DNA of 64,000 bases from an uncultured Alphaproteobacteria bacterium (GTDB taxonomy: Bacteria > Pseudomonadota > Alphaproteobacteria > Rs-D84), in contig CALXLS010000001.1 of NCBI GenBank assembly GCA_944389265.1, forward strand, positions 187,825 to 251,824, given 5' to 3'. Shown here piece by piece: positions 1 through 64,000 of this stretch (positions are counted from its first letter, which is position 1; each line of letters opens with the position of its first letter). The notes beneath the pieces were generated by a model. That model worked only from the letters and a program-made list of their open reading frames with translations, ran no database searches and was not told the DNA's origin. The position numbers and the translations under genes are program-made.

Positions 1-1394
1 TTTAACCCTAAATCCCGCAACACATCCGCGTTTCTGGTATCACCATACACAACATTAAAGCCACGCTCACGCCCAAGCATAACCGCATTTACATCTAAAT
101 CTATTGCTATATATGGTATATTTTCTGCAAGTAACATCTGGGCAATGATTTGCCCAACACGCCCAAAACCACAAATTATAACTTCTGGTTTCTGTTCCAA
201 GTTATCTTCTTCTGGTTTAGTAAGCGGATAATTAGATAGTAATTTACCCGATTTGCGTAAATTATCATATATTGCAAATAAAATCGGTGTTAACATCAGA
301 GATACTATTATTATAGCAGTTAATATTTCTTGATGAATCTCGGGCAATGCGTCTATTCCTGCGGTCTTCATCGTTTGCAACATTAATAAACCAAACTCTC
401 CCCCCTGTGCAAGAACAAGAGCAATCGCAACAGAATCAGGTATGCTTACATGACGAACACGCGCAACCATAAATATTGCTATAAACTTTATTACAAGTAA
501 CCCGACAACCCCACATAAGATTACATACCAATTTTCACCAAGTATCGGCAGATTCAATCCCATACCCAAAGATATAAAAAAGAATGCCATAAATAACATT
601 GAATAAGGCGTTATTTCCGCACTTATCTGATGACGATATATCGTTTCAGATAACAACATACCCGCCAAGAATGCCCCCAAACCTATTGGCAGACCAATAA
701 AATCCATAACTATTGCCCATGCAACAATATTCAACATTATAGCAATCAAAAATGCTTCTTTGGATTTTAAACGCGCAACCAATTTCATTAATGGGTTTAA
801 TATAAATCTACCAACGATAACTACTCCCAGAATCAATGCCGCAGACAAAACAAAAATGTCTATAGCGGTTGCACCAAGATTAAAACTCTTTCCTGCGAAA
901 ACGGGCAACATAGCAAGCAAAGGAATCGACAATAAATCCTGAAACAACAATATAGAAAATGTCTGTCGCCCCATATTCGTATTCAGCATATTTCTATCAA
1001 TTAATATCTGCATATCTTCTGATGTACTAGACATTGCAAGTAATAAAGAAACCATTATACAGCCTAGTATCGTCCAGCTAGTAACACCGAATAAAATAGG
1101 AAACAACATTACTGCAACCATTAAAACCTGCGCTGCACCGAAACCAAATATTGTGCGTCGCATATTCCACAGACGCTTCATATTTATTTCCAAACCCAAA
1201 TTAAACCATAAAAATAATATTCCCAGTTCGCCTAAAAATGTCCACGTATCTGTTAACTGAAATAAGTCTAAAACATATGGCCCAGATATTACACCTGCCA
1301 ATAAAAACGCAACCAATGCACCAATCTTAGCCAATCGCAGGAAACACACAAATACAAAAACTATTCCAAAAAAAGTTAATAATGCTAAAGACAT
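1..1394 (-). CDS. CPA2-family monovalent cation:proton antiporter with TrkA-N domain (KefB-like), 3' end cut by window edge
   Basis: The reverse strand from the ATG at 1394 reads as an open, strongly hydrophobic protein (starts MSLALLTFFGIVFVFVC) with about a dozen membrane segments. A Rossmann TrkA-N/RCK start follows near residue 405 (CGFGRVGQ, then a D-L-D end of strand 2 and YGDTRNADVL). This order, a Na+/H+ exchanger domain then a nucleotide-binding regulatory domain, is that of KefB/KefC and YbaL type K+/H+ antiporters of the inner membrane. The frame runs out of the window at residue 464, so the end of the RCK domain is not visible. A purine-rich AGAGAGAG stretch precedes the ATG. It lies 27 bp downstream of rsmA and is probably the last gene of that operon. 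Ion specificity cannot be read from sequence. Confidence 0.9.
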   Translation of the reverse strand, partial: MSLALLTFFGIVFVFVCFLRLAKIGALVAFLLAGVISGPYVLDLFQLTDTWTFLGELGILFLWFNLGLEINMKRLWNMRRTIFGFGAAQVLMVAVMLFPILFGVTSWTILGCIMVSLLLAMSSTSEDMQILIDRNMLNTNMGRQTFSILLFQDLLSIPLLAMLPVFAGKSFNLGATAIDIFVLSAALILGVVIVGRFILNPLMKLVARLKSKEAFLIAIMLNIVAWAIVMDFIGLPIGLGAFLAGMLLSETIYRHQISAEITPYSMLFMAFFFISLGMGLNLPILGENWYVILCGVVGLLVIKFIAIFMVARVRHVSIPDSVAIALVLAQGGEFGLLMLQTMKTAGIDALPEIHQEILTAIIIVSLMLTPILFAIYDNLRKSGKLLSNYPLTKPEEDNLEQKPEVIICGFGRVGQIIAQMLLAENIPYIAIDLDVNAVMLGRERGFNVVYGDTRNADVLRDLGL

Positions 1395-1421
1395 CTATAT
1401 TCTCTCTCTTTATAAAAAATA

Positions 1422-2249
1422 TTATACCAAAATCTTTGCCATTCTTGCAAAAGTTTCTGGAGAAATCTCTTCTGCTCGTTCCGTTCCAGTAAGCCCAAAA
1501 TTTTCCCATTCCACACCTGGAATTATACCACGTACCATTTTTCTACGCTGTCCGAAAAGTTTTGCCGTTATTCGTCCAACAGATTCTATATCTTCTATTC
1601 TTTCTATCTTACCTTTATTTGGTATAACTTGTACTACTGCACTTTGAACCTTGGGACGCGGTACAAACGCTGTGTTTGGTACATCAAACAAAATTTTTGC
1701 GTCTGCTACCAGTGCAGTCAAAACACCTAAACGCCCATATTGCGAGTCCCCTGTTTTTGCAACTATGCGCTGTGCAACCTCACGCTGAAACATTAATGTC
1801 ATTGACTTTATATGTTCCCCCTTTGCAGCACGTAATAACCAATTTATAAATAATTCTGTTCCAACATTATACGGTAAATTAGAACATATCGCATATTCAC
1901 TGATGCCAAGTTTAGAAAAATCAACCTTTAATGCATCTTCATAAATTACAGTTAATTTACCATCTGAACTATCAACTATTTTTGATAAAATCGGCTCTGT
2001 CGTTTTGTCTTTTTCTATCGCAATTACTTGCTTAGCCCCCGCTAATAATAGCGCACGAGTTAAACCTGCAGGCCCTGGTCCAACTTCTACAACAACTGTT
2101 TTTTCTATATCAGGAACACTTCTTGCAATACGCCCCGTTAAATTCAAATCAAATAAAAAATTCTGACCGAATTGTTTTTTCGGTTCTAACCCCGCTTCAC
2201 GCATCATTTCTGATACAGGCGGTAAAGATTTTATTTTTTCAATGCTCAT
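1422..2249 (-). CDS. rsmA: 16S rRNA (adenine1518-N6/adenine1519-N6)-dimethyltransferase RsmA (KsgA)
   Basis: 275 residues, the usual size for KsgA/RsmA. It dimethylates two adjacent adenines in the 3' hairpin of 16S rRNA during late 30S assembly, using S-adenosylmethionine. Family marks are KKQFGQNFLFD near the N-terminus, the SAM-binding motif VVEVGPGPAGLTRAL (about residues 48-62), the catalytic NLPY in CSNLPYNVGT, and FVPRPKVQSAVV further on. Its ATG overlaps the stop of recR (ATGA, 4 bp), so the two are translationally coupled. No anomaly seen. Confidence 0.97.
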   Translation of the reverse strand: MSIEKIKSLPPVSEMMREAGLEPKKQFGQNFLFDLNLTGRIARSVPDIEKTVVVEVGPGPAGLTRALLLAGAKQVIAIEKDKTTEPILSKIVDSSDGKLTVIYEDALKVDFSKLGISEYAICSNLPYNVGTELFINWLLRAAKGEHIKSMTLMFQREVAQRIVAKTGDSQYGRLGVLTALVADAKILFDVPNTAFVPRPKVQSAVVQVIPNKGKIERIEDIESVGRITAKLFGQRRKMVRGIIPGVEWENFGLTGTERAEEISPETFARMAKILV

Positions 2250-2845
2250 AAAGTCTTTCGCCCCCCAAACGCAAGCGTCAAAGTGCCATCATCCAAATAA
2301 TCTAAATCTCCACCAAGCGGAACACCTGATGCAAGTTCAGAAAATTTAACCCCTGCATCTAAACCTATTACAGACATTATATAATGTTGCGTAGTTTTTC
2401 CTTCGACAGTGTTTGGTAAAGCAAATATAACTTCTGATACTTTTTCTGCCGTTATTCTTTCTGGTAATTTAGAAATATTTAGGTCTTCTGGTGTCATTCC
2501 TGCAATACCAGAAATTAAACCACCAATAATATGATATCTGCCTTGAAACACTGCGGATTTTTCAAGTGTCCAAACATCTGATAAATCACGCACAACACAA
2601 ATCTGACCGTTCGCACGTGACGCATCACGGCAAAATTCACATACCCCAGTTTCAACATCCGTTAACACACCGCATACTGGGCATGGTCTTATTGATTCTG
2701 CGGCCTCTAATAAAGCATTTGCTAAATTTATTGCTTTACCAGTTTTATCCTGCAACAACGCCAAAACTATGCGCTGCGCCGCCCGCGACCCCAGTCGCGG
2801 TAATTTTGCAAACTGTTTTATAAGTTTTTCTATTTTCGAATTCAT
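2246..2845 (-). CDS. recR: Recombination mediator RecR
   Basis: 199 residues, normal for RecR. It works with RecF/RecO to load RecA on gapped DNA. Order of parts: an N-terminal helix-hairpin-helix (KLPRLGSRAAQRIV), a four-cysteine zinc finger (CPVCGVLTDVETGVCEFC, about residues 55-72), then a Toprim domain (ICVVRDLSDVW onward) and a C-terminal LGGDLDYLDDGTL element. It sits between dacF and rsmA; the spacing to dacF is 8 bp and it overlaps rsmA by 4 bp. recR is often next to dnaX, which is not seen here. Confidence 0.97.
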   Translation of the reverse strand: MNSKIEKLIKQFAKLPRLGSRAAQRIVLALLQDKTGKAINLANALLEAAESIRPCPVCGVLTDVETGVCEFCRDASRANGQICVVRDLSDVWTLEKSAVFQGRYHIIGGLISGIAGMTPEDLNISKLPERITAEKVSEVIFALPNTVEGKTTQHYIMSVIGLDAGVKFSELASGVPLGGDLDYLDDGTLTLAFGGRKTL

Positions 2846-2853
2846 AACCTAAC

Positions 2854-4053
2854 CTAGTGAAAAATATAACAATCTATACCCGCGTTTGTCGCCCTATTTT
2901 TTATATTCTGTGCAGAATTTTCTGACAAACCATTTGCGCGTACACGATACATACCATTAGGTGCACTTTCTATTACCGCGTTAACACCAATCTTATTTTT
3001 TACATTATTAACTTGTGCTTGCGCAGAACTGCGTGACGAAAATGCACCAAACTGAACACCTGCACTACCAGAAGAAGCCGCAATTCCACCAGAACTACTT
3101 TTATTATAATTCGTATTGCTTGCAACTGCACCTGTTGCAGCATTATACGCCGCACTAAAAGTTGGTGCACTGCTTGTAGAAGCAGGAACATTATAAGTTT
3201 TATATTCTACTTCTGTGCTTTGCGATGGTGCAGAATAAGTTTGCGTAAAACCGTCTGCACTATTTACCATAGCAAAACCCTTATTCAACATCTGAGTAGA
3301 TACATTTGCACGAATATCTTTATTTTCTGCACCTAAAACAACAGAAATTAAATGATGACCATCCCTTTTTGCCGTTGCAACCAATGAATATTTAGACTTA
3401 TTTGTAAACCCTGTTTTCATACCGTCACAACCAGGATATGTACCAAGCAATCTATTGCCATTCGTATAAGTCTTGCCATTATATGTCCATGTCTTTATCC
3501 CAAAATACCCCCAATATTGTGGAAAATGTTTATATATCGCCATAGATAACAACGCGATATCACGCGCAGTAGATAACTGGTCATCATTTGGCAGTCCAGA
3601 AGAATTTTCAAAATTCGTTCCAGACAACCCTATTTCATTTGCAACACGAGTCATTAAATCTGCAAAATTACCTTCCTTGCCACCCTTTAAATTTTCAGCC
3701 AAAACACGTGCAACATCATTTGCACTTAAAACAGTTAATGCCTTTATTGCGTCTTCCACTTTTATCTTACTGCCAGCAGCCAACCCAAGTTTAACAGGCG
3801 ATGCAGATGCTGCAGATTGGGAAACAATTAAATAATCATCCAAGTGCAAACGCCCATGTTCCAACGCATCAAATGTTAGATACAAAGTCATAATCTTGGT
3901 TAAACTTGCAGGATAATTTTGTACATTTGCATTTTCTTGATATAGCACACGACCAGAATCCATATCCGCCACCAACGCGGCCTTGTACTGCGCGCCAAAA
4001 GCAGGCAGCGCAAACGATAATGTTGCAAAGAAAATCCCAACCAACCTTTTCAT
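2854..4053 (-). CDS. D-alanyl-D-alanine carboxypeptidase (DacF/PBP5-6 type) with C-terminal SPOR domain
   Basis: Secreted serine DD-peptidase of about 399 residues that trims the terminal D-Ala of peptidoglycan pentapeptides in the periplasm. A signal peptide (MKRLVGIFFATLSFALPAFGA) is followed by the three penicillin-binding motifs SLTK, SAN and KTGFT in the right order. A Ser/Ala/Asn-rich linker (about residues 265-325) leads to a SPOR-type domain (VQFGAFSSRSSAQAQVNNVK), a fold that binds denuded glycan at division sites. The longer frame opens with TTG at 4062; the ATG at 4053 fits the signal peptide better. Heads the dacF-recR-rsmA-antiporter operon. Confidence 0.93.
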   Translation of the reverse strand: MKRLVGIFFATLSFALPAFGAQYKAALVADMDSGRVLYQENANVQNYPASLTKIMTLYLTFDALEHGRLHLDDYLIVSQSAASASPVKLGLAAGSKIKVEDAIKALTVLSANDVARVLAENLKGGKEGNFADLMTRVANEIGLSGTNFENSSGLPNDDQLSTARDIALLSMAIYKHFPQYWGYFGIKTWTYNGKTYTNGNRLLGTYPGCDGMKTGFTNKSKYSLVATAKRDGHHLISVVLGAENKDIRANVSTQMLNKGFAMVNSADGFTQTYSAPSQSTEVEYKTYNVPASTSSAPTFSAAYNAATGAVASNTNYNKSSSGGIAASSGSAGVQFGAFSSRSSAQAQVNNVKNKIGVNAVIESAPNGMYRVRANGLSENSAQNIKNRATNAGIDCYIFH

Positions 4054-4071
4054 TTCTATCAAAGATTTTAG

Positions 4072-4110
4072 TAAAAAAACACAACGGCGGTCAATACTTT
4101 TCCCGCCGTT
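4072..4110 (-). terminator. Rho-independent terminator of pyk
   Basis: AACGGCG (4083-4089) pairs with CGCCGTT (4104-4110). Read on the minus strand the hairpin is followed within a few bases by a run of seven T. It sits 24 bp past the pyk stop codon and separates pyk from dacF. Confidence 0.75.
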
Positions 4111-4133
4111 ATATTATCTTATTTTTTATTTTA

Positions 4134-5504
4134 TTAATCTAATGTTCGTAAACTTATTCTATCTTCATCAACTATTACTAACTTACCCTCATTTACACCA
4201 AATTTTCTTGCAGAATTAAAAGCATCTTTCTTAGCGAACAGGTCTTCATCATAAATAGGAAATACCCCACGTGCTAAGCATAATTGATTTGCAATCAAAC
4301 TTTCACGACAAACTGCAACAATTGGAATATCTGGCTTGCGGCAAGAAATCTGTGTTGCGATATCTGTATCACGCGCAAAAACAACTATTGCAGAGGCTTT
4401 GTTCAAATACGCCATTGATGCGACACTACGCGACCAATCATTTTCTGGTACATTTTCTACACGTGACCAATCATAAGGATTTGCAATCGCATCACTATCT
4501 GCATATGACAAAATCTTCGTCATAGTTTCAATTACATTTACAGGATTTATACCTATTGTCGTTTCTTCTGATGTCATTGTAGAATCCGCACGCAAATAAG
4601 CGGTATTCGCAACGTCAGTTATTTCTGCACGTGTTGGGAATTCACTATTTACCATAGTCCCCAGCATTTGTGTTGCCATGATAACAGGTTTATTCATCTT
4701 GCGACATTCACGAATTATGTGACGAGAAATCGCAGGCAACTTTTCAAAAGGAACTTCTACTGCCAAATCACCACGTGCAATCATAATACCATCTGCAACC
4801 GCCGCTATTTCTGTTATTCTTTCAACAGCATTTGGACGTTCTATCTTTGCAATTATCTTTACAGGGTGCGAAGTACGCGCAACGATGAAATCGCGAACTT
4901 CTGCAATATCTTCTGGTTTCTGAACAAATGAGATTGCAACCCAATCTGGATTCTTGGTTAATGCATATTCCAAATCTTTTCTATCTTTTTCTGTTAAAAC
5001 AGATGTTGCAATTTCTGTATCAGGTAAATTAAAACCACGTCTTGACCAAATTTCTGTTCCACGCAAAACAGTTGCTTCTACTTTACCGCTTTCAACAGAA
5101 TCTACTTTCATTTCTATTTTTCCATCATTTAGTAAGATTCTGTCACCTACTTTTAACGAACCTAAAACATCTGAATCTGGCAACTGAACACGTGTTGAAT
5201 TACCTGGTGTAGAATCTGAATCAAAAGTAAATTTTTGACCTATGGTTAAAGGATATTTATCTTCTGTTTCAAAGTTTCCAATACGATGTTTAGGCCCCTG
5301 CAAATCTATAACAATAGCAACAGGCGTATTTAATTCAGCAGATATTTCACGTATCAAATCAATCTTTTTACCCTGAACATCACCTGTATCATGACTGAAA
5401 TTCAAGCGGCACATATTTACACCTGCCTGGATCATCTTTGACAAAGTTTCTTTATCTTCACATTTTGGTCCGATGGACGCTGTAATTTTTGTAAATTTAT
5501 TCAT
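4134..5504 (-). CDS. pyk: Pyruvate kinase
   Basis: 456 residues; last step of glycolysis, phosphoenolpyruvate plus ADP to pyruvate plus ATP. Signature pieces are ASIGPKCEDKETL and CRLNFSHDT at the N-terminus, KIIAKIERPNAVE with the catalytic lysine, MIARGDLAVEVP, and NKPVIMATQMLGTMV. The C-terminal allosteric domain is present but short. The start has a TAGGAA Shine-Dalgarno and is divergent from gapR. A PPDK gene at 58 kb catalyses the same carbon step with pyrophosphate, so the PEP/pyruvate node can probably run in both directions. Confidence 0.97.
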   Translation of the reverse strand: MNKFTKITASIGPKCEDKETLSKMIQAGVNMCRLNFSHDTGDVQGKKIDLIREISAELNTPVAIVIDLQGPKHRIGNFETEDKYPLTIGQKFTFDSDSTPGNSTRVQLPDSDVLGSLKVGDRILLNDGKIEMKVDSVESGKVEATVLRGTEIWSRRGFNLPDTEIATSVLTEKDRKDLEYALTKNPDWVAISFVQKPEDIAEVRDFIVARTSHPVKIIAKIERPNAVERITEIAAVADGIMIARGDLAVEVPFEKLPAISRHIIRECRKMNKPVIMATQMLGTMVNSEFPTRAEITDVANTAYLRADSTMTSEETTIGINPVNVIETMTKILSYADSDAIANPYDWSRVENVPENDWSRSVASMAYLNKASAIVVFARDTDIATQISCRKPDIPIVAVCRESLIANQLCLARGVFPIYDEDLFAKKDAFNSARKFGVNEGKLVIVDEDRISLRTLD

Positions 5505-5595
5505 TTTTTCCTACTTATTTTCTAACTTTGTTTTTCTTGATTTTTGCGATTTATTGTATATCATAAGGTTCAGTAAAAGACAAGGGGAAATCTGC

Positions 5596-5844
5596 ATGAA
5601 AGAAGCAAATCACGGCGCAATTGATAATCAGCAATTGCTTAGCATAATTGAACGTATTGAAAAATTAAACGAAGAAACTGCGGCAATTGCAGCAGACATC
5701 AAAGAAATTTACAGCGAAGCAAAATCTGCTGGTTTTGATCCAAAATATATTCGCCAGATGATACGTCTGCGCAAGATGGATCCAGACGAATTGGATGAAG
5801 CAGACGAATTAACACAAATGTATAGAACTGCTTTAGGTTTGTAA
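5596..5844 (+). CDS. gapR: GapR-family (DUF2312) nucleoid-associated protein
   Basis: 82 residues from the ATG at 5596, which has AAGGGGAAA upstream; the frame is open further 5' but without a ribosome site. The protein is almost all helix and matches the alphaproteobacterial DUF2312 pattern: a first helix NQQLLSIIERIEKLNEE, then SAGFDPKYIRQMIRLRKMDPDE. In Caulobacter GapR binds AT-rich and overtwisted DNA and helps gyrase and topoisomerase IV. The family is nearly restricted to Alphaproteobacteria and is one of the better taxonomic clues in the window. The stop overlaps the next start (TAATG). Confidence 0.92.
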   Translation: MKEANHGAIDNQQLLSIIERIEKLNEETAAIAADIKEIYSEAKSAGFDPKYIRQMIRLRKMDPDELDEADELTQMYRTALGL

Positions 5845-6158
5845 TGAAAAGATTTACAAAAACTATTGAAGATTTTAACTGCGCCCACTGTGGCGCAGTT
5901 GTTCATGGTAACGGTTATACAAACCATTGCCCTAAATGCTTGTGGTCGCGTCATGTCGACGATAATCCTGGTGACAGGGCTTCAAATTGCGGTGGAATGA
6001 TGCGCCCTATTTCCATAGAAAAAAGTGGCGAGTCTTTCATAATTACTCACAAATGCGAAATATGCGGTAAAGAAAAGCGTCAACGTACTTCTGATGAAGA
6101 CGACATTGACGCAATAATAAAACTTACCGCAAATTCAGATTTTATTTTCGGCAAATAA
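5844..6158 (+). CDS. RNHCP domain zinc protein
   Basis: 104 residues with two CxxC pairs: CAHC at residues 13-16 and CEIC near residue 73, plus HCPKCLWSRHVD (about 28-39), the hallmark string (RNHCP-like, here TNHCPKC) of the RNHCP family. The spacing suggests a zinc ribbon. Function of the family is unknown. It overlaps gapR by one base and is therefore co-translated with it; nothing else about its role can be read from the sequence. Confidence 0.8.
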   Translation: MKRFTKTIEDFNCAHCGAVVHGNGYTNHCPKCLWSRHVDDNPGDRASNCGGMMRPISIEKSGESFIITHKCEICGKEKRQRTSDEDDIDAIIKLTANSDFIFGK

Positions 6159-6159
6159 T

Positions 6160-7728
6160 TTACTTCTTAGCAGCCGCTGCTATAAAAGCGTTAAACATCG
6201 GATGCCCTGTAAAAGGACTGGATTGAAATTCAGGATGAAATTGACCTGCCATAAAGAATGGATGGTCTTTCAACTCTATTATCTCGGGCAATCTGCCGTC
6301 GGGACTGCGACCAGATATTACCATACCCTTTTGCGCAAATTTTTCTTCCCAAGATATATCCATCTCGTACCGATGTCTGTGACGTTCTGATATCTGTTCC
6401 TTCCCGTATACCTTTTCAGCCAAAGTACCTGATTTTATTATACAAGGGTACGCCCCCAGTCGAAGCGTTCCGCCCATATTCTCAGAATCATGGTCTGTCA
6501 TTATATTTATAACTGGTGTACAATTTTTTGAAAACTCTGTTGAATCCGCATCAGAAATGCCTAAGACATTTCGTGCAAATTCTATTACTGCGACCTGCAT
6601 ACCTAAACATATTCCCATATAAGGTATTTTGTTTTCACGCGCATAACCTGCTGCCGCAATCTTTCCACTGACACCGCGCGTACCAAAACCACCAGGTACT
6701 AAAATCCCGTCAAGCCCCGCGCCTTGCTCTGCCGAAAAATCTTCCGCATTTATTTTCTTTAATTTTACATGCACGTTATTCTGAATACCCGCATGAAACA
6801 GCGCCTCATTTAAAGACTTATAAGCATCAGGAACATCAAAATATTTTCCAACAATACCTATCTTTACTTCTGGTAAGTCCGCAGATAAATACCGTTCTAT
6901 CTTTTGAAACTTATCCATATTACCTGTTGCAGGTGGTAAATCAAAATGCTCGGCAATAATATCAAATACATGCTGCGCATCATACGCCAAAGGTATCTTA
7001 TATATATTATCAACATCCATACCACTTATTACATTCTTGGCCGGTAAATTACAGAACATACCTATCTTTGCTCTTTCTTCCGCTGACAACATTCTGGGGG
7101 TACGCACTATCAACATATCTGCCTGAATACCATTTTCTAATAATTCACGTACAGACATCTGGGTCGGTTTCGTCTTTAATTCACCGCTTTTTTCTAAATA
7201 AGGCGCCAAGGTCAAATGCACAAACATTACATTCTTTCGACCGACATCGTTTGCAAACTGACGAATGGATTCTAAAAATATCTTGCCTTCGATATCCCCA
7301 ACCGTTCCGCCTATTTCACATACAACAAAGTCCGTGCCAGTCGGAGCACTTAAATATTCTTTTATCTTATTACTTACATGCGGTATCATCTGAACTGTCG
7401 CCCCAAGATAATCCCCGTGACGCTCTGCATTTAAAACATCCCAATATATTCGACCACCTGATACAGAATCATTTCTTGATAATCTTATTCCTAAAAATCT
7501 TTCGTAATACCCAAGGTCTAAATCCGTTTCAAAACCGTCATTGGTTACATAAACTTCACCATGCTGAAAAGGTGACATAGTGCCCGGGTCTATATTCAAA
7601 TAAGGATCAAACTTTCGCGCATGAACCGTATAACCACGCGATTGAAGAAGGGCGCCACAACTTGCCGCCGCGACGCCCTTGCCTAAACTCGATACAACAC
7701 CACCGGTGATAAAAATATACTTCGCCAT
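6160..7728 (-). CDS. pyrG: CTP synthase (glutamine hydrolysing)
   Basis: 522 residues from the ATG at 7728. Converts UTP, ATP and glutamine to CTP. The N-terminal amidoligase domain begins with FITGGVVSSLGKGVAAAS; the class I glutamine amidotransferase domain has PGGFGTRG, the nucleophile Cys in GICLGMQ and the His/Glu pair in FHPEF. The frame extends 18 codons upstream, but the ATG at 7728 has a perfect AAGGAGG and matches the usual N-terminus MAKYIFITGG. That Shine-Dalgarno and start lie inside a hairpin at the mRNA 5' end (separate entry). Monocistronic; ends 1 bp from the converging RNHCP gene. Confidence 0.97.
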   Translation of the reverse strand: MAKYIFITGGVVSSLGKGVAAASCGALLQSRGYTVHARKFDPYLNIDPGTMSPFQHGEVYVTNDGFETDLDLGYYERFLGIRLSRNDSVSGGRIYWDVLNAERHGDYLGATVQMIPHVSNKIKEYLSAPTGTDFVVCEIGGTVGDIEGKIFLESIRQFANDVGRKNVMFVHLTLAPYLEKSGELKTKPTQMSVRELLENGIQADMLIVRTPRMLSAEERAKIGMFCNLPAKNVISGMDVDNIYKIPLAYDAQHVFDIIAEHFDLPPATGNMDKFQKIERYLSADLPEVKIGIVGKYFDVPDAYKSLNEALFHAGIQNNVHVKLKKINAEDFSAEQGAGLDGILVPGGFGTRGVSGKIAAAGYARENKIPYMGICLGMQVAVIEFARNVLGISDADSTEFSKNCTPVINIMTDHDSENMGGTLRLGAYPCIIKSGTLAEKVYGKEQISERHRHRYEMDISWEEKFAQKGMVISGRSPDGRLPEIIELKDHPFFMAGQFHPEFQSSPFTGHPMFNAFIAAAAKK

Positions 7729-7747
7729 AAGAACCTCCTTCTTATGG
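7725..7747 (-). promoter_or_regulatory. 5'-terminal hairpin sequestering the pyrG ribosome binding site
   Basis: CCATAAGAA (7725-7733) and TTCTTATGG (7739-7747) are perfect inverted repeats of 9 bp around CCTCC. On the pyrG mRNA the loop is GGAGG, the Shine-Dalgarno core, and the 3' arm contains the AUG. From the promoter position the transcript would start at about 7747, so the hairpin would be the very 5' end of the message. A similar arrangement is found at mraY. Confidence 0.7.
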
Positions 7748-7753
7748 ACTTCT

Positions 7754-7782
7754 ATCATACGAAATTTTTCGTTGCCTGACAA
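7754..7782 (-). promoter_or_regulatory. pyrG promoter
   Basis: On the minus strand TTGTCA (7777-7782) and TATGAT (7754-7759) are separated by 17 bp, a good sigma-70-type promoter. The expected transcription start is near 7747. Confidence 0.65.
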
Positions 7783-7807
7783 TAAAATAAATTCCTATAC
7801 TTTCTGT

Positions 7808-9745
7808 ATGCAAGAATTCTGGCAAAATCAATCATTTAATATGTTCCTGTGGGTACCGTTCTTAATCGCGTTCGGTGCAGGTCTTTATTTCAACCTGCCC
7901 ACAGAACCCAATTTATGTTTTACAACAATTGGTTTGATTCTTTCAGTTGCAACTTTATTTATAACTAAAAGAATCTTTTTACGTGCTATATTCTTATTCA
8001 TATTTGGTCTGTGTTACGCATCTATATTTACTCATGTTATCGATACACCTCAACTACCTAGAAATTTACACGACATCGAAGTCACAGGTACAGTCGAAAA
8101 GATAGACTATACCGATGACAAATCCAGAATTTATATAAAGACCAATGCCACAGAAATAAATGCAGATAGCAATAAAACTACTATTATCAGAGTTTCTGCA
8201 AAACCAGAACTAACATTGCCCGACATAGGTGATACGATAAAAGCAAATGTCGGTCTATTTAGACCGTCTGGTCCAGACGCACCGGGAACTTTTGATTATG
8301 CACGTTGGGCTTATTTTAACCATCTGTCAGCAACAGGTTATATCAATAATTACGAAACTTTATTTTCATCAAAAGAAAGCAGCATAAGCAAATTACGTGA
8401 CCACCTACATAAAACTTCTAAGTCTTTCTTAGCAGATACACTTGTTCTTGGTTATAAAAGCGCAGTTCCAGAGACAGATAATAAAATATGGACCGCAACT
8501 GGTGTCGGTCATGTGTGGTCTATTAGTGGATTTCATATCACTCTGGTTTCTGGTTGGTTATTTGCTATCTTCTATTTTATATTTCGTGCAATTGCACCTA
8601 TTACTAAACGCGTTCCAGCAAGAATACCTGCACTCGTCTTCGCTTGGGCAGGATTATTACTTTATCTTTTCTTATCAGGCGTAGATGTTGCAACCGTTCG
8701 CGCGTTCTTGATGACGACGCTTATATTTGCTGCATTCATATTTGGAAGAAACGCAATTTCTATGCGGAATATTTGTGTTGCTTTCTGCGCTATATTCCTT
8801 ATGAATCCACACTATGTAATGCAACCTGGTTTTCAATTATCTTTCGCAGCTATATTCGGACTTGTTTGGTTATGGAACGATGTAAAACCTAAAATACCGA
8901 ATAATAAAATTTTAAAGATTTTATATACAGCAACCTTAACATCCATAGTTGCAACTGTATTTACTGCACCTTTTGTAATTGCTCACTTTTACAGTCTTCC
9001 TATTTATGGATTGCTTGGTAATTTAATCCTGCTACCTATATTTTCTGTCGCTATTATGCCACTTGTTATTCTTGGTACTTTAACATCAGGTTTTGGTTGG
9101 AATCTACCTTTAAACCTTGCAGAATCCATTTATAATTTTACTTTGGACATTGGTACAAAAATTGCCGAACTTCCTTACTCTACACTCACCCTGCCTCATA
9201 TTTCAAATCTTGCACTTATGCTTTTCATAACTGGCTTTATGTGTTTGATATTCATCAGACCTGTAAAAATTAAACTTAACTATATCTTATTTTCTATTCT
9301 GACGCTCGCAGGAATTTCTGTTGTCGCACTTACACCAAAACCTATATTCTATGCAACAAAAGACCATGAGTTAGTTGCTTTTGTAAATAATGGAAAATTA
9401 GAATTTAATAAATCACGCGCTTCTAATCACTATTTTACTTTTGATACATGGAAGCAGTTAAATGGTGAAGCAACAGGTACACCTAACAAACGTTGCAAGC
9501 ACGACAAAGGTTTATATTTATATAAAACAGAAAATTTCAATTTGGCTTACATGCAAAAATTTGTACCACTACAAAAGCATATCGCCAAACTATGTAATGA
9601 TGATAACATAGACTATATTGTTTCTTACTTTTATATTGATGCACCAAAGTGCAATCATAAAATTTTACGTGACGGCTTTGTTATTTATAAATCTGGTAAA
9701 GTCAGTTATACAACAACTAATCGTCCGTGGCATAATCCGCACTAA
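7808..9745 (+). CDS. comEC: ComEC/Rec2 family DNA-uptake channel protein
   Basis: 645 residues from the ATG at 7808; divergent from pyrG. The N-terminal third has several membrane segments and the soluble DUF4131/OB-like part (VTGTVEKIDYTDDKSRIYI). The competence domain carries VGHVWSISGFHITLVSG, the typical ISGLH-like motif, and a long run of membrane helices. Inner-membrane channel for single-stranded DNA in natural transformation. The C-terminal 110 residues after the last helix have no HxHxDH motif, so the metallo-beta-lactamase-like domain of many ComEC proteins is missing or very degenerate. The 3' end overlaps truA (converging) by 29 bp. Confidence 0.88.
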   Translation: MQEFWQNQSFNMFLWVPFLIAFGAGLYFNLPTEPNLCFTTIGLILSVATLFITKRIFLRAIFLFIFGLCYASIFTHVIDTPQLPRNLHDIEVTGTVEKIDYTDDKSRIYIKTNATEINADSNKTTIIRVSAKPELTLPDIGDTIKANVGLFRPSGPDAPGTFDYARWAYFNHLSATGYINNYETLFSSKESSISKLRDHLHKTSKSFLADTLVLGYKSAVPETDNKIWTATGVGHVWSISGFHITLVSGWLFAIFYFIFRAIAPITKRVPARIPALVFAWAGLLLYLFLSGVDVATVRAFLMTTLIFAAFIFGRNAISMRNICVAFCAIFLMNPHYVMQPGFQLSFAAIFGLVWLWNDVKPKIPNNKILKILYTATLTSIVATVFTAPFVIAHFYSLPIYGLLGNLILLPIFSVAIMPLVILGTLTSGFGWNLPLNLAESIYNFTLDIGTKIAELPYSTLTLPHISNLALMLFITGFMCLIFIRPVKIKLNYILFSILTLAGISVVALTPKPIFYATKDHELVAFVNNGKLEFNKSRASNHYFTFDTWKQLNGEATGTPNKRCKHDKGLYLYKTENFNLAYMQKFVPLQKHIAKLCNDDNIDYIVSYFYIDAPKCNHKILRDGFVIYKSGKVSYTTTNRPWHNPH

Positions 9746-10460
9746 CGAAAAATAATCCAGCGGCGGGCGCAGTAGGTCCTGCTGCACTACGATTTTTTGC
9801 AGCAAAAATTTCATCTATGTCGTATGGTTTTCCAAGTCCGATTTCTACCAAAGTTCCGACCATATTTCTAACCTGATGATGTAAAAAAGACCGCGCAGAA
9901 AATTCAAATTCTATCATGTCGCCATGCTTAGTTATTTTGCATAAATCCAAAGTCTTTATCGGGCTTTTAGCCTGACATTCTGCTGCACGAAAACTTGTAA
10001 AATCATGATTACCAATTAACTTTTCAGCAGCATTACGCATCGCGCGCATATTTAATTTTCTTGGCACCCACCACACGCGTTTTTTATCCAGCACTGCAGG
10101 CGCAGAACGATTTAAAACATAGTACTTATAATTACGACGAATACATGAAAAACGTGCATTAAAATCATCCGATACCTTTTCACATTTAAGCACGCTTACT
10201 GGCTTATCTGTTAAATAAAAGTTCATAGCACGCATAACTGTTTCAGGGGTCACGTCAGAATCTAAATCAAAATGCGCAACCATTGCAAACGCATGTACAC
10301 CAGCATCTGTTCTGCCTGCAGCAACAACATCTGGACGCGCGCTACAAAACTTTTCTATAGCGTCTTTTAACAAAGACTGAACAGAATCACCCTGGCGGTT
10401 TTCTTGCCAACCAATCAAATCTGTTCCGTCGTATTCAAGAGTTATTTTATATCTACTCAT
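9717..10460 (-). CDS. truA: tRNA pseudouridine(38-40) synthase TruA
   Basis: 247 residues. Isomerises uridines 38, 39 and 40 in the anticodon arm. The catalytic aspartate is in AAGRTDAGVHAFA (about residue 52). LEYDGTDLIGWQ at the N-terminus and FSARSFLHHQVRNMVGTLVEIG near the C-terminus are TruA signatures. Last gene of the def-fmt operon, 6 bp after the small Cys-rich gene. Confidence 0.97.
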   Translation of the reverse strand: MSRYKITLEYDGTDLIGWQENRQGDSVQSLLKDAIEKFCSARPDVVAAGRTDAGVHAFAMVAHFDLDSDVTPETVMRAMNFYLTDKPVSVLKCEKVSDDFNARFSCIRRNYKYYVLNRSAPAVLDKKRVWWVPRKLNMRAMRNAAEKLIGNHDFTSFRAAECQAKSPIKTLDLCKITKHGDMIEFEFSARSFLHHQVRNMVGTLVEIGLGKPYDIDEIFAAKNRSAAGPTAPAAGLFFVSADYATDD

Positions 10461-10466
10461 TACAAT

Positions 10467-10715
10467 TTATCTAGTTTTGTAATTCATACAATTTTGACAT
10501 TTTAATTTTTCTACACTCAATTTATCTAATAACAAAGCATAATTTTTACAATATTGGCAATCTAAACCCATACAGCCCAAACAACCACATTTTCCATAAT
10601 CATTATATTCTGAAATACAGACATGCGCACCGAAAAAACCGCAATATTTTTTCTCTTCGCTTTCTGGTTTTCTAGAACAACTTTTATTTAAATTATCACA
10701 CGAATTTTGCACCAT
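10467..10715 (-). CDS. Small cysteine-rich protein of unknown function
   Basis: 82 residues with twelve cysteines, including CGCLGCMGLDCQYC and CQNC; no signal peptide, so probably a cytoplasmic metal-binding protein. The start has a good AAGGTGAT ribosome site. It lies between the other small Cys protein and truA in a run of translation and modification genes, with gaps of 16 and 6 bp. I do not recognise the family. The context suggests a tRNA or ribosome-related accessory role but does not show it. Confidence 0.65.
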   Translation of the reverse strand: MVQNSCDNLNKSCSRKPESEEKKYCGFFGAHVCISEYNDYGKCGCLGCMGLDCQYCKNYALLLDKLSVEKLKCQNCMNYKTR

Positions 10716-10731
10716 TTATATCACCTTTTTA

Positions 10732-10935
10732 TTAACGAGTTTTCTGATTAGTTTCATATTTTTTATCAAAAACAAACTTTTCACAAGTTCCATCAAAACT
10801 TACAGTTTCTGGACCAAATAAAATAATTTTTAATAAATTTCCCTGCCAACATACATAATGTCTACCATAAGCAGTACAATTTATACAATATTTACACCAA
10901 TGCGGTGGATATGATATTTTTTCTTTTTTTGACAT
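10732..10935 (-). CDS. Small cysteine-containing protein of unknown function
   Basis: 67 residues with CKYCINC (residues 14-20), then a tryptophan- and aromatic-rich stretch (YGRHYVCWQGN) and a Lys-rich tail. AGAGGTT precedes the ATG. It starts 8 bp after fmt stops and ends 16 bp before the next Cys-rich gene, so all are in one operon. The CxxCxxC layout resembles the neighbour, but the two share little else. Not recognised; metal binding is inferred. Confidence 0.6.
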   Translation of the reverse strand: MSKKEKISYPPHWCKYCINCTAYGRHYVCWQGNLLKIILFGPETVSFDGTCEKFVFDKKYETNQKTR

Positions 10936-10943
10936 TTTAACCT

Positions 10944-11750
10944 CTATTTGCCTAATTCTATTTGTGCATCACGCATACCATTTACAAAACTTTTCCAATC
11001 CATTGGTTTCTTTCCACTTGGTTGAACTTTTATAATTTCTAAGTTTCCGTCTTTTATGCGCGTTTCTAAAATCTTTACTTCTATTCCATTTATTTTTGTC
11101 CGCCCTGCGCCCAGCGCACGAATTTGATTATGTATTTGTTCTGGACTTCTTGTCCAATCTATAATCTCATCCGCACCAGTGAACTTTCTTGTATATGTGA
11201 TTTCACCGGTTTGTGGAACAGGTTTGTACTTTTCTGGTGCAGATAAATAATCAACTACTAAACGCGAACCTATTTCTGATACTTTCTTCTCTATCGTTTC
11301 ATTTGTATCATCTTGTCCGATATCAAATTCTTGGCGTATATAAATATCGCCTGCATCCAATTCTGCCGTCATCTGCATAAGACATACTTCACTTTTTGTA
11401 TCGCCATTATATATTGCAGTTCTTATCGGTGACGGCCCACGATAACGTGGTAAATCGCTTGGGTGAATATTTATACAAGGCGCAGAATTCAATACATTTT
11501 CACGAAGTATTACCCCATAAGATATAACCACAACCATATCTGGTGAAAAATTATAATCACGAATATTTGTATAAACAGGCAGCCCCTTTGATTCTGCCCA
11601 AACATGCACAGGAGAAGGAGTTAAAATTTGCTTACGACCGACTGGTTTCGGGGCACGTGTAAACACCGCCAGAACTTCATGACCCGAATTTAAAACCGCA
11701 TCAAAAATTGGAACAACAAAATCGTTTGTCCCCATTAATACTAACTTCAT
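10944..11750 (-). CDS. fmt: Methionyl-tRNA formyltransferase
   Basis: 268 residues. Formylates Met-tRNA(fMet) with 10-formyl-tetrahydrofolate. Catalytic elements: GTNDFVVPIFDAVLNSGHEV at the start, the Asn-His motif in INIHPSDLPRYRGPSPI and the Asp in MQMTAELDAGDIYI. It is about 40 residues shorter than the common 310-residue form; the C-terminal tRNA-binding OB domain looks trimmed. Start overlaps the stop of def (ATGA). Confidence 0.95.
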   Translation of the reverse strand: MKLVLMGTNDFVVPIFDAVLNSGHEVLAVFTRAPKPVGRKQILTPSPVHVWAESKGLPVYTNIRDYNFSPDMVVVISYGVILRENVLNSAPCINIHPSDLPRYRGPSPIRTAIYNGDTKSEVCLMQMTAELDAGDIYIRQEFDIGQDDTNETIEKKVSEIGSRLVVDYLSAPEKYKPVPQTGEITYTRKFTGADEIIDWTRSPEQIHNQIRALGAGRTKINGIEVKILETRIKDGNLEIIKVQPSGKKPMDWKSFVNGMRDAQIELGK

Positions 11751-12247
11751 TTGCGTTTGCGCACCTTTCGCATTAACATCTCCCTTTTAACAGGAGACAA
11801 ATAATCTATAAACAAAATCCCATCTAAATGATCTGTTTCATGCTGTACAATTCTAGCAGGCAACCCAGACATTTCTGCACGCATTAAATCACCGTTCTCA
11901 TTGTTCCATTCAACCTCGACAGACGCAGGCCGCGTGACATTTGCATAAACAGGTAAATTATCATGTCCTAATACAGATAAGCACCCCTCTTCCAAAACGC
12001 AAGTCTCATTACTGCGTGTCAAAATCTTTGGGTTAATCATCTTGAACACTTTGCCACTATCTGGTTCCATCATAACCAAAAAGCGCTTTAATACACCAAC
12101 CTGAGGTGCAGCCAATCCCACCCCATTCTGTTCGTGCATCATACCTACCATTTCATCCATAATATCTAAAACATCGGGGGTTATTTCTGTCACAAGTTCG
12201 CATTTTTCACGCAAAACTAAATCCCCACAAAGTTTCATTTGCAACAT
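11747..12247 (-). CDS. def: Peptide deformylase
   Basis: 166 residues. Removes the formyl group from nascent N-terminal formyl-Met using a metal centre. All three motifs are present: GVGLAAPQVG (about 42-51), EEGCLS, and QHETDHLDG, which supplies the two His metal ligands and the catalytic Glu. The ATG at 12247 has AGGA 8 nt upstream. The def-fmt pair is the classical formylation operon. The AGGA lies in a small 7-bp inverted repeat (TTATAAA, 12248-12254, with TTTATAA, 12259-12265). Confidence 0.97.
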   Translation of the reverse strand: MLQMKLCGDLVLREKCELVTEITPDVLDIMDEMVGMMHEQNGVGLAAPQVGVLKRFLVMMEPDSGKVFKMINPKILTRSNETCVLEEGCLSVLGHDNLPVYANVTRPASVEVEWNNENGDLMRAEMSGLPARIVQHETDHLDGILFIDYLSPVKREMLMRKVRKRK

Positions 12248-12289
12248 TTATAAATCCTTTTATAATTGATTTTATCAAAGGAATCCCAA

Positions 12290-13168
12290 ATGACAACTTA
12301 TATTTTTGTGCTGCTATTCATAATAATAGCACTTTTGCTAATGTTATTATATCGCAAACCTAGTTTCGATATTTCTGCCCTGCGCGAAGATAATGCCCGA
12401 CTTCGTGAACGTCTGGCCGAACGCCTTGGTGCACTTAGCCAAAACGCTATAGAACTTAAAAACATCAGCAGCGATATTGCTAATTTTAAAAATATACTTA
12501 TGGGCAACAAACAAGCCCGTGGAACATTTGGTGAAAAACAACTAGAAGACATTGTTGCAGACATTATGCCACCCGAAAGTTATGAATTTCAATGCGTTTT
12601 GGAAACAGGTGTTCGCCCCGATTGTATAATCCGCCTTCCCTACCCGCCAGGCGACATGATTATAGATAGCAAATTCCCCTTGGAAAGTTATAACCGCCTA
12701 TGTGAAGATAAAAATGACGGCATGGCAAAAAAGCAATTCGAATTAGATGTTCGTAAGCACATCGACGCAATCGCAGACAAATATATAATTCCTGGTCGCA
12801 CAGCAGAATCCGCAATGATGTTTATCGCGTCTGAATCTATTTTTGAAACATTGCATCGTGAATTCCCAGGTGCAATAGAATATGCAGCGCGAAGAAAAGT
12901 GTTTATTGTTTCCCCATCAACGCTTTGGGCAACTCTAAACACTATTCGTGCAGTATTATCTGATATAAAAATAAAACGCGTAGCAGACAAAATAAAAAAA
13001 GAGTTGGACTATCTTTTAACCGACTTATCACGCCTGTCAGAGCGTGCTGGGAAAGTACAACAGCATTTTGCCCAAGCATCTAACGACATTGAACAACTAC
13101 AAACATCCGTTAATAAAATTACACCACGTGCAGAAAAATTAAGAGATATGGATTTCGGTGAAGAATAA
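12290..13168 (+). CDS. rmuC: DNA recombination protein RmuC family
   Basis: 292 residues from the ATG at 12290 with AAAGGAA upstream. One N-terminal membrane helix (YIFVLLFIIIALLLMLLY), then a short coiled coil and the RmuC nuclease-like core: TFGEKQLEDIVADIMPPE, RPDCIIRLP and MIIDSKFPLESY, the last matching the D-x-SKFP active-site region of this PD-(D/E)XK-related family. E. coli RmuC is about 475 residues, so this is a short version. It limits inversions at short inverted repeats. Divergent from def with about 40 bp between starts. Confidence 0.92.
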   Translation: MTTYIFVLLFIIIALLLMLLYRKPSFDISALREDNARLRERLAERLGALSQNAIELKNISSDIANFKNILMGNKQARGTFGEKQLEDIVADIMPPESYEFQCVLETGVRPDCIIRLPYPPGDMIIDSKFPLESYNRLCEDKNDGMAKKQFELDVRKHIDAIADKYIIPGRTAESAMMFIASESIFETLHREFPGAIEYAARRKVFIVSPSTLWATLNTIRAVLSDIKIKRVADKIKKELDYLLTDLSRLSERAGKVQQHFAQASNDIEQLQTSVNKITPRAEKLRDMDFGEE

Positions 13169-13170
13169 AA

Positions 13171-13200
13171 AAAACGAAGATTTATTTCTTCGTTTTTTTA
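13171..13200. terminator. Bidirectional terminator between rmuC and the converging small membrane protein
   Basis: AAAACGAAGA and TCTTCGTTTT form a perfect stem around TTTATT, with A-run and T-run flanks, so it can stop transcription from both sides. Confidence 0.8.
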
Positions 13201-13440
13201 TTTGTTTTTTTTTGACAATACTTTTTCTTCTAAGGCTAGTATTTTATTTTCTTTTTCCTGTATCGTTTCAATCAATTTATCGTTTTCTAAACGCAAATTC
13301 TCTATATCTTTACGATGCAGGACAATTTCATTTGAAAGTCTTTTTGTTTTCTTATGATTAAACAACAACATTATAAGCGCACCAGAAACCGCGCAAGTTA
13401 TACCAACTGTTAAATCATATAAAACATCTGTTATTACCAT
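13198..13440 (-). CDS. Small membrane-anchored coiled-coil protein
   Basis: 80 residues: one membrane helix (about residues 10-27, LTVGITCAVSGALIMLLF) followed by a continuous heptad-like Leu/Ile pattern (about 35-75, LRLENDKLIETIQEKENKI) and a Lys-rich end. No family recognised. Its TATAAT box (13447-13452) is only 6 bp from the ATG, which suggests a leaderless message. Alone between two terminator-bounded units. Confidence 0.6.
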   Translation of the reverse strand: MVITDVLYDLTVGITCAVSGALIMLLFNHKKTKRLSNEIVLHRKDIENLRLENDKLIETIQEKENKILALEEKVLSKKNK

Positions 13441-13473
13441 GCCTTAATTATATCAAGGCACAATCTGATTTCA

Positions 13474-14076
13474 CTAGGCTTGTTTTCTTAAACCTGTTTC
13501 ACGGTCAACCCAAACCTCTTCATCTGCAATTTCCATCATTGGCATATCTGATTTGCTATCTGAATAAGAACGAACAACGTGCGGTATTATTTTATTTTCT
13601 TTTGCCCATTCATCCATTGCATAAACTTTGTTTTGCCCCCAACATAAAAACTCATGTTTCCATGGTTTCTTTGAATCCATTTTAGAACACAATATAGCAT
13701 CAAATTTCATATCCTTTGCTAATGGCACAACCAAAAATTCTGGACTGGCAGAAATTAAAATAACCTTTCTTCCTGATTTACGTTCATTTTCTACTTGCTC
13801 TTTTGACCAACCAAAACGCTCACGTTTGTGCTGTTTGATAAATGCAGGTGCAAATTCTTTTACCATTTTCGGTGTAATAAAACGTCTTATATTCCTACGC
13901 CACCACATACCAGAAGGATTTAACCAACAGGATATGTATGCAACACCCATAAGAGGCAAAAACAACCATGGTCTTATTGAATGTTTAAAACAATATTTAC
14001 CGAATTCTACATTAGAATCTTTGGCAGACAATGTACCATCAAAATCAAAAACGACAACGTCTTCTTTTTTTAACAT
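13474..14076 (-). CDS. HAD-IB family phosphatase (SerB-like)
   Basis: 200 residues with all four HAD motifs: VVFDFDGTLS (nucleophile and acid Asp), ISASPEF for motif II, a Lys in CSKMDSKKPW for motif III and SYSDSKSDMPMM for motif IV. The cap (residues about 25-85) is hydrophobic, with LFLPLMGVAYISCW, which suggests membrane association as in IB-type phosphatidylglycerophosphate or acyl-phosphate phosphatases. Substrate not determinable; phosphoserine or a phospholipid intermediate are options. ATG has AAGGAT. Confidence 0.85.
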   Translation of the reverse strand: MLKKEDVVVFDFDGTLSAKDSNVEFGKYCFKHSIRPWLFLPLMGVAYISCWLNPSGMWWRRNIRRFITPKMVKEFAPAFIKQHKRERFGWSKEQVENERKSGRKVILISASPEFLVVPLAKDMKFDAILCSKMDSKKPWKHEFLCWGQNKVYAMDEWAKENKIIPHVVRSYSDSKSDMPMMEIADEEVWVDRETGLRKQA

Positions 14077-14148
14077 GTAACTAATCCTTTTATAATTTCC
14101 GTTGCATTATAACAACCTTTTCCTTGCACCGCAATTTTTATATTGTTA

Positions 14149-14165
14149 TGATAACTTTGTTATCA
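14149..14165. promoter_or_regulatory. Palindrome at the start of the C4-like leader
   Basis: TGATAAC-TTT-GTTATCA is a perfect 7-bp inverted repeat. It lies just upstream of a GATAAT -10-like box (14174-14179), so it may be an operator controlling the leader RNA and the following gene. Confidence 0.4.
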
Positions 14166-14180
14166 GGTATTCTGATAATG

Positions 14181-14341
14181 GGGTTTAGCGACCCGACTTA
14201 GACGTATGCAACACAACGTTATGTGATGCGATTTTTTGTATCTCCAACCTCTGGTTGGAGGGTGTGGGAATATATTGAATACCACCGCTATTTCTAAGAT
14301 AGTCGCTAACCTCCAACCACCTGATTTTCTGGTGGTTTTTT
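14181..14341 (+). ncRNA. C4-like antisense leader RNA upstream of the Cys-rich gene
   Basis: TTAGCGAC (14185-14192) pairs with GTCGCTAA (14302-14309) to close a compact RNA. Inside are a CACA/TGTG hairpin and a perfect hairpin CTCCAACC (14242-14249)/GGTTGGAG (14253-14260). The element ends with a terminator, ACCACC (14316-14321) with GGTGGT (14331-14336) and T6. TCCAACCTC (14243-14251) is complementary over 9 nt to GAGGTTGGA (14363-14371), which contains the Shine-Dalgarno of the gene at 14372; AACCTCC (14308-14314) offers a second 7-nt match. This is the layout of the C4 antisense RNA of phages P1/P7, cut from the same transcript that it silences. Match to the Rfam C4 family is from memory of its layout, not from a search. 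Confidence 0.6.
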
Positions 14342-14371
14342 CATTCATCATGAACGAAAAAGGAGGTTGGA

Positions 14372-14845
14372 ATGAAAAAACTTTTTACTGTACTTGTGCT
14401 TTATAATATTATGTACATCCAATATGCACCTGCTGCACCAAACTGTTGCCCACCATGTTCACTTGAAATAGGCGCAACCAACAATTATGACAGTAGTTGC
14501 ACAAATTCAAACATTTGTAATTGCCGTTCAACATCTACTACAAACTCTACCTCGCATGTTATAACTACGACAAACAAATTTTTCTCGACCAAATGTATAG
14601 GGAATACTGCTTATGCATCTTGCACTTCTTCGCTACCAACATACTCTTGCGAACAAGGATATTATGGTAGACCAACAAGCAGTTTATCAGGTTGTACACG
14701 TTGTCCTTCTTCTGGTGGAGTTTACGGGACGACCGCATCTTCTGGCGCCACCGATATAACAGAATGTTATATTCCTTCTGGAACCAGCGGTTCGGATTCA
14801 TCTGGCTCTTTTACTTATACGGGCAACTGTTATTATACAAATTAA
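14372..14845 (+). CDS. Secreted cysteine-rich protein with GYYG/CP and CYY C-terminal module
   Basis: 157 residues. Signal peptide MKKLFTVLVLYNIMYIQY then about 16 cysteines in a Ser/Thr-rich background: CCPPC, CNC, CEQGYYGRPTSSLSGCTRCP and a last block ending SGSFTYTGNCYYTN. The C-terminal layout (CxxGYYG, CxxCP, gap, CY, then YTxxCYY) is shared with the protein at 53.3-54.1 kb. Disulfide-rich exported or surface protein; function unknown. An AGGAGGTTGG ribosome site sits 5 nt before the ATG, and it is the apparent target of the upstream C4-like RNA, so expression is probably conditional. Followed by a strong terminator. Confidence 0.75.
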   Translation: MKKLFTVLVLYNIMYIQYAPAAPNCCPPCSLEIGATNNYDSSCTNSNICNCRSTSTTNSTSHVITTTNKFFSTKCIGNTAYASCTSSLPTYSCEQGYYGRPTSSLSGCTRCPSSGGVYGTTASSGATDITECYIPSGTSGSDSSGSFTYTGNCYYTN

Positions 14846-14870
14846 AAAACGGGGGCACGCCCCGTTTTTT
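14844..14870. terminator. Bidirectional terminator, Cys-rich gene / RND pump
   Basis: AAAAAACGGGG (14844-14854) and CCCCGTTTTTT (14860-14870) form an 11-bp stem with A and T flanks; it ends at the stop codon of the converging RND gene. Confidence 0.85.
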
Positions 14871-17800
14871 TATTTCTTGCGCTTAAAGAATGTGCGCCCT
14901 CTTTCTACAAGGAAGAACAATGCTGGCGTTAAGGTAAATGTCCACACTAAACTTGCGAACATACCACCTATCATAACCGCTGCCATTGCGACTTTCATAC
15001 CGTCGGCACTCCATAATTGAGGTATCATACCTGTCATAACCGCAATAGAAGTCATCAATATCATGGACTTTTTATCTTTCAATTCTGCCCATAATGCTTC
15101 TTTTACATTTTCACCGTTATTTATGCGATTGATAGTTGGTTCCAAAAGCAAAATGTTATTATTTACCACAAGCCCCACTAACATAACAAACGCTAACATA
15201 GCACCAACATTCATGGACGCACCTGACAAGAACAGTAAAACAAATACCCCTGCAAAACTTGTCAAAATAGAAGTCGCAATTGTAAATGGATGTGCCAACG
15301 AGTTCATTATAGCAGCCAACAACATATAAGTCAGAACAATAGCCAAGAAGAACGCACTGCCGATTTCACCAGTTGTTTCATCTTGTATTTCTGACATACC
15401 ACCAAATTCTGCACCGTAACCAGTTTCCCAATCAACTTTTGCTATTGATGCTTCTATTTTCTTTTGGACAGGTCCCATCGTGGACTTACCGATATTTATA
15501 TCGATTTCTGTTATTCTTTCTTTATCCAAACGACGTATATCTGGTGTCGCACGTACAACCTCTATGCTGCCTAATTCAGACAAAGGCACCATACCTTTCT
15601 GGGAATTTACATAAACACTATCAAACATCGCAGATGTTTTAAAAGGACGTGCAAACTCTAATACTATCGGGTATTCTTCACCCTTTTCTTTATACTTATA
15701 ATCATCATTTCCATACAACGCGGTACGAAGCGTAGAACCTGCGTATGAATTCTTTATCCCCCAGAAATTCATTTTTTCTTCGTCTGGTATAAAACGAGTC
15801 TCCAACCCTGGTTCCTGCTGTGCAAACACAGCACTTTGTACTTCAGGTATTTGATTTATCATATCTAATACCTGTTTCGCGTATGCTTCTCGCTTTGCAT
15901 CATCTTCACCAAATATATTCAGTACGATATCAGAAGATATACCCGCACCAGACATACTTTGACCTGCACGCGCCTGAATCTCTACATCAGGTATTTCTGA
16001 TAATTTCGGTACCATTTCACGAACAAGTTCTTTGTCAGAACGCTTTCTATCTTCTATATCAACTAACTCTACCTTTACAGAAATATTCTGTAATCCACGT
16101 TCACCAATTTTTACAGAAGTTGACTTTACTTCTTCAAATTCTGACAACTTATCTTCTATCTGTTTTGCTATTGCCTCAGACTTTTCAAAAGTTGCGCCCA
16201 TAGGTGCACGCGCAGTTATATTAATCTCGTTCGTATCTGTAGATGGCGCAAATTCATTACCAACAAAACGCATCAACATTGAAGAACCTAATAAAACCGC
16301 AATCGCAATTGCAATCACGCGCCAAGGTTTTGAATACTGAAAATCAAACCATTTACGCAAATTAGACTTTTCTTCATCTTTCTTTGTTGTCTTTACAGAT
16401 TGAACACTCTTTTCTGTTTTCTGTTTCTTATTCTCTGTTAGTCTCAAGAACTTTGCTATCATCATAGGTGTTAATGTAAATGAGAACAATAATGATAATA
16501 AAGTTAAGTACACAACAGTTAACCCAAACTGAATCATAAATTGCCCAACAATACCCCCCATAAATGCCAATGGCAAGAACACAACAACATTAGTTCCGAC
16601 ACCCGCTAAAACAGATACCGCAACTTTCTTTGTTCCGTCAATAGCCGCATTTTCTGGGTCTTTACCAGCACGCATTTCTTGCAATGCAGATTCTATCAAA
16701 ATAATAGCATTTGATACCAATGTACCCAGCGCAGAAGAATACGCTAATAATGTCATCGCATTAATTGTAAAGCCACTACCATCCATAAAGAAGAACCCAG
16801 CAATTAATGACGCAGGAATAACAACACCTGCAATAACTGTTGAACGCCAATTACGAGTAAAAGCAAGCAATACCAAAACTGTGAATATAACACCTAAAAT
16901 AATACCGTATATTGTGCTATTTGTTTCATCAGCAACCGCAATGGAAGAATCAGATATAATCTCCATCTGGGCACCTGGGAAACGAGTTTCTAAATCTGCT
17001 TGCAATTCTGGCAGTTTCTTGCGCAACGCTTCGGATATTTTTATAGCATTTCCGTCAGAAGCTTTTACAACAGACGCTATAACAACTCTTTCACCGTTAT
17101 AACGCGCACCTGTTTCTATGTCTCTTGCTGCATCAACTACAGTTGCAATATCACTTAATTTAAAGTTCTGACCTTCGGCAGTTGTTAAACGTAAATTCGC
17201 AATTTCTTCAACGTTCTGAAATTCACCAATAAAACGAACATTTGATGAATCTGTACCAGTTTCAATCTTACCACCTGGTACATTTAAGTTATGCATACCT
17301 AAAGCAGATACTACATCCATAACTGTCACACCACGCGCGGCCATTGATTCTGGATTCATCTCTACACGTACTGCGCGCGTTTCACCACCAAATACTGATA
17401 CACTGGCAACGCCCTTTATCGCGGTAATTTTATTAGACAATGTATTATCTACATATTCTTCTATATCACGCGGATTACCACCACGCAAAACTACATCCAC
17501 AACAGATTCTTGCAAAGGATTCAGTTTTTCTACAACAGGCTGTTTCAAATCATCTGGGAATTCAGAAGACAACGCGTCAAGTTTAGATTTTATTTCTGTA
17601 GATTTATCGTTTACATTTACCCCCAGATTAAACTCCGCCATAACGAAAGCACCATTTTCAAATGCTTGCGAAGTTATTTTCTTTAACTCAGAAACTTCTG
17701 ATATTGCATCTTCCGCTTTCTTTACAACCTGCGATTCTATTTCTGCAGGTGATGCGCCTGGATAAACGAATGTCGCTGTCACCATAGGAAAATCTACAGC

Positions 17801-17908
17801 AGGTGTACGTTCAATATTCATCTTTGGGAAAGACACAAAACCAAGAACCACCCAGAACAAAACAAACATTAATGTCGTAATCGGTCTGCGAACAAAAAAC
17901 TTTAACAT
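14870..17908 (-). CDS. RND efflux transporter, inner-membrane subunit (AcrB/MdtB/HAE1 type)
   Basis: 1012 residues, full length for an RND pump. MLKFFVRRPITTLMFVLFWV is the first helix; two large periplasmic loops and twelve membrane helices follow in the usual duplicated pattern. GASPAEIESQVVKKAED is the porter-domain start, and NAIILIESALQEMRAG lies next to helix 4. Drives proton-coupled export through a MFP and a TolC-like channel. An AGGGGG ribosome site lies 5 nt upstream. Fourth gene of marR-tolC-MFP-RND. Substrate cannot be read; the MarR regulator suggests toxic organic compounds. Confidence 0.95.
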   Translation of the reverse strand: MLKFFVRRPITTLMFVLFWVVLGFVSFPKMNIERTPAVDFPMVTATFVYPGASPAEIESQVVKKAEDAISEVSELKKITSQAFENGAFVMAEFNLGVNVNDKSTEIKSKLDALSSEFPDDLKQPVVEKLNPLQESVVDVVLRGGNPRDIEEYVDNTLSNKITAIKGVASVSVFGGETRAVRVEMNPESMAARGVTVMDVVSALGMHNLNVPGGKIETGTDSSNVRFIGEFQNVEEIANLRLTTAEGQNFKLSDIATVVDAARDIETGARYNGERVVIASVVKASDGNAIKISEALRKKLPELQADLETRFPGAQMEIISDSSIAVADETNSTIYGIILGVIFTVLVLLAFTRNWRSTVIAGVVIPASLIAGFFFMDGSGFTINAMTLLAYSSALGTLVSNAIILIESALQEMRAGKDPENAAIDGTKKVAVSVLAGVGTNVVVFLPLAFMGGIVGQFMIQFGLTVVYLTLLSLLFSFTLTPMMIAKFLRLTENKKQKTEKSVQSVKTTKKDEEKSNLRKWFDFQYSKPWRVIAIAIAVLLGSSMLMRFVGNEFAPSTDTNEINITARAPMGATFEKSEAIAKQIEDKLSEFEEVKSTSVKIGERGLQNISVKVELVDIEDRKRSDKELVREMVPKLSEIPDVEIQARAGQSMSGAGISSDIVLNIFGEDDAKREAYAKQVLDMINQIPEVQSAVFAQQEPGLETRFIPDEEKMNFWGIKNSYAGSTLRTALYGNDDYKYKEKGEEYPIVLEFARPFKTSAMFDSVYVNSQKGMVPLSELGSIEVVRATPDIRRLDKERITEIDINIGKSTMGPVQKKIEASIAKVDWETGYGAEFGGMSEIQDETTGEIGSAFFLAIVLTYMLLAAIMNSLAHPFTIATSILTSFAGVFVLLFLSGASMNVGAMLAFVMLVGLVVNNNILLLEPTINRINNGENVKEALWAELKDKKSMILMTSIAVMTGMIPQLWSADGMKVAMAAVMIGGMFASLVWTFTLTPALFFLVERGRTFFKRKK

Positions 17909-17942
17909 ATTTTACCCCCTATACCAAAAAGACCGTTATTTT

Positions 17943-18539
17943 TTATTTTACTTGCACTTTATCGCCTGCATTTACTTTTGACAGAATGACCTTATCACCA
18001 TCTTTTAAGCCTTCTGAAATAAACGCTTTTTCTGAATCCTGACGAATGACTGTCACTTTCCTGAATTCGGCAACACCATTTTCTGCAATCAAAACACTAT
18101 CACCTTTTACTGCATATGCAGGAACGAAATAACCGTTACCTATAAATTCAGCGTATTGCAAACCGTCCGACACACCACGCGTTCTAACAACATGCATACC
18201 AGTATCTAAATCTATACTTGATGAAACAGAGACTATTTCACCGTTTCCTACTTTCTGACCAGAACGCAATTTACCGACGCGTGCGCTTGATACATATGCA
18301 CGATTATTTTTTATACCGATTGGTTCTTTTATTATGTCTTCAGTTTTTGAAACTTCTATAACATCGACTGGCGTACCAATATCTGCAGCCACGCGCGCCG
18401 CATTAAAAACATTTAGCGATTTTTCTGCACCAATTGCAGAGAATCTAAAAACCACCCAGCACAATAAAATTACCCCACAAAATATATATGTATATCTTTT
18501 CCCTTTTGGCGAAGATACCTTTTCTTTTAATTTTTCCAT
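17943..18539 (-). CDS. Truncated-type membrane fusion protein of the RND pump
   Basis: 198 residues, about half the normal periplasmic adaptor. One N-terminal membrane helix (YIFCGVILLCWVVFRF) is followed by a single lipoyl-half-like strand set (VGKLRSGQKVGNGEIV), a beta-barrel part (DTGMHVVRTRG) and the membrane-proximal end (EGLKDGDKVILSKVNAGDKVQV). The alpha-helical hairpin and the first lipoyl half are absent. No sign of a frameshift: it has a GGGGGA ribosome site and clean neighbours 34 bp from RND and 4 bp from tolC. It is either a minimal adaptor or the end product of an in-frame deletion. Confidence 0.75.
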   Translation of the reverse strand: MEKLKEKVSSPKGKRYTYIFCGVILLCWVVFRFSAIGAEKSLNVFNAARVAADIGTPVDVIEVSKTEDIIKEPIGIKNNRAYVSSARVGKLRSGQKVGNGEIVSVSSSIDLDTGMHVVRTRGVSDGLQYAEFIGNGYFVPAYAVKGDSVLIAENGVAEFRKVTVIRQDSEKAFISEGLKDGDKVILSKVNAGDKVQVK

Positions 18540-18543
18540 ATCT

Positions 18544-19872
18544 TTATTCCCCCAACTTTTTTACAGATTCTGCCGACATTAAAATATTATATTTTGCATT
18601 TATTAACGCCATATCTAACTGATATAGACCTGCAGAAACCTCGGCTAATTCAATTGCAGAAGTTTGACCTGTTGCAAAACGATCACTCGAAAATTCGTAC
18701 GCTTTTGCAGCCAAATCCCTTGCATTTTCAAGGCTCTTTAAATTACCGCGCAAATGATTATACTTTTCAACCGCACGATTATATTCTTCCGTTGTCATCT
18801 TCTTTGACTTATCTAAGTCCTGACGCGCAGCCTCGGCATTCATTGCTTCAACAGTTGCATTTGCTCTGTGCAAACCACCGCTAAAAATAGGTACTTGCAG
18901 TGCAATTCCCCAATACGCAGACTGTGTATTATTACGATTAAACATATTTTCAAATTCTGTATCTAACGCTATGTAATTATATGAAGCAGTGGCCGCAAGC
19001 GTAGGATATGCACCAGCACGCTTTGAACGCGCATTACGTTCGTACATTGCAACCTGCTCACTAAGCATTTCCCATTCAGGCGTTGTCTTTAATTCACCTG
19101 CTTGTAAATCATTAAATTCTTTTGGAAATTCGTCTGTAAGATTTAACTCTTCATTCATATCTATACCAGCCAGAATCTTTAACATTCTGTGTGCGGTATC
19201 TCTGTTGAACTCTGCATCCGATAAGTTTATTTCTTTTGTGGCAATATCAGATTCAATCTTTACTAAATTGCTTCTATTTGCACGCCCTGCAGATGTAAGA
19301 CTTTTCTTCGCAGCAATTGCTTGATTCAAATCTTGCTGAGATATCTTTACTATCTCGTCCGTCATTTTTGCTGTCCAGTAAACATTTGCCGCAGCATACT
19401 TTACCTCGCGACGAGTCATTTCACGTCCAGCCTCGGACATCTTTATCGCAGAACGCACACCTTCAACCGCGTTCCCTATTTTACCAAAAGTATATATAGG
19501 CTGAGTCACAGAAACACCAGCCATAAATATATTATCTGGTATTTCTATATGGCTTATTTCTTTCTGCGCCACCTGTGCGATAAGCCCACCTAATTCAGGT
19601 GGTAAATCTACCCCGTAAGACTTCGTAGGATTTGCAACATTCACTAAATTCATATATGTTGCACTGCCTTCTATATTAAACCAGCGATTTGCATTTGCCG
19701 CATCTAACGATGCTTCTGCTTTTTTTACATTCGCTTCCGCTTTTTTCAAATCTTCCGATTGTGCCAAAATCTTTTCTGTCGCCTGACTTAAAGACAAATC
19801 TAACGCGACAGCATCTTGTGCACAAAATGCCAACAACACCACACCTAAAGACAACACACTTAATTTACGCAT
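18544..19872 (-). CDS. TolC-family outer membrane efflux protein
   Basis: 442 residues with signal peptide (MRKLSVLSLGVVLLAFCAQDAVA). Two outer membrane efflux repeats of long helices and short strands can be seen: ATEKILAQSEDLKKAEANVKKAEASL for the first, and YNRAVEKYNHLRGNLKSLENARDLAAKAYEFS for the second. IFMAGVSVTQPIYTFGKIG and WGIALQVPIFSGG are the typical strand-rich Q-P-I-F motifs. Forms the trimeric outer-membrane channel of the pump. ATG overlaps the marR stop by 8 bp. Confidence 0.93.
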   Translation of the reverse strand: MRKLSVLSLGVVLLAFCAQDAVALDLSLSQATEKILAQSEDLKKAEANVKKAEASLDAANANRWFNIEGSATYMNLVNVANPTKSYGVDLPPELGGLIAQVAQKEISHIEIPDNIFMAGVSVTQPIYTFGKIGNAVEGVRSAIKMSEAGREMTRREVKYAAANVYWTAKMTDEIVKISQQDLNQAIAAKKSLTSAGRANRSNLVKIESDIATKEINLSDAEFNRDTAHRMLKILAGIDMNEELNLTDEFPKEFNDLQAGELKTTPEWEMLSEQVAMYERNARSKRAGAYPTLAATASYNYIALDTEFENMFNRNNTQSAYWGIALQVPIFSGGLHRANATVEAMNAEAARQDLDKSKKMTTEEYNRAVEKYNHLRGNLKSLENARDLAAKAYEFSSDRFATGQTSAIELAEVSAGLYQLDMALINAKYNILMSAESVKKLGE

Positions 19873-20314
19873 TACCTAACTCCATCTTTGTTAAAATATC
19901 ATTAATGTTTTTCATTGATTGCGTTATAACCATTTCATCTTTCTGACTAAGATTTTCAAACAATTTTTCAATAGAACTACGAAAAACCTCTAACGCTTCA
20001 ATCGCAAGTTCTTCGCCATGTTTAGTGCACGCATACCAAGTATTGCGCCTGTCCGCTTCATCTATTGTTCTAGCAACCAGACCATCCTTTTCTAACTTAC
20101 GAAAAGTCGCACATAAATTAGGCGTAGATACAAATTCACTGTGGGCAATGTCTTTTAATTTTGCTTTACCCTTTATATATAAACGAACAAGAACACTTAT
20201 CTGTTGACGTGAATGTCCACATAATTGAGCAGGGTCTTTTTTTAATCTGTCCGCTAATTTATCAAAAATTAATATATTTGATTCAAATAACCGAATAAAT
20301 TCCTTGCGTGCCAC
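19865..20314 (-). CDS. MarR family transcriptional regulator
   Basis: 149 residues with a winged helix: QISVLVRLYIKGKAKLKDIAHSEFVSTPNLCATFRKLEKDGLVARTIDEADRRNTWYACT covers the recognition helix and wing. GTG start with AAAGGAG upstream. First gene of the efflux operon and almost certainly its repressor, relieved by a small ligand. A palindrome overlapping its own promoter (20361-20387) is the likely operator. Confidence 0.93.
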   Translation of the reverse strand: MARKEFIRLFESNILIFDKLADRLKKDPAQLCGHSRQQISVLVRLYIKGKAKLKDIAHSEFVSTPNLCATFRKLEKDGLVARTIDEADRRNTWYACTKHGEELAIEALEVFRSSIEKLFENLSQKDEMVITQSMKNINDILTKMELGNA

Positions 20315-20346
20315 AAAAATCTCCTTTATATTATAAAAAGAAAGAC

Positions 20347-20394
20347 AATTATTAAAAAACTTAATTATTATATGTTTTAATAATTAAAATACAA
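20347..20394 (-). promoter_or_regulatory. marR promoter and overlapping operator
   Basis: On the minus strand TTGTAT (20389-20394) and TATAAT (20367-20372) are 16 bp apart. TTAATTATTA (20361-20370)-N7-TAATAATTAA (20378-20387) is a perfect palindrome across the spacer and -10 box; a second 11-bp inverted repeat (20347-20357 with 20375-20385) overlaps it. The geometry fits MarR autorepression. Confidence 0.6.
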
Positions 20395-20463
20395 GAGAAA
20401 AAGTAGAATATTTTTATTTTTTATTGCAAAAAGTATAAAGATATTTATAATTGAGTTTGTTTT

Positions 20464-20537
20464 TGGGGTGTCGTCTAATGGTAGGACAAGAGATTTTGGT
20501 TCTCTTTATCATGGTTCGAATCCGTGCGCCCCAACCA
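20464..20537 (+). tRNA. tRNA-Gln (TTG)
   Basis: Cloverleaf complete: acceptor TGGGGTG with CGCCCCA, anticodon stem AGAGA/TCTCT with loop TTTTGGT (anticodon TTG), T-arm CATGG-TTCGAAT-CCGTG, encoded CCA at 20535-20537. The last bases of the tRNA and the following terminator are repeated downstream (see repeats). Confidence 0.95.
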
Positions 20538-20571
20538 AAAATTAAATCGCCCTTGTGGCGATTTTATTTTT
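20532..20571 (+). repeat. tRNA-Gln tail plus terminator, direct repeat copy 1
   Basis: 40 bp identical to 21933-21972. It contains the last six bases of tRNA-Gln and a hairpin AAATCGCC-CTTGT-GGCGATTT with a T-rich tail that serves as tRNA terminator. Confidence 0.9.
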
Positions 20572-20698
20572 GGACGCGAGCCACAGTTCGTAATCCCGAC
20601 ATTTATGTCGTTGGTTCGAAAATTTGTATATGAAAACAAGTGAAACGAAGTTTGAATAACTACAAATTTGCGCGCAGGGCAATGCCCGAGCGAATTAA

Positions 20699-20711
20699 GT
20701 GCGCCCCAACC
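20699..20711 (+). repeat. Extra copy of tRNA-Gln 3' end
   Basis: GTGCGCCCCAACC is identical to the tRNA at 20524-20536, 175 bp downstream, with no tRNA body around it. Possible attachment-site remnant. Confidence 0.6.
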
Positions 20712-20720
20712 TCATTTAAC

Positions 20721-20745
20721 AAAACGCCCGTTTGGGCGTTTTTTG
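20721..20745 (+). terminator. Rho-independent terminator
   Basis: AAAACGCCC-GTTT-GGGCGTTTTTT, strong stem with T-run, following the extra tRNA 3' end copy. Confidence 0.75.
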
Positions 20746-20901
20746 TTTATAATCCCAAGGATTATGCGAAAGTTTGTTTTCAGATTTGTATGTTTTAACC
20801 GGCACTTCCGAACCAGTAAAATACGCATAAAAACTTTCGAACTTTGTAAAACACTGAATTTCTAACTAAAATCTACTCAGAAGATATAACCCGTTCACTG
20901 T

Positions 20902-20926
20902 GGTTGTGGGCGGCGAGCGAAACGAA
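20902..20926 (+). repeat. Inverted repeat, left arm flanking the NERD gene
   Basis: 25 bp, near-complementary to 21911-21937 (one mismatch and a 2-base gap). It lies 12 bp past the NERD stop codon. Confidence 0.7.
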
Positions 20927-20937
20927 TAATGTTTTGA

Positions 20938-21663
20938 TTAGTTTAACACTCTATCTTTACCTAACATATCGTTTATATGTTCGACATGTCCTGCTTGTAT
21001 CTCTGTATTGTTTCCATTATCAACTGCCGCTTTCAAAATCCGCATGACTTCATGTTTGTCAGTATATTCTGCATCTGGGTTGTCAAAAATTTTATCCAAA
21101 ACATCATCCAATCTGTGTGGTTTAATTACAAAAGTTCCGTTTGGAATAAAACTGATGTCGCGTAATTCACATCTGCCATCAAACACAACAACCGAATACA
21201 TAGGCAAATTTTCAAACTGTTTGGATTGTTTTTGCAATACTTTTATATGAGATTCATTTTGCAATACAGGGTTATAAAATCTGTATTTATCGTTTCCGTA
21301 ATTCAGCACTTGCATCCATTGGTTTTGCTTTCCTTTGCCAAAAATCCATCCGGAATAATCTTTAACCTCAAAAACAATCAATCCGACTTTGGTTGCAACA
21401 ACAATATCTACTTGTGAAAAACCGTATTTTCCGTTTTTTACATACAAATCATGAAATATCGCTTTCGGAGATATGCCATAATCCAATAATTTGCTTATCA
21501 GATTTCGTTCAGACCAAGTTCCTCTATCTTCTGATGTTATCTCGTCTAATCTTTCGTCATATCTCTTTAGCCAAAAGGTTGCATTGCGGTCTGTTGGAAA
21601 ACCTTTTTTAAAGGCCATAAACAATACGAACATTACCATAAAGATAACAATTAACGCTTCCAT
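20938..21663 (-). CDS. NERD (nuclease-related) domain membrane protein
   Basis: 241 residues from the ATG at 21663. One N-terminal helix (MEALIVIFMVMFVLFMAF), a linker, then a NERD domain: GTWSERNLISKLL, HDLYVKNGKYGFSQVDIVVAT and LIVFEVKDYSGWIFG, giving the E, D and ExK of a PD-(D/E)XK-like nuclease fold. The open frame runs 12 codons further upstream, but those codons contain the TATAAT box (21673-21678) placed 9 bp from the ATG, so a leaderless start is preferred. NERD proteins are often in mobile DNA and are suspected of DNA processing or defence. Bounded by inverted repeats and tRNA-tail repeats. Confidence 0.8.
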   Translation of the reverse strand: MEALIVIFMVMFVLFMAFKKGFPTDRNATFWLKRYDERLDEITSEDRGTWSERNLISKLLDYGISPKAIFHDLYVKNGKYGFSQVDIVVATKVGLIVFEVKDYSGWIFGKGKQNQWMQVLNYGNDKYRFYNPVLQNESHIKVLQKQSKQFENLPMYSVVVFDGRCELRDISFIPNGTFVIKPHRLDDVLDKIFDNPDAEYTDKHEVMRILKAAVDNGNNTEIQAGHVEHINDMLGKDRVLN

Positions 21664-21763
21664 AACGTAGATATTATACTTAAACACACAAGAAATCAAG
21701 CAGGCCTAAATTTAGTTGAAACTTAAAAGTTGTTGATTTAAAATTCTAAAAAAAGAGGAACAC

Positions 21764-21862
21764 ATGAAAAGGCTATTGTTTTTTATTGCATGGCTGTTTT
21801 TTTGGCCATTTATTTTATGGTTTTATGTATTCGGGATAGTTTACGAACGCTGGTTTAAATAA
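21764..21862 (+). CDS. 32-residue single-span membrane protein
   Basis: MKRLLFFIAWLFFWPFILW and a short tail YVFGIVYERWFK, preceded by AAAAGAGGA 5 nt before the ATG. One long aromatic-rich membrane helix with a positive N-terminus. Divergent from the NERD gene. Too small to assign; could be a small toxin-like or regulatory membrane peptide. Real by ribosome site and codon quality only. Confidence 0.45.
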   Translation: MKRLLFFIAWLFFWPFILWFYVFGIVYERWFK

Positions 21863-21910
21863 AGGCATTTATCTTTAGCTAATCAAATATATAAAGGACT
21901 CAACCAAAAG

Positions 21911-21937
21911 TTCGCGTTTCGCCCGCCGCCCACAACC
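21911..21937 (+). repeat. Inverted repeat, right arm flanking the NERD gene
   Basis: 27 bp matching the reverse complement of 20902-20926. It runs into the second tRNA-tail repeat. Confidence 0.7.
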
Positions 21938-21972
21938 AAAAATTAAATCGCCCTTGTGGCGATTTTATTTTT
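21933..21972 (+). repeat. tRNA-Gln tail plus terminator, direct repeat copy 2
   Basis: Perfect 40-bp copy of 20532-20571, 1,401 bp away. Its hairpin also serves as the minus-strand terminator of the ART-HD gene, whose stop codon (21965) lies within it. Confidence 0.9.
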
Positions 21973-23401
21973 CTTTGATTTTAAATATTGTACCTATGGC
22001 ATCTTGCCTTATATCCATCATCTTGTCGTATTCTATCTGATCACGAGTCTTGATGCCATTTGAAATCAAAAACTTTTCTTGTTCTGTTATATACTTTTCT
22101 TGTCCCTTCACAGAAAGAGAACCAAGTCTTTTTCCATAAGGAGTAGAAAAGAACTTTGATTGATACCCCATTTCCCATGATAATCTTATTCTATCCGCAT
22201 CCCACAAACACGCAGAAACTAAATCTTTGGCATTTATACCAACTGTATGCATTTTTACCGCTTCGACTATTCTTTCTACATCAATAGGCAATAAGTCTGG
22301 ATACTTTTCTTTCAAAAATTTTCTTGCAATCGGTTCACACATCGGACCATGCATTTCACAATATTCGTCATTTGTTCTGGCACAATCATGTAAACCTGCC
22401 GCCAATAAAACAGGCATCGGATCTTGATGAACAGACAATGCTAAATCTATACCAAACAAACCAACCTGCTGTGTATGCGTTAAACCATGATAACCATATC
22501 TAGACTGATTCGTAATCTGCGCTATGTTAGGTAAAATCTCTTCAAACAACACCTTAGAATAATAAGCCTTTTCGATAAAATATTGTTTAACACAACTTAA
22601 ACGCAACATGGTTTTCCTATAACAATCTAATAATGATAATTTTTCTTCAACTGTCTCACTTCTGTAAATATCTTCAAATTTTAATGAAAGATATTCTTCA
22701 AAATCCAAATCTCTTTCACTATATTCAGACAAATCTTTTCTTGCAGATATATTGTAAGGATAATTCTGAACAGGTAAATCTAACCGAATTATGCTTTCTG
22801 GTCTAAAAGGAATATATGATATATGCCCATTATCCTCGTAATGATTAGTATAATGAAAACCGTCAAACCCTATAGATTCAAAATACTGAATCAGTCTTTG
22901 CAAAAACAGATGATACCTGTCTACTTCCTCTAACGAATAACCATGACCTTTGCCGACTGCGGGCTCATACAAAGAATCTTTTTCTAACTCTTTCTTTACA
23001 TTATTCCATGACAATTTATTATACGGGTCTTTGGCAATATAATCATATAATAAAGTTAATTTCTTATGCCCCAAGTCCTTTAAAAAGTGAAACAACAAAA
23101 CACTTTGATAAAAAGACTTATCATGAATTGCTTCTATATCTTGTAATTCATAGGTATTTTTCAAATTTAAATTTACGGGTATTATTTTTGCTTTTTTTTC
23201 AAGTTTTGAAAAAATCTTTTGCAAGACATACATTTTCCCAGGTTTGGGTAAACCATCTATCATTTCATACTTTACGCTACCTGAATCAACAATTGATTTT
23301 GCAGCATATATAGACCCAAAATGCGACATAGGTCTAAACCTATCAAAATCACTATATGTACCATGATAAAAAATATTATTTCTTGCTAAAAAACGCGTCA
23401 T
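21965..23401 (-). CDS. Predicted ADP-ribosyltransferase-fold / HD phosphohydrolase fusion protein
   Basis: 478 residues in two parts. Residues 1-250 look like an ART fold: NIFYHGTYSDFDRFRPMSHF (YHGT motif), FGSIYAAKSI, then IIPVNLNLKNTYEL and IGFDGFHYTNHYEDNGHISY, the V-x-L-x-[IL]-KN, GFDG and E-D-x-G-x-x-SY pattern of MuF-C/PARP-like domains. Residues about 300-478 are an HD domain with metal ligands in GLTHTQQV, LHDCART and WDADRIR. No signal peptide or membrane helix. It starts 118 bp from tRNA-Glu and ends inside a tRNA-Gln-tail repeat, so it is probably acquired DNA. Whether it modifies protein, nucleic acid or a nucleotide is not visible; the ART call is less certain than the HD call. 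Confidence 0.65.
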   Translation of the reverse strand: MTRFLARNNIFYHGTYSDFDRFRPMSHFGSIYAAKSIVDSGSVKYEMIDGLPKPGKMYVLQKIFSKLEKKAKIIPVNLNLKNTYELQDIEAIHDKSFYQSVLLFHFLKDLGHKKLTLLYDYIAKDPYNKLSWNNVKKELEKDSLYEPAVGKGHGYSLEEVDRYHLFLQRLIQYFESIGFDGFHYTNHYEDNGHISYIPFRPESIIRLDLPVQNYPYNISARKDLSEYSERDLDFEEYLSLKFEDIYRSETVEEKLSLLDCYRKTMLRLSCVKQYFIEKAYYSKVLFEEILPNIAQITNQSRYGYHGLTHTQQVGLFGIDLALSVHQDPMPVLLAAGLHDCARTNDEYCEMHGPMCEPIARKFLKEKYPDLLPIDVERIVEAVKMHTVGINAKDLVSACLWDADRIRLSWEMGYQSKFFSTPYGKRLGSLSVKGQEKYITEQEKFLISNGIKTRDQIEYDKMMDIRQDAIGTIFKIKEK

Positions 23402-23518
23402 ATTAAAAATACCCCGAAATAGGATTACAGTTTAATACAACATTATAAAATTTGTCAACAAAATAAAATTCAAAAACAATTGAAATTTCTTTAATCAATA
23501 TATAAAATGCATACGTTT

Positions 23519-23593
23519 GGTCCCATCGTCTAGCGGTTAGGACGTCAGATTCTCATTCTGAAAACACGGGTTCGATTCCCGTTGGGACTGCCA
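23519..23593 (+). tRNA. tRNA-Glu (CTC)
   Basis: Acceptor GGTCCCA/TGGGACT, D-arm typical of Glu, anticodon stem TCAGA/TCTGA with loop TTCTCAT (anticodon CTC), T-arm ACGGG-TTCGATT-CCCGT, encoded CCA. Confidence 0.93.
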
Positions 23594-23613
23594 AAATTTT
23601 CTATATAAAAAAT

Positions 23614-23636
23614 GCCGGTGTTTACCGGCTTTTTTT
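23614..23636. terminator. Terminator between tRNA-Glu and merR
   Basis: GCCGG-TGTTTA-CCGGC followed by T7; it stops tRNA-Glu transcription and can act on the converging merR gene. Confidence 0.7.
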
Positions 23637-24021
23637 ATATGGTTTTTAATTGCTCTTTTGCTTGCTCTAATAAATTTATCGCAATATCTATCATCCCCGT
23701 ATCCACTTTTTGCGCAGGTGCAGCAGACACCGCAGCCGAAGCGAACCCATCCATACGCGCAATATCTTCTACTGTATCTGGGAAAGTTCCTTCCTTTAAT
23801 AATTTCTTTACGCCCGCAATTGTCATGCCACGCGTATAAAGCAACTCTTTTATCACAACCAGTTTATTAAAAACTTCCGTCCTGTAATAACGTCTGCCAC
23901 CTGCACCAGTTGTCGGCTTTATAGCCGTTGGAAACTGCTTTTCCCAATAACGCAAAGTATATGCAGGCACGGACAAGCGCTTTGAAACCTCGTTTATAGA
24001 TGCAAAGTATTCTTTATCCAT
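23635..24021 (-). CDS. MerR family transcriptional regulator
   Basis: 128 residues. N-terminal MerR winged helix: SINEVSKRLSVPAYTLRYWEKQFP then GGRRYYRTEVFNKL, followed by a short dimerisation helix and an Ala-rich tail. No cysteine set for metal sensing. It follows gyrA by 15 bp with AAGGAGA, so the two are co-transcribed. Effector unknown; this resembles the ligand-less MerR proteins common in Alphaproteobacteria. Confidence 0.9.
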   Translation of the reverse strand: MDKEYFASINEVSKRLSVPAYTLRYWEKQFPTAIKPTTGAGGRRYYRTEVFNKLVVIKELLYTRGMTIAGVKKLLKEGTFPDTVEDIARMDGFASAAVSAAPAQKVDTGMIDIAINLLEQAKEQLKTI

Positions 24022-24036
24022 GCCTATTCTCCTTTA

Positions 24037-26781
24037 CTATTCTTGTTCTTGCTGAGCAACTTCGCTTTCTACCTCTGCTGCTTCCTCTTCTTCACCCAAA
24101 ATAGAAATCGCAGATACTACTTTCTCGTTTTCTGCAGTACGGAATAATGTCACACCTGCTGTACTGCGCCCTGCAATTCTTACATCTTTTACAGGCGTGC
24201 GAATTATCTTTCCACCATCCGTTACCATGATGATATCATTATCATCTTTTACTGGGAAAGAACCCGCAACAGCAGTATTTTTACCGCCCAACTTTATATT
24301 CGTAAACCCACCGCCACCACGATGCGTTGTGCGATATTCATAAGAACTTGTACGCTTTCCAAATCCGTTTTCAGATATTGTTAAGATAAATTCTTCGCTT
24401 GCTGCTAACTCCTTCATCTTTGCATCGTCCAAAACCAAATTTGTTGTTTCTTCTTCTGCGTCCGCTTCTTCTTCAATACCCGTTTCTGCACGGCGCGCTG
24501 CACGACTTTGTTTTATATATGCCGCGCGTACTGCCGCATCAGATTCACCATGATTCAACATCGCCATACCGATAATTCTATCATCTTTCGGTAATGTCAT
24601 ACCACGAACCCCTGTTGAGTTACGTCCTGCAAATACTCTTATTTCAGGGACAGGGAACCTTATGCAACGACCGCGATATGTTGATAAGAATACATCTTGA
24701 TCTTCGTTGCATGGCAATACAGAAATTAATGAATCACCTTCATCTAACTTCATCGCAATCTTTCCGTTTGCACGAATTGAATCAAAGTCAGACATACGAT
24801 TGCGACGAACTGTACCTGATGCAGTTGCAAACATTAAGAAATGTTCCTTGCCTGAATTCTTTACGCGTTCTACATCTTCTTCTGGCACCGGTAATATCGC
24901 TGTTATTGTTTCCCCATTTTCTAATGGTAATAAGTTTACCAACGGGCGTCCTTTCGCAGATGCGGCCGCTTCTGGCAATTTATAAGTCTTTAACTTATAA
25001 CACAATCCCTTGGAACTAAAGAACAACAATGGAGTATGTGTATTTGCAACAAATACTTGGACAACATAATCATCGTCTTTTGTTGTCATAGCATTTCTGC
25101 CCTTACCACCGCGTTTCTGTGCACGATATGTATCCAAAGACACACGCTTGATATAACCAGTATTAGAAACTGTTATAACCATATCTTCACGCGCAATTAA
25201 ATCTTCGATATCTATATCAATTTCTGCATCAGATATTTCCGTTCTTCTGTCACTTGACCAGTTATCACGAACCATTGTTGTTTCATCACGTATAATCTGA
25301 ACAATTCTTTCGTGACTTCCCAAAATATCCAATAAGTCTTTTATCTGCGCACCAAGTTCTGTTAAATCATCGTGAATCTTATCGCGTTCAAGCCCCGTCA
25401 AACGATGCAACTGCAATTCCAATATTGCACGCGCTTGATCTTCGGACATATAAAACATACCGTCTTTATATTCTGTATTTGGGTCATCAATTAATTGTAT
25501 ATAAGACTCAATATCAGATGCCTTCCAGCCACGCGCAATCAATGCTTCACGCGCAGCATCAGGGTTCGGACTGGACTTAATTAATTCTATAACTTCATCC
25601 AAATTACCAACTGCAACGGACAAACCCAATAAAGTATGTGCACGATTACGAGCCTTGTTTAAGTCAAATATCGTACGTCTACGAATAACCTCCGTTCTGA
25701 ATTCAATAAACGCGTCCAACACACCACGAATATTGAACAACATCGGACGGCCACGATTTAACGCCATCATATTTACAGGGAAATTCGTCTGCATTTCTGT
25801 ATATTGAAATAAATGATTCAATACTACATCTGCAATAGCATCACGCTTTAATTCGATAACTATACGCAAACCTTCTTTCGAAGATTCATCACGAATTTCT
25901 GAAATACCCTCTATACGTTTATCCTTAATCAATTCCGCAATTTTCATAATCAATTGCGATTTATTTACCTGATAAGGTATTTCATCAACAACAATTGCTT
26001 GATGGTCATGAAATGTTTCCATGTGCGTCTTTGCACGAACTATTATAGAACCGCGTCCTGTCGTATGCGCTTTATAAGCACCAGCACGCCCCATAATAAC
26101 TGCACCAGTCGGAAAATCAGGTCCAGGAATAACATTAAACAATTCATCATCTGTTAAATCCGGATTATTCAAAATTGCTAAAATACCATTACAAACTTCA
26201 CCCAAATTATAAGTAGGCACATTGGTCGCCATACCAACCGCAATACCCGAACCACCATTTACCAAAAAGTTCGGGAACTTTGTCGGCAATACAACTGGTT
26301 CTTGTAAAGTACCGTCAAAGTTAGGCTGCCAATCAACAGTATCCTTGTCCATATCGTCCATTAATGACGCACCTAACTTAGACAAGCGCGCTTCGGTATA
26401 ACGCATAGCAGCAGGTTTATCACCATCACGAGAACCAAAGTTACCCTGTCCTTGAACTAGCATTTCACCCATAGAAAAGTCTTGTGCCATACGAGCCATA
26501 GCCTCGTAAATAGAACTATCCCCATGTGGATGGTATTTACCCATAACATCACCGACAATACGCGCAGACTTTACAGTTGGTTTATTCGCAGGTGCAACGT
26601 CATTCATCACATACAAAATACGTCTATGCACTGGTTTACAACCGTCCCGAACATCAGGCAACGCGCGGTCTACGATAACAGACATCGCATAGTCCAAGAA
26701 ACTTGTTCGCATCTCATGTTCTATTGAAGACTGAGGTATTTTGATATCATTTACTTCATTGATATTGCTTGTTTCAGACAT
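24037..26781 (-). CDS. gyrA: DNA gyrase subunit A
   Basis: 914 residues from the ATG at 26781 (AGGGGA upstream); a longer frame to 26841 lacks support. The breakage-reunion domain has [38 protein letters not shown] (quinolone-resistance region) and the catalytic Tyr in [11 protein letters not shown]. The C-terminal pinwheel repeats include the GyrA box QKRGGKG, which separates gyrase from topoisomerase IV. An acidic tail ([13 protein letters not shown]) ends the protein. GapR and gyrase in one window fit a supercoiling link known from Caulobacter, but they are 18 kb apart. Confidence 0.97.
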
Positions 26782-26862
26782 ACTTACTTTTCCCCTATTT
26801 CTAACATATCGAGAATAGCAAATTTTTAACATTTCGGTCAAGAAATAAACCCCAAAAAAACA

Positions 26863-26891
26863 ATTGACAAATTAACCATTAGTGATAACAT
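26863..26891 (+). promoter_or_regulatory. Promoter of the small-protein pair
   Basis: TTGACA (26863-26868), 17-bp spacer, TAACAT (26886-26891). The spacer end TTAGTGATAA is also found in the promoter at 31236. Confidence 0.6.
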
Positions 26892-26910
26892 AACATTTAT
26901 TATGGGAATC

Positions 26911-27087
26911 ATGAAAGAATCTTTAGAAGAAACACAACAACACGTAGAAAATCTGTTAAAGTCGCAAGACCAAGACGTTTTAACAAAGACACAATTACAA
27001 TTAATGCGTTGGAATTTAAAACAATTTCTATCTCTTGCCACTTTAAAATCAAGAATTGTTAACAAGTGCAATAAAAAACAGAAATAA
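26911..27087 (+). CDS. Small helical protein of unknown function
   Basis: 58 residues from the ATG at 26911; an in-frame ATG at 26902 is possible but lies only about 4 nt from the expected transcript start. Sequence is amphipathic helix throughout (ESLEETQQHVENLLKSQDQ), ending in a basic tail. No cysteine or membrane segment. Clear promoter upstream. Not recognised. Confidence 0.45.
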   Translation: MKESLEETQQHVENLLKSQDQDVLTKTQLQLMRWNLKQFLSLATLKSRIVNKCNKKQK

Positions 27088-27101
27088 CAAAGGATAAAAT
27101 T

Positions 27102-27197
27102 ATGTTTTTACCATTCTGGAGACTTTTTGTTGCTTTGTTCACATATTACTTACTATTAGAATCAATGAAAAAACTTGGTCTAATAAAATCTAAATAA
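27102..27197 (+). CDS. 31-residue hydrophobic peptide
   Basis: MFLPFWRLFVALFTYYLLLE then a basic end (SMKKLGLIKSK). AAAGGAT 5 nt upstream of the ATG and 14 bp after the previous gene, so likely translated in the same message. One membrane helix. No assignment. Confidence 0.4.
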   Translation: MFLPFWRLFVALFTYYLLLESMKKLGLIKSK

Positions 27198-27253
27198 AAA
27201 GGTTGCGTTTTCTAAAAACATATGATTAAATAGACGCACAAAAGGATTCAGTT

Positions 27254-27406
27254 ATGGCAACAAAACGTACTTATCAACCATCTAAAACACGTCGTGTGCG
27301 CACACACGGGTTCCGTGAAAAAATGGCTACAAAAAGCGGTCGCGAGGTTTTAAATCGCCGCCGTGCTGTTGGTCGCAAAAGATTGGCCGTAACAGCAGCA
27401 AATTAA
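27254..27406 (+). CDS. rpmH: 50S ribosomal protein L34
   Basis: 50 residues, very basic, with the family pattern [39 protein letters not shown] upstream. Slightly longer than the usual 44-46 because of the C-terminal TAAN. rpmH is normally followed by rnpA; here a terminator and a converging thioesterase follow, so rnpA is elsewhere. Confidence 0.96.
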
Positions 27407-27432
27407 AAAAACCGCTCTTTTAGCGGTTTTTT
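27405..27432. terminator. Bidirectional terminator, rpmH / thioesterase
   Basis: AAAAAACCGCT-CTTTT-AGCGGTTTTTT, 11-bp stem with A and T flanks. Confidence 0.85.
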
Positions 27433-27455
27433 TAATGTCTTTACTTTCAACCTAT

Positions 27456-28187
27456 TTATTCGTTGTCTTCCCATGTACACATTACAAAAGCATGTTCTGT
27501 GTCACCTGTAATAATTTTGTGTCTGGACACCAAACCATCTATTGCAACACCAATACTTATTTCAGGCGTATCTGGTTTTATTTCTTTCTTAAAGTTTAAC
27601 TCTATGCGCTTCAACTTATGCTGATTACGGTACACATACCCCACGCTTTCTGTCGCCCAAACTGCATACACAGCGTTATTTATATGTTGGTTTACATCTA
27701 TATCATCAAAACGACATTTCATAGTATGAAACTTAGTCGGTTCAAAATCTGGGTATTTTTCAAACTCTTTATCCCACGCTCGTTCGTGAATTATGTTCCA
27801 TGTTGCTAAATTATCATCCAACCTCAGTGGACGACGATTTTCCATGTTTATCAATATCCACTGTGATGTCGCACGAACCATTAAGCGCCCATCACTACCA
27901 CGAACTTCAAAGTCACGCGTAGCACGAACACCGTCCATATTAGAAGGCCATGTAATAAAAGATAATTCCTCTGCCTCATGCGGCATTTCTACAATATCTA
28001 CAAGATAATGTGTCACTACCCACGCCATATTATGTTCTATCAAATATGTACGGCCACAACCAAGAACCTCTGCATGAGTATCTGCCACACCTTGCAATTC
28101 GTTCATCAAAATCAGGGGGCGAACATTACCATATCGATCACATTGATACGCTTGAAGTACTCTTTTTTCAACATATTTATCTGGCAT
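27456..28187 (-). CDS. Acyl-ACP thioesterase family protein (FatA-like)
   Basis: 243 residues with two hotdog domains. First half: QAYQCDRYGNVRPLILMNELQ and MAWVVTHYLVDI; second half: FDDIDVNQHINNAVYAVWATE, where the Asn-His pair (DVNQHINN) is the catalytic set of plant and bacterial acyl-ACP thioesterases, and RIELNFKKEIKPD. Releases free fatty acid from acyl carrier protein. 22 bp upstream is valS; the start has little Shine-Dalgarno. Confidence 0.88.
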   Translation of the reverse strand: MPDKYVEKRVLQAYQCDRYGNVRPLILMNELQGVADTHAEVLGCGRTYLIEHNMAWVVTHYLVDIVEMPHEAEELSFITWPSNMDGVRATRDFEVRGSDGRLMVRATSQWILINMENRRPLRLDDNLATWNIIHERAWDKEFEKYPDFEPTKFHTMKCRFDDIDVNQHINNAVYAVWATESVGYVYRNQHKLKRIELNFKKEIKPDTPEISIGVAIDGLVSRHKIITGDTEHAFVMCTWEDNE

Positions 28188-28209
28188 AGTATAATTCGCC
28201 CCTTATTAT

Positions 28210-30615
28210 TTATTGCGCGTTATTTTGCTGTGCAACAACGAATTCTAATTTGTCACCCAAAACAATTTCATTTGCACGAGCCGCCGATTTTATAACACCA
28301 TGCAACGCAGCAGGTACATCAGACGGTATTGTCAAAGTTTCTAACTTTGCACCATTACCAATCTTTTGTTCTGTACGCATACCGCGAACACTCTTTAACA
28401 AATCCAGCGCAATTTGCATTTGTGATACATCTGTGTCGCGCGCAGAATCAATCGCAGGATATGCGGTCAAATGTAAAGTTTCACCACCTTCATACTGCTT
28501 ATATATTTTCTGCCACAATTCTTCTGTTAAGAATGGTATAAACGGTGCATACAACCCAATAATCGCACGCAAGACTTCCCACAATGTCCACTGCGCTGAC
28601 AATTTAGATTCATCGCTGTATTTTTCTGGCGACCAGAATCTGTCCTTAATAAATTCTAAGTACTGGTCACAGAATATTTCATAGAAGAACGTATCTATCG
28701 CAGAACGAGAATTATAATTGTCATATTTATCCAAGTTTCTACGTACATCTGCTATTGTTTTATTCAATTCGGTCAATACCCAACGGTCTTCAATAAATCT
28801 ATCTGACGCAGGTATTTCTTTTGCAGAACTTGGGTCAAAATCCGTCAAATTCATCAATGTATACTTTGCAGCATTCCACAACTTTGTTAACAGTTTTGAA
28901 CCACGTTTAACCTCATCATCACTGTATCTAATATCGGTTCCAATTGGCGCGGTTGCAATCCAATAACGCAAAGCGTCTGCACCAAACTTATCAACGGTCG
29001 TAAGCGGGTCTGTACCATTACCTTTGGTCTTAGACATCTTCTGTCCCTTGGAGTCACGAACAAGCCCATGGAAATTAACTGTTCTGAACGGAACTTCGTT
29101 CATAACATACATCCCCATCATTATCATTCGTGCAACCCAGAAGAAGATTATGTCTGCACCTGTATAAAGCAAATCTGTCGGATAATATTTTTTAAGCTCT
29201 GGCGTTTCTTCTGGCCACCCTAATGTAGAGAACGGCCACAACGCAGAAGAAAACCATGTATCCAAAACATCATTATCACGTGTTAATTCTTTACCCCCAG
29301 ATTGTTTGATTGCTTCTTCTTCACTTTCCGCAACATAGATATTACCTTCTTTGTCATACCAAGCAGGTATTCTATGTCCCCACCACAACTGACGCGATAT
29401 AGGCCACTGACGAATATCGTTCATCCAAGACATATACAAGTTATATCTATGTTCTGGCATAAACTTTATATCCCCATTTTCTACAACACGTTTTGCTGCA
29501 ATAGAAAGTTTCTTTGCATCAACGAACCACTGGTCTGTTAGGTACGGTTCAACAACAACGCCCCCACGTTCCGAATACGGTGTCGGTATAATTTTATCTT
29601 CTATCTTTACCAACAAGCCCGCTGCTTCTATATCTTTAATAACTTCTTCACGAGCTTTGAATCTATCCATACCACGATATTTTTCTGGGACTACTGGATT
29701 ATCATTCATCTTCGCATCAGGAGTTAAAATACAAATCGCTTTTAAGTTATGACGCAAACCTACCTGCCAGTCATCAAAGTCATGTGCAGGAGTAATTTTA
29801 ACTGCACCAGTTCCCTTTTCTGGATCCGCATGTTCGTCCGCAATAACAGGTATTTCTATATCTGTTAAAGGTATTATCGCGGTCTTGCCAATTAAGTGCT
29901 TTAATTTCTCGTTTTCAGGATGTATAGCAATAGCTTGGTCTCCGAATAAAGTTTCTGGACGCGTAGTTGCAATTTCAATAAAACCACCGTCTTTTAATGG
30001 ATAATTGAAGTAATAGAATTTACCTTTTTCTTCACGAGTTTCTACTTCCAAATCAGAAACAGATGTTTGTTGTTTTGGGCACCAATTTACCAAACTCTTT
30101 TCACGATAAATAAGCCCCTCGTTATACATCTTTACAAACAATTTTACAACTGCATGAGACAACCCATCATCCATTGTAAAGCGTTCACGTGACCAAACTG
30201 GTGTTACCCCAAGTGTATGTAATTGTCCTACTATCTGACCACCCTTTTCTGCTTTCCATTCCCAAGCAGTCTTTAGCAATTCTTCTTTCGTCAAAGAACG
30301 AGGATTTATACCACGCTTAGACAAATCACGTTCAACTAATAGTTGCGTAGCGATAGACGCATGGTCTGTACCTGGTTGCCACAGAACATCAAATCCACAC
30401 ATACGTTTATAACGACAAATAATATCTGTCAAAACATTATCCAACGCATGCCCCATGTGCAAATTACCAGTAACATTAGGTGGTGGCATCATTATACAAA
30501 AAGCTTTCTTATCAGACTTAACGTCATTGTCCCAAAAATGGTTTTTATCCCAAATTTCTTGTATTCTTGTTTCTATTTCACGTGGGTTTATATTTTTTCC
30601 TAATTCTATATTCAT
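28210..30615 (-). CDS. valS: Valyl-tRNA synthetase
   Basis: 801 residues, class I synthetase. HIGH motif as HMGH in PNVTGNLHMGHAL, KMSKS as KMSKT in GQKMSKTKGNG, the editing domain with TTRPETLFGDQAIAIHPEN, and the anticodon domain near RMIMMGMYVMNEVPF onward. It is shorter than E. coli ValS (951) and lacks most of the C-terminal coiled-coil arm, as in several reduced Alphaproteobacteria. It starts 5 bp after the DUF2147 gene's stop in transcription sense, so the two probably share a message. Confidence 0.96.
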   Translation of the reverse strand: MNIELGKNINPREIETRIQEIWDKNHFWDNDVKSDKKAFCIMMPPPNVTGNLHMGHALDNVLTDIICRYKRMCGFDVLWQPGTDHASIATQLLVERDLSKRGINPRSLTKEELLKTAWEWKAEKGGQIVGQLHTLGVTPVWSRERFTMDDGLSHAVVKLFVKMYNEGLIYREKSLVNWCPKQQTSVSDLEVETREEKGKFYYFNYPLKDGGFIEIATTRPETLFGDQAIAIHPENEKLKHLIGKTAIIPLTDIEIPVIADEHADPEKGTGAVKITPAHDFDDWQVGLRHNLKAICILTPDAKMNDNPVVPEKYRGMDRFKAREEVIKDIEAAGLLVKIEDKIIPTPYSERGGVVVEPYLTDQWFVDAKKLSIAAKRVVENGDIKFMPEHRYNLYMSWMNDIRQWPISRQLWWGHRIPAWYDKEGNIYVAESEEEAIKQSGGKELTRDNDVLDTWFSSALWPFSTLGWPEETPELKKYYPTDLLYTGADIIFFWVARMIMMGMYVMNEVPFRTVNFHGLVRDSKGQKMSKTKGNGTDPLTTVDKFGADALRYWIATAPIGTDIRYSDDEVKRGSKLLTKLWNAAKYTLMNLTDFDPSSAKEIPASDRFIEDRWVLTELNKTIADVRRNLDKYDNYNSRSAIDTFFYEIFCDQYLEFIKDRFWSPEKYSDESKLSAQWTLWEVLRAIIGLYAPFIPFLTEELWQKIYKQYEGGETLHLTAYPAIDSARDTDVSQMQIALDLLKSVRGMRTEQKIGNGAKLETLTIPSDVPAALHGVIKSAARANEIVLGDKLEFVVAQQNNAQ

Positions 30616-30619
30616 TTTT

Positions 30620-31147
30620 TTAATCTCTAATTATTGGTTTCCAATTTGTTGTATCTATTGTTTGTATTTCAGCAGGCAAATCTGAAACGGTTAGCACATT
30701 CCAAGTCTGCGTTCTGCCGAACGGTCCGATTTTCCCACGCACTCGGACCTTATCTTTATTATCTTGCCATATCACACTTGAATAAACCTTGCCCTTCTTA
30801 GGGTCCATTATCTTTCCATCTTGATATTCTTTATCGTCAGAATCCCATTCCATACCCCAAATTATATCAAGCCCAACATATTTAGGACTGCCACTTACTT
30901 TATCTGCTAATTTTACAGGATTTGCTAATGTTTCTGAAATATTACCTTTCTCGTCATATAGCGCGACGATACGCCCCGCTAATTCAGAATCATCGCCATC
31001 TTTGTACTCATAAAGCATAACTATAGATTTCGGCATATTAGTTTCATCGTCAATAGTCTGATATAAACCGGTCAAAGGCACGCCTGCAAATACACCAGAC
31101 ATAGAAAGCGCAAATGTACCCAAAGCCGAAAATACTATTTTTTTCAT
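30620..31147 (-). CDS. DUF2147 family periplasmic protein
   Basis: 175 residues with signal peptide (MKKIVFSALGTFALSMSGVFA). DUF2147 marks: GLYQTIDDETNMPKSIVMLYEYKDGD, GRIVALY, LDIIWGMEWDSDDKEYQDGKIMDPKKGKVYSS and VRGKIGPFGRTQTW. Small exported beta-rich protein of unknown role. Sits directly upstream of valS with a 4-bp gap. Confidence 0.85.
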   Translation of the reverse strand: MKKIVFSALGTFALSMSGVFAGVPLTGLYQTIDDETNMPKSIVMLYEYKDGDDSELAGRIVALYDEKGNISETLANPVKLADKVSGSPKYVGLDIIWGMEWDSDDKEYQDGKIMDPKKGKVYSSVIWQDNKDKVRVRGKIGPFGRTQTWNVLTVSDLPAEIQTIDTTNWKPIIRD

Positions 31148-31235
31148 AACAACCCCTATATTAATACATTGTTGTAAATCCTATCAGATAAAAAACAAAT
31201 TTCAAGCATCCTTATAACAAAACACTTTAACGGTC

Positions 31236-31263
31236 TTGACAAACCTATACTTAGTGATAATAT
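31236..31263 (+). promoter_or_regulatory. Promoter of the 31271 gene, leaderless geometry
   Basis: TTGACA (31236-31241), 16-bp spacer ending TTAGTGA, TAATAT (31258-31263); the ATG follows after 7 bp. Confidence 0.6.
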
Positions 31264-31270
31264 TCTCGAT

Positions 31271-31657
31271 ATGATTTTTACATTTTTGGACATTTTACAA
31301 GAGGCTATCTCTTACAACTACATATCTGTATATAACAGTTCACAAAGAACTGTGTATCTGTTTGACTTATATATGGATGGCAATAAAGATTTAATCGAAT
31401 TAATAAGTGAATACTCGCATTCGTCTTTAAACAACGTTTATATAAGATATTCACTGATAGTTAATAGCATCCCCGTCTTAACAGCTACAAGAAATTTAAT
31501 AGATACAAAAGAAGAAAAAAAACATCTTCAAGAAAACCCTGTTGCAAAAAGATTAGAAATACTGATAAAAGCATGTTCTGCCAAATTGGTACAGCAAGAG
31601 AAAAACAGCCAGAAGAACCACATGCTAAAGGGAATATATAATGATTTTACTCATTAA
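31271..31657 (+). CDS. Hypothetical protein
   Basis: 128 residues, no signal peptide. Mixed N-terminal half rich in Tyr and Ile (SYNYISVYNSSQRTVYLFDLY), then a helical C-terminal half with Lys/Glu (TKEEKKHLQENPVAKRLEILI). No Shine-Dalgarno; the promoter is so close that the transcript should begin at or beside the ATG. Ends 2 bp before the converging comF. Not recognised. Confidence 0.5.
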   Translation: MIFTFLDILQEAISYNYISVYNSSQRTVYLFDLYMDGNKDLIELISEYSHSSLNNVYIRYSLIVNSIPVLTATRNLIDTKEEKKHLQENPVAKRLEILIKACSAKLVQQEKNSQKNHMLKGIYNDFTH

Positions 31658-31659
31658 AC

Positions 31660-32403
31660 TTATATAGCCTTTACCACACGACAAAATACAACACCAGAAA
31701 CAGACACCGCACCTGCTTTCATCAGCACTCTTTTTAATTCAGAAAAAGTTGCACCAGTTGTCATAACATCATCTACTAGTAATATTTTCTTTCCCTTTAT
31801 TCTTTCTGGTTTTACTACTTTAAAAACACCGCGAATATTTTCTGCACGTTGCTTCGCATTCTTATGTCCCATATCAGGCCTATAAATTCTATGCACACTA
31901 TCTAAGTCTATTTTTACTTTCATCGCTTTGGCAATCGGACGAGCCAGCAAAGTTGCTTGATTATAACCACGATGACATAATCTACGCCACGCAAGAGGCA
32001 CAGGTATTATCACATCTGGCAAATCATTCATATCGCGCATAGCCCACATCATGGCACGCGACATAAAATTAAAATATTTTATCCTGCCGCTATGCTTAAA
32101 TGGCAACATCGCCGCTTTTGAAACATCATCATAAACACAAGCCGCACGAATAAAATCCAAAGCACAATTTCCAGATGCACATTTTGGGCATAACGGTCTA
32201 TTACCTAAATCTAAATTCGCAGGAAAAGGATAACCACATTTGGTACATTTTGGGTTACTTATCCAATTAAAAGAAGTCCAACAATCTGCACATAATTCGC
32301 CATGAGTAGAAACAGGCGTGCCACACAAAGGACACGCCGAAGGAAACAGAAAATCAATACAACTATTTAGAACTTTCAAAAGTGCAGATGATACCAACGG
32401 CAT
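31660..32403 (-). CDS. comF: ComF family phosphoribosyltransferase-like protein
   Basis: 247 residues. N-terminal zinc-ribbon cysteines (CPLCGTP, CADCW, CTKCGYPFP, CPKC), then a PRTase domain with ILLVDDVMTTGATFSEL as the PRPP loop. ComF is needed for DNA uptake in competent bacteria, in line with comEC at 7.8 kb. It follows the OmpA-like protein by 4 bp, so they are co-transcribed. Confidence 0.92.
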   Translation of the reverse strand: MPLVSSALLKVLNSCIDFLFPSACPLCGTPVSTHGELCADCWTSFNWISNPKCTKCGYPFPANLDLGNRPLCPKCASGNCALDFIRAACVYDDVSKAAMLPFKHSGRIKYFNFMSRAMMWAMRDMNDLPDVIIPVPLAWRRLCHRGYNQATLLARPIAKAMKVKIDLDSVHRIYRPDMGHKNAKQRAENIRGVFKVVKPERIKGKKILLVDDVMTTGATFSELKRVLMKAGAVSVSGVVFCRVVKAI

Positions 32404-32407
32404 TCCA

Positions 32408-33781
32408 TTACCAAGACATGCTTTTATATGTTTTCTTGCTTATAGTATCACCAAACATATCACGTTGCTTCTTAGTCAATGTTTCATACTGATCTAATGA
32501 AATCATGCGCAACACAAAACCTTCTTCATCACGTTGAGAAAGAACCGGTAAAATACGTTGTTCAGAAACACCTGTATCGCGTAAAACTTGTTCAACAATT
32601 GCCAATCTACGTGCTGCTAACTTTCTATCATCAGAATTATGCGTTGCGCTTTCTGGTATAGATACCTGGATTGCACGTGTCGGATTACTCAAAACAATCC
32701 CCGCGTATTCTGTTAACAAATTATAATTATCACGCGATAAAGCAGAATCATCATTACGGAATTTTATTTTTATCTCTAACGGACGAATTCCACCTGCTTC
32801 TGACAAATCACGCGCAGAAGTAAAACCTTCGATATTAGAAGTCATATCACTTGCAACATCAAACCTATCATCTATCTGGAAGGTTGATAGATGTTTGTTT
32901 TCTGACAAGAAAGTCTTTCTAAACGCCTTACGTAATTCACTTGGGCTCATTTTCGTCATATCTTCACGAACAGACATAATACGTGGCGATTCTGCCTTTT
33001 CAACTGCACGAACAACTACATCTTCTTCCATCGGAACAACCAAACGACTCAACTTTACATCGTCAGTTTTATCAACTATCTCTTTTTCCTCTGTCCGCGC
33101 GGTTTTTATCGACACAGGTTCTACATCATCTTCTTCAAAAAAATCTTCGTGTTCAATAGACGCAGTTTGAACAGGGACGTATTTTTTCTGTACACTTTCA
33201 TCTGCACGACGTTGCAATTCATTTAATCTTGCAATTTGCGCATCTATTTCTGACAAAGGTTCCATTTCTGTTTTTGTTTGCGTAGTACGCACAGGCTGCG
33301 CAACAGTTGTACTGCGTGCGACAACGGCGTTCCTTGAACTAGAATCAATACTTTCTTCTGGCAATTCAAAATCAGATTTTATGACAGAAAATTCGTCTGG
33401 GCTTGGCAACCGTAATGGTGCATCATTCCGAGCCCATAAATCAGAACTAGGTCTGCGCGGAACCAAAACGTCTGCACTCGCGACAATTTGTTCGCCACTG
33501 TCTTTTGACATTTCTGTCCTTACCGCAATAGGTTTTTGAACAGATGAACGCGCTACGACAGAACGCTTTTTATTATCGTTCTTTACTTTTGCTTCATTAT
33601 TTTCAGAAACCTTTATTTCTTTATTTTGAGAAACTTTGTTTTCATTTTTTACTATTGGCTCTCCAAATGCGGCACGCGCAGAAACACTGCCCGCGGCAAG
33701 ATTAACGACCGGCAAACGCACATCCGCAAAAGCCGGCAACATCACAAATAGTGCCAACACAGAAACTGTAATCTGTCGCAT
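32408..33781 (-). CDS. Exported protein with Arg-dotted repeats and OmpA-like C-terminal domain
   Basis: 457 residues with signal peptide (MRQITVSVLALFVMLPAFA). The middle is low complexity, rich in Val, Arg, Ser and Glu, with repeated VVARS-type motifs (RSVVARSS, AVVARST). The end looks like a diverged OmpA/MotB peptidoglycan-binding fold: IKIKFRNDDSALSRDNYNLL, IQVSIPESA and KLAARRLAIVEQVLRDTGV. The key Asp and Arg of the OmpA motif are not obvious. It may tether the envelope. The Arg-dotted style is shared with the two large Cys-rich proteins at 51-57 kb. Confidence 0.65.
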   Translation of the reverse strand: MRQITVSVLALFVMLPAFADVRLPVVNLAAGSVSARAAFGEPIVKNENKVSQNKEIKVSENNEAKVKNDNKKRSVVARSSVQKPIAVRTEMSKDSGEQIVASADVLVPRRPSSDLWARNDAPLRLPSPDEFSVIKSDFELPEESIDSSSRNAVVARSTTVAQPVRTTQTKTEMEPLSEIDAQIARLNELQRRADESVQKKYVPVQTASIEHEDFFEEDDVEPVSIKTARTEEKEIVDKTDDVKLSRLVVPMEEDVVVRAVEKAESPRIMSVREDMTKMSPSELRKAFRKTFLSENKHLSTFQIDDRFDVASDMTSNIEGFTSARDLSEAGGIRPLEIKIKFRNDDSALSRDNYNLLTEYAGIVLSNPTRAIQVSIPESATHNSDDRKLAARRLAIVEQVLRDTGVSEQRILPVLSQRDEEGFVLRMISLDQYETLTKKQRDMFGDTISKKTYKSMSW

Positions 33782-33850
33782 TTTCCTTTCCTTCCACTAT
33801 TATCATATAACAAATCGCGAATCGGTAGCAAGTGGAAAATGCGCTTTATA

Positions 33851-34897
33851 TCATTTTATTATCTCATTTGCAATTTTTTTTACAGCATCGTTTTCAACCA
33901 ATGATTTTTTTGCCATTTTTTCTAACCTGGAAGGATTATCAAACAACTCTGTTAATGTCGCTGCCAACCACTTAGGTGTAAATTTATCTTGCTGTATTGC
34001 AAAACCACCGCCTAATTTCGCAAAACTTGCAGCATTTGCCGCCTGATCAGGATTTATACCAAGTGGAACAAGTATCGCACCACGCCCGATAGTTTCTAAT
34101 TCTATGACTGTGCTTGCGCCACTACGCCCTATTACCAAACTCGAACCAGCAATCGTACCGGCCATATCATGAACAAATGATAATACATTTGCTTTTATTT
34201 TATTATCAGCATAAAGTTTCTGTAGTTTAGACACATTTTCTGGTCTGGTCTGATGAGTCACAAAAATCTTTTTATTTTTCATTTGCAATAAAGCAGCAGG
34301 TACAACCTCGTCCAATATCTGCGCCCCCAATGACCCACCGGTAATAAACAAACTAGGACTATCTGGCAATTGCGCACCCGACGCAGCCAAGATTTCCTTT
34401 CTGACTGGCAACCCTGTATAAACAACTTTTGCTGTTGTATTTGTAGGCATTCCTTCCACATTCGGGAAACTTGTCATCAAAGTCTTTACCCAGCGCATAG
34501 TAAATTTATTCGCACGACCTATTGCTGCGTTTTGCTCATGCAAGAATGTAGGTACATTCCATAAATGCGCCGCAAAAACCGCAGGCACAGACGCATAACC
34601 ACCAAAAGCAACAACACGTTGCGGACGAAAAACACCAAACCGCAAAATAAGTGCCGCCGAAGAAACCGCAATTTTAAACAATGCCCAAATTTGCTTTATT
34701 TTACTTTTGGCCCCAACACCTGATGCCCAAATATGCACCATAGCCGCTTTTGTTGGCTTGCCATCCTTTACCATTTTATTAACACGACCATCGCACGAAA
34801 TTGTCATCCGATGTCCACGCGACACCAATTCTTCTGCGACACTAAGTGCAGGAAAAACATGTCCACCTGTACCACCTGTTGCAATCCATATTTTCAT
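33851..34897 (-). CDS. murG: UDP-N-acetylglucosamine--lipid I GlcNAc transferase MurG
   Basis: 348 residues from the ATG at 34897 (AAGGTGAT upstream). Adds GlcNAc to lipid I to make lipid II on the cytoplasmic membrane face. N-terminal GGTGGHVFPA (G-loop), FGGYASVP and HEQNAAIGRAN, and in the second domain GGSLGAQ, GRSGASTVIE and PDQAANAA, all MurG signatures. 10 bp downstream of ftsW. Confidence 0.97.
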   Translation of the reverse strand: MKIWIATGGTGGHVFPALSVAEELVSRGHRMTISCDGRVNKMVKDGKPTKAAMVHIWASGVGAKSKIKQIWALFKIAVSSAALILRFGVFRPQRVVAFGGYASVPAVFAAHLWNVPTFLHEQNAAIGRANKFTMRWVKTLMTSFPNVEGMPTNTTAKVVYTGLPVRKEILAASGAQLPDSPSLFITGGSLGAQILDEVVPAALLQMKNKKIFVTHQTRPENVSKLQKLYADNKIKANVLSFVHDMAGTIAGSSLVIGRSGASTVIELETIGRGAILVPLGINPDQAANAASFAKLGGGFAIQQDKFTPKWLAATLTELFDNPSRLEKMAKKSLVENDAVKKIANEIIK

Positions 34898-34907
34898 AGC
34901 AATCACC

Positions 34908-36047
34908 TTATTTCCATTTATCTTCACGCACTATTGCAAGTATCATTCCAAACAACAAACAAAACGCGACAAAAGAACTTCCCCCATAAGAAATAAACGG
35001 CAAAGTCATTCCCTTAGGCGCAAAGATATGAAGCGTTGACATTAAGTTTATACAAACTTGCGTACCGAACAACGCTGCTGCACCACCCGCTGCATAAAAT
35101 ACAAATGGATCACGTGCATTCATAGCATCCGTCATCAGACGCTTCAAAACATACAGCAATAAAGTCAACAAAGCACACGCCATTATTGCACCCCAGTCTT
35201 CGGCAATTGCAGCAAATATAAAATCAGTATGCGCATCAGGCAAAGATTGCTTTACAAACGCGTCATCACCACTTCCAAGCAGGCCACCATGCTGAATAGA
35301 CTGAATAGACTGTCTAACCTGATATGTATCGCCCGTCCCTGAAATCCAAGATATTATTCGGTTATGAACATGCGACATTGTAAAAAATGCAAACATCCCT
35401 ACTAAGCCGATAAAACCAATCAAAACGGGCACTATAACCAAAGGTAAGCCCGCCATAAATATCATACCGGACAAAACCGCAAAATATAAAATAGACGTAC
35501 CAAAATCAGGATGACGTAATATTATCAAAAATGCAGGCACAAACACTGCCAAATATGTCCACCAACTAAGCCACCTAAAACGCCAAGCCTCTTTATTAAA
35601 GAAAATATCCTTGCCATACTTTTCTTTCATAGTTGCCAAAAACCAAGCCGTAATTATTATAAAACCCGGTTTCATAATATCAGACGGCATTACATTAAAT
35701 GGTCCAAGTGCAACAAATCGCGCAGAACCTTTTATAACATGAGGCGCAACTAATGTCACTAACAACAGCAATAAACCAACACCGACATTCAACCACGAAA
35801 TACCCAATACCCATTTTTTATTTAGCATACTGGCAACGAATAACGTAATTAACCCAATGAAATAAAAAGGTAGTGCTTTTAAGATAAAGAAATGCCAAGG
35901 ATGCCCTATTCTTTCTGCTGCCACAGACCCAGCCGATACCATAAATAATACACCGACAAAAATCAATACCATCAAAGCCCACAGCAGACGGCGATCTACT
36001 TCAAAATACCAACTTGTTAATTTGCTTTCTTCCGTTCGTTTAAACAT
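34908..36047 (-). CDS. ftsW: Lipid II polymerase/flippase family protein FtsW
   Basis: 379 residues, SEDS family with about ten membrane helices: ALMVLIFVGVLFMVSAG, then GSARFVALGPFNVMPSDIMKPGF and the catalytic-region PDFGTSILYFAVLSGM; C-terminal MTLPFISYGGSSFVAF is the SEDS end signature. FtsW polymerises septal glycan with FtsI. The TATAAT box (36057-36062) is 9 bp from the ATG and no Shine-Dalgarno is present, so it is probably leaderless. It follows a terminator rather than mraY or murD. Confidence 0.94.
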   Translation of the reverse strand: MFKRTEESKLTSWYFEVDRRLLWALMVLIFVGVLFMVSAGSVAAERIGHPWHFFILKALPFYFIGLITLFVASMLNKKWVLGISWLNVGVGLLLLLVTLVAPHVIKGSARFVALGPFNVMPSDIMKPGFIIITAWFLATMKEKYGKDIFFNKEAWRFRWLSWWTYLAVFVPAFLIILRHPDFGTSILYFAVLSGMIFMAGLPLVIVPVLIGFIGLVGMFAFFTMSHVHNRIISWISGTGDTYQVRQSIQSIQHGGLLGSGDDAFVKQSLPDAHTDFIFAAIAEDWGAIMACALLTLLLYVLKRLMTDAMNARDPFVFYAAGGAAALFGTQVCINLMSTLHIFAPKGMTLPFISYGGSSFVAFCLLFGMILAIVREDKWK

Positions 36048-36056
36048 GTCGAGATA

Positions 36057-36062
36057 ATTATA
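36057..36062 (-). promoter_or_regulatory. -10 box of ftsW, leaderless geometry
   Basis: TATAAT on the minus strand, 9 bp from the ATG. The -35 region is weak. Confidence 0.5.
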
Positions 36063-36105
36063 TCATCTTTTTTATGAAAATATACTGATGAAAAAAAATT
36101 ATTTT

Positions 36106-36129
36106 AAAAACCCGGATAACCGGGTTTTT
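36106..36129 (-). terminator. Terminator after mraY
   Basis: AAAAACCCGG-ATAA-CCGGGTTTTT, located between mraY and ftsW. Confidence 0.85.
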
Positions 36130-36130
36130 A

Positions 36131-37219
36131 TTATGCAAACTTTAACAATATCAATGCCAAACCTGAAAACAATATCGACATTATAAAAAATCTTTCTACG
36201 ATTTTTGTTTCTGGCCAACCTAATTCTTCAAAATGATGATGAAGTGGTGCACGCAAAAACACTCGTTTACCTGTACCTGTTATCTTACGACTTGCTTTGA
36301 AATACATCGTCTGAATAAAAGAAGACAATAGTATCAAAACCATCATACCTGCTGCAATTGCCATTATAATTTCCGATTTTAACAGCATAGCAACAGTACC
36401 CATAAAACCACCAAGTGCCAATGAGCCAACATCCCCCATAAAGATTGACGCAGGTTTTGAATTATACCATAAGAACCCAAGTACTGCGCCGAAAGCCGCC
36501 CCAAGGACAGCATATAAACCGCTTGCTGTCGGCAAGAACATAACTGTATCCATAAATCCTATACGTGTTGCACCATATAAAGCAACAACCAAAACAATCA
36601 AAACAGGCATATACAATTTTGCCAACATTCCATCTAATCCGTCCGTTATATTTGTTGCATTTGCACTGCCAGCAATAACAAAATACGCAAATACATAATA
36701 GAATATACCCAAAGGCAAAATTATCCCGAACGGTAATGACAAAGATAGTTCAGGAATGTATGGTGGCATAGTTTTATTAATTAAAAACGCCAACAAAATA
36801 ACACATAATGCCTCTACACCCAATCTAAACAAAGGCGACAAACCATTTGCTGCTTTTTTTGATTGAGATACAACTTTTTTATAATCGTCCGCGAATCCTA
36901 TTGCACCAAACAAAACCAATGCCAACAATGCAATCCACCCCGTTGGATTTGAAATCGGCATAAATAAAATACTTGGTATAATAATTGATATGCAAATTAA
37001 TATACCCCCCATAGTAGGCGTTCCCGCTTTTTTCAAATGCGCTTCTGGAACATTTTCACTTATAGGCTGACCCTTCTTTTGAATGCGATGCATCGCATTT
37101 ATAAATGACTTACCAAATATCAGCATTATCAAAAAAGCAAGACCAAAGGCTGCAGCAAATTGCGTCCAACCACTAGCAAAAAAACTAGCCCCGCTATCTA
37201 ATAAAAAAGATGTCAGCAT
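36131..37219 (-). CDS. mraY: Phospho-N-acetylmuramoyl-pentapeptide transferase MraY
   Basis: 362 residues, ten membrane helices. Makes lipid I from UDP-MurNAc-pentapeptide and undecaprenyl phosphate. Family motifs: HLKKAGTPTMGGILI, FADDYKK (Asp-Asp), ANATNITDGLDGML and MGDVGSLALGGFMGT, with LRAPLHHHFEELGWPE near the end. Start at 37219 lies in a 12-bp hairpin stem. Upstream gene is the MliC-like lipoprotein. Confidence 0.97.
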   Translation of the reverse strand: MLTSFLLDSGASFFASGWTQFAAAFGLAFLIMLIFGKSFINAMHRIQKKGQPISENVPEAHLKKAGTPTMGGILICISIIIPSILFMPISNPTGWIALLALVLFGAIGFADDYKKVVSQSKKAANGLSPLFRLGVEALCVILLAFLINKTMPPYIPELSLSLPFGIILPLGIFYYVFAYFVIAGSANATNITDGLDGMLAKLYMPVLIVLVVALYGATRIGFMDTVMFLPTASGLYAVLGAAFGAVLGFLWYNSKPASIFMGDVGSLALGGFMGTVAMLLKSEIIMAIAAGMMVLILLSSFIQTMYFKASRKITGTGKRVFLRAPLHHHFEELGWPETKIVERFFIMSILFSGLALILLKFA

Positions 37220-37245
37220 AAAAAATCTCCTTCTTATGCTGACAT
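37210..37245 (-). promoter_or_regulatory. 5'-terminal hairpin sequestering the mraY ribosome binding site
   Basis: ATGTCAGCATAA and TTATGCTGACAT are perfect 12-bp inverted repeats (37210-37221 and 37234-37245) around a 12-base loop that holds the Shine-Dalgarno, GAAGGAG on the mRNA. The AUG of mraY is in the 3' arm; the 5' arm spells AUG-UCA-GCA-UAA, a three-codon open frame. A TATAAT box lies at 37258-37263, so the hairpin should sit within a few bases of the 5' end. Confidence 0.7.
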
Positions 37246-37274
37246 TCTATCACATAAATTATACAAAACAAAAA

Positions 37275-37571
37275 CTATTTACTTACACACATTATCGGTG
37301 TTTCTTCATTTAAATACAAAGTCCAATCAGTGCCTTTGTTCCACAATGTCACTTCAGAATTGTTCATTTGTGCCACATAGCGAACACCAGATGCAGATAC
37401 TGCAATATTAAAATCAACATTTTCACCGTTTATTACAGTTGATAAATGTTCACCATCTTCAGACATATTAATCGCAACAACATTTCCACCACAGTCAAGT
37501 TCTATAGTTTTTTTATTGTCACATGCTGATAATGCTATTAACCCTAAAAATAACGGTAAAACTTTTTTCAT
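37275..37571 (-). CDS. MliC-like lysozyme inhibitor lipoprotein
   Basis: 98 residues. Lipobox LSAC at the end of the signal peptide (MKKVLPLFLGLIALSAC). The MliC fold marks are AVSASGVRYVAQMNN, VTLWNKGTDWTLYL and a late Cys (IMCVSK), with an early Cys in ELDCGGN. MliC blocks c-type lysozyme at the cell surface, consistent with a bacterium living with an animal host. It lies downstream of PBP1A, 22 bp apart, and upstream of mraY. Confidence 0.8.
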   Translation of the reverse strand: MKKVLPLFLGLIALSACDNKKTIELDCGGNVVAINMSEDGEHLSTVINGENVDFNIAVSASGVRYVAQMNNSEVTLWNKGTDWTLYLNEETPIMCVSK

Positions 37572-37593
37572 ATTTTTCTCCCTCTTTTATTTT

Positions 37594-39633
37594 TTAAAAG
37601 ACCCCACCAACCACAGGTCCGGCCTCTTTTGCACGAACCGTTGGCGCAGGATTTGGTTTTTGTCCCTGTTTAAAAGCCTCTGTAATTATTATACCATTCG
37701 GGTCTTCAGATGCGGCGGCACCACTACGACGATTAACACGAACAAAATTTAACCCGTCAGGTACCGCAAAAGGCTGATTCTTCTCATTCGCAAGCGCCTT
37801 TGTCATAAAATCCGCAAATACGCGAGCAGCCATATGACTACCTGCCCCCGCCCCCAGAGGTTTCGGTGTATCAAACCCGAGATATACACCTGCTATCAAA
37901 TTCTTTGAAAACCCAACAAACCAGACATCTTTTACCTCGTTGGTAGTTCCCGTCTTCCCAGCAATTGTATGACCGGGAACACGAGCCTGCTTCCCAGTTC
38001 CACGTTCTACGGTACCTTGTAAAATAGAAACAATTTGATATAAACTTTGTGGATCAGATAGTGGCTCTGTTTCCGACAACTTTTCTTCTGGCAGTAAATC
38101 TTCTTGCCATTCAATCATTTTTATTTTTTGCCCACCTATAACACGCCCATAACGGTCTTCGATATAATCAACTAACTTCGGTTGTATCAGATGACCACCA
38201 TTCACAAACGCAGAATACCCCTGAACCAAATGAAGCAAAGTCGTTTCACCAGAACCTAATGCCAAAGATAAATTTATATTTTTTAAATCCGCTGGGTATA
38301 CACCAAAACGTTGCGCTGCTTCTATTGCCGTTTCTACACCGATTTGCTGGACAAGACGAACCGCAGGTACATTTCTTGACGTTTCTAAGGCTAAACGCAA
38401 AGGTACTTCACCTAAAAACTTTTTATCGTAATTTTCTGGTTTCCAAAGAGTGTTATCCTCACGCCATCCTACAATAGGCGCATCTAATATCATAGCCTCT
38501 GGCGACATACCCTTTTCTAACGCAGCCAAATAAACAAAAGGTTTTATCGTACTACCTATCTGACGCATGGCCTGCGTTGCGCGATTAAAAGAACTTTCAG
38601 AAAACGAACGACCACCCGACATTGCAAGAACTCGACCTGTATGCGGATTCATAGCAATTATTGCACCCTGTAATTTCTCTGTACGTCCTTTGTTGTAATT
38701 ATCTAATTCTTTATTTAATGCTTCACTGGCTGCACGCTGAAATTCTGGTACAATCGTTGTCTTTATATACAGCCCTTCATTATATAAAGTTTCACGCCCC
38801 AAAGATTCCAATAACTGACGACGTACATCTTCCGCAAAGTATTGAAAATCTTCTTCCATCTGTGCAGTAAATCCGCTGTTTATATTCAGAGGTTCTGCGG
38901 CAGCCTCATCTGCCTGCGCTTGTGTTATATAACCTTCTTCAACCATACGACGTAACACATAGTTTCTACGTTCAACTGCACGTTCACGATTATTAGGCGC
39001 TTTCGGTAAAGATGCTAAAAATGCACACTCTGCCAAATTTAATTCAGAAACAGGCTTGTTAAAGTACATAAGTGCAGCAGAACCCACACCATACGCGCGT
39101 GCACCTAAAAATATCTGATTCAAATACAATGTCATTATATGCTGTTTCGAAAAAGTACGCTCTAACCGTAATGCCAATATCGCTTCTTTTATCTTACGCG
39201 AAATCGTACGTTCAGAAGTCAAAAAGAAATTCTTTGCAACCTGTTGCGTTATTGTCGATGCACCAGAAAAACTTGTATTAAAACCAAGAACCCGCATACC
39301 ATTGTTTATCAATGCACGAATTATCCCTTGGACATCTATACCCGGATGCGTCCAGAAATTCTGGTCTTCTGCCGCAACAAATGCGTTTACTAACTGGGGC
39401 GGCATATCCGCAAAATCTATAAAAACACGACGTTCTTCGGCATACTCAATAAGCAAACTGCCGTCAGACGCATATAATCTTGTCGCCACAGGTGGCGCAT
39501 AAGTTGCCAACTTTTTATAATCTGGCAAATCATTACCATAAATCAAAACAAGCGCTGCAAGTGCCGCAATTCCTGCTGTAAAGCCCCAAAATAGTATATT
39601 TAAAAAAACGCGTAATATCTTTTTGAATTTCAT
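37594..39633 (-). CDS. Penicillin-binding protein 1A (class A)
   Basis: 679 residues. N-terminal membrane helix, glycosyltransferase domain (AAEDQNFWTHPGID with the catalytic Glu, SGASTITQQVAKN, RKIKEAILALRLE, YLNQIFLGARAYGV) and transpeptidase domain (SxxK in QIGSTIKPFVY, SRN in ETSRNVPAV, KTGTT near residue 567). Polymerises and cross-links glycan strands. First of a set of envelope genes. Upstream is a 250-bp gene-free stretch. Confidence 0.95.
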   Translation of the reverse strand: MKFKKILRVFLNILFWGFTAGIAALAALVLIYGNDLPDYKKLATYAPPVATRLYASDGSLLIEYAEERRVFIDFADMPPQLVNAFVAAEDQNFWTHPGIDVQGIIRALINNGMRVLGFNTSFSGASTITQQVAKNFFLTSERTISRKIKEAILALRLERTFSKQHIMTLYLNQIFLGARAYGVGSAALMYFNKPVSELNLAECAFLASLPKAPNNRERAVERRNYVLRRMVEEGYITQAQADEAAAEPLNINSGFTAQMEEDFQYFAEDVRRQLLESLGRETLYNEGLYIKTTIVPEFQRAASEALNKELDNYNKGRTEKLQGAIIAMNPHTGRVLAMSGGRSFSESSFNRATQAMRQIGSTIKPFVYLAALEKGMSPEAMILDAPIVGWREDNTLWKPENYDKKFLGEVPLRLALETSRNVPAVRLVQQIGVETAIEAAQRFGVYPADLKNINLSLALGSGETTLLHLVQGYSAFVNGGHLIQPKLVDYIEDRYGRVIGGQKIKMIEWQEDLLPEEKLSETEPLSDPQSLYQIVSILQGTVERGTGKQARVPGHTIAGKTGTTNEVKDVWFVGFSKNLIAGVYLGFDTPKPLGAGAGSHMAARVFADFMTKALANEKNQPFAVPDGLNFVRVNRRSGAAASEDPNGIIITEAFKQGQKPNPAPTVRAKEAGPVVGGVF

Positions 39634-39886
39634 AGTTTAAAATTTTAAGATATTTATTCTTAGTTTGCAAGTTTTGTATAACAAATAAAAAGCAACTCGG
39701 CATTACAACGATCCAGAGGAGAGAGTTTCCATCACGTCGATAACCGAGTTATGAAGTTTCGCGTAAACAAATGCCAATGCAAAATTAAAACAAGATAAAA
39801 ATTTCATCTTGTGAATTTAATCTTATATCAAAAAAATATAATTGCAATTTGTTTGTAAATAAAAAAATCCCACAAAAATGGGATTT
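39634..39886. other. Gene-free stretch with structured RNA candidate
   Basis: 253 bp between PBP1A and the SuhB-like gene. No credible coding frame. It contains the candidate sRNA at 39683-39760, an inverted repeat CAAGAT/ATCTTG (about 39790-39815) and the SuhB-like terminator. Confidence 0.6.
39683..39760 (-). ncRNA. Candidate structured small RNA downstream of the suhB-like gene
   Basis: AACTCGG (39694-39700) pairs with CCGAGTT (39744-39750), and on the minus strand the hairpin is followed by a T-run. The apical loop carries CTCTCTCCTC (complement of 39716-39725), an anti-Shine-Dalgarno-like pyrimidine run typical of trans-acting alphaproteobacterial sRNAs. A structured RNA beside suhB is known in Rhizobiales (suhB motif/MmgR), which the position recalls. 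The 5' end is not defined and no clear promoter is seen. Confidence 0.4.
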
Positions 39887-39888
39887 TT
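39863..39888 (-). terminator. Terminator of the SuhB-like gene
   Basis: AAAAATCCCA-CAAAAA-TGGGATTTTT, overlapping the stop codon. Confidence 0.8.
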
Positions 39889-40591
39889 ATAATTCTACTT
39901 TTCCATTGGTCGCAATTAAATCTGCACCCATTTCTATTCTTCCACCTGCTTCACGCACTAATAAATCACCTGCGGCAATTTCTGCATAATCTAATGGGTC
40001 GGACACAAAAGCATCAAACTTACCTGCAGCAACCCATGCTAAATCTAATGCAGGACAACCAGTTCTGCGAACATCACCGATTGTCTTTCTGGAATCGCTT
40101 GTATTATACGCAACAGTCAAATCTAACGGTTCTGATAAATTAGAAACCTTCATTCTGGCAGAATGATATGCAGAAAAGATATACGCACCACGTTCAGCCT
40201 CGGCATAATATAATCTTTCATCAATTGGCGAATAAACCAATGCTATCTTCGTTTCATCACCACTACGTAATGCCAATGATATTGCAAAATGAGGATTTCC
40301 ACGAACAAAATTTGCTGCACCAGATAGTGACAATACAAATTCATCACGACCGTCACCGTCATGCGAAACATTCGGTGTTAACAACCCAGCAGATGGACGA
40401 ACCAATAATAAATCCGACAGAATACTTTCTTCTATTCTTGCTGACGCTTTTTGCACGAAATCACGCGCACCACGCAAAGACTGCTGCAGACTTTCTACTT
40501 CACCAAAATCATGGCGCAAACCAGAAGCTGTTCGCTGAAGCGCCATAAACATTTTGTTTAATTCCGTCGAACCTTTTATCAACAGCTCCAT
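39887..40591 (-). CDS. Inositol monophosphatase family protein, catalytically degenerate (SuhB-like)
   Basis: 234 residues. The fold is clear (GAANFVRGNPHFAISLALR, VYSPIDERLYYAE, AGDLLVREAGGRI), but the metal-binding residues are gone. The usual DPLDGTxNF is replaced by SLSGAANF, the Glu-Glu motif is lost in SAGLLTPNVSHDG, and WDxAAG reads AEIAAG. The protein therefore probably lacks phosphatase activity. SuhB of E. coli also acts in rRNA transcription antitermination, independent of catalysis, which is a possible retained role. Downstream of rpmE by 27 bp. Confidence 0.75.
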   Translation of the reverse strand: MELLIKGSTELNKMFMALQRTASGLRHDFGEVESLQQSLRGARDFVQKASARIEESILSDLLLVRPSAGLLTPNVSHDGDGRDEFVLSLSGAANFVRGNPHFAISLALRSGDETKIALVYSPIDERLYYAEAERGAYIFSAYHSARMKVSNLSEPLDLTVAYNTSDSRKTIGDVRRTGCPALDLAWVAAGKFDAFVSDPLDYAEIAAGDLLVREAGGRIEMGADLIATNGKVEL

Positions 40592-40618
40592 TTCCTGCCC
40601 CTGTCAACTAGAACCAGA

Positions 40619-40831
40619 TTAGAAATTAAATCCAGCAAATTTATTCTTAAATTCTGCCGCGCGACGCCCCTTGTCACCAGCATTTGTACGCTGACCAGTC
40701 CATGCGGAATGATTCAAATTATCTGTAGATAAAACCAAGTCTTTCTTTACGGAAGAATACATTTTTACAGTCTTGCCGTTTGTCATTGTGACGTTGATTT
40801 CATGATATTCTGGATGAATGCCTTTTTTCAT
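40619..40831 (-). CDS. rpmE: 50S ribosomal protein L31
   Basis: 70 residues; pattern MKKGIHPEYHEI, TNGKTVKMYSS, NHSAWTGQRTNAGDKGRRAAEFKNKF. No CxxC pair, so a zinc-free form, as in many Alphaproteobacteria. Lies between the SuhB-like gene and the 172-residue hypothetical protein on the same strand. Confidence 0.95.
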   Translation of the reverse strand: MKKGIHPEYHEINVTMTNGKTVKMYSSVKKDLVLSTDNLNHSAWTGQRTNAGDKGRRAAEFKNKFAGFNF

Positions 40832-40905
40832 CTTATTTACCCTTTTTACTTTTTAGCCACAAAATTATACAAATAAATTTCGATAAAGCAAGTAATTTAA
40901 TACAT

Positions 40906-41424
40906 TTAGTATCTGCCAATGCAACCAAGATACGAATTTCCAGTAGATTCCAGAACATTTATAAACTGATTTTGATTCTTTCCAGAAAATAAAGCCAATA
41001 TTGTACCAGCATCTGTCGCCAACATATCCGCAACCGTCGCAATACCTGAATTCATTTTCTTGAAAAAGCCGCTGGCTGGATATATTTCCGCCGCCAGCAG
41101 CTGATTTTTACCTGCCTTTTCGCGATTTGATGCGGTATCTTCGGATTCTATTACCATTAACTGACATTCTGATGATATTATCAATTTATCCGTCACAACG
41201 GCAGAACCACCCAATAGCTCCCCCCACCAACCAGTAGATTCACAAAAAACAGGGTAATAAACCGTAGCCCCTGGATTCTGAGCCAATATCTCTGCCAAAT
41301 CTAAATTTTCGGTCACAACATCTGGCATTACACCGGTTGTGTTATTTATTACCTTACGCGCCAGCTGATAATCTGTATCCGCTGTTGTCTTGCGTGGCCA
41401 ATAAAGAATCGGAAACTGCTTCAT
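40906..41424 (-). CDS. Hypothetical protein downstream of virB6-like gene
   Basis: 172 residues, soluble, with no signal peptide. Starts MKQFPILYWPRKTTADTDY; a central VYYPVFCESTGWWGELLGGSAV and a Gly/Asn-rich end. Not recognised. It follows the minus-strand VirB6-like gene by 68 bp and so may belong to that transcription unit. Could be a secretion-linked chaperone or effector, but nothing shows this. Confidence 0.5.
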   Translation of the reverse strand: MKQFPILYWPRKTTADTDYQLARKVINNTTGVMPDVVTENLDLAEILAQNPGATVYYPVFCESTGWWGELLGGSAVVTDKLIISSECQLMVIESEDTASNREKAGKNQLLAAEIYPASGFFKKMNSGIATVADMLATDAGTILALFSGKNQNQFINVLESTGNSYLGCIGRY

Positions 41425-41492
41425 TGATATGAATTATATCAGATTCGGAATGTACAAAAAAGACCCCTACAATAAATAAAGCACTTGATTTT

Positions 41493-42782
41493 TTATTTTT
41501 TTATCGCGGCATACCATTTTTTAAGGTTTTGCCACGTTATTTCTATGTTCTTTTTCGTCGTTTCATAAAAACTTGTAGGAATATTAACATTTGCAAACAG
41601 TGTCTTTACCAGCGCAGGTATCATTGTCATAAACATCGCAATAAATATACCCATCAATATAATAGTGACAATACTATCATTACGCATCATTAAACCGTCC
41701 ATTAATATTGTCGAATCGTTTTGCGCCAAAGCCTGCTGCAATCTGTCTGCACCCTGCCACTTTCCAAACACCGCATTCAAAAACATAACTGCGAATGTCA
41801 CAAATACCCCGACCATCGCAATTCCTGCGGTGCCCTTAATCACATCATTTATCATACCTTGAATATTTCTGCCGCCATTTGGGAATATAGGCCACCCCTT
41901 AAACAACCAAGACAGCATCATAAACGGCAACATTATCAAATCCATAGATAGTTTTATAAATATCTCCAAGAAATATAACGGTACTGGAAGTAGCGCAAAA
42001 AAGAACAGAACCAAAATCAAAAGCCCCGCAAAGAAAATCGGAACATTCGGGAAAATAGGAACATCCCACATAATTTTATGCATATATTGCTCATTAAATG
42101 CCATATTCAGCATGGTCCAACCAACTGCCATACCAAGCCCCGTCATCTGATGAACATTTGCAACTTCACACGCTAGGTTATGTCTAAGTTTCGGTGAAAA
42201 AGCACCTGCCTCTGCCGCTGCAGAACTTACAGATGCAGGGTCCGCAATCGCGGTTGCAACAACACATTTCGCAAAATCGTCGTTCCCTGCAACAACTCTA
42301 TTTAATGAAAGCCCAACATTAAACACAGGCTCTATAACAACAGTCGTCAAAATTCTTGGCAGTGGCGCAAGTAGTAATGCCCCAACAAAAGTTAACTTTA
42401 TTAATTGAATTCCAAAATTACTGGCAAGATTCCACGGTTCTTCTAACTTCGCATTAAAGAACCCAGATAATAACTTCCATGCGAACCATACTGCTGTAAG
42501 CCCCGCGGCAAAAGGCAATATAACACTGCCAATCGCACTATATGCACGTGGCAACAACCCCGACATAGTTGCCATTATTTCTGAAAACATCTGACAAGAC
42601 CAACAACTGGAAAAAAAGTTTAGTGCATCTGCCATATTTACAGGCGCCGCTGTTCTGTATATTGAAAAACCTGCAATTACACCTACACCCGCAATTGCAC
42701 CAACAACAAATGGTGCAACTGCCCCTGCAGAAAAGGGCAAAAATGATAAAAATACTATCCAGAACTTTTTTAGTCTATTCAT
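41493..42782 (-). CDS. VirB6/TrbL-like type IV secretion membrane protein
   Basis: 429 residues from the ATG at 42782. Signal-like N-terminus (MNRLKKFWIVFLSFLPFSAGA), Cys pair motif SSCWSCQMFSEIM near residue 58-70, then at least six membrane helices including GLLILVLFFFALLPVPLYFLEIFI and a conserved central region. The CxxCxxF string is also seen in Rickettsiales VirB6 and in the plus-strand genes next door. TATACT is 8 bp from the ATG, so a leaderless start is likely. Divergent from the other four. Confidence 0.78.
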   Translation of the reverse strand: MNRLKKFWIVFLSFLPFSAGAVAPFVVGAIAGVGVIAGFSIYRTAAPVNMADALNFFSSCWSCQMFSEIMATMSGLLPRAYSAIGSVILPFAAGLTAVWFAWKLLSGFFNAKLEEPWNLASNFGIQLIKLTFVGALLLAPLPRILTTVVIEPVFNVGLSLNRVVAGNDDFAKCVVATAIADPASVSSAAAEAGAFSPKLRHNLACEVANVHQMTGLGMAVGWTMLNMAFNEQYMHKIMWDVPIFPNVPIFFAGLLILVLFFFALLPVPLYFLEIFIKLSMDLIMLPFMMLSWLFKGWPIFPNGGRNIQGMINDVIKGTAGIAMVGVFVTFAVMFLNAVFGKWQGADRLQQALAQNDSTILMDGLMMRNDSIVTIILMGIFIAMFMTMIPALVKTLFANVNIPTSFYETTKKNIEITWQNLKKWYAAIKK

Positions 42783-42790
42783 TGCTTTTA

Positions 42791-42824
42791 AGTATATCAC
42801 ATTTTGCAATAAATGTGATATAAT
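42791..42824. promoter_or_regulatory. Divergent promoter palindrome of the VirB6 cluster
   Basis: TATATCACATTT (42793-42804)-TGCAAT-AAATGTGATATA (42811-42822) is a perfect 12-bp palindrome. Its left end overlaps TATACT (minus, 42791-42796) and its right end TATAAT (plus, 42819-42824), so one site covers both -10 boxes. A repressor or activator binding here would act on both directions. Confidence 0.6.
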
Positions 42825-42853
42825 TGATAATAATAATATTTATATAAGAGAGA

Positions 42854-44149
42854 ATGATTTTATTCAAACGCGCTATTTTTTCTGTATTGCGTCGTGTAAT
42901 GCCTTTTGCGGCACTTACTTTTCTATGCTTGTCACCAGTGTCTGCCTATGCGGATTCAAACATAATTGACGCATTGAATCTGGCACCTTTCATCCCAAAT
43001 ATTTTAGATGCACTTATGACCGTTGCAACTGGCGGATACGAATTCTTCGTAGGTAAAGGTAATGGTATTATTTATATTTTAATTTGGGGATTTTTAGCAA
43101 TTTCTTTATCTCTTTACCTGATAAAAATGTATTTCCCTAAAATGTGGGTTTCTTTCTTCGGTTTTTCTGGTGGCGGTGAAATGGCTGATGGTAAAGCAGA
43201 TGCTATGACTATCGGTACAAATATGCTCAAACCCGCCATTCGTGCAATTATCGCTGCAGTCGTATTATTACAATTAAAACCAGTTTACTTAACTGAATGG
43301 CTTGTAAACCCTTTCCTGCAATTTGGCGCAATATATACTGAGAGCATAACTGCGACTATAAATGACGCGGGCGTTAGCGCTGAAAAAATCGAATGCCCGC
43401 CAGACATCATAGAAAAAGGTTGGATTTCAAAATCTAGTTGCGAATTTATGGTGCAACCTGTTGCGGATATTTCACATGCAAACAATCAAATTATTAAACG
43501 CGGTTTCGATTTCATAAATCGGGGACTACGCGGTCTTATTACGCTTGTTCCACATGGCGGGGAAGACTTTTTAAATCTGGTGACGGGTATATTACTTGTG
43601 ACAACTTTTGTATCAAGCAATTTATTTATGGCACTTCTAATAATTCAAGCAATATTTAATTTCGGCATGGCTTTAATTCTGTATCCATTCCAAGTATTGG
43701 TATATGTCGCAAAACCTAACGACAAGTGGTTTGATATATGGCCCGCTTTTTCAGGTGTGACAAAAGCCTTGCAACAGATGATTATCACTATGATTGCTTG
43801 CGCATTCATTCTGTGTGTAAATATCGCTATTATAAAATCACTGTTTCAATGGAGTTCTTCTGTATTCGTCGTCGCAGCAGGTGGTGCGGCTTCATCTAAC
43901 GTTCCACAAGTTGCTAATAGCGCAATGGGATTTGGCGAACATTCTATTTTGTGGTTATCTTCGATATTAACTTTCTATCTGATGTTGAGTATATTTAACC
44001 TGACATGCGAACAACTGGATAACTATGTCGGCAAAGGCATGGACGACATGTACAAGAAAGTCACAAAAGATACTTCCACACTTTGGAAAGGCACAAAAGA
44101 CTGGGGTAAAAAACTAGGCACTGCAATTGGATGGATTAAAAAGAAATGA
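42854..44149 (+). CDS. VirB6/TrbL-like type IV secretion membrane protein
   Basis: 431 residues. Signal peptide (FAALTFLCLSPVSAYA), IDALNLAPFIPNILDALM, and then repeated membrane helices (GIIYILIWGFLAISLSLYL; MIACAFILCVNIAIIKSLF) with a short cytoplasmic tail rich in Lys. It lacks the CxxC motif of the neighbours. First of four tandem genes; AGAGAG precedes the start. In VirB6 systems this component forms the inner-membrane part of the substrate channel. Confidence 0.75.
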   Translation: MILFKRAIFSVLRRVMPFAALTFLCLSPVSAYADSNIIDALNLAPFIPNILDALMTVATGGYEFFVGKGNGIIYILIWGFLAISLSLYLIKMYFPKMWVSFFGFSGGGEMADGKADAMTIGTNMLKPAIRAIIAAVVLLQLKPVYLTEWLVNPFLQFGAIYTESITATINDAGVSAEKIECPPDIIEKGWISKSSCEFMVQPVADISHANNQIIKRGFDFINRGLRGLITLVPHGGEDFLNLVTGILLVTTFVSSNLFMALLIIQAIFNFGMALILYPFQVLVYVAKPNDKWFDIWPAFSGVTKALQQMIITMIACAFILCVNIAIIKSLFQWSSSVFVVAAGGAASSNVPQVANSAMGFGEHSILWLSSILTFYLMLSIFNLTCEQLDNYVGKGMDDMYKKVTKDTSTLWKGTKDWGKKLGTAIGWIKKK

Positions 44150-45336
44150 ACAATATCTTTAACCCTTTAATCGATGCTTCTGTTCAGTGTTGGGGCTGTC
44201 CTATCTTTGACCGCCTGTTTCAGATTGTCTCTAATGCGGCAGGTATTGTTTATAAGCAATTTGCAATATTCTGTGCGATAATATTCTGTGTATTATTTGC
44301 TTTCTTTGTAATAAATGCAGTATGGCAAAATATTAAAGGTGGCGTCGGCGACCCTTGGTATCAGAAATCTATTAAACCTCTTGTAATAAATTCTTTGGTG
44401 GCACTTACCTTCTTGAGTCTGGGCGTATATCTGCCACGTTTCGTCACAACTGTCACTTTTGAACCTGCCGCAAATATCGCTTTAATCTACACTCAAAGCA
44501 TGTTGCAAACAGACAATGAAGTCGTTAATGAAAAAGTCACTTATCAACCCGAAGAAATGTCAGACGACGGCTTTTATCGTCCACAACTGCGCGATACAAT
44601 CATTATGCTGATGAAAACAACAATTACTCAATTCCAGTCTTATATAAAACTTGGAATCGCAGTAATGGACAAGGCTTTCTCTACCAGCGCACTGCTTGGT
44701 ATCGGCGCGCTATTAAAACATATAATTCTTTTCTTTATCGGTTTATACCTGGTATATGGCTTCTTTAAATTATTTATTCGTTTCTGCTTCTATTTCGCAG
44801 ATATAATCGTTGCTATGACTTTCTTTGCTTTCTTCTTCCCATTGTCATTAATACTCGTCGCATTTAAAGGCGGTGGCGCACCTGCTTGGATTTCTTCACT
44901 TGGGAAAACGGTCGGGACAAATCAATTTAAAAAACTTATAAACGCAATAATCACATTAGCCGCGGCAGTTTTAACCTATACAGTAATAATGGTTATTATC
45001 GCAAAATTCTTTTCTGCGCCTGGTCAATCCGCAGATGAAATTATGACAATGATTACAAGCGGTGAAATTTTCGCAGCAGATTTATCTTCTGATAACCTTG
45101 TCGGTTTAACTTTGGTCGGGTGCATAATTTTGGTTTATGTGTTAAACTTTATATATGCACAAATACCAAAAGTGACATCTATGGTTCTTGATACTTTTGG
45201 CGTTTCAGAAGAAAAACAACTTAGTGAACAACTTGCTAATGATGCAATGAAGTTAACTACAAATGTAATTAACACAGCAAAAGAAATAGGGAAAACTATT
45301 ATTACTGGTGGCAACAAAGAAGAAGAAAAAAAGTAA
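44146..45336 (+). CDS. VirB6/TrbL-like type IV secretion membrane protein (CWGCP motif)
   Basis: 396 residues; ATG overlaps the previous stop (ATGA). QCWGCPIFDRLFQIVSNAAG at the N-terminus is the Cys motif of VirB6-type proteins. Membrane helices follow: IFCAIIFCVLFAFFVINAV, a central block LFIRFCFYFADIIVAMTFFAFFFPLSLILVAF, and ITLAAAVLTYTVIMVI. No signal peptide. Tight coupling to both neighbours indicates one complex. Confidence 0.78.
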   Translation: MNNIFNPLIDASVQCWGCPIFDRLFQIVSNAAGIVYKQFAIFCAIIFCVLFAFFVINAVWQNIKGGVGDPWYQKSIKPLVINSLVALTFLSLGVYLPRFVTTVTFEPAANIALIYTQSMLQTDNEVVNEKVTYQPEEMSDDGFYRPQLRDTIIMLMKTTITQFQSYIKLGIAVMDKAFSTSALLGIGALLKHIILFFIGLYLVYGFFKLFIRFCFYFADIIVAMTFFAFFFPLSLILVAFKGGGAPAWISSLGKTVGTNQFKKLINAIITLAAAVLTYTVIMVIIAKFFSAPGQSADEIMTMITSGEIFAADLSSDNLVGLTLVGCIILVYVLNFIYAQIPKVTSMVLDTFGVSEEKQLSEQLANDAMKLTTNVINTAKEIGKTIITGGNKEEEKK

Positions 45337-46770
45337 ATGAAAGCACAACTGATAATGATTGCCATACGATTACTTATGGGCGCAATTGCGTTAGGGTTGG
45401 GTATTTGGTATTTATCTTCTTCCATAAGTGGCGCAGCGTTAACTTATACAAGCATGAATGGTTTTATGAATGCGGTCGGCGCAACAGATGGTAATGTCGC
45501 AAATGTTAACGGCTGCTTTATGTGCGGTTATATTTCAGAACTATTCAGTGTCATCAGTCGCGCAGCAGAATTATTCTGGACGGCCATGGTTGATAACCTA
45601 TGGATACTAATGGCGCTGGGTTTTGGTATTTTCCTTTTTGTTCATACTGCTAAATACTTATTTGATGCCAGCAAAAAGAACGCAAATCTGGACGGCAAAG
45701 AAAATAATTTAGATTTCAAATCTTGGTTCGATAAGGTATGGCGCCAAGGCGCACGTATAATGATTGTCGGCGCATTTATGGGTGCACTTGGTATGGGCGG
45801 CACTGCTGCACTTCGTACAGTTGCAAACATTACAATTACACCTGTTATGTTTGTCGGTGCAGAATTATCAATGGCGGCAAGTGGCGTGTCAGATGCAGCA
45901 AGTTGCGGTGCTTTGGATACAGTTAATACTGGTGACAATTTACTTAATCCTATTCTGCAACCTTTTATGTGCGTTATCGGGAATATTAATAGTGTTATGT
46001 TGGCAGGCGCTGCAGGTGGTTTTGCGTTGATGAATTATGCTTGGCTTGATATGGGCGGTGGTGCATTTACTTGGATTGCAGGTCTTGCACTTGTATTAAT
46101 GTTCTTAATTATCGGATTTGATTTATTCTTTCAAATCTTATCTGTTGTTTTCAAGTTAGTATTTCTAATAATATTCTTGCCACTACTACTTGCCGCCGCT
46201 GCATTTGAACAAACATGGAAACTTGCCGACGGAGTTGTAAAGAATGCGATAAATATGCTGGTAAAATCTGCAGTACAAATTGTGGGAATTACTTTAAAAG
46301 TTCTTGTTATTTACGCAACTGTTTCTTTTGCAGCAGATGAGTACTTCCCAGGGCCTAATGACGGATATAGTGCAATCTTGCCACCTATGATGGGTCAGAC
46401 AGTTCAAAACCCTGATGCACAAACTTTATCTGTAATGGAAGTATTTTCTACTTGTGAGCAGGTTGCATTAACTGATGGCGAAATGGACGCAGAGAAATTT
46501 AAAAACTGCTTTACTGCGCGTCGTGCAGAAGTAGAACGCAAATATCCTGGCGCCTTTGACTTTATGTCGGACGGTTGGGATTTCTTATTATTAATGTTCG
46601 GTCTGTTCTTATTATACTTCTATGTTGTACAACCAAAGATAGACGGCATACTTGGTAAAAACAGCAAAGAACAATTTGATTTCGGTACTTGGACAAAAGA
46701 TTTAGGTAAAAAGATTTGGAATGCACCACAACAAATATTTGGCGCTATTTCAAAAGCATTTGGGAAATAA
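45337..46770 (+). CDS. VirB6/TrbL-like type IV secretion membrane protein (longest)
   Basis: 477 residues; begins the base after the previous stop. GCFMCGYISELFSVISRAAELFW (about residues 46-68) carries the Cys motif; several helices then follow, including IAGLALVLMFLIIGFDLFF and LVFLIIFLPLLLAAAAF, with a late soluble insert with CEQVALTDGEMDAEKFKNC and a final helix. Member of the four-gene tandem set; the insert may be periplasmic. Confidence 0.78.
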   Translation: MKAQLIMIAIRLLMGAIALGLGIWYLSSSISGAALTYTSMNGFMNAVGATDGNVANVNGCFMCGYISELFSVISRAAELFWTAMVDNLWILMALGFGIFLFVHTAKYLFDASKKNANLDGKENNLDFKSWFDKVWRQGARIMIVGAFMGALGMGGTAALRTVANITITPVMFVGAELSMAASGVSDAASCGALDTVNTGDNLLNPILQPFMCVIGNINSVMLAGAAGGFALMNYAWLDMGGGAFTWIAGLALVLMFLIIGFDLFFQILSVVFKLVFLIIFLPLLLAAAAFEQTWKLADGVVKNAINMLVKSAVQIVGITLKVLVIYATVSFAADEYFPGPNDGYSAILPPMMGQTVQNPDAQTLSVMEVFSTCEQVALTDGEMDAEKFKNCFTARRAEVERKYPGAFDFMSDGWDFLLLMFGLFLLYFYVVQPKIDGILGKNSKEQFDFGTWTKDLGKKIWNAPQQIFGAISKAFGK

Positions 46771-46774
46771 GTAT

Positions 46775-48070
46775 ATGAACTTGGTTAAACGCTTTTTATC
46801 AAAATTACTTATCTGCGCTATGGCAGCACTGCTGATAGTACCTTCATACGCTGCAAGTAATTTACCTATGTCTGAAATAGGTGACCAAGGCACTTGGGCA
46901 ACAGAAAGCAATATCGAATTATTTAAATCCGATATAAAAAATGATATGACCGCTTTCCAGTCAGAATTTCAAACAAATCAACTGGTCGAAGATTATGTGC
47001 CAATTGAAGCAAAAGTTGGGCTTGCATTTATGAATGCTCTATCTTTGGTTGGTGATGTAATAGATAACTCGCTGGTACGCTTTGTAATAATTTTCATCAT
47101 CGTCGCATACATATTCTGGGTAATGTTTGAAGCATACAATATGATTACCAAAGGCAGCAGCGCAATGGAACTGGGTGAAAACCTTGTAAAGAAAGGCGCA
47201 ATAATTGCTATATGGATTATCATACTTGTTCAGGGACCTGCAGAAGTATTTATGTGGATTATGGGACCTATAATAGGCGTAGGTTCTTATTTATCAGACT
47301 TGATTCTAAATGCAGTAGCAAATGTTGCAGGTGCACAGATTCCAGACACCTGCGCTGCAATTCGTGATTATGCCGCGACACACACTTCTGCACGCATGCT
47401 GCTTGATGCAAATGCTGCAGCAGACATATTATGCGTACCAACACGCTTATCAGGTTTCTTCTATACCGCTGTCGCAGCAGGATGGCAATGGATGATTGCG
47501 GGCATTGGTACCAGCGCATTTACAGTTCTGGTCGGGGCAATATTTATCGTGATATTTATCTATAATATTTGGAAATTTGCTTTAATGGCTTTGGGTGTAA
47601 TTATGGATTTGTTCTTGGCAGTATTGCTTTTGCCATTCACTGCAATCGCAGAAACAATCGGAAAGACCTCTTATAAAGGTATCGCTGGTGATATATTTAA
47701 TGGATTCCTTGGAATATTTAAAGTTGAATCTTTATCTACACAAATTCAAAGATTTATAAATGCTGCAATTTATTTCGTTTCTTTATCCATAGTTATTGCT
47801 TTGTGCGCGGCATTGCTTTCGGGCACAGTTAGTGCAGACCTTGCCGCACAAGTACCAACACTTGAAAATTCGAACTTTGTATTAACACTATTGACCGGTT
47901 GTTTGGTCGCACACCTTGCAAACCGAGCAAGCGAAATAGCAAAGAATTTAGGCGGTAGTATAAATGATAGTTTCGGAGGACAATTCGGAAAAGACATGAA
48001 AACGCTTTGGAACAAAACATCCAGCACTGGTAAAAATTTATGGAAAATAATACGTTCTGGAAAAAAATAA
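46775..48070 (+). CDS. VirB6/TrbL-like type IV secretion membrane protein
   Basis: 431 residues from the ATG at 46775, 4 bp after the previous stop; the open frame to 46721 overlaps that gene and is unlikely. Signal peptide (LLICAMAALLIVPSYAAS), then helices (VIIFIIVAYIFWVMF; WIIILVQGPAEVFMWIMG; GAIFIVIFIYNIWKFALMALG), and a Lys-rich tail. No Cys motif. Last of the tandem; a bidirectional terminator follows. Confidence 0.75.
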   Translation: MNLVKRFLSKLLICAMAALLIVPSYAASNLPMSEIGDQGTWATESNIELFKSDIKNDMTAFQSEFQTNQLVEDYVPIEAKVGLAFMNALSLVGDVIDNSLVRFVIIFIIVAYIFWVMFEAYNMITKGSSAMELGENLVKKGAIIAIWIIILVQGPAEVFMWIMGPIIGVGSYLSDLILNAVANVAGAQIPDTCAAIRDYAATHTSARMLLDANAAADILCVPTRLSGFFYTAVAAGWQWMIAGIGTSAFTVLVGAIFIVIFIYNIWKFALMALGVIMDLFLAVLLLPFTAIAETIGKTSYKGIAGDIFNGFLGIFKVESLSTQIQRFINAAIYFVSLSIVIALCAALLSGTVSADLAAQVPTLENSNFVLTLLTGCLVAHLANRASEIAKNLGGSINDSFGGQFGKDMKTLWNKTSSTGKNLWKIIRSGKK

Positions 48071-48093
48071 AAAATCCGCAACCTGCGGATTTT
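48071..48093. terminator. Bidirectional terminator, VirB6 cluster / uvrD
   Basis: AAAATCCGCA-ACC-TGCGGATTTT with A and T flanks. Confidence 0.85.
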
Positions 48094-50187
48094 TTATTCT
48101 ATGAATTCAACAAACTGTTTTGCAACTTTCTTGATACCTTTATTGCGAAAAGCAACTGTCAGTATCCCTTCATTTTCTTCTATTACAACACCGCGTCCCA
48201 TTTCTGAATGCTCTATTAACTTTCCAACAGCAGATTTATTTTCTTTTACTACCTGCTTTGGGCGCGATTGATAAGATGTCGGCATACGTGAGTAAGAACG
48301 TGGCGTGCCACCCTGGAAATCTAAATACTTATTATCCATTTCAGTAATAAATCTGCTTGGTGAATTATACTGCGCCTTGCCAAACACCCTTCTGGACATT
48401 GTATTAGTTATTATCGCACGACGACGTGCACGAGTAATCGCAACATACGCAAGTCTGCGTTCTTCTTCTAAACTGCCGTCGCTTACAGATTTTTCATTCG
48501 GGAATATGCCTTCTTCCCATGCTGGTAAAAATACTGTGTCAAACTCTAATCCCTTGGCAGCGTGTATCGTCATAATACTTACAACATCTGCCTTTTTATT
48601 ATTCCCATCAGAATCTTCATCGTCATCCGCAACCATAAGTGCAGCCTGTTCTAAAAACTCTGGTAAAGTGTCATACTTAGAAATAACATTTGTTATTAAT
48701 TCTTTTATATTATCCAGTCTATCTGATGCATCAGAATCTTTCGATTCACGCCACATCTTTATATAACCAGATTTATCTAACAGGGTTTGCGCCGCATCTG
48801 CAGGTGACATCGCTTCCCATGCAAAATCAAACGCAGATAAAAATTCATCTGCCATTGTGCGTTGTTTTGCAGAAAGTTTTGCAGTCTTTAACCCATCCAT
48901 TAAACATTTTCCTGATTCACGTAACTTCGCAATTGCGGTATCACCAAACCCACGTCTAGGTTTTGCAATCACACGCAAGAAAGCCAAATCATCAAACGGA
49001 TAAACCAGTAAGCGCAAATACGCTATTGCATCTTTAATTTCCATTCTGTCATAGAACTTTTGCGCACCGACTAACTTAAATGGTATTCCACGCGATGTAA
49101 ATTCTTCTTCAAACATACGCGATAAACTGCCTGCCCTGATAAGTACTGCATAATTTGAATAAGGCTCATCATCACCTTTACGCATAATAGTTTCTGCAAT
49201 TATGCGCGCCTCATCAAAATCAGTTGGTAAAGTTAAAACATATACAGGTTCACCATTATTACTTTCTGCTTTACTATGCAAGTCCTTACCTAAACGCCCT
49301 TGGTTATGACGAATTAAAGAATTTGCCGCACCTAGAATATTTGGTGTGCTTCTATAATTTGTTTCCAATCTTATTATCTGCGCATCAGGAAAAGTCTTTT
49401 CAAAATTTAAGATATTCTTTATCTCTGCACCGCGCCATGAATATATAGACTGGTCATCATCACCAACACAACAAATATTCGGGAATTCTATACCTCGTGT
49501 CAAAAATTCTAAAAACTGCATTTGTGCTTTGTTGGTATCCTGAAACTCGTCTACTAAAATATATCTAAATTGTCTTTGATACTTATCTAATATATCTGGA
49601 TACGCATTAAATAATTCTAAAACCTTTAATATAATATCACCAAAATCAACCGCACCTAAGCGAGATAATTCCGCATTATATGCGGCTAATATTTTATCTG
49701 CAATTTCTGAAGTTTTTAATTCTGCATGTAAACCTTTATCTTTTATTGCAGATATTCTTTCTACCCAATCACTGGGGTTAAAATCTTTTACATCTAACCC
49801 CATATCACTAAAAACATTCTTTAATATTTTTTTTTGGTCATCATCATCATATATTAAAAAATCAGGTCTTAAACCCGCTGCAGACGAATTGGCATGCAGT
49901 ATTCGCAAACACATAGAATGAAAAGTCCCACACCATACATCGCCAGCATACCAACCACCACCGTCTTGCGCAAAAGCAAATAAACGATTTTTCATCTCGT
50001 TCGCGGCCTTGTTAGTAAATGTAAGCGCCAACACTTGCCAAGGTTGCGCCAACCCACGATTTAAAATATATGCGATTCTTGTCGTTAAAACACGGGTTTT
50101 CCCAGTCCCTGCGCCAGACAGTACCAGTAACGGGCCTTCTGTGGTTTCAACCGCTTTTTTTTGTTCTTCGTTAAGATTTTCTAGCAT
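48094..50187 (-). CDS. uvrD: UvrD/PcrA family DNA helicase
   Basis: 697 residues from the ATG at 50187 (GGTGA upstream). Superfamily 1A 3'-5' helicase: Walker A GAGTGKTRVL, VLALTFTNKAANEMK, DEFQDTNKAQ (motif II), CVGDDDQSIYSWRGA, ETNYRSTP, and VSIMTIHAAKGLEFDTVF with AITRARR toward the end. Acts in nucleotide excision and mismatch repair. The C-terminal Tudor-like end (GKLIEHSEMGRGVVI) is retained. Confidence 0.96.
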   Translation of the reverse strand: MLENLNEEQKKAVETTEGPLLVLSGAGTGKTRVLTTRIAYILNRGLAQPWQVLALTFTNKAANEMKNRLFAFAQDGGGWYAGDVWCGTFHSMCLRILHANSSAAGLRPDFLIYDDDDQKKILKNVFSDMGLDVKDFNPSDWVERISAIKDKGLHAELKTSEIADKILAAYNAELSRLGAVDFGDIILKVLELFNAYPDILDKYQRQFRYILVDEFQDTNKAQMQFLEFLTRGIEFPNICCVGDDDQSIYSWRGAEIKNILNFEKTFPDAQIIRLETNYRSTPNILGAANSLIRHNQGRLGKDLHSKAESNNGEPVYVLTLPTDFDEARIIAETIMRKGDDEPYSNYAVLIRAGSLSRMFEEEFTSRGIPFKLVGAQKFYDRMEIKDAIAYLRLLVYPFDDLAFLRVIAKPRRGFGDTAIAKLRESGKCLMDGLKTAKLSAKQRTMADEFLSAFDFAWEAMSPADAAQTLLDKSGYIKMWRESKDSDASDRLDNIKELITNVISKYDTLPEFLEQAALMVADDDEDSDGNNKKADVVSIMTIHAAKGLEFDTVFLPAWEEGIFPNEKSVSDGSLEEERRLAYVAITRARRRAIITNTMSRRVFGKAQYNSPSRFITEMDNKYLDFQGGTPRSYSRMPTSYQSRPKQVVKENKSAVGKLIEHSEMGRGVVIEENEGILTVAFRNKGIKKVAKQFVEFIE

Positions 50188-50253
50188 TAAATTCACCAGT
50201 CTATTATAATACACAAAGTTTAGTTATCAAAAGCATATTTTACAGGAAGGGAT

Positions 50254-50931
50254 ATGAAACGCGTTATCTGTTTTGATATTGAAACTACTGGTTTAGAATT
50301 TACACGCGGTGACCGCTGCATAGAAATCGGCGCGGTTGAAATGATAGATGGTACCATCACAGATAATAATTTTCATGAATATATAAATCCTGATGGAAAA
50401 ATCATTCCACCTGATTCGTATATGGTTCATAAAATATCTAATGCTTTCTTGGAAGATAAACCAAAAATGGCAGTTGTTGCGCCTAAGTTCTTAGAATTTA
50501 TCGGCGACAGTCCAATTGTTGCGCATAACGGTGCAGACTTTGACTTTCCATTCATAAACTATGAACTTTCCAAACTGGGGCTTAAACCGATTCCACGCGA
50601 ACAACAATTAGATTCTATTGTCATAGCAAGAAATCGTGTTTTTGGTCCTAAAAGTTATTCCCTGGACGCATTGGCAAAATGGTATGGAATTTCCCTTGCC
50701 TCACGCGCAGAAGGGCATGGTGCACTAATTGACGCAGAACTTTTAGCAAAGGTATATAAAGAACTAGAAAACACCGCCCCAGCTCCAGATGTAAGCGAAA
50801 TTATTGCGCAACAACACGAAGCATTTTTAAAACATCCAAAAATAGGCGCAAATTTTCCGCGCAGAAGTTTTCCTGCTCATGAAGACGAACTAAATGCCCA
50901 TAATGCTTTTATGGAAAAATTAATGGCATAA
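50254..50931 (+). CDS. DnaQ-family 3'-5' exonuclease (DEDDh)
   Basis: 225 residues. The three Exo motifs are CFDIETTGLE (Asp, Glu), VAHNGADFDFPF (Asp) and HGALIDAELLAKVY (His, Asp). AGGAAGGG upstream of the ATG. Matches the epsilon proofreading subunit of DNA polymerase III in length and order; another DnaQ-like nuclease such as RNase T is possible. Divergent from uvrD. Confidence 0.85.
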   Translation: MKRVICFDIETTGLEFTRGDRCIEIGAVEMIDGTITDNNFHEYINPDGKIIPPDSYMVHKISNAFLEDKPKMAVVAPKFLEFIGDSPIVAHNGADFDFPFINYELSKLGLKPIPREQQLDSIVIARNRVFGPKSYSLDALAKWYGISLASRAEGHGALIDAELLAKVYKELENTAPAPDVSEIIAQQHEAFLKHPKIGANFPRRSFPAHEDELNAHNAFMEKLMA

Positions 50932-50942
50932 AATAAATTAAT

Positions 50943-50977
50943 AAAAAAACACCCTAATTTATGGGTGCTTTTTTTAA
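50943..50977. terminator. Bidirectional terminator, DnaQ-like / Cys-rich protein
   Basis: CACCC-TAATTTAT-GGGTG with A-run and T-run flanks. Confidence 0.7.
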
Positions 50978-53238
50978 CTACCTGTATCTTGAAAACATTT
51001 CCCATTTTTCATTGTATAACCTGTGTTACATACACACGTTCCGTATGTATTACGCGTAGAATTATCTGGACATTCTATCAAGCATTGTGTACCAAATTGT
51101 TCATAACCAGTATTGCACTTGCAACGTTCGTTTACATAACCATTGGAACCTGCAGTACCTGGCGTAGCCTGATATGTAGAATTATCTGGACACAATAGCG
51201 ACTGATAGAACATTTCTGAAATACTTTCAATACATGTATTATCGTTATTATCTGGGCAACTTGTCTTATCATTCGCAAATACAGCATACGAACATGTTAA
51301 TGCAACATTTCTGCATGCACCACGCATAACGTTATATATACTATTAATACTTGCACTGGTTGACCATGCATTAACCTGTGTCACTTGCTGATTATAACAC
51401 GTCGCGATATCCACCATACAGTTAGACGCATAATCAGATATTATCTGTCTTTGCGCAGCCTGAATATTTACCATGGCGCGCTGTACATAATTTACAACAA
51501 CATCATTATATGACTTGTAATTACCATTTGAATCATATGTATAATTCTGACATTTATCTAAAACTGCACGACACAAACCTTCGTCTGTCACTTTTTGTTT
51601 TGTACCAATTTTCTGCAATAAGTATTTTACAATACAAGCACCATTATTACCGTCACCACTTGCACAAGTGCTTGTATCTACACTAATTGTATATGCATCA
51701 GATAAAAAATCTTTATCTATATCTGCATTATTATAATTCTGCATAAAGTCTGTTATATCTGTAATGTCTTGGCCTAGTACAACCTCACCATTTTCATCAA
51801 TATAGCGTTTAGTTGGGTCTAAACACTTTGTATAATCTGCACCACATACCATTTCATCAGTCATACAAGAATCCAATGCCGCTATACAACCTTTGGCATC
51901 ATATTGATTTTTATTCTGCAAAACTGCAAGACGCGCCTTCTGCAACATAAGGTTTGCACTACGAACATTTGATACCAAAGTTTCGTTCATCTTCGTCAAA
52001 CCCTGCTCATAAGCAATACAATCTTTATCAATAGCCAGGTCATAATTTCCTGTAATCTGGTCAACATTTGCACCTGCTTCCTTGCACTGCGTCAAAACTG
52101 TATTGCAACGCTTTTTAGCAGCATTATACAAATCGCTACCGCGCAAGTTAGAAAAACTTGTTGTCCCAGTATTCAAAAATTCCAAACTAAATATATCTGC
52201 AATATCAGAAGAAAAGTCTAAATCCATATCAAGACCAGTATACGCACTTGAATTGTAAGAAGTACTACTTGTCGGGTCTTTAATTAACTTTTCAATTTCT
52301 TCCAGCATATTTCTGGTTTCTGTTGTATCTGTTGCACCTGACAAAGCCTCTTCTGCCTCGGTCGCGTTCATTATCGCACGAATTTCATCGGCAGACAAAC
52401 CAACATAACGAATACGTTGTGCAACCTCGTTCAATTGAGTATTTGCATCTTTTACTGCTTCTTCTACTTTGGTGTAATTAGACAAGTTCGACGAGCAAGA
52501 ACAACGTTTTTGATTTGAATCAATCACAGAACAAAACTGATCCATGCAATCGTTATACTGTTGCTGACAAGACGAATTTAAATCTGCCGTCTGTTCCAAT
52601 CGCGTTTTTGCCTGTTCTATTGTTTCTGCTGCTGCAACCGTATCAGCAGAAGTAGTCGCCCGTGCCTGAACAGAACGCGCCTCGCTAGCAATATTAGAAC
52701 CAGTCTGAATATCTGTACCCGCAATTGTTGCGCGACCACCGACCTCTGCCGTAGACGGTCTTAAAGTCAAACCCGCACGGCGAACTGCCGGATTGTTATT
52801 TATACTTGCCGCACTTACACGCGCATTACGCCCCACTGTGTTTACTGTGGCCTCTAAATTTTCACGCGCCGTATTTGAATTCGCACTAGATACATTAACA
52901 GAACGCGATATTGTCCCAGATTGTACCGTCGTACCAGAACCACGTGACGTTGAAGTCGCTGTTTGACTATCACCCAAATCCAAAACACGCGACCCACTTC
53001 TAACGATTGTATCACCACTTGTATCAGAATTTGTTGCTGAAGCGCTTCGCCCGACAACACTACGTGAAGCATCCGCAACCGAACGCGTTGCTGTCGTTGC
53101 AGAATTGCGCGCGGTTACATTTGTTGCATCTGTATTATTACTAGACGGAATTACACGCGAAATACTACTTGTACCGTCTGCAAATGCAAACGGTGCAAAA
53201 AAAGCCATTAAGAAAAAACAAAGCGAAAGTTTTTTCAT
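50974..53238 (-). CDS. Large exported Cys-rich protein with Arg-dotted repeats, CMDxxC module and EGF-like tail
   Basis: 754 residues from the ATG at 53238. Signal peptide (MKKLSLCFFLMAFFAPFAFA), then a Ser/Thr/Arg-rich region of about 180 residues with repeated SRSV/VVGRS-type motifs. Then CQQQYNDCMDQFCSVIDSNQKRCSCSSNL, followed by predicted coiled coil, many disulfide-type cysteines (CxxxLDxC, CxADYTKC) and a tail of two short EGF-like units (CKCNTGYEQFGTQCLIEC; CVCNTGYTMKNGKCF). A paralogue lies at 55.1-57.2 kb. Surface or periplasmic protein of unknown function. Confidence 0.7.
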   Translation of the reverse strand: MKKLSLCFFLMAFFAPFAFADGTSSISRVIPSSNNTDATNVTARNSATTATRSVADASRSVVGRSASATNSDTSGDTIVRSGSRVLDLGDSQTATSTSRGSGTTVQSGTISRSVNVSSANSNTARENLEATVNTVGRNARVSAASINNNPAVRRAGLTLRPSTAEVGGRATIAGTDIQTGSNIASEARSVQARATTSADTVAAAETIEQAKTRLEQTADLNSSCQQQYNDCMDQFCSVIDSNQKRCSCSSNLSNYTKVEEAVKDANTQLNEVAQRIRYVGLSADEIRAIMNATEAEEALSGATDTTETRNMLEEIEKLIKDPTSSTSYNSSAYTGLDMDLDFSSDIADIFSLEFLNTGTTSFSNLRGSDLYNAAKKRCNTVLTQCKEAGANVDQITGNYDLAIDKDCIAYEQGLTKMNETLVSNVRSANLMLQKARLAVLQNKNQYDAKGCIAALDSCMTDEMVCGADYTKCLDPTKRYIDENGEVVLGQDITDITDFMQNYNNADIDKDFLSDAYTISVDTSTCASGDGNNGACIVKYLLQKIGTKQKVTDEGLCRAVLDKCQNYTYDSNGNYKSYNDVVVNYVQRAMVNIQAAQRQIISDYASNCMVDIATCYNQQVTQVNAWSTSASINSIYNVMRGACRNVALTCSYAVFANDKTSCPDNNDNTCIESISEMFYQSLLCPDNSTYQATPGTAGSNGYVNERCKCNTGYEQFGTQCLIECPDNSTRNTYGTCVCNTGYTMKNGKCFQDTGS

Positions 53239-53297
53239 CTTTTTGTTAATTATACCACAACACCACAAAACAGAAAAGATGATTTTTTAGAAATTAT

Positions 53298-54146
53298 CTA
53301 TTCTGAATAATAACATTCCTCTGTAAATTCATAGTCCCCAGTTGTATCAGAACCGCTTGTTTTATAGCACTTTGATATACTAACGTTTATAACATTATAC
53401 AAAGAATCCACTCCGTTACCACTAGTAGTGCCCCCAGAAGGACAAGCCGTACAATCACTGCCATATCCATAGTATCCCTGTGCACACAAATCTCTGGATG
53501 CACATATCGTATCTTTATTTTTGCAAGTTTCATATGTCAAAGCGGTTTTCGGTGTAAAAGTATATGTACAAACCCCGTCTGAACATGTATACCCATAATT
53601 TAAAGTACACCAATTAGATGTCCCATTACACAAACACCCGTCCCCTGCAGGCGTTGTAATTTTATTCGTTCCACAATATACGCACTTACACTCTCCACTT
53701 GAACAAGTAGTTCCTAAACATCCGACAGCACTTGCCCATGCAGAACAGTCGCTATTATCACTACAAGAATCATCTTCAACCGCAGTACTATATTCACATG
53801 TACCACTTACCGGTAACGCATTATATAGAATAACACACCCCAAAGCAGCTTGTATAGCAGCATACTGATTCATATCACACTTATAACCACCATAACTTTT
53901 ACATTCCGCATATCTTACAACATGAAGACCGCTCCCTTCAGAAAAATTCATACACAATGCATTAGTAATATCATATTCTACACAACGTTCTATTTCGTAC
54001 GTTTCTGTAATATCTCGCTCAGTAAATATCCCTTGTGAAATTCCATCAGAACATTTACCTACCCAGCCTGCCCGACAAGTAGTCCCAACACTAGATACTG
54101 CATAACCCACGTCCGGACAAAGCAAACCAACAATTTTTTTCAACAA
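53298..54146 (-). CDS. Cysteine-rich exported-type protein, start region disrupted
   Basis: 282 residues with more than 30 cysteines, in tandem C-rich units (CSDNSDCSAWASAVGCLGTTC, CKCVYCGTN, CLCNGTSNWC) and an end, CAQGYYGYGSDCTACPSGG, then GDYEFTEECYYSE, shared with the gene at 14.4 kb. The frame opens only with TTG at 54146. An ATG at 54150 is one base out of phase; dropping one A of the A7 run (54134-54140) would join it. No clear signal peptide can be read in either form. Pseudogene, phase-variable gene or sequence error cannot be separated here. Confidence 0.55.
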   Translation of the reverse strand: MLKKIVGLLCPDVGYAVSSVGTTCRAGWVGKCSDGISQGIFTERDITETYEIERCVEYDITNALCMNFSEGSGLHVVRYAECKSYGGYKCDMNQYAAIQAALGCVILYNALPVSGTCEYSTAVEDDSCSDNSDCSAWASAVGCLGTTCSSGECKCVYCGTNKITTPAGDGCLCNGTSNWCTLNYGYTCSDGVCTYTFTPKTALTYETCKNKDTICASRDLCAQGYYGYGSDCTACPSGGTTSGNGVDSLYNVINVSISKCYKTSGSDTTGDYEFTEECYYSE

Positions 54147-54309
54147 TCATAATTGAAATAAAAATATGAAAAGAGAGGGATTTTATATGAAAAAATTTCT
54201 ATTTATATTAATCGTTCATTTATTTTCAGCAAACTTCCTTTCACTTTTAAAAATTATTTCATATAAAAATAAATCATTCAATAAAAAAAAGCACCCGAAG
54301 GTGCTTTTT
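54147..54309. other. AT-rich spacer with orphan signal-peptide-like frame
   Basis: Plus strand, ATG at 54187 after GAGAGGGA: MKKFLFILIVHLFSANFLS, a good signal peptide shape, but it has no mature protein and runs on into the terminator and rpmA. It faces away from the Cys-rich gene, whose own start is broken. Confidence 0.35.
54287..54308. terminator. Terminator after rpmA
   Basis: AAAAGCACC-CGAA-GGTGCTTTT just past the rpmA stop; A-run and T-run make it usable from both sides. Confidence 0.8.
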
Positions 54310-54579
54310 TTATTTTGTTTCTTTGTCTTCTGGAACAACAGAAACTGTCTTTCTGTCGCCTAAACCTTTTTTAAACTTAACAATACCTGCAATTTTTGCA
54401 AATAATGTATGATCTTTACCCATTCCAACATTTTCACCAGGATGTACTGATGTACCACGTTGACGGATAATGATATTTCCTGGAATTACACGACTGCCCC
54501 CAGACTTTTTAACGCCTAATCTGCGCCCTGGTGTGTCGCGTCCATTAGATGTAGCGGTACCCGCTTTCTTATGTGCCAT
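54310..54579 (-). CDS. rpmA: 50S ribosomal protein L27
   Basis: 89 residues: [28 protein letters not shown] and the conserved [31 protein letters not shown]. Follows rplU by 47 bp in the standard order. GAGTTTAAT-type weak ribosome site. Confidence 0.98.
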
Positions 54580-54626
54580 AATTAAACTCCTTTAATTTCT
54601 GATTTTTCTGATTTATACACCAGAAA

Positions 54627-54926
54627 TTAACCTTTGATTTCCGTTATTTTCAAAACAGTTATATACTGACGATGACCATGCGTACGACGATAATTCTGAC
54701 GACGTTTTTTCTTAAACACCAAAACTTTATCAGTACGTTTCTGTTCCAAAACCTCTGTAACAACTTTGGCACCATCAACAAAAGGTGTACCAACCTTGTC
54801 ACCAACCATTAATACTTGGTCAAATTCTACTTTACCTTCGGCATTCAGTTTTTCAACCTTTACAATATCCCCCGCCTGAACGCGATATTGTTTGCCACCG
54901 GTTTGAAAGATTGCAAAATTGCTCAT
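54627..54926 (-). CDS. rplU: 50S ribosomal protein L21
   Basis: 99 residues from the ATG at 54926 (MSNFAIFQTGGKQYRVQAGD), AGAGAAAG upstream; the open frame to 55019 is leader. KKKRRQNYRRTHGHRQYIT is the L21 end signature. First of the rplU-rpmA pair. Confidence 0.97.
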   Translation of the reverse strand: MSNFAIFQTGGKQYRVQAGDIVKVEKLNAEGKVEFDQVLMVGDKVGTPFVDGAKVVTEVLEQKRTDKVLVFKKKRRQNYRRTHGHRQYITVLKITEIKG

Positions 54927-55050
54927 TTTCTTTCTCTTTGCTATTGTTCTTGTTCTGTTTTGTCTAAAAGTTTCTACAAAAATAACATTTTTTATAAAAA
55001 AGTCAAGCAATTTGCACAAAATATTCTGCAGTTATATTATAAAAGGCTAA

Positions 55051-55076
55051 AAAAAACGCCCCAAAGGGCGTTTTTT
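55051..55076. terminator. Terminator after the second large Cys-rich gene
   Basis: AAAAAACGCCC-CAAA-GGGCGTTTTTT, overlapping the stop codon at 55075. Confidence 0.85.
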
Positions 55077-57246
55077 AATTACCAGAGTCAGCTCGCTTCC
55101 ATGTACGTATCGCTTCGACACCGTTATTCAGCAAGCACTGTTCACGCAATGCAGCAGAATTACACTTTTCTGCATCTGTGCCTATGCACAATGCCGTATC
55201 TGTATCAACAGCACCAGCCCCATTAACACCGTTTAAGATTTCGTTCAGGGTTACGATGTTACGGCAAGTATTCTGTGTGTAATCCTGACTGTTATTACAC
55301 TGTGCGTTATCCTGTTTATCTATGACCGCGCGGAACTGAGCCGTAGAAGGATTACATATCATAGTTTCATAACAATGCGGTACATTTGCAATCTGTGCAC
55401 AGTATGTCTTGATACGAGCATCCGGCCAGTTTGTATTTGATGATGCCTGAGTTTCATAGCAATCAAATATTTCGCTTAAGCATTCATTAAAGTTTGTACC
55501 AGCAGACGTTGCTTCGCTTAGTATAGTTTCTTTTTCTTCTTGTGCAAACTCTAAACGCTTCTGTTGCAATGCCTGCTGTGCGGCAACTTTCTGATAACCA
55601 ATATTCTGTGCGGTTGTACGTAGTTGTTCACCGTATGCGTCACAGTCTGCGTTTGCATCCAATGCGTATTTCTGCATAATGCTACGACGTGCATCTGCTA
55701 CTGGTCCACGCAAATTAGAATACGGATCACCTGATGCAGTTGTATAACCAAAGCATGTAGCAGAATTAGATGCTGTATAACCTGTATTCGGTTCAATAAA
55801 ATCTAATTCATAAGACCCCGTATTAGAAACAGAAATATAAGTATTATAATTATATGGGCATTGTGATTGACCATTACCGCACTTGCGTCCACTGGATGGT
55901 GGTGTACCACACGCTTCATAAATACCGTTAAAACAAGAGTCTAATACTCGGTTGCAAACATTATTATGAGCATATTCAAATAATTCATACCCCCAAGTTT
56001 CTGCCAAAGAATCTTTCAAATTTTCAGAATCTGCAAAAGCACCATCTATACCTGCCAAATTGCCAACTACACTTGATATATTGTCAAAAGCATTTAACAA
56101 ATTATCTGTATCATCTGAAATGATAGTCAATGTTGCTTCTTTTGCATCTGCCCATGATTGCAAAGATGCCAAAATATCACTACCTGTTCCATCTAATGAA
56201 GAAACATCAAATCCAAAGTTATTACCCGACTCTTTACAGTAAGAAGGTGGTGTATTATGGCTACACGTACCATCAAAGATAGCATGTTGTTCACACCAAT
56301 CACCAAAATCCGCTTCTGACGCAGTCCCATTTTCACTGGCTTCTTGCCATGAAACACAGTTCATAACTTTTTCTGCATCTGTTAACTGAAAAGCCTCACT
56401 AACATCCTTACCCTTTGTTGCAATCAACAAAGCTAATTCACCTGAAACCTTTATCAATTCCTCGTTTGCACTCTCTAATGCTGTTTCTGCTTCTGCAAAC
56501 GCTTTTACACGACCAGCACATGCACAACGGCGCTGAGCTGAATTACGTGCAGTACAAATTTCGTCCATACATGCATAATAAGACTCTAAACAGTTATTAT
56601 ACGCTTCGGAAGAAATTAAACCTGTCGTAGAATCAATAATATTCGAGTAATTTCCTGTATACAGTTTATTAGATAAATATGTATATGTGTTTGAATTTAT
56701 TGCCGCTTTGCTACCACGAATTGCGCTGCCTTGCAAAGAAACACGTGACGGATTAGACGTTGTACGTGACACAACAGTTCTAGCAACATTATTGGCTGCA
56801 ACCCTGGATGTGGTATTTACTGCATTACGCGATACAACGTTACGACTTGTCGTTCCTGTCGCAGTTGTTCCACGTGATACTGTTGTACTTGGACGAGAAC
56901 TTGCAACATTTGTTGCACCTGCCGTAGTTGTCCCACGAGAAACCGTATTTGTCGTCGCAGCACGTGACACCACCGCACGTGAAGATGTATTCGACGCTGT
57001 CGTCCCACGTGATACTGTATTTGTTGACGTTCCTCTTGATGTCGCAGGACGCGCACTCGCACGAGATGCAGAACCTGCACGCGTTGCTTGCGGTGTCGCA
57101 ACAGACGAAGATTGCATCGGTGCAATCGGGTCTGCAAACACAGCCCTCATAGATAAAAGCGTAGAACAAACAAAAAATGCACCAGCCAGTAAAAATACTG
57201 TACCCATCGCATCTTTGCAGTAATCTGCTACATTACGGCTTTTCAT
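55075..57246 (-). CDS. Large exported Cys-rich protein with SRGT repeats and CMDxxC module (paralogue of 50974)
   Basis: 723 residues; AGGAGAG before the ATG. N-terminal signal-anchor (GTVFLLAGAFFVCSTLL), then about 120 residues of Arg-dotted Ser/Thr repeats (TVSRGTT, AVVSRAAT, NVVSRNA). Then CLESYYACMDEICTARNSAQRRCACAGRV with coiled coil after it, and a long Cys-studded region. The CMDxxC-RCxC core and its helix match the other protein closely, but the EGF-like tail is missing. Promoter TTTACA-N17-TATAAT at 57333-57361 with an 80-nt leader. Function unknown; surface or periplasmic disulfide protein. Confidence 0.7.
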   Translation of the reverse strand: MKSRNVADYCKDAMGTVFLLAGAFFVCSTLLSMRAVFADPIAPMQSSSVATPQATRAGSASRASARPATSRGTSTNTVSRGTTASNTSSRAVVSRAATTNTVSRGTTTAGATNVASSRPSTTVSRGTTATGTTSRNVVSRNAVNTTSRVAANNVARTVVSRTTSNPSRVSLQGSAIRGSKAAINSNTYTYLSNKLYTGNYSNIIDSTTGLISSEAYNNCLESYYACMDEICTARNSAQRRCACAGRVKAFAEAETALESANEELIKVSGELALLIATKGKDVSEAFQLTDAEKVMNCVSWQEASENGTASEADFGDWCEQHAIFDGTCSHNTPPSYCKESGNNFGFDVSSLDGTGSDILASLQSWADAKEATLTIISDDTDNLLNAFDNISSVVGNLAGIDGAFADSENLKDSLAETWGYELFEYAHNNVCNRVLDSCFNGIYEACGTPPSSGRKCGNGQSQCPYNYNTYISVSNTGSYELDFIEPNTGYTASNSATCFGYTTASGDPYSNLRGPVADARRSIMQKYALDANADCDAYGEQLRTTAQNIGYQKVAAQQALQQKRLEFAQEEKETILSEATSAGTNFNECLSEIFDCYETQASSNTNWPDARIKTYCAQIANVPHCYETMICNPSTAQFRAVIDKQDNAQCNNSQDYTQNTCRNIVTLNEILNGVNGAGAVDTDTALCIGTDAEKCNSAALREQCLLNNGVEAIRTWKRADSGN

Positions 57247-57332
57247 AAATACTCTCCTGTATTCCGGAAATCACCGGAAAACCCGCTATTTTATAGTAAG
57301 ACCCTATACAAATCTTACATCTAGTTTGTTTA

Positions 57333-57361
57333 ATTATAACATTTTTGTCGCACTCTGTAAA
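57333..57361 (-). promoter_or_regulatory. Promoter of the 723-residue Cys-rich gene
   Basis: TTTACA (57356-57361) and TATAAT (57333-57338) on the minus strand, 17-bp spacer. The leader contains an inverted repeat TTCCGG/CCGGAA (57262-57279) and the AATAC-AGGAGA-GTATT mini-hairpin at the ribosome site. Confidence 0.65.
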
Positions 57362-57401
57362 TACGGAATTTTTTATTATTCCTTGTTTAAACTTATTGGT
57401 G

Positions 57402-57407
57402 TATAAT
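57402..57407 (+). promoter_or_regulatory. -10 box of the PagL-like gene, leaderless geometry
   Basis: TATAAT, then 9 bp to the ATG at 57417. No Shine-Dalgarno. Confidence 0.5.
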
Positions 57408-57416
57408 ATCTTTACT

Positions 57417-57971
57417 ATGAAAAAACTATTTACATTGTTTTCTGTCTTTATTTGTTCTTCTGCATTTGCAGCGGGCAACCCTATGTTTGCAGAAAACACT
57501 GACAATTCTATTTCTTTACACTTTGCACAAGGTACAGGAAGCGGAACCTTATTAAAACTAGTTGACCCTTTTCTGTGGGAAATAGAACCTATGACTATGC
57601 TGATGGCTCAATATAGCCAACCGATGGAAATTTTTAGACTACCATCTAGAATGAATCTTAGTTATGTTCAAAACTTTGCGTATCATCATACTCATGGTTT
57701 ATCTTTTATGGCAATCGGAATTTCTTGGGATGTTGCAATCATAAACTGGCACGGCTTTTATTTTGGTATAGGCATAGGCCCTTATATGCGCGATTCCAAA
57801 GATGAATATGTTGAAAGCAGATTAGTATTCGGTGAAAAAGTATTTTTAGGCAAAAACATCTCAGACCGTTGGCGCGCTGAACTATTTACACAACACTTTT
57901 CTAATGGTGATTTTACAGAAATAAATCACGGATTTAATTATACTGGCCTTGCCATAAATTACAGTTTCTAA
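57417..57971 (+). CDS. PagL-like lipid A 3-O-deacylase (acyloxyacyl hydrolase family)
   Basis: 184 residues from the ATG at 57417. Signal peptide (MKKLFTLFSVFICSSAFA), then short beta-strand repeats of a small outer-membrane barrel. TQHFSNGDFTEINHGFNYTGLAINYSF at the end matches the PagL motif H-x-S-N-G with a following Glu; the final Phe is an outer-membrane sorting signal. PagL removes an acyl chain from lipid A at the cell surface and lowers its recognition by host receptors. Divergent from the Cys-rich gene and probably leaderless. Confidence 0.78.
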   Translation: MKKLFTLFSVFICSSAFAAGNPMFAENTDNSISLHFAQGTGSGTLLKLVDPFLWEIEPMTMLMAQYSQPMEIFRLPSRMNLSYVQNFAYHHTHGLSFMAIGISWDVAIINWHGFYFGIGIGPYMRDSKDEYVESRLVFGEKVFLGKNISDRWRAELFTQHFSNGDFTEINHGFNYTGLAINYSF

Positions 57972-57982
57972 CTATAACTAAA

Positions 57983-58010
57983 AAAGAACCACTCGATTGA
58001 GTGGTTCTTT
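57983..58010. terminator. Bidirectional terminator, PagL-like / ppdK
   Basis: AAAGAACCACTC-GATT-GAGTGGTTCTTT. Confidence 0.85.
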
Positions 58011-58024
58011 TCTCCTTTCTAAGA

Positions 58025-60685
58025 TTATTTCTTTCTTGGGAATTTAACTGCTGCTTGTGCGGCCGCCAAACGTGCAATTGGCACACGGAACGGACTGCAT
58101 GATACAGAGTTAAATCCAACCTTGTGGAAGAATGTAATGGATTCTGGATCACCACCATGTTCACCACATACCCCCAAGTGAATATGTTCGCCCTTTGTCT
58201 TGCGCGCTTTTTCAACAGCATCTTTAATCAAGATACCAACACCTTCTTGATCAACAGATGCAAATGGGTCTGCAACATATACACCACGTGCACGGTATTC
58301 ATCCAAGATTTTACCAGTATCGTCACGTGACATACCCAATGTTGTCTGAGTCAAATCGTTTGTTCCAAATTCAAAGAATTCACAACTTTCTGCGATTTCA
58401 TCTGCCAACACCGCTGCACGTGGTAATTCAATCATTGAACCTACTGTATATTCAACGCTGTCACCCGTTTCAGCAAACAGAGAATGCGCTGTTGCATCAA
58501 TAACCGCTTTAACGATATCTACTTCTTTCTTAGAACCTACCAAAGGAACTTCGATTTCTGGGAATACGCGAACACCTGCATTCTTGCATTCCAGCGCAGC
58601 AGACAAGATTGCGCGAGTCTGCATTTCACAGATTTCTGGGTATGTAATTGCTAATCTGCAACCACGATGACCCAACATTGGATTCTGTTCATGCAATGCT
58701 TCTGCACGTGCTTTTACAAACTCAACAGACTTGCCAATATGTTCTGCCAATTCTTTGATATCTTCTTCTGTATGTGGCAAGAATTCATGAAGTGGCGGGT
58801 CAATCAAACGAATTGTGACTGGCAGACCATCCATAATCTTGAACAGTTCTACAAAGTCTGCTTTCTGGTATGGCAATAATTTTGCCAATGCAGCGCGTCT
58901 GCCTTCTACATCTTCTGCCAAAATCATCTCTCTCATATCTTGTATACGATTTGGGTCAAAGAACATGTGTTCTGTACGTGCCAAACCAATACCTTCTGCA
59001 CCAAAGTCACGTGCTTGTTTTGCGTCTTTTGGTGTTTCTGCATTTGCTTTAACAGTCAAATCTTTGATTTCATCAACCCATTTCATCAATGTACCAAAAT
59101 TACCTGTCAATTCTACAGATACAGTTGGAACCTGACCTTCGATAATCTGACCTTTTGCACCATCGATAGATACCCAATCACCTTCTTTGATTATCGCACC
59201 ACCTGTTGTTTTCATGGTCTTCGTTTCATAATCAATCTTGATATCAGGTGAACCAGATACGCAAGGCGTTCCCATACCACGCGCAACAACGGCTGCATGT
59301 GAAGTCATACCACCACGCGCTGTAATAACACCCTGTGCTGCATTCATACCTGCAATATCTTCTGGAGATGTTTCAACGCGGATAAGCATTACTTTTTTGC
59401 CTTCCTTTGCCCACTTTTCTGCATCTTCTGCATTAAATACAGCCTGACCAACCGCTGCCCCTGGGGATGCAGGCAAACCTGTCGCAATAACTTTCTTTTC
59501 TGCTTTTGGGTCTAACATAGGATGCAATAAATGATCTAATTGGTCTGCACCAACACGCAATATTGCTTCTTCTTTTGTCAGCAAACCTTCTTCTACCATT
59601 TCAACAGCCATGCGAACCGCCGCCGCCGCAGTACGTTTACCGTTACGGCACTGCAACATCCACAATTTACCATGTTCAATTGTGAATTCCATATCCTGCA
59701 TGTCTTTATAATGCTTTTCCAGTTTTTCACGAACATCACATAGTTCTTTATAAACATCTGGCATTGCTTCTTCCAAAGACAGGCGACCAGAATCATCTTT
59801 GCTCATAGGCTGTGGTGTACGAATACCAGCAACAACGTCTTCACCTTGTGCGTTAATCAAGTATTCACCGTAATATTTGTTTTCACCTGTTGCAGGGTCA
59901 CGGCTAAAGCATACACCTGTTGCAGAATCATCACCAGAATTACCGAATACCATCGCCTGAACGTTTACTGCAGTACCCCAATCACCTGGAATATTATTCA
60001 ATTTACGATATGTAATTGCTTTCTTGGACATCCAACTGCCAAATACCGCACCGATACCTAATTTCAACTGTTCCCAAGGATCTTGTGGGAATACTTTACC
60101 AATCTTAACACCGATTTCTTTGAACTTTTCTACCAATTCCTTCAAGTCATCAGCAGTTAATTCTGTATCTACTTTATAGCCTTTGTCTTCCTTCATACGT
60201 TCCAAGGTGTGTTCGAACAAGTCAATGTCTGCACCCAACACAACATCAGAGAACATCATAATAAAACGACGATAAGAATCATATGCAAAGCGTTCGTTAC
60301 CAGAATGTTTTGCTAATGCTTTAACTGTTTCATCATTCAAACCCAAGTTCAAAACTGTATCCATCATACCTGGCATGGAAACGCGCGCACCAGAACGAAC
60401 AGAAACCAATAATGGGTTTTCCATATCAGCAAACTTCTTGCCCATAATTTTTTCAATATGCGCAACACCTGCACGAACTTGGTCCATTAAATCTTCTGGA
60501 TAAGTCTGATTGTTATCATAATAATATGTACAAACTTCTGTAGTTACTGTAAAACCAGCAGGAACAGGTAAGCCAACTAAATTCATTTCGGCTAAGTTTG
60601 CACCTTTACCACCAAGCAGATTTCTCATATCTGCTTTACCTTCAGCGTTACCGTTGCCGAAAGTATATACCCATTTATTACTCAT
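58025..60685 (-). CDS. ppdK: Pyruvate, phosphate dikinase
   Basis: 886 residues, full length. Interconverts pyruvate, ATP and phosphate with PEP, AMP and pyrophosphate. N-terminal nucleotide domain (GGKGANLAEM; MMFSDVVLGAD), phosphohistidine domain (GGMTSHAAVVARGMG, the His carrier) and PEP domain (GIGLARTEHMF, GTNDLTQTTLG, CGEHGGDPESI with catalytic Cys). AAGGAG before the ATG. With pyk in the same genome it can work in glycolysis or gluconeogenesis. Confidence 0.97.
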   Translation of the reverse strand: MSNKWVYTFGNGNAEGKADMRNLLGGKGANLAEMNLVGLPVPAGFTVTTEVCTYYYDNNQTYPEDLMDQVRAGVAHIEKIMGKKFADMENPLLVSVRSGARVSMPGMMDTVLNLGLNDETVKALAKHSGNERFAYDSYRRFIMMFSDVVLGADIDLFEHTLERMKEDKGYKVDTELTADDLKELVEKFKEIGVKIGKVFPQDPWEQLKLGIGAVFGSWMSKKAITYRKLNNIPGDWGTAVNVQAMVFGNSGDDSATGVCFSRDPATGENKYYGEYLINAQGEDVVAGIRTPQPMSKDDSGRLSLEEAMPDVYKELCDVREKLEKHYKDMQDMEFTIEHGKLWMLQCRNGKRTAAAAVRMAVEMVEEGLLTKEEAILRVGADQLDHLLHPMLDPKAEKKVIATGLPASPGAAVGQAVFNAEDAEKWAKEGKKVMLIRVETSPEDIAGMNAAQGVITARGGMTSHAAVVARGMGTPCVSGSPDIKIDYETKTMKTTGGAIIKEGDWVSIDGAKGQIIEGQVPTVSVELTGNFGTLMKWVDEIKDLTVKANAETPKDAKQARDFGAEGIGLARTEHMFFDPNRIQDMREMILAEDVEGRRAALAKLLPYQKADFVELFKIMDGLPVTIRLIDPPLHEFLPHTEEDIKELAEHIGKSVEFVKARAEALHEQNPMLGHRGCRLAITYPEICEMQTRAILSAALECKNAGVRVFPEIEVPLVGSKKEVDIVKAVIDATAHSLFAETGDSVEYTVGSMIELPRAAVLADEIAESCEFFEFGTNDLTQTTLGMSRDDTGKILDEYRARGVYVADPFASVDQEGVGILIKDAVEKARKTKGEHIHLGVCGEHGGDPESITFFHKVGFNSVSCSPFRVPIARLAAAQAAVKFPRKK

Positions 60686-60777
60686 GGTTTCTCCTTTGAA
60701 TTAAAAATGCTTAGAAATTCTGAGAAAATTCGACGATAAATGCAAGCAAAAATCATGTTTTTACAGAAAATTTTAAC

Positions 60778-60805
60778 TTTACACCGACAAATAATAATTT
60801 ATACT
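60778..60805 (+). promoter_or_regulatory. tsaC promoter, leaderless geometry
   Basis: TTTACA (60778-60783), 16-bp spacer, TATACT (60800-60805); the ATG at 60815 follows after 9 bp. Confidence 0.6.
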
Positions 60806-60814
60806 TTCTTGGTT

Positions 60815-61384
60815 ATGATAGACTTAAAAAACCCCGATTTTATAAAAAAACTAAATGAACACTTATTAAATGGTGGCGTTATCGCTTTCCCAACAGATAC
60901 TGTCTGGGGGCTGGGCGCACTACCAAACCGCGCAGGGGCAGATGCTATTTTTGAACTTAAACACAGACCAAAAGAAAAACACTTGATAATAATGTCTGAC
61001 TGTCTTGAACATATAAAACAATATATGCAGGACTATCCAACAAAAGCATTCGAACTTGCGCAGAAATATTGGCCAGGCGCTTTGACTATTGGTGTTCCAG
61101 TTGCAGAAACGGATTCTATGTCTTTCGGTGGCGTACGCGTTCCAAACTACAAACCTTTCCAAGAACTATGTTCTGTAATTGATGGACACTGTCTAGCGAC
61201 AACTTCTGCAAACATATCAGGGCAACCGCCATTACAATCAGCAGAAGAAATACAAAAGCAATTTCCTGACATAATCGTAATTGATAATGCTTTTGATAAA
61301 ATGGGCGGCGCACCAAGTACTGTTGCTATTCTAACCAATAACGAAGTAAAAATCGTTCGTCAAGGCGCAGTTGAAATTAAATAG
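60815..61384 (+). CDS. tsaC: L-threonylcarbamoyladenylate synthase (Sua5/YrdC/TsaC)
   Basis: 189 residues from the ATG at 60815. First step of t6A tRNA modification: threonine, bicarbonate and ATP to threonylcarbamoyl-AMP. Family marks: FPTDTVWGLGALPNRAGADAIF, KHRPKEKHLIIM, YWPGALTI, GVRVPNYKPF and TTSANISGQPP. Only the short YrdC domain is present. It converges with mpg and overlaps it by 8 bp. Confidence 0.94.
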   Translation: MIDLKNPDFIKKLNEHLLNGGVIAFPTDTVWGLGALPNRAGADAIFELKHRPKEKHLIIMSDCLEHIKQYMQDYPTKAFELAQKYWPGALTIGVPVAETDSMSFGGVRVPNYKPFQELCSVIDGHCLATTSANISGQPPLQSAEEIQKQFPDIIVIDNAFDKMGGAPSTVAILTNNEVKIVRQGAVEIK

Positions 61385-61913
61385 ATTTACTTATAAAAGG
61401 GCTACCTTCTATAACAAATCGCCAAGGTAATTCTGCGTCTTTACCAGCATAATCAATACCTATTCTTTTTCCCGCAAGAATTTCAGGCACAGAATCACGC
61501 GGCTCTATCCATATTTTTTTACTATTACATAAATCTATCTTGTTATCAGAACGAGTAATTCCTAAAAAACGCGTAAGTTTACCAGGACCTTCACAACCTT
61601 TATGCTCTAACGCGCGAATTAAAACGGCTGCTGCGACACCTTCTTTACCCAAAACTATATTCAGCATATTATACATACCATAGCAAAGATAAACATAAGT
61701 ATATCCACCAGACAAAAACATAGCGTCGTTTCGCGCGGTACACTTACCGCAAAACGCATGACAGCCTTTTTCGTCTTCTGTATACAACTCTAGTTCACAA
61801 ATACGCGCACGAAACATTGAATTATCTTGCAACCTGCAACACAAATACGCACCAACAAGTTGTTTTGCTGCGTCCATCGGATTTTGTAAAAAGAAACTAC
61901 GCCTCAAAATCAT
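61377..61913 (-). CDS. mpg: 3-methyladenine DNA glycosylase (AAG/MPG type)
   Basis: 178 residues. Removes alkylated purines. Marks: ICELELYTEDEKGCHAFCGKCTARNDAMF with the catalytic Glu, YVYLCYGMYNMLNIV, AAVLIRALE and GPGKLTRFLGITR. Slightly short of the usual 190-200. Monocistronic on the minus strand, converging with tsaC. Confidence 0.92.
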   Translation of the reverse strand: MILRRSFFLQNPMDAAKQLVGAYLCCRLQDNSMFRARICELELYTEDEKGCHAFCGKCTARNDAMFLSGGYTYVYLCYGMYNMLNIVLGKEGVAAAVLIRALEHKGCEGPGKLTRFLGITRSDNKIDLCNSKKIWIEPRDSVPEILAGKRIGIDYAGKDAELPWRFVIEGSPFISKSI

Positions 61914-61950
61914 ACATAAAAGAATATACTACTAACAAATAAAGGCAATA

Positions 61951-61977
61951 AAAAAACCGCCACAATGGCGGATTTTT
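61951..61977 (-). terminator. Terminator of the alpha/beta hydrolase gene
   Basis: CCGCC-ACAAT-GGCGG with a T-run on the minus strand, overlapping the stop at 61976. Confidence 0.75.
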
Positions 61978-62563
61978 ATTGTTTCTTGTCTATAAAACTT
62001 TTACACAATTCCCACAGTTCTGGAAATTGTCGCATATCACCGCTAAAATGACTTCTATCATTAAACTTGTGAACATGCATAGTTGGATATATTTCTTGAA
62101 GTTTATCACAACCCTTTAAAATTAAATCCCCATAGTGGTCATCTGTGGAATAAAATAAATCGATTGTTTTTACCCGCTCTGGTAATTTTGCATCTGGTTC
62201 AAATTCATTAAAGTATTGTGTAAATTGATGTAAAACATCTATCCAAGGTGCGACTAAAACAAGATGTCCTATTTTTACATCTGGATTTTCTGATAAAAAT
62301 TTTACCAGCAACCCACCACCGCAAGAATGCCCAATTAAAATTGTATCTTCATTAATTTCCTGTCGTTTTAAAATATCTGCATCTGCTGCATAACTTCTCG
62401 CTGGCACCCAAGAATTTGTAAATGACGGAACCTGCGTAGGTACACCCGCAACAATCAATTTCTGCTGCAACCAAGGGAACCAATAAGAAGCACAAAATGG
62501 AATCTCCATTTTATCAAAATCTTCTTTGTATTTAATACCATGACATATTATCGCATTAGCCAT
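61976..62563 (-). CDS. RBBP9/YdeN-type alpha/beta hydrolase
   Basis: 195 residues. Nucleophile Ser in ILIGHSCGGGLLV, Asp in LFYSTDDHYG and His in FNDRSHFS, the complete triad of small serine hydrolases of the DUF1234/RBBP9 group. No signal peptide. Substrate unknown. Follows the 138-residue gene by 12 bp and shares its operon. Confidence 0.85.
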   Translation of the reverse strand: MANAIICHGIKYKEDFDKMEIPFCASYWFPWLQQKLIVAGVPTQVPSFTNSWVPARSYAADADILKRQEINEDTILIGHSCGGGLLVKFLSENPDVKIGHLVLVAPWIDVLHQFTQYFNEFEPDAKLPERVKTIDLFYSTDDHYGDLILKGCDKLQEIYPTMHVHKFNDRSHFSGDMRQFPELWELCKSFIDKKQ

Positions 62564-62575
62564 ATCAGTTTTCCT

Positions 62576-62992
62576 TTATCTTAGTTTCGTTTTTTGTTGT
62601 AGTACATGCTCTTTTGCAATTTCTAATTCTTCTTCTGTACCGAAAATCAAGGGACAAATACCAGTTTGATAGTTTTTTAATCTTTCTTGCAGAAGATGTT
62701 GCGCTTTTTCTTTACGCGCAGGATAAGTCAAAACCATGTAGTTTTTGCCACCTTGGTTTACAGTATCCAACATAACAAGTCTGTCTTTATGGTCTTTTTC
62801 AATTATAAGATTTGTTGCAACTGCTTCCCAATCACTGCTGGCTTCTTTAACAATAACATCAAAATTATTACCTATAACTGCTTTATGCCAACCGCTTGTA
62901 GTCATACCAATTGTCTGAGACAAATTATTATATATGGAATTAACGTTCTTAATTCCTTGTTGAAATTTTTCTGAAACTTTATTTTTTATCAT
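62576..62992 (-). CDS. Hypothetical protein
   Basis: 138 residues from the ATG at 62992, which has AAGGAAGGA upstream; the open frame continues to 63073 but without a start signal. Mixed helix and strand: EKFQQGIKNVNSIYNNLSQ, WHKAVIGNNFDVIVKEASSDWE, LQERLKNYQTGICPLIF and a helical tail. No signal peptide or membrane part. Not recognised. Confidence 0.6.
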   Translation of the reverse strand: MIKNKVSEKFQQGIKNVNSIYNNLSQTIGMTTSGWHKAVIGNNFDVIVKEASSDWEAVATNLIIEKDHKDRLVMLDTVNQGGKNYMVLTYPARKEKAQHLLQERLKNYQTGICPLIFGTEEELEIAKEHVLQQKTKLR

Positions 62993-63017
62993 CTTTCCTT
63001 CCTTAATCGCAATTATA

Positions 63018-63329
63018 TCACTTTGTCCTATATAAACATGCTTCGCGGAATAATCGCCAATAATCTTCACCACCTAACTTTTTAGGGCAATGTTTTGCTT
63101 TACACATACAGACATTCTTCGGATTAAAAGAGCATTTACGTGGAGCTATCTTTTCATTTAAACTATCTATACACTCTTTATACCTGTCTACTGCAGAATC
63201 AAAATCTTTATCTTCCCAACACTTGGCTGGCCCATTTCTTATAAACACACCAAAAGAGCCATTTTCATTTCTAACTAAAATAGTCTCTCCTTTATAATTC
63301 TTATAAGAACTTATAATATCTATTGCCAT
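63018..63329 (-). CDS. Small Cys-rich protein, paralogue 1
   Basis: 103 residues. N-terminal strand part SYKNYKGETILVRNENGSFGVF, then DFDSAVDRYKECIDSLNE, and a Cys cluster ending CKAKHCPKKLGGEDYWRLFREACLYRT. The last 20 residues and YKECIxxLN are shared with the next gene upstream. AAGGAG-like site before the ATG. No signal peptide; zinc binding likely. Not recognised. Confidence 0.65.
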   Translation of the reverse strand: MAIDIISSYKNYKGETILVRNENGSFGVFIRNGPAKCWEDKDFDSAVDRYKECIDSLNEKIAPRKCSFNPKNVCMCKAKHCPKKLGGEDYWRLFREACLYRTK

Positions 63330-63344
63330 AAAAAACTCCTTAAA

Positions 63345-63695
63345 TTATCTTGTTCTGAATAAACAAACATTACGAAAGATTTGCCAATAATCTGCACCGC
63401 CTAACTTTTTAGGACAATTCTTAGCAGTGCACCTACGACGACGATTTGGGTTAGAAACACACATACATGCAGGATTACGCCCATTTAATAATTCTATACA
63501 TTCTTTGTATTTATCAATGGCTATTTCATAATTTTCTGTTGAAAATGCTTTACACCGAAAGTGACCTGGGCAAATACGCTTTTCCATTAAGACAGAAAAA
63601 CCATTTGTTTCTTTCAATAAATAAACATTACCCATTTTATTTTCATAAGAAACAATTTTTTCAACATAAAAACACCTTCTTAGAAAATTCAGCAT
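63345..63695 (-). CDS. Small Cys-rich protein, paralogue 2, possible start frameshift
   Basis: 116 residues from the in-frame ATG at 63695, which has little ribosome site. IAIDKYKECIELLNGR and CTAKNCPKKLGGADYWQIF are shared with paralogue 1. A better start is the ATG at 63667 with AAGAAGG upstream, but it is out of frame by one base in the A6 run (63656-63661); A7 would give MLKKIVSYENK, which aligns with the first residues of paralogue 1. So the N-terminus here is not resolved. Confidence 0.55.
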   Translation of the reverse strand: MLNFLRRCFYVEKIVSYENKMGNVYLLKETNGFSVLMEKRICPGHFRCKAFSTENYEIAIDKYKECIELLNGRNPACMCVSNPNRRRRCTAKNCPKKLGGADYWQIFRNVCLFRTR

Positions 63696-63720
63696 AGCAC
63701 CAGAGATAAAAAGAGCAAGA

Positions 63721-63745
63721 AAAAACCGCCACAAGGGCGGTTAAA
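63721..63745 (-). terminator. Terminator of the rRNA operon
   Basis: On the minus strand AACCGCC-CTTGT-GGCGGTT then T-run, about 30 bp past 5S rRNA. Confidence 0.8.
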
Positions 63746-63774
63746 ATTCGGTTTCCATGTCGGACTGGATTTAA

Positions 63775-63890
63775 TTCTGGCGACGACCTACTCTTCCGTG
63801 GCTGAAGCCAAAGTACCATCGGCGATACGGAGTTTCCCTGTCTGGTTCGGAATGGAACAGAGGGTGACTTCCGCTCAATAATCACCAGAA
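63775..63890 (-). rRNA. 5S ribosomal RNA
   Basis: 116 nt. On the minus strand it reads TTCTGGTGATTATTGAGCGG at the 5' end and GTAGGTCGTCGCCAGAA at the 3' end, with the conserved CCATTCCGAACC and GCCGATGGTACT blocks between. TTCTGG at the two ends forms helix I. It is the end of a minus-strand rRNA operon whose larger genes are outside the window. Confidence 0.95.
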
Positions 63891-64000
63891 TTAAATCCAG
63901 CGAACAATCGTAAATTCATTTAAAATCAACATGCTTTGAACTTACTCTTCAAGCATACGTCTGACTTATCAAAAAGTCAAACAAAAAGATAAAAAGTCAA
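63891..64000 (-). other. Spacer upstream of 5S rRNA
   Basis: No gene; the 16-bp complementary flank CCAGAATTAAATCCAG (63885-63900) belongs to the 5S precursor stem, and an inverted GCATG-N-GCAT repeat lies further upstream. Probably the 23S-5S internal spacer. Confidence 0.6.

Follow-up and report, generated by a model that had tools for sequence, protein, structure and literature searches.

How does the structured RNA leader that stands before a gene for a Cys-rich protein in an uncultured alphaproteobacterium act on that gene, and is it of phage kind? A preliminary description of the locus read it as a C4-like antisense RNA of phage-type origin that can mask the ribosome site of the gene behind it. 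In phages P1 and P7, C4 is an RNA that lies upstream of a gene and is complementary around that gene's ribosome site, according to excerpts of one paper (PMC12197685). Here, we analyse the leader in a 64,000-nt stretch of DNA (the window, to which all positions without a prefix refer; its features are on the + strand), its other copies in the same genome and its relatives in further genomes, and weigh the ways in which it might work.

The leader in the window

The leader is preceded by promoter-like -35 (TTGCAC, 14124-14129) and -10 (TATGAT, 14147-14152) boxes, and transcription would start near 14159. Hairpin P0 (TTATCAG/CTGATAA with the loop GTATT, 14160-14178) probably forms the extreme 5' end of the leader RNA. 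Covariance model R1, built from 8 aligned copies, including the window copy itself, and imperfect in its P2 columns, matches at 14166-14339 (C1:201990-202163) with 126 bits and an E value of 2.1e-29. Sequence and fold give a closing stem P1 with TTAGCGAC (14185-14192) as its 5' arm and the partner GTCGCTAA (14302-14309) as its 3' arm, and a GGGG at 14180-14183 adds one base to the 5' arm in this copy. The fold also contains helix P2 (CTTAGA, 14197-14202, with TCTAAG, 14293-14298), hairpin P4 (14242-14260), in which CTCCAACC (14242-14249) pairs with GGTTGGAG (14253-14260) according to sequence, fold and pair counts, and P5 (14264-14285), whose loop GAATATATTGAATA (14268-14281) is conserved among the aligned copies. 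A possible helix P6 (CTAT/ATAG, 14288-14302) would cross P2. Downstream of P1 lies an intrinsic terminator (AACCACC, 14315-14321, with GGTGGTT, 14331-14337, and a T run, to 14341), followed by the ribosome site GGAGGTTGG (14362-14370) and the start codon ATG (14372-14374) of a 157-aa Cys-rich protein (14372-14845), which has a signal-peptide-like start by a hydropathy rule and matches no Pfam family at E up to 0.01. The gap between terminator and start codon leaves no room for another promoter. The predicted fold of the leader (14180-14345) has an energy of -59.8 kcal/mol (z -5.2), and 0 of 200 shuffles were as good.

Several stretches of the leader have more than one possible partner. The preliminary description stressed a 9-mer, TCCAACCTC (14243-14251), which lies inside P4 and is complementary to GAGGTTGGA (14363-14371), and named a second match of 7 nt, which AACCTCC (14308-14314) with GGAGGTT (14362-14368) would fit; both are present in the window sequence, as are the closing stem, the hairpin and the terminator of that account. 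The P1 3' arm together with CCTCC (14302-14314) forms a candidate anti-ribosome-site segment, in which CTAACCTCC (14306-14314) faces GGAGGTTGG, one G-U pair included. The P4 3' strand, TGGTTGGAGG (14252-14261), has an antiterminator-like alternative partner in CCTCCAACCA (14310-14319), to which it is complementary at 10 of 10 positions, and CTCCAACC is found twice in the window leader, once in P4 and once in the flank of the terminator.

Copies, fold and neighbouring genes of the RNA family

Searching its own genome (0.93 Mb, 7 contigs) with the window DNA gave 10 matches at E up to 10, self included, with 6 at E < 1e-5; R1 found 15 copies at E < 1e-13 and a weak sixteenth at E 5e-5, and the 64-kb window holds only one of these. 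At E up to 0.1, R1 matched 47 of 59 surveyed genomes, this one included: 35 of 35 in the genus, part of the order's other families and 0 of 6 other members of the class, with copy numbers among relatives down to one. In two larger surveys, only 15 candidates were scored per genome and matches were accepted at E up to 1e-6. Of 190 genomes sampled from the order, 170 had a match (9 genomes of the same genus had none); of 289 sampled from the class, 11 did, and 8 of these lie outside the order. Counted in full at E up to 1e-3, three relatives have 46 (G019), 47 (G010) and 34 (G032) matches, and the best 30 of each were taken as loci. Records found by the loop pattern bear, among the matches listed, titles of Candidatus Enterousia and of uncultured alphaproteobacteria of gut, rumen and termite. 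Excerpts of a paper on Enterousia place it in the order Rs-D84 and give its genomes as mostly < 1 Mb (PMC12306168); the order that carries the family is probably Rs-D84, Candidatus Enterousia included. Neither the leader nor, at gathering score, any of 15 further loci has a match in Rfam, and among the open-licence papers listed by literature searches none is on this RNA family. We consider it near certain that the leader is a member of a new structured RNA family.

Three R1 collections gave 89, 111 and 102 matches, from which 282 copies were left after identical RNAs had been removed. Of these, 255 had a P1 arm that could be recognised ahead of a CTCC-like site, and 219 were followed within 80 nt by a start codon that has an SD-like site, the other 63 being followed by none; 206 copies had both arm and start codon (205 at one row per gene and genome), and 73 with unique arms and sites were left for class-restricted and control tests. 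The parts follow one another, 5' to 3', as -10-like box, P0, P1 5' arm, P2, a variable hairpin P3, P4, P5, a short putative P6, P1 3' arm, CCTCCAACC, terminator and start codon, the last lying 20-36 nt past the model end (10th-90th percentile; 218 distinct genes within 80 nt). In 189 of 280 copies, the hexamer most like a -10 box begins 19 or 20 nt ahead of the model start; given this fixed distance, transcription probably starts at the base of P0. The P5 loop of the family is GAATATATTGAATAA; because the loop-pattern set was chosen by this loop, frequencies were taken from model-found sets only, where GAATA..[GA]AATA occurs in 12/16, 28/30, 14/31 and 19/30 copies of four genomes and much of the remainder is variable.

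The fold is supported by covariation. In an alignment of 87 distinct rows, which was fitted to the structure, 93.8% of cells are paired and both sides have changed in 30 of 38 pairs (0 of 500 shuffles as high), with values for P1 of 99.3% of cells and 7 of 7 pairs, and with 94.3% of cells paired in the terminator helix. Alignment-free comparison of own with swapped strands, in 110 random copies of the 255, gave z -29.5 for P2, -21.4 for P0 and -3.3 for P6, the last value leaving a P2/P6 pseudoknot suggestive only. A structured leader before an exported-looking Cys-rich gene, as first described, is upheld.

A simple, home-made hydropathy rule marks 144 of the 218 distinct proteins encoded downstream as exported-looking, against a background of 16 among the 51 ORFs of the window that have at least 100 aa; the share is 10/12, 26/27, 19/24 and 23/29 in four model-surveyed genomes and 66/126 in the remainder. 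The other downstream proteins are mostly small, many of them HTH-like by eye, and six targets in the window's own genome have no Pfam match. In G019, an ENISGAMY-type start is found in 16 of the 27 leader-linked genes found, with 9 different P1 arms shared among the 16, and the 30 copies of that genome have 12 P1 arms (anchored on CTCC) and one terminator flank. The preliminary description had proposed to look for the same leader before paralogous genes in related genomes, and it was found there. A paralogous exported-looking family of G019 (L182-L210) has its own leader before each gene. Five tandem leaders, each with a TATAAT-like box, stand at L151:3939-5056 (minus strand) before one small ORF, which adjoins mreB (by eye); these near-identical copies differ in their P1 stems, which yet stay paired. 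In two genomes, a leader has been retained next to one and the same gene, which is mreB by eye. One copy in the window's own genome (L018:1501-1666, minus strand) has no start codon found downstream and is a possible stand-alone RNA.

The ribosome-site match and the second partner of P4

Duplex energies of arm and ribosome site were compared between own and swapped partners inside each genome, with row and column means removed. Arms favour their own sites in the window's genome (n=12, z -5.1, 0/20,000 permutations), in G010 (n=22, z -5.2), in G032 (n=28, z -4.8) and in mixed genomes (n=116, z -6.1), and weakly in G019 (n=27, z -2.0, p 0.022). A 14-nt window slid along the leader (89 pairs, four genomes) gave a strong signal only along the stretch from the P1 3' arm up to and including CTCC (z -5.1 to -6.2); a few places elsewhere, P4 included, reached -2 to -2.7. 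The 9-nt TCCAACCTC site is rejected as the regulatory pairing, with P4 windows at most at z -2.6 versus -6.2 for the P1 3' arm. The complementarity to the ribosome site that was first proposed is supported and, across copies, is specific to the own gene. A trivial SD/anti-SD match is likewise rejected as the whole cause, since the tuning remains when copies are restricted to the CTCCAACC class (N=41, z -5.25) and when the arm is cut down to the 12 nt that precede CTCC (N=38, z -3.1; G019 contributes nothing to this upper-arm test), whereas the controls do not score (reversed arm z -1.1, P1 5' arm 0.0). In these comparisons, the P1 3' arm is tuned to its own gene's ribosome site. The ribosome site also resembles the P1 5' arm, as in L012 (GAGGATTCAAGA versus GGAGATCAAGA) and L023 (GAGGCTTGATA versus GGGAGTTTGATA).

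Ranked among 560 ribosome sites of the window's own genome, the proper site comes 2nd to 11th for 8 of 12 copies and 25th, 44th, 72nd and 187th for the remaining four, the 187th belonging to L017 with its misplaced arm; the specificity is therefore real, yet not exclusive. In predicted folds of full transcripts, the arm takes up 5 nt or more of the ribosome-site region in 66 of 206 copies (8 of 12 for the window's genome) and P1 remains closed in 166 of 206, the P1-closed and unconstrained folds differing by 0.6 kcal/mol on average. The site of the window copy is predicted to be masked when the transcript begins 14 nt before the model start and unmasked when it begins at 14159. Because predicted folds mask inconsistently, we infer the mask from the conserved matching and not from one predicted fold.

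At the terminator, the P4 3' strand is complementary to the 5' flank at 8 of 8 positions in 230 of 255 copies, a count favoured by the choice of that strand as the best match to the flank. With G-U pairs counted, all 8 positions of the P4 hairpin itself pair in 164 of 255. Among the 57 copies with a flank other than CTCCAACC, the P4 3' strand follows it at 8/8 in 35 and at least 7/8 in 50, and members outside the order (14 loci) have the same match between P4 strand and flank in other letters. A match kept in this way is what an antiterminator would leave. Forcing the antiterminator costs a median of 7.9 kcal/mol before the terminator is complete and about 13 after, so that termination should be the default and a trigger would be needed. 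At the level of sequence, the leader has the two marks of an attenuator, an intrinsic terminator and a conserved competing pairing. Neither the antiterminator-like repeat nor the multi-copy family had been noticed in the preliminary description.

A candidate two-step switch and its rivals

We read the leader as a cis-acting two-step off switch, an attenuator with a ribosome-site mask as a second, translational lock, and put the probability of this reading at roughly 0.64. It is based on the fold and its covariation, the order of the parts, the tuning of the P1 arm and the kept second partner of P4. Most transcripts would end at the intrinsic terminator, short of the gene; in those that read through, the ribosome site of this same gene would probably be covered by the P1 3' arm. 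To reach the ON state, the P4 3' strand would leave its hairpin and pair with CCUCCAACC, a pairing that would take away the anti-ribosome-site segment and, with it, the terminator's 5' half; transcription could then continue, with the ribosome site free. The switch might be triggered by another RNA or, at the conserved GAAUA..GAAUAA loop, by a small molecule or a protein. In transcription attenuators and riboswitch expression platforms, a terminator or a ribosome site has a competing partner, and the leader resembles these in having a competing strand for its terminator and a competing partner for its ribosome site; it differs in joining both, in a P1 arm particular to each copy and in its number, up to 47 copies in a ~1 Mb genome.

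The main rival, which we think unlikely, is C4-like action in trans, by which a terminated RNA of ~180 nt would accumulate and bind, as a separate molecule, the ribosome site on the mRNA of the downstream gene and perhaps those of paralogues. It would agree with the order of the parts, which is that given for P1/P7 in the preliminary description, with the complementarity to the downstream ribosome site, with P1 arms shared among paralogues and with tandem copies that have no gene of their own (23 same-strand neighbours < 150 nt apart among the 282 copies, and five leaders in a row in L151), but the tuning within a genome is to the own downstream gene, the arm is closed in P1 in the predicted fold of the terminated leader, and the Rfam C4 model RF01695 has no match. 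This model is absent from the leader's 7 matches at E up to 10 and gave no match at gathering score in 15 other loci; its best score in the window's own genome was 15.4 bits, elsewhere than at the leader and against a cut-off of 45, a comparison without a positive control since none of 14 control genomes rose above the cut-off either. On these results, membership of the leader in C4 is unsupported and was set aside. What it shares with C4 is a place upstream of a gene and complementarity around the ribosome site of that gene. Unlike C4, which has 77 nt and an antirepressor as its target, the leader is about 165-180 nt long, has seven helices or more and a terminator of its own, is chromosomal with many copies per genome, and stands before exported-looking and small HTH-like proteins; judged by rule and by eye, these are the proteins seen downstream, and no antirepressor (ant) operon was seen there.

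The phage-type origin that had been proposed fares no better. The window copy had no match in 50,697 phage records and the L012 copy none in plasmid records, so that, with one copy tried against each, a phage or plasmid origin is not supported; many of the copies are chromosomal. The loop pattern occurs in 3 stretches of viral contigs, on three contigs. One copy in a contig of the viral collection (L179:12028-12192) has neighbours that resemble phage tail and lysis genes by eye, and is followed by a 316-aa ORF with an export-like start. Taken as a whole, the earlier reading is partly supported.

Less probable again is a leader that binds a protein or, as a riboswitch, a metabolite and works through the terminator only, with the ribosome-site match as a by-product. 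The conserved loop, the alternative partner kept at the terminator and the presence of a terminator in every model match (which follows from the construction of R1) suit such a leader, but the own-gene tuning falls precisely on the arm and persists when the class is restricted. It is very improbable that the leader is a selfish or mobile RNA module, or belongs as the RNA part to a type III toxin-antitoxin locus, and has no regulatory role for its neighbours: the high and variable copy number, the tandem arrays and the L179 copy among phage-tail-like genes (by eye) are in its favour, and the narrow spacing to start codons, the gene-specific tuning, the diverse neighbours with signal-peptide-like starts and the copy kept beside mreB (by eye) in two genomes are against it. 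Type III toxin-antitoxin loci are laid out as promoter, structured RNA, terminator and gene, an order that the leader shares; with one long unit in place of short tandem repeats, and with neighbours that are diverse and exported-looking or HTH-like, this candidate was set aside on layout and neighbours.

A wider reading, tentative and on balance doubtful, is that of genome-wide RNA switches: each gene of a large exported-protein repertoire would have its own promoter-leader-terminator unit, with the closing stem as a partial address to its ribosome site, and gut alphaproteobacteria with reduced genomes would choose their surface and secreted proteins by RNA switching and not by DNA rearrangement. 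With up to 47 places in ~1 Mb genomes across the order, much of that repertoire would come under one kind of RNA control, in which a transcription stop and a ribosome-site mask are joined in one leader with letters matched to the gene. Its hundreds of natural compensatory variants would offer a series for testing how RNA switches evolve specificity. This uncultured group is not known to have a cultured model, and the leader family would give a first regulatory handle on these animal-gut bacteria. In divergent members outside the order (L269-L282), the genes behind the leader resemble those for lipoproteins, outer-membrane or pilin-like proteins by eye, and the P5 loop has an extra stem between AAATAA and GAATA.
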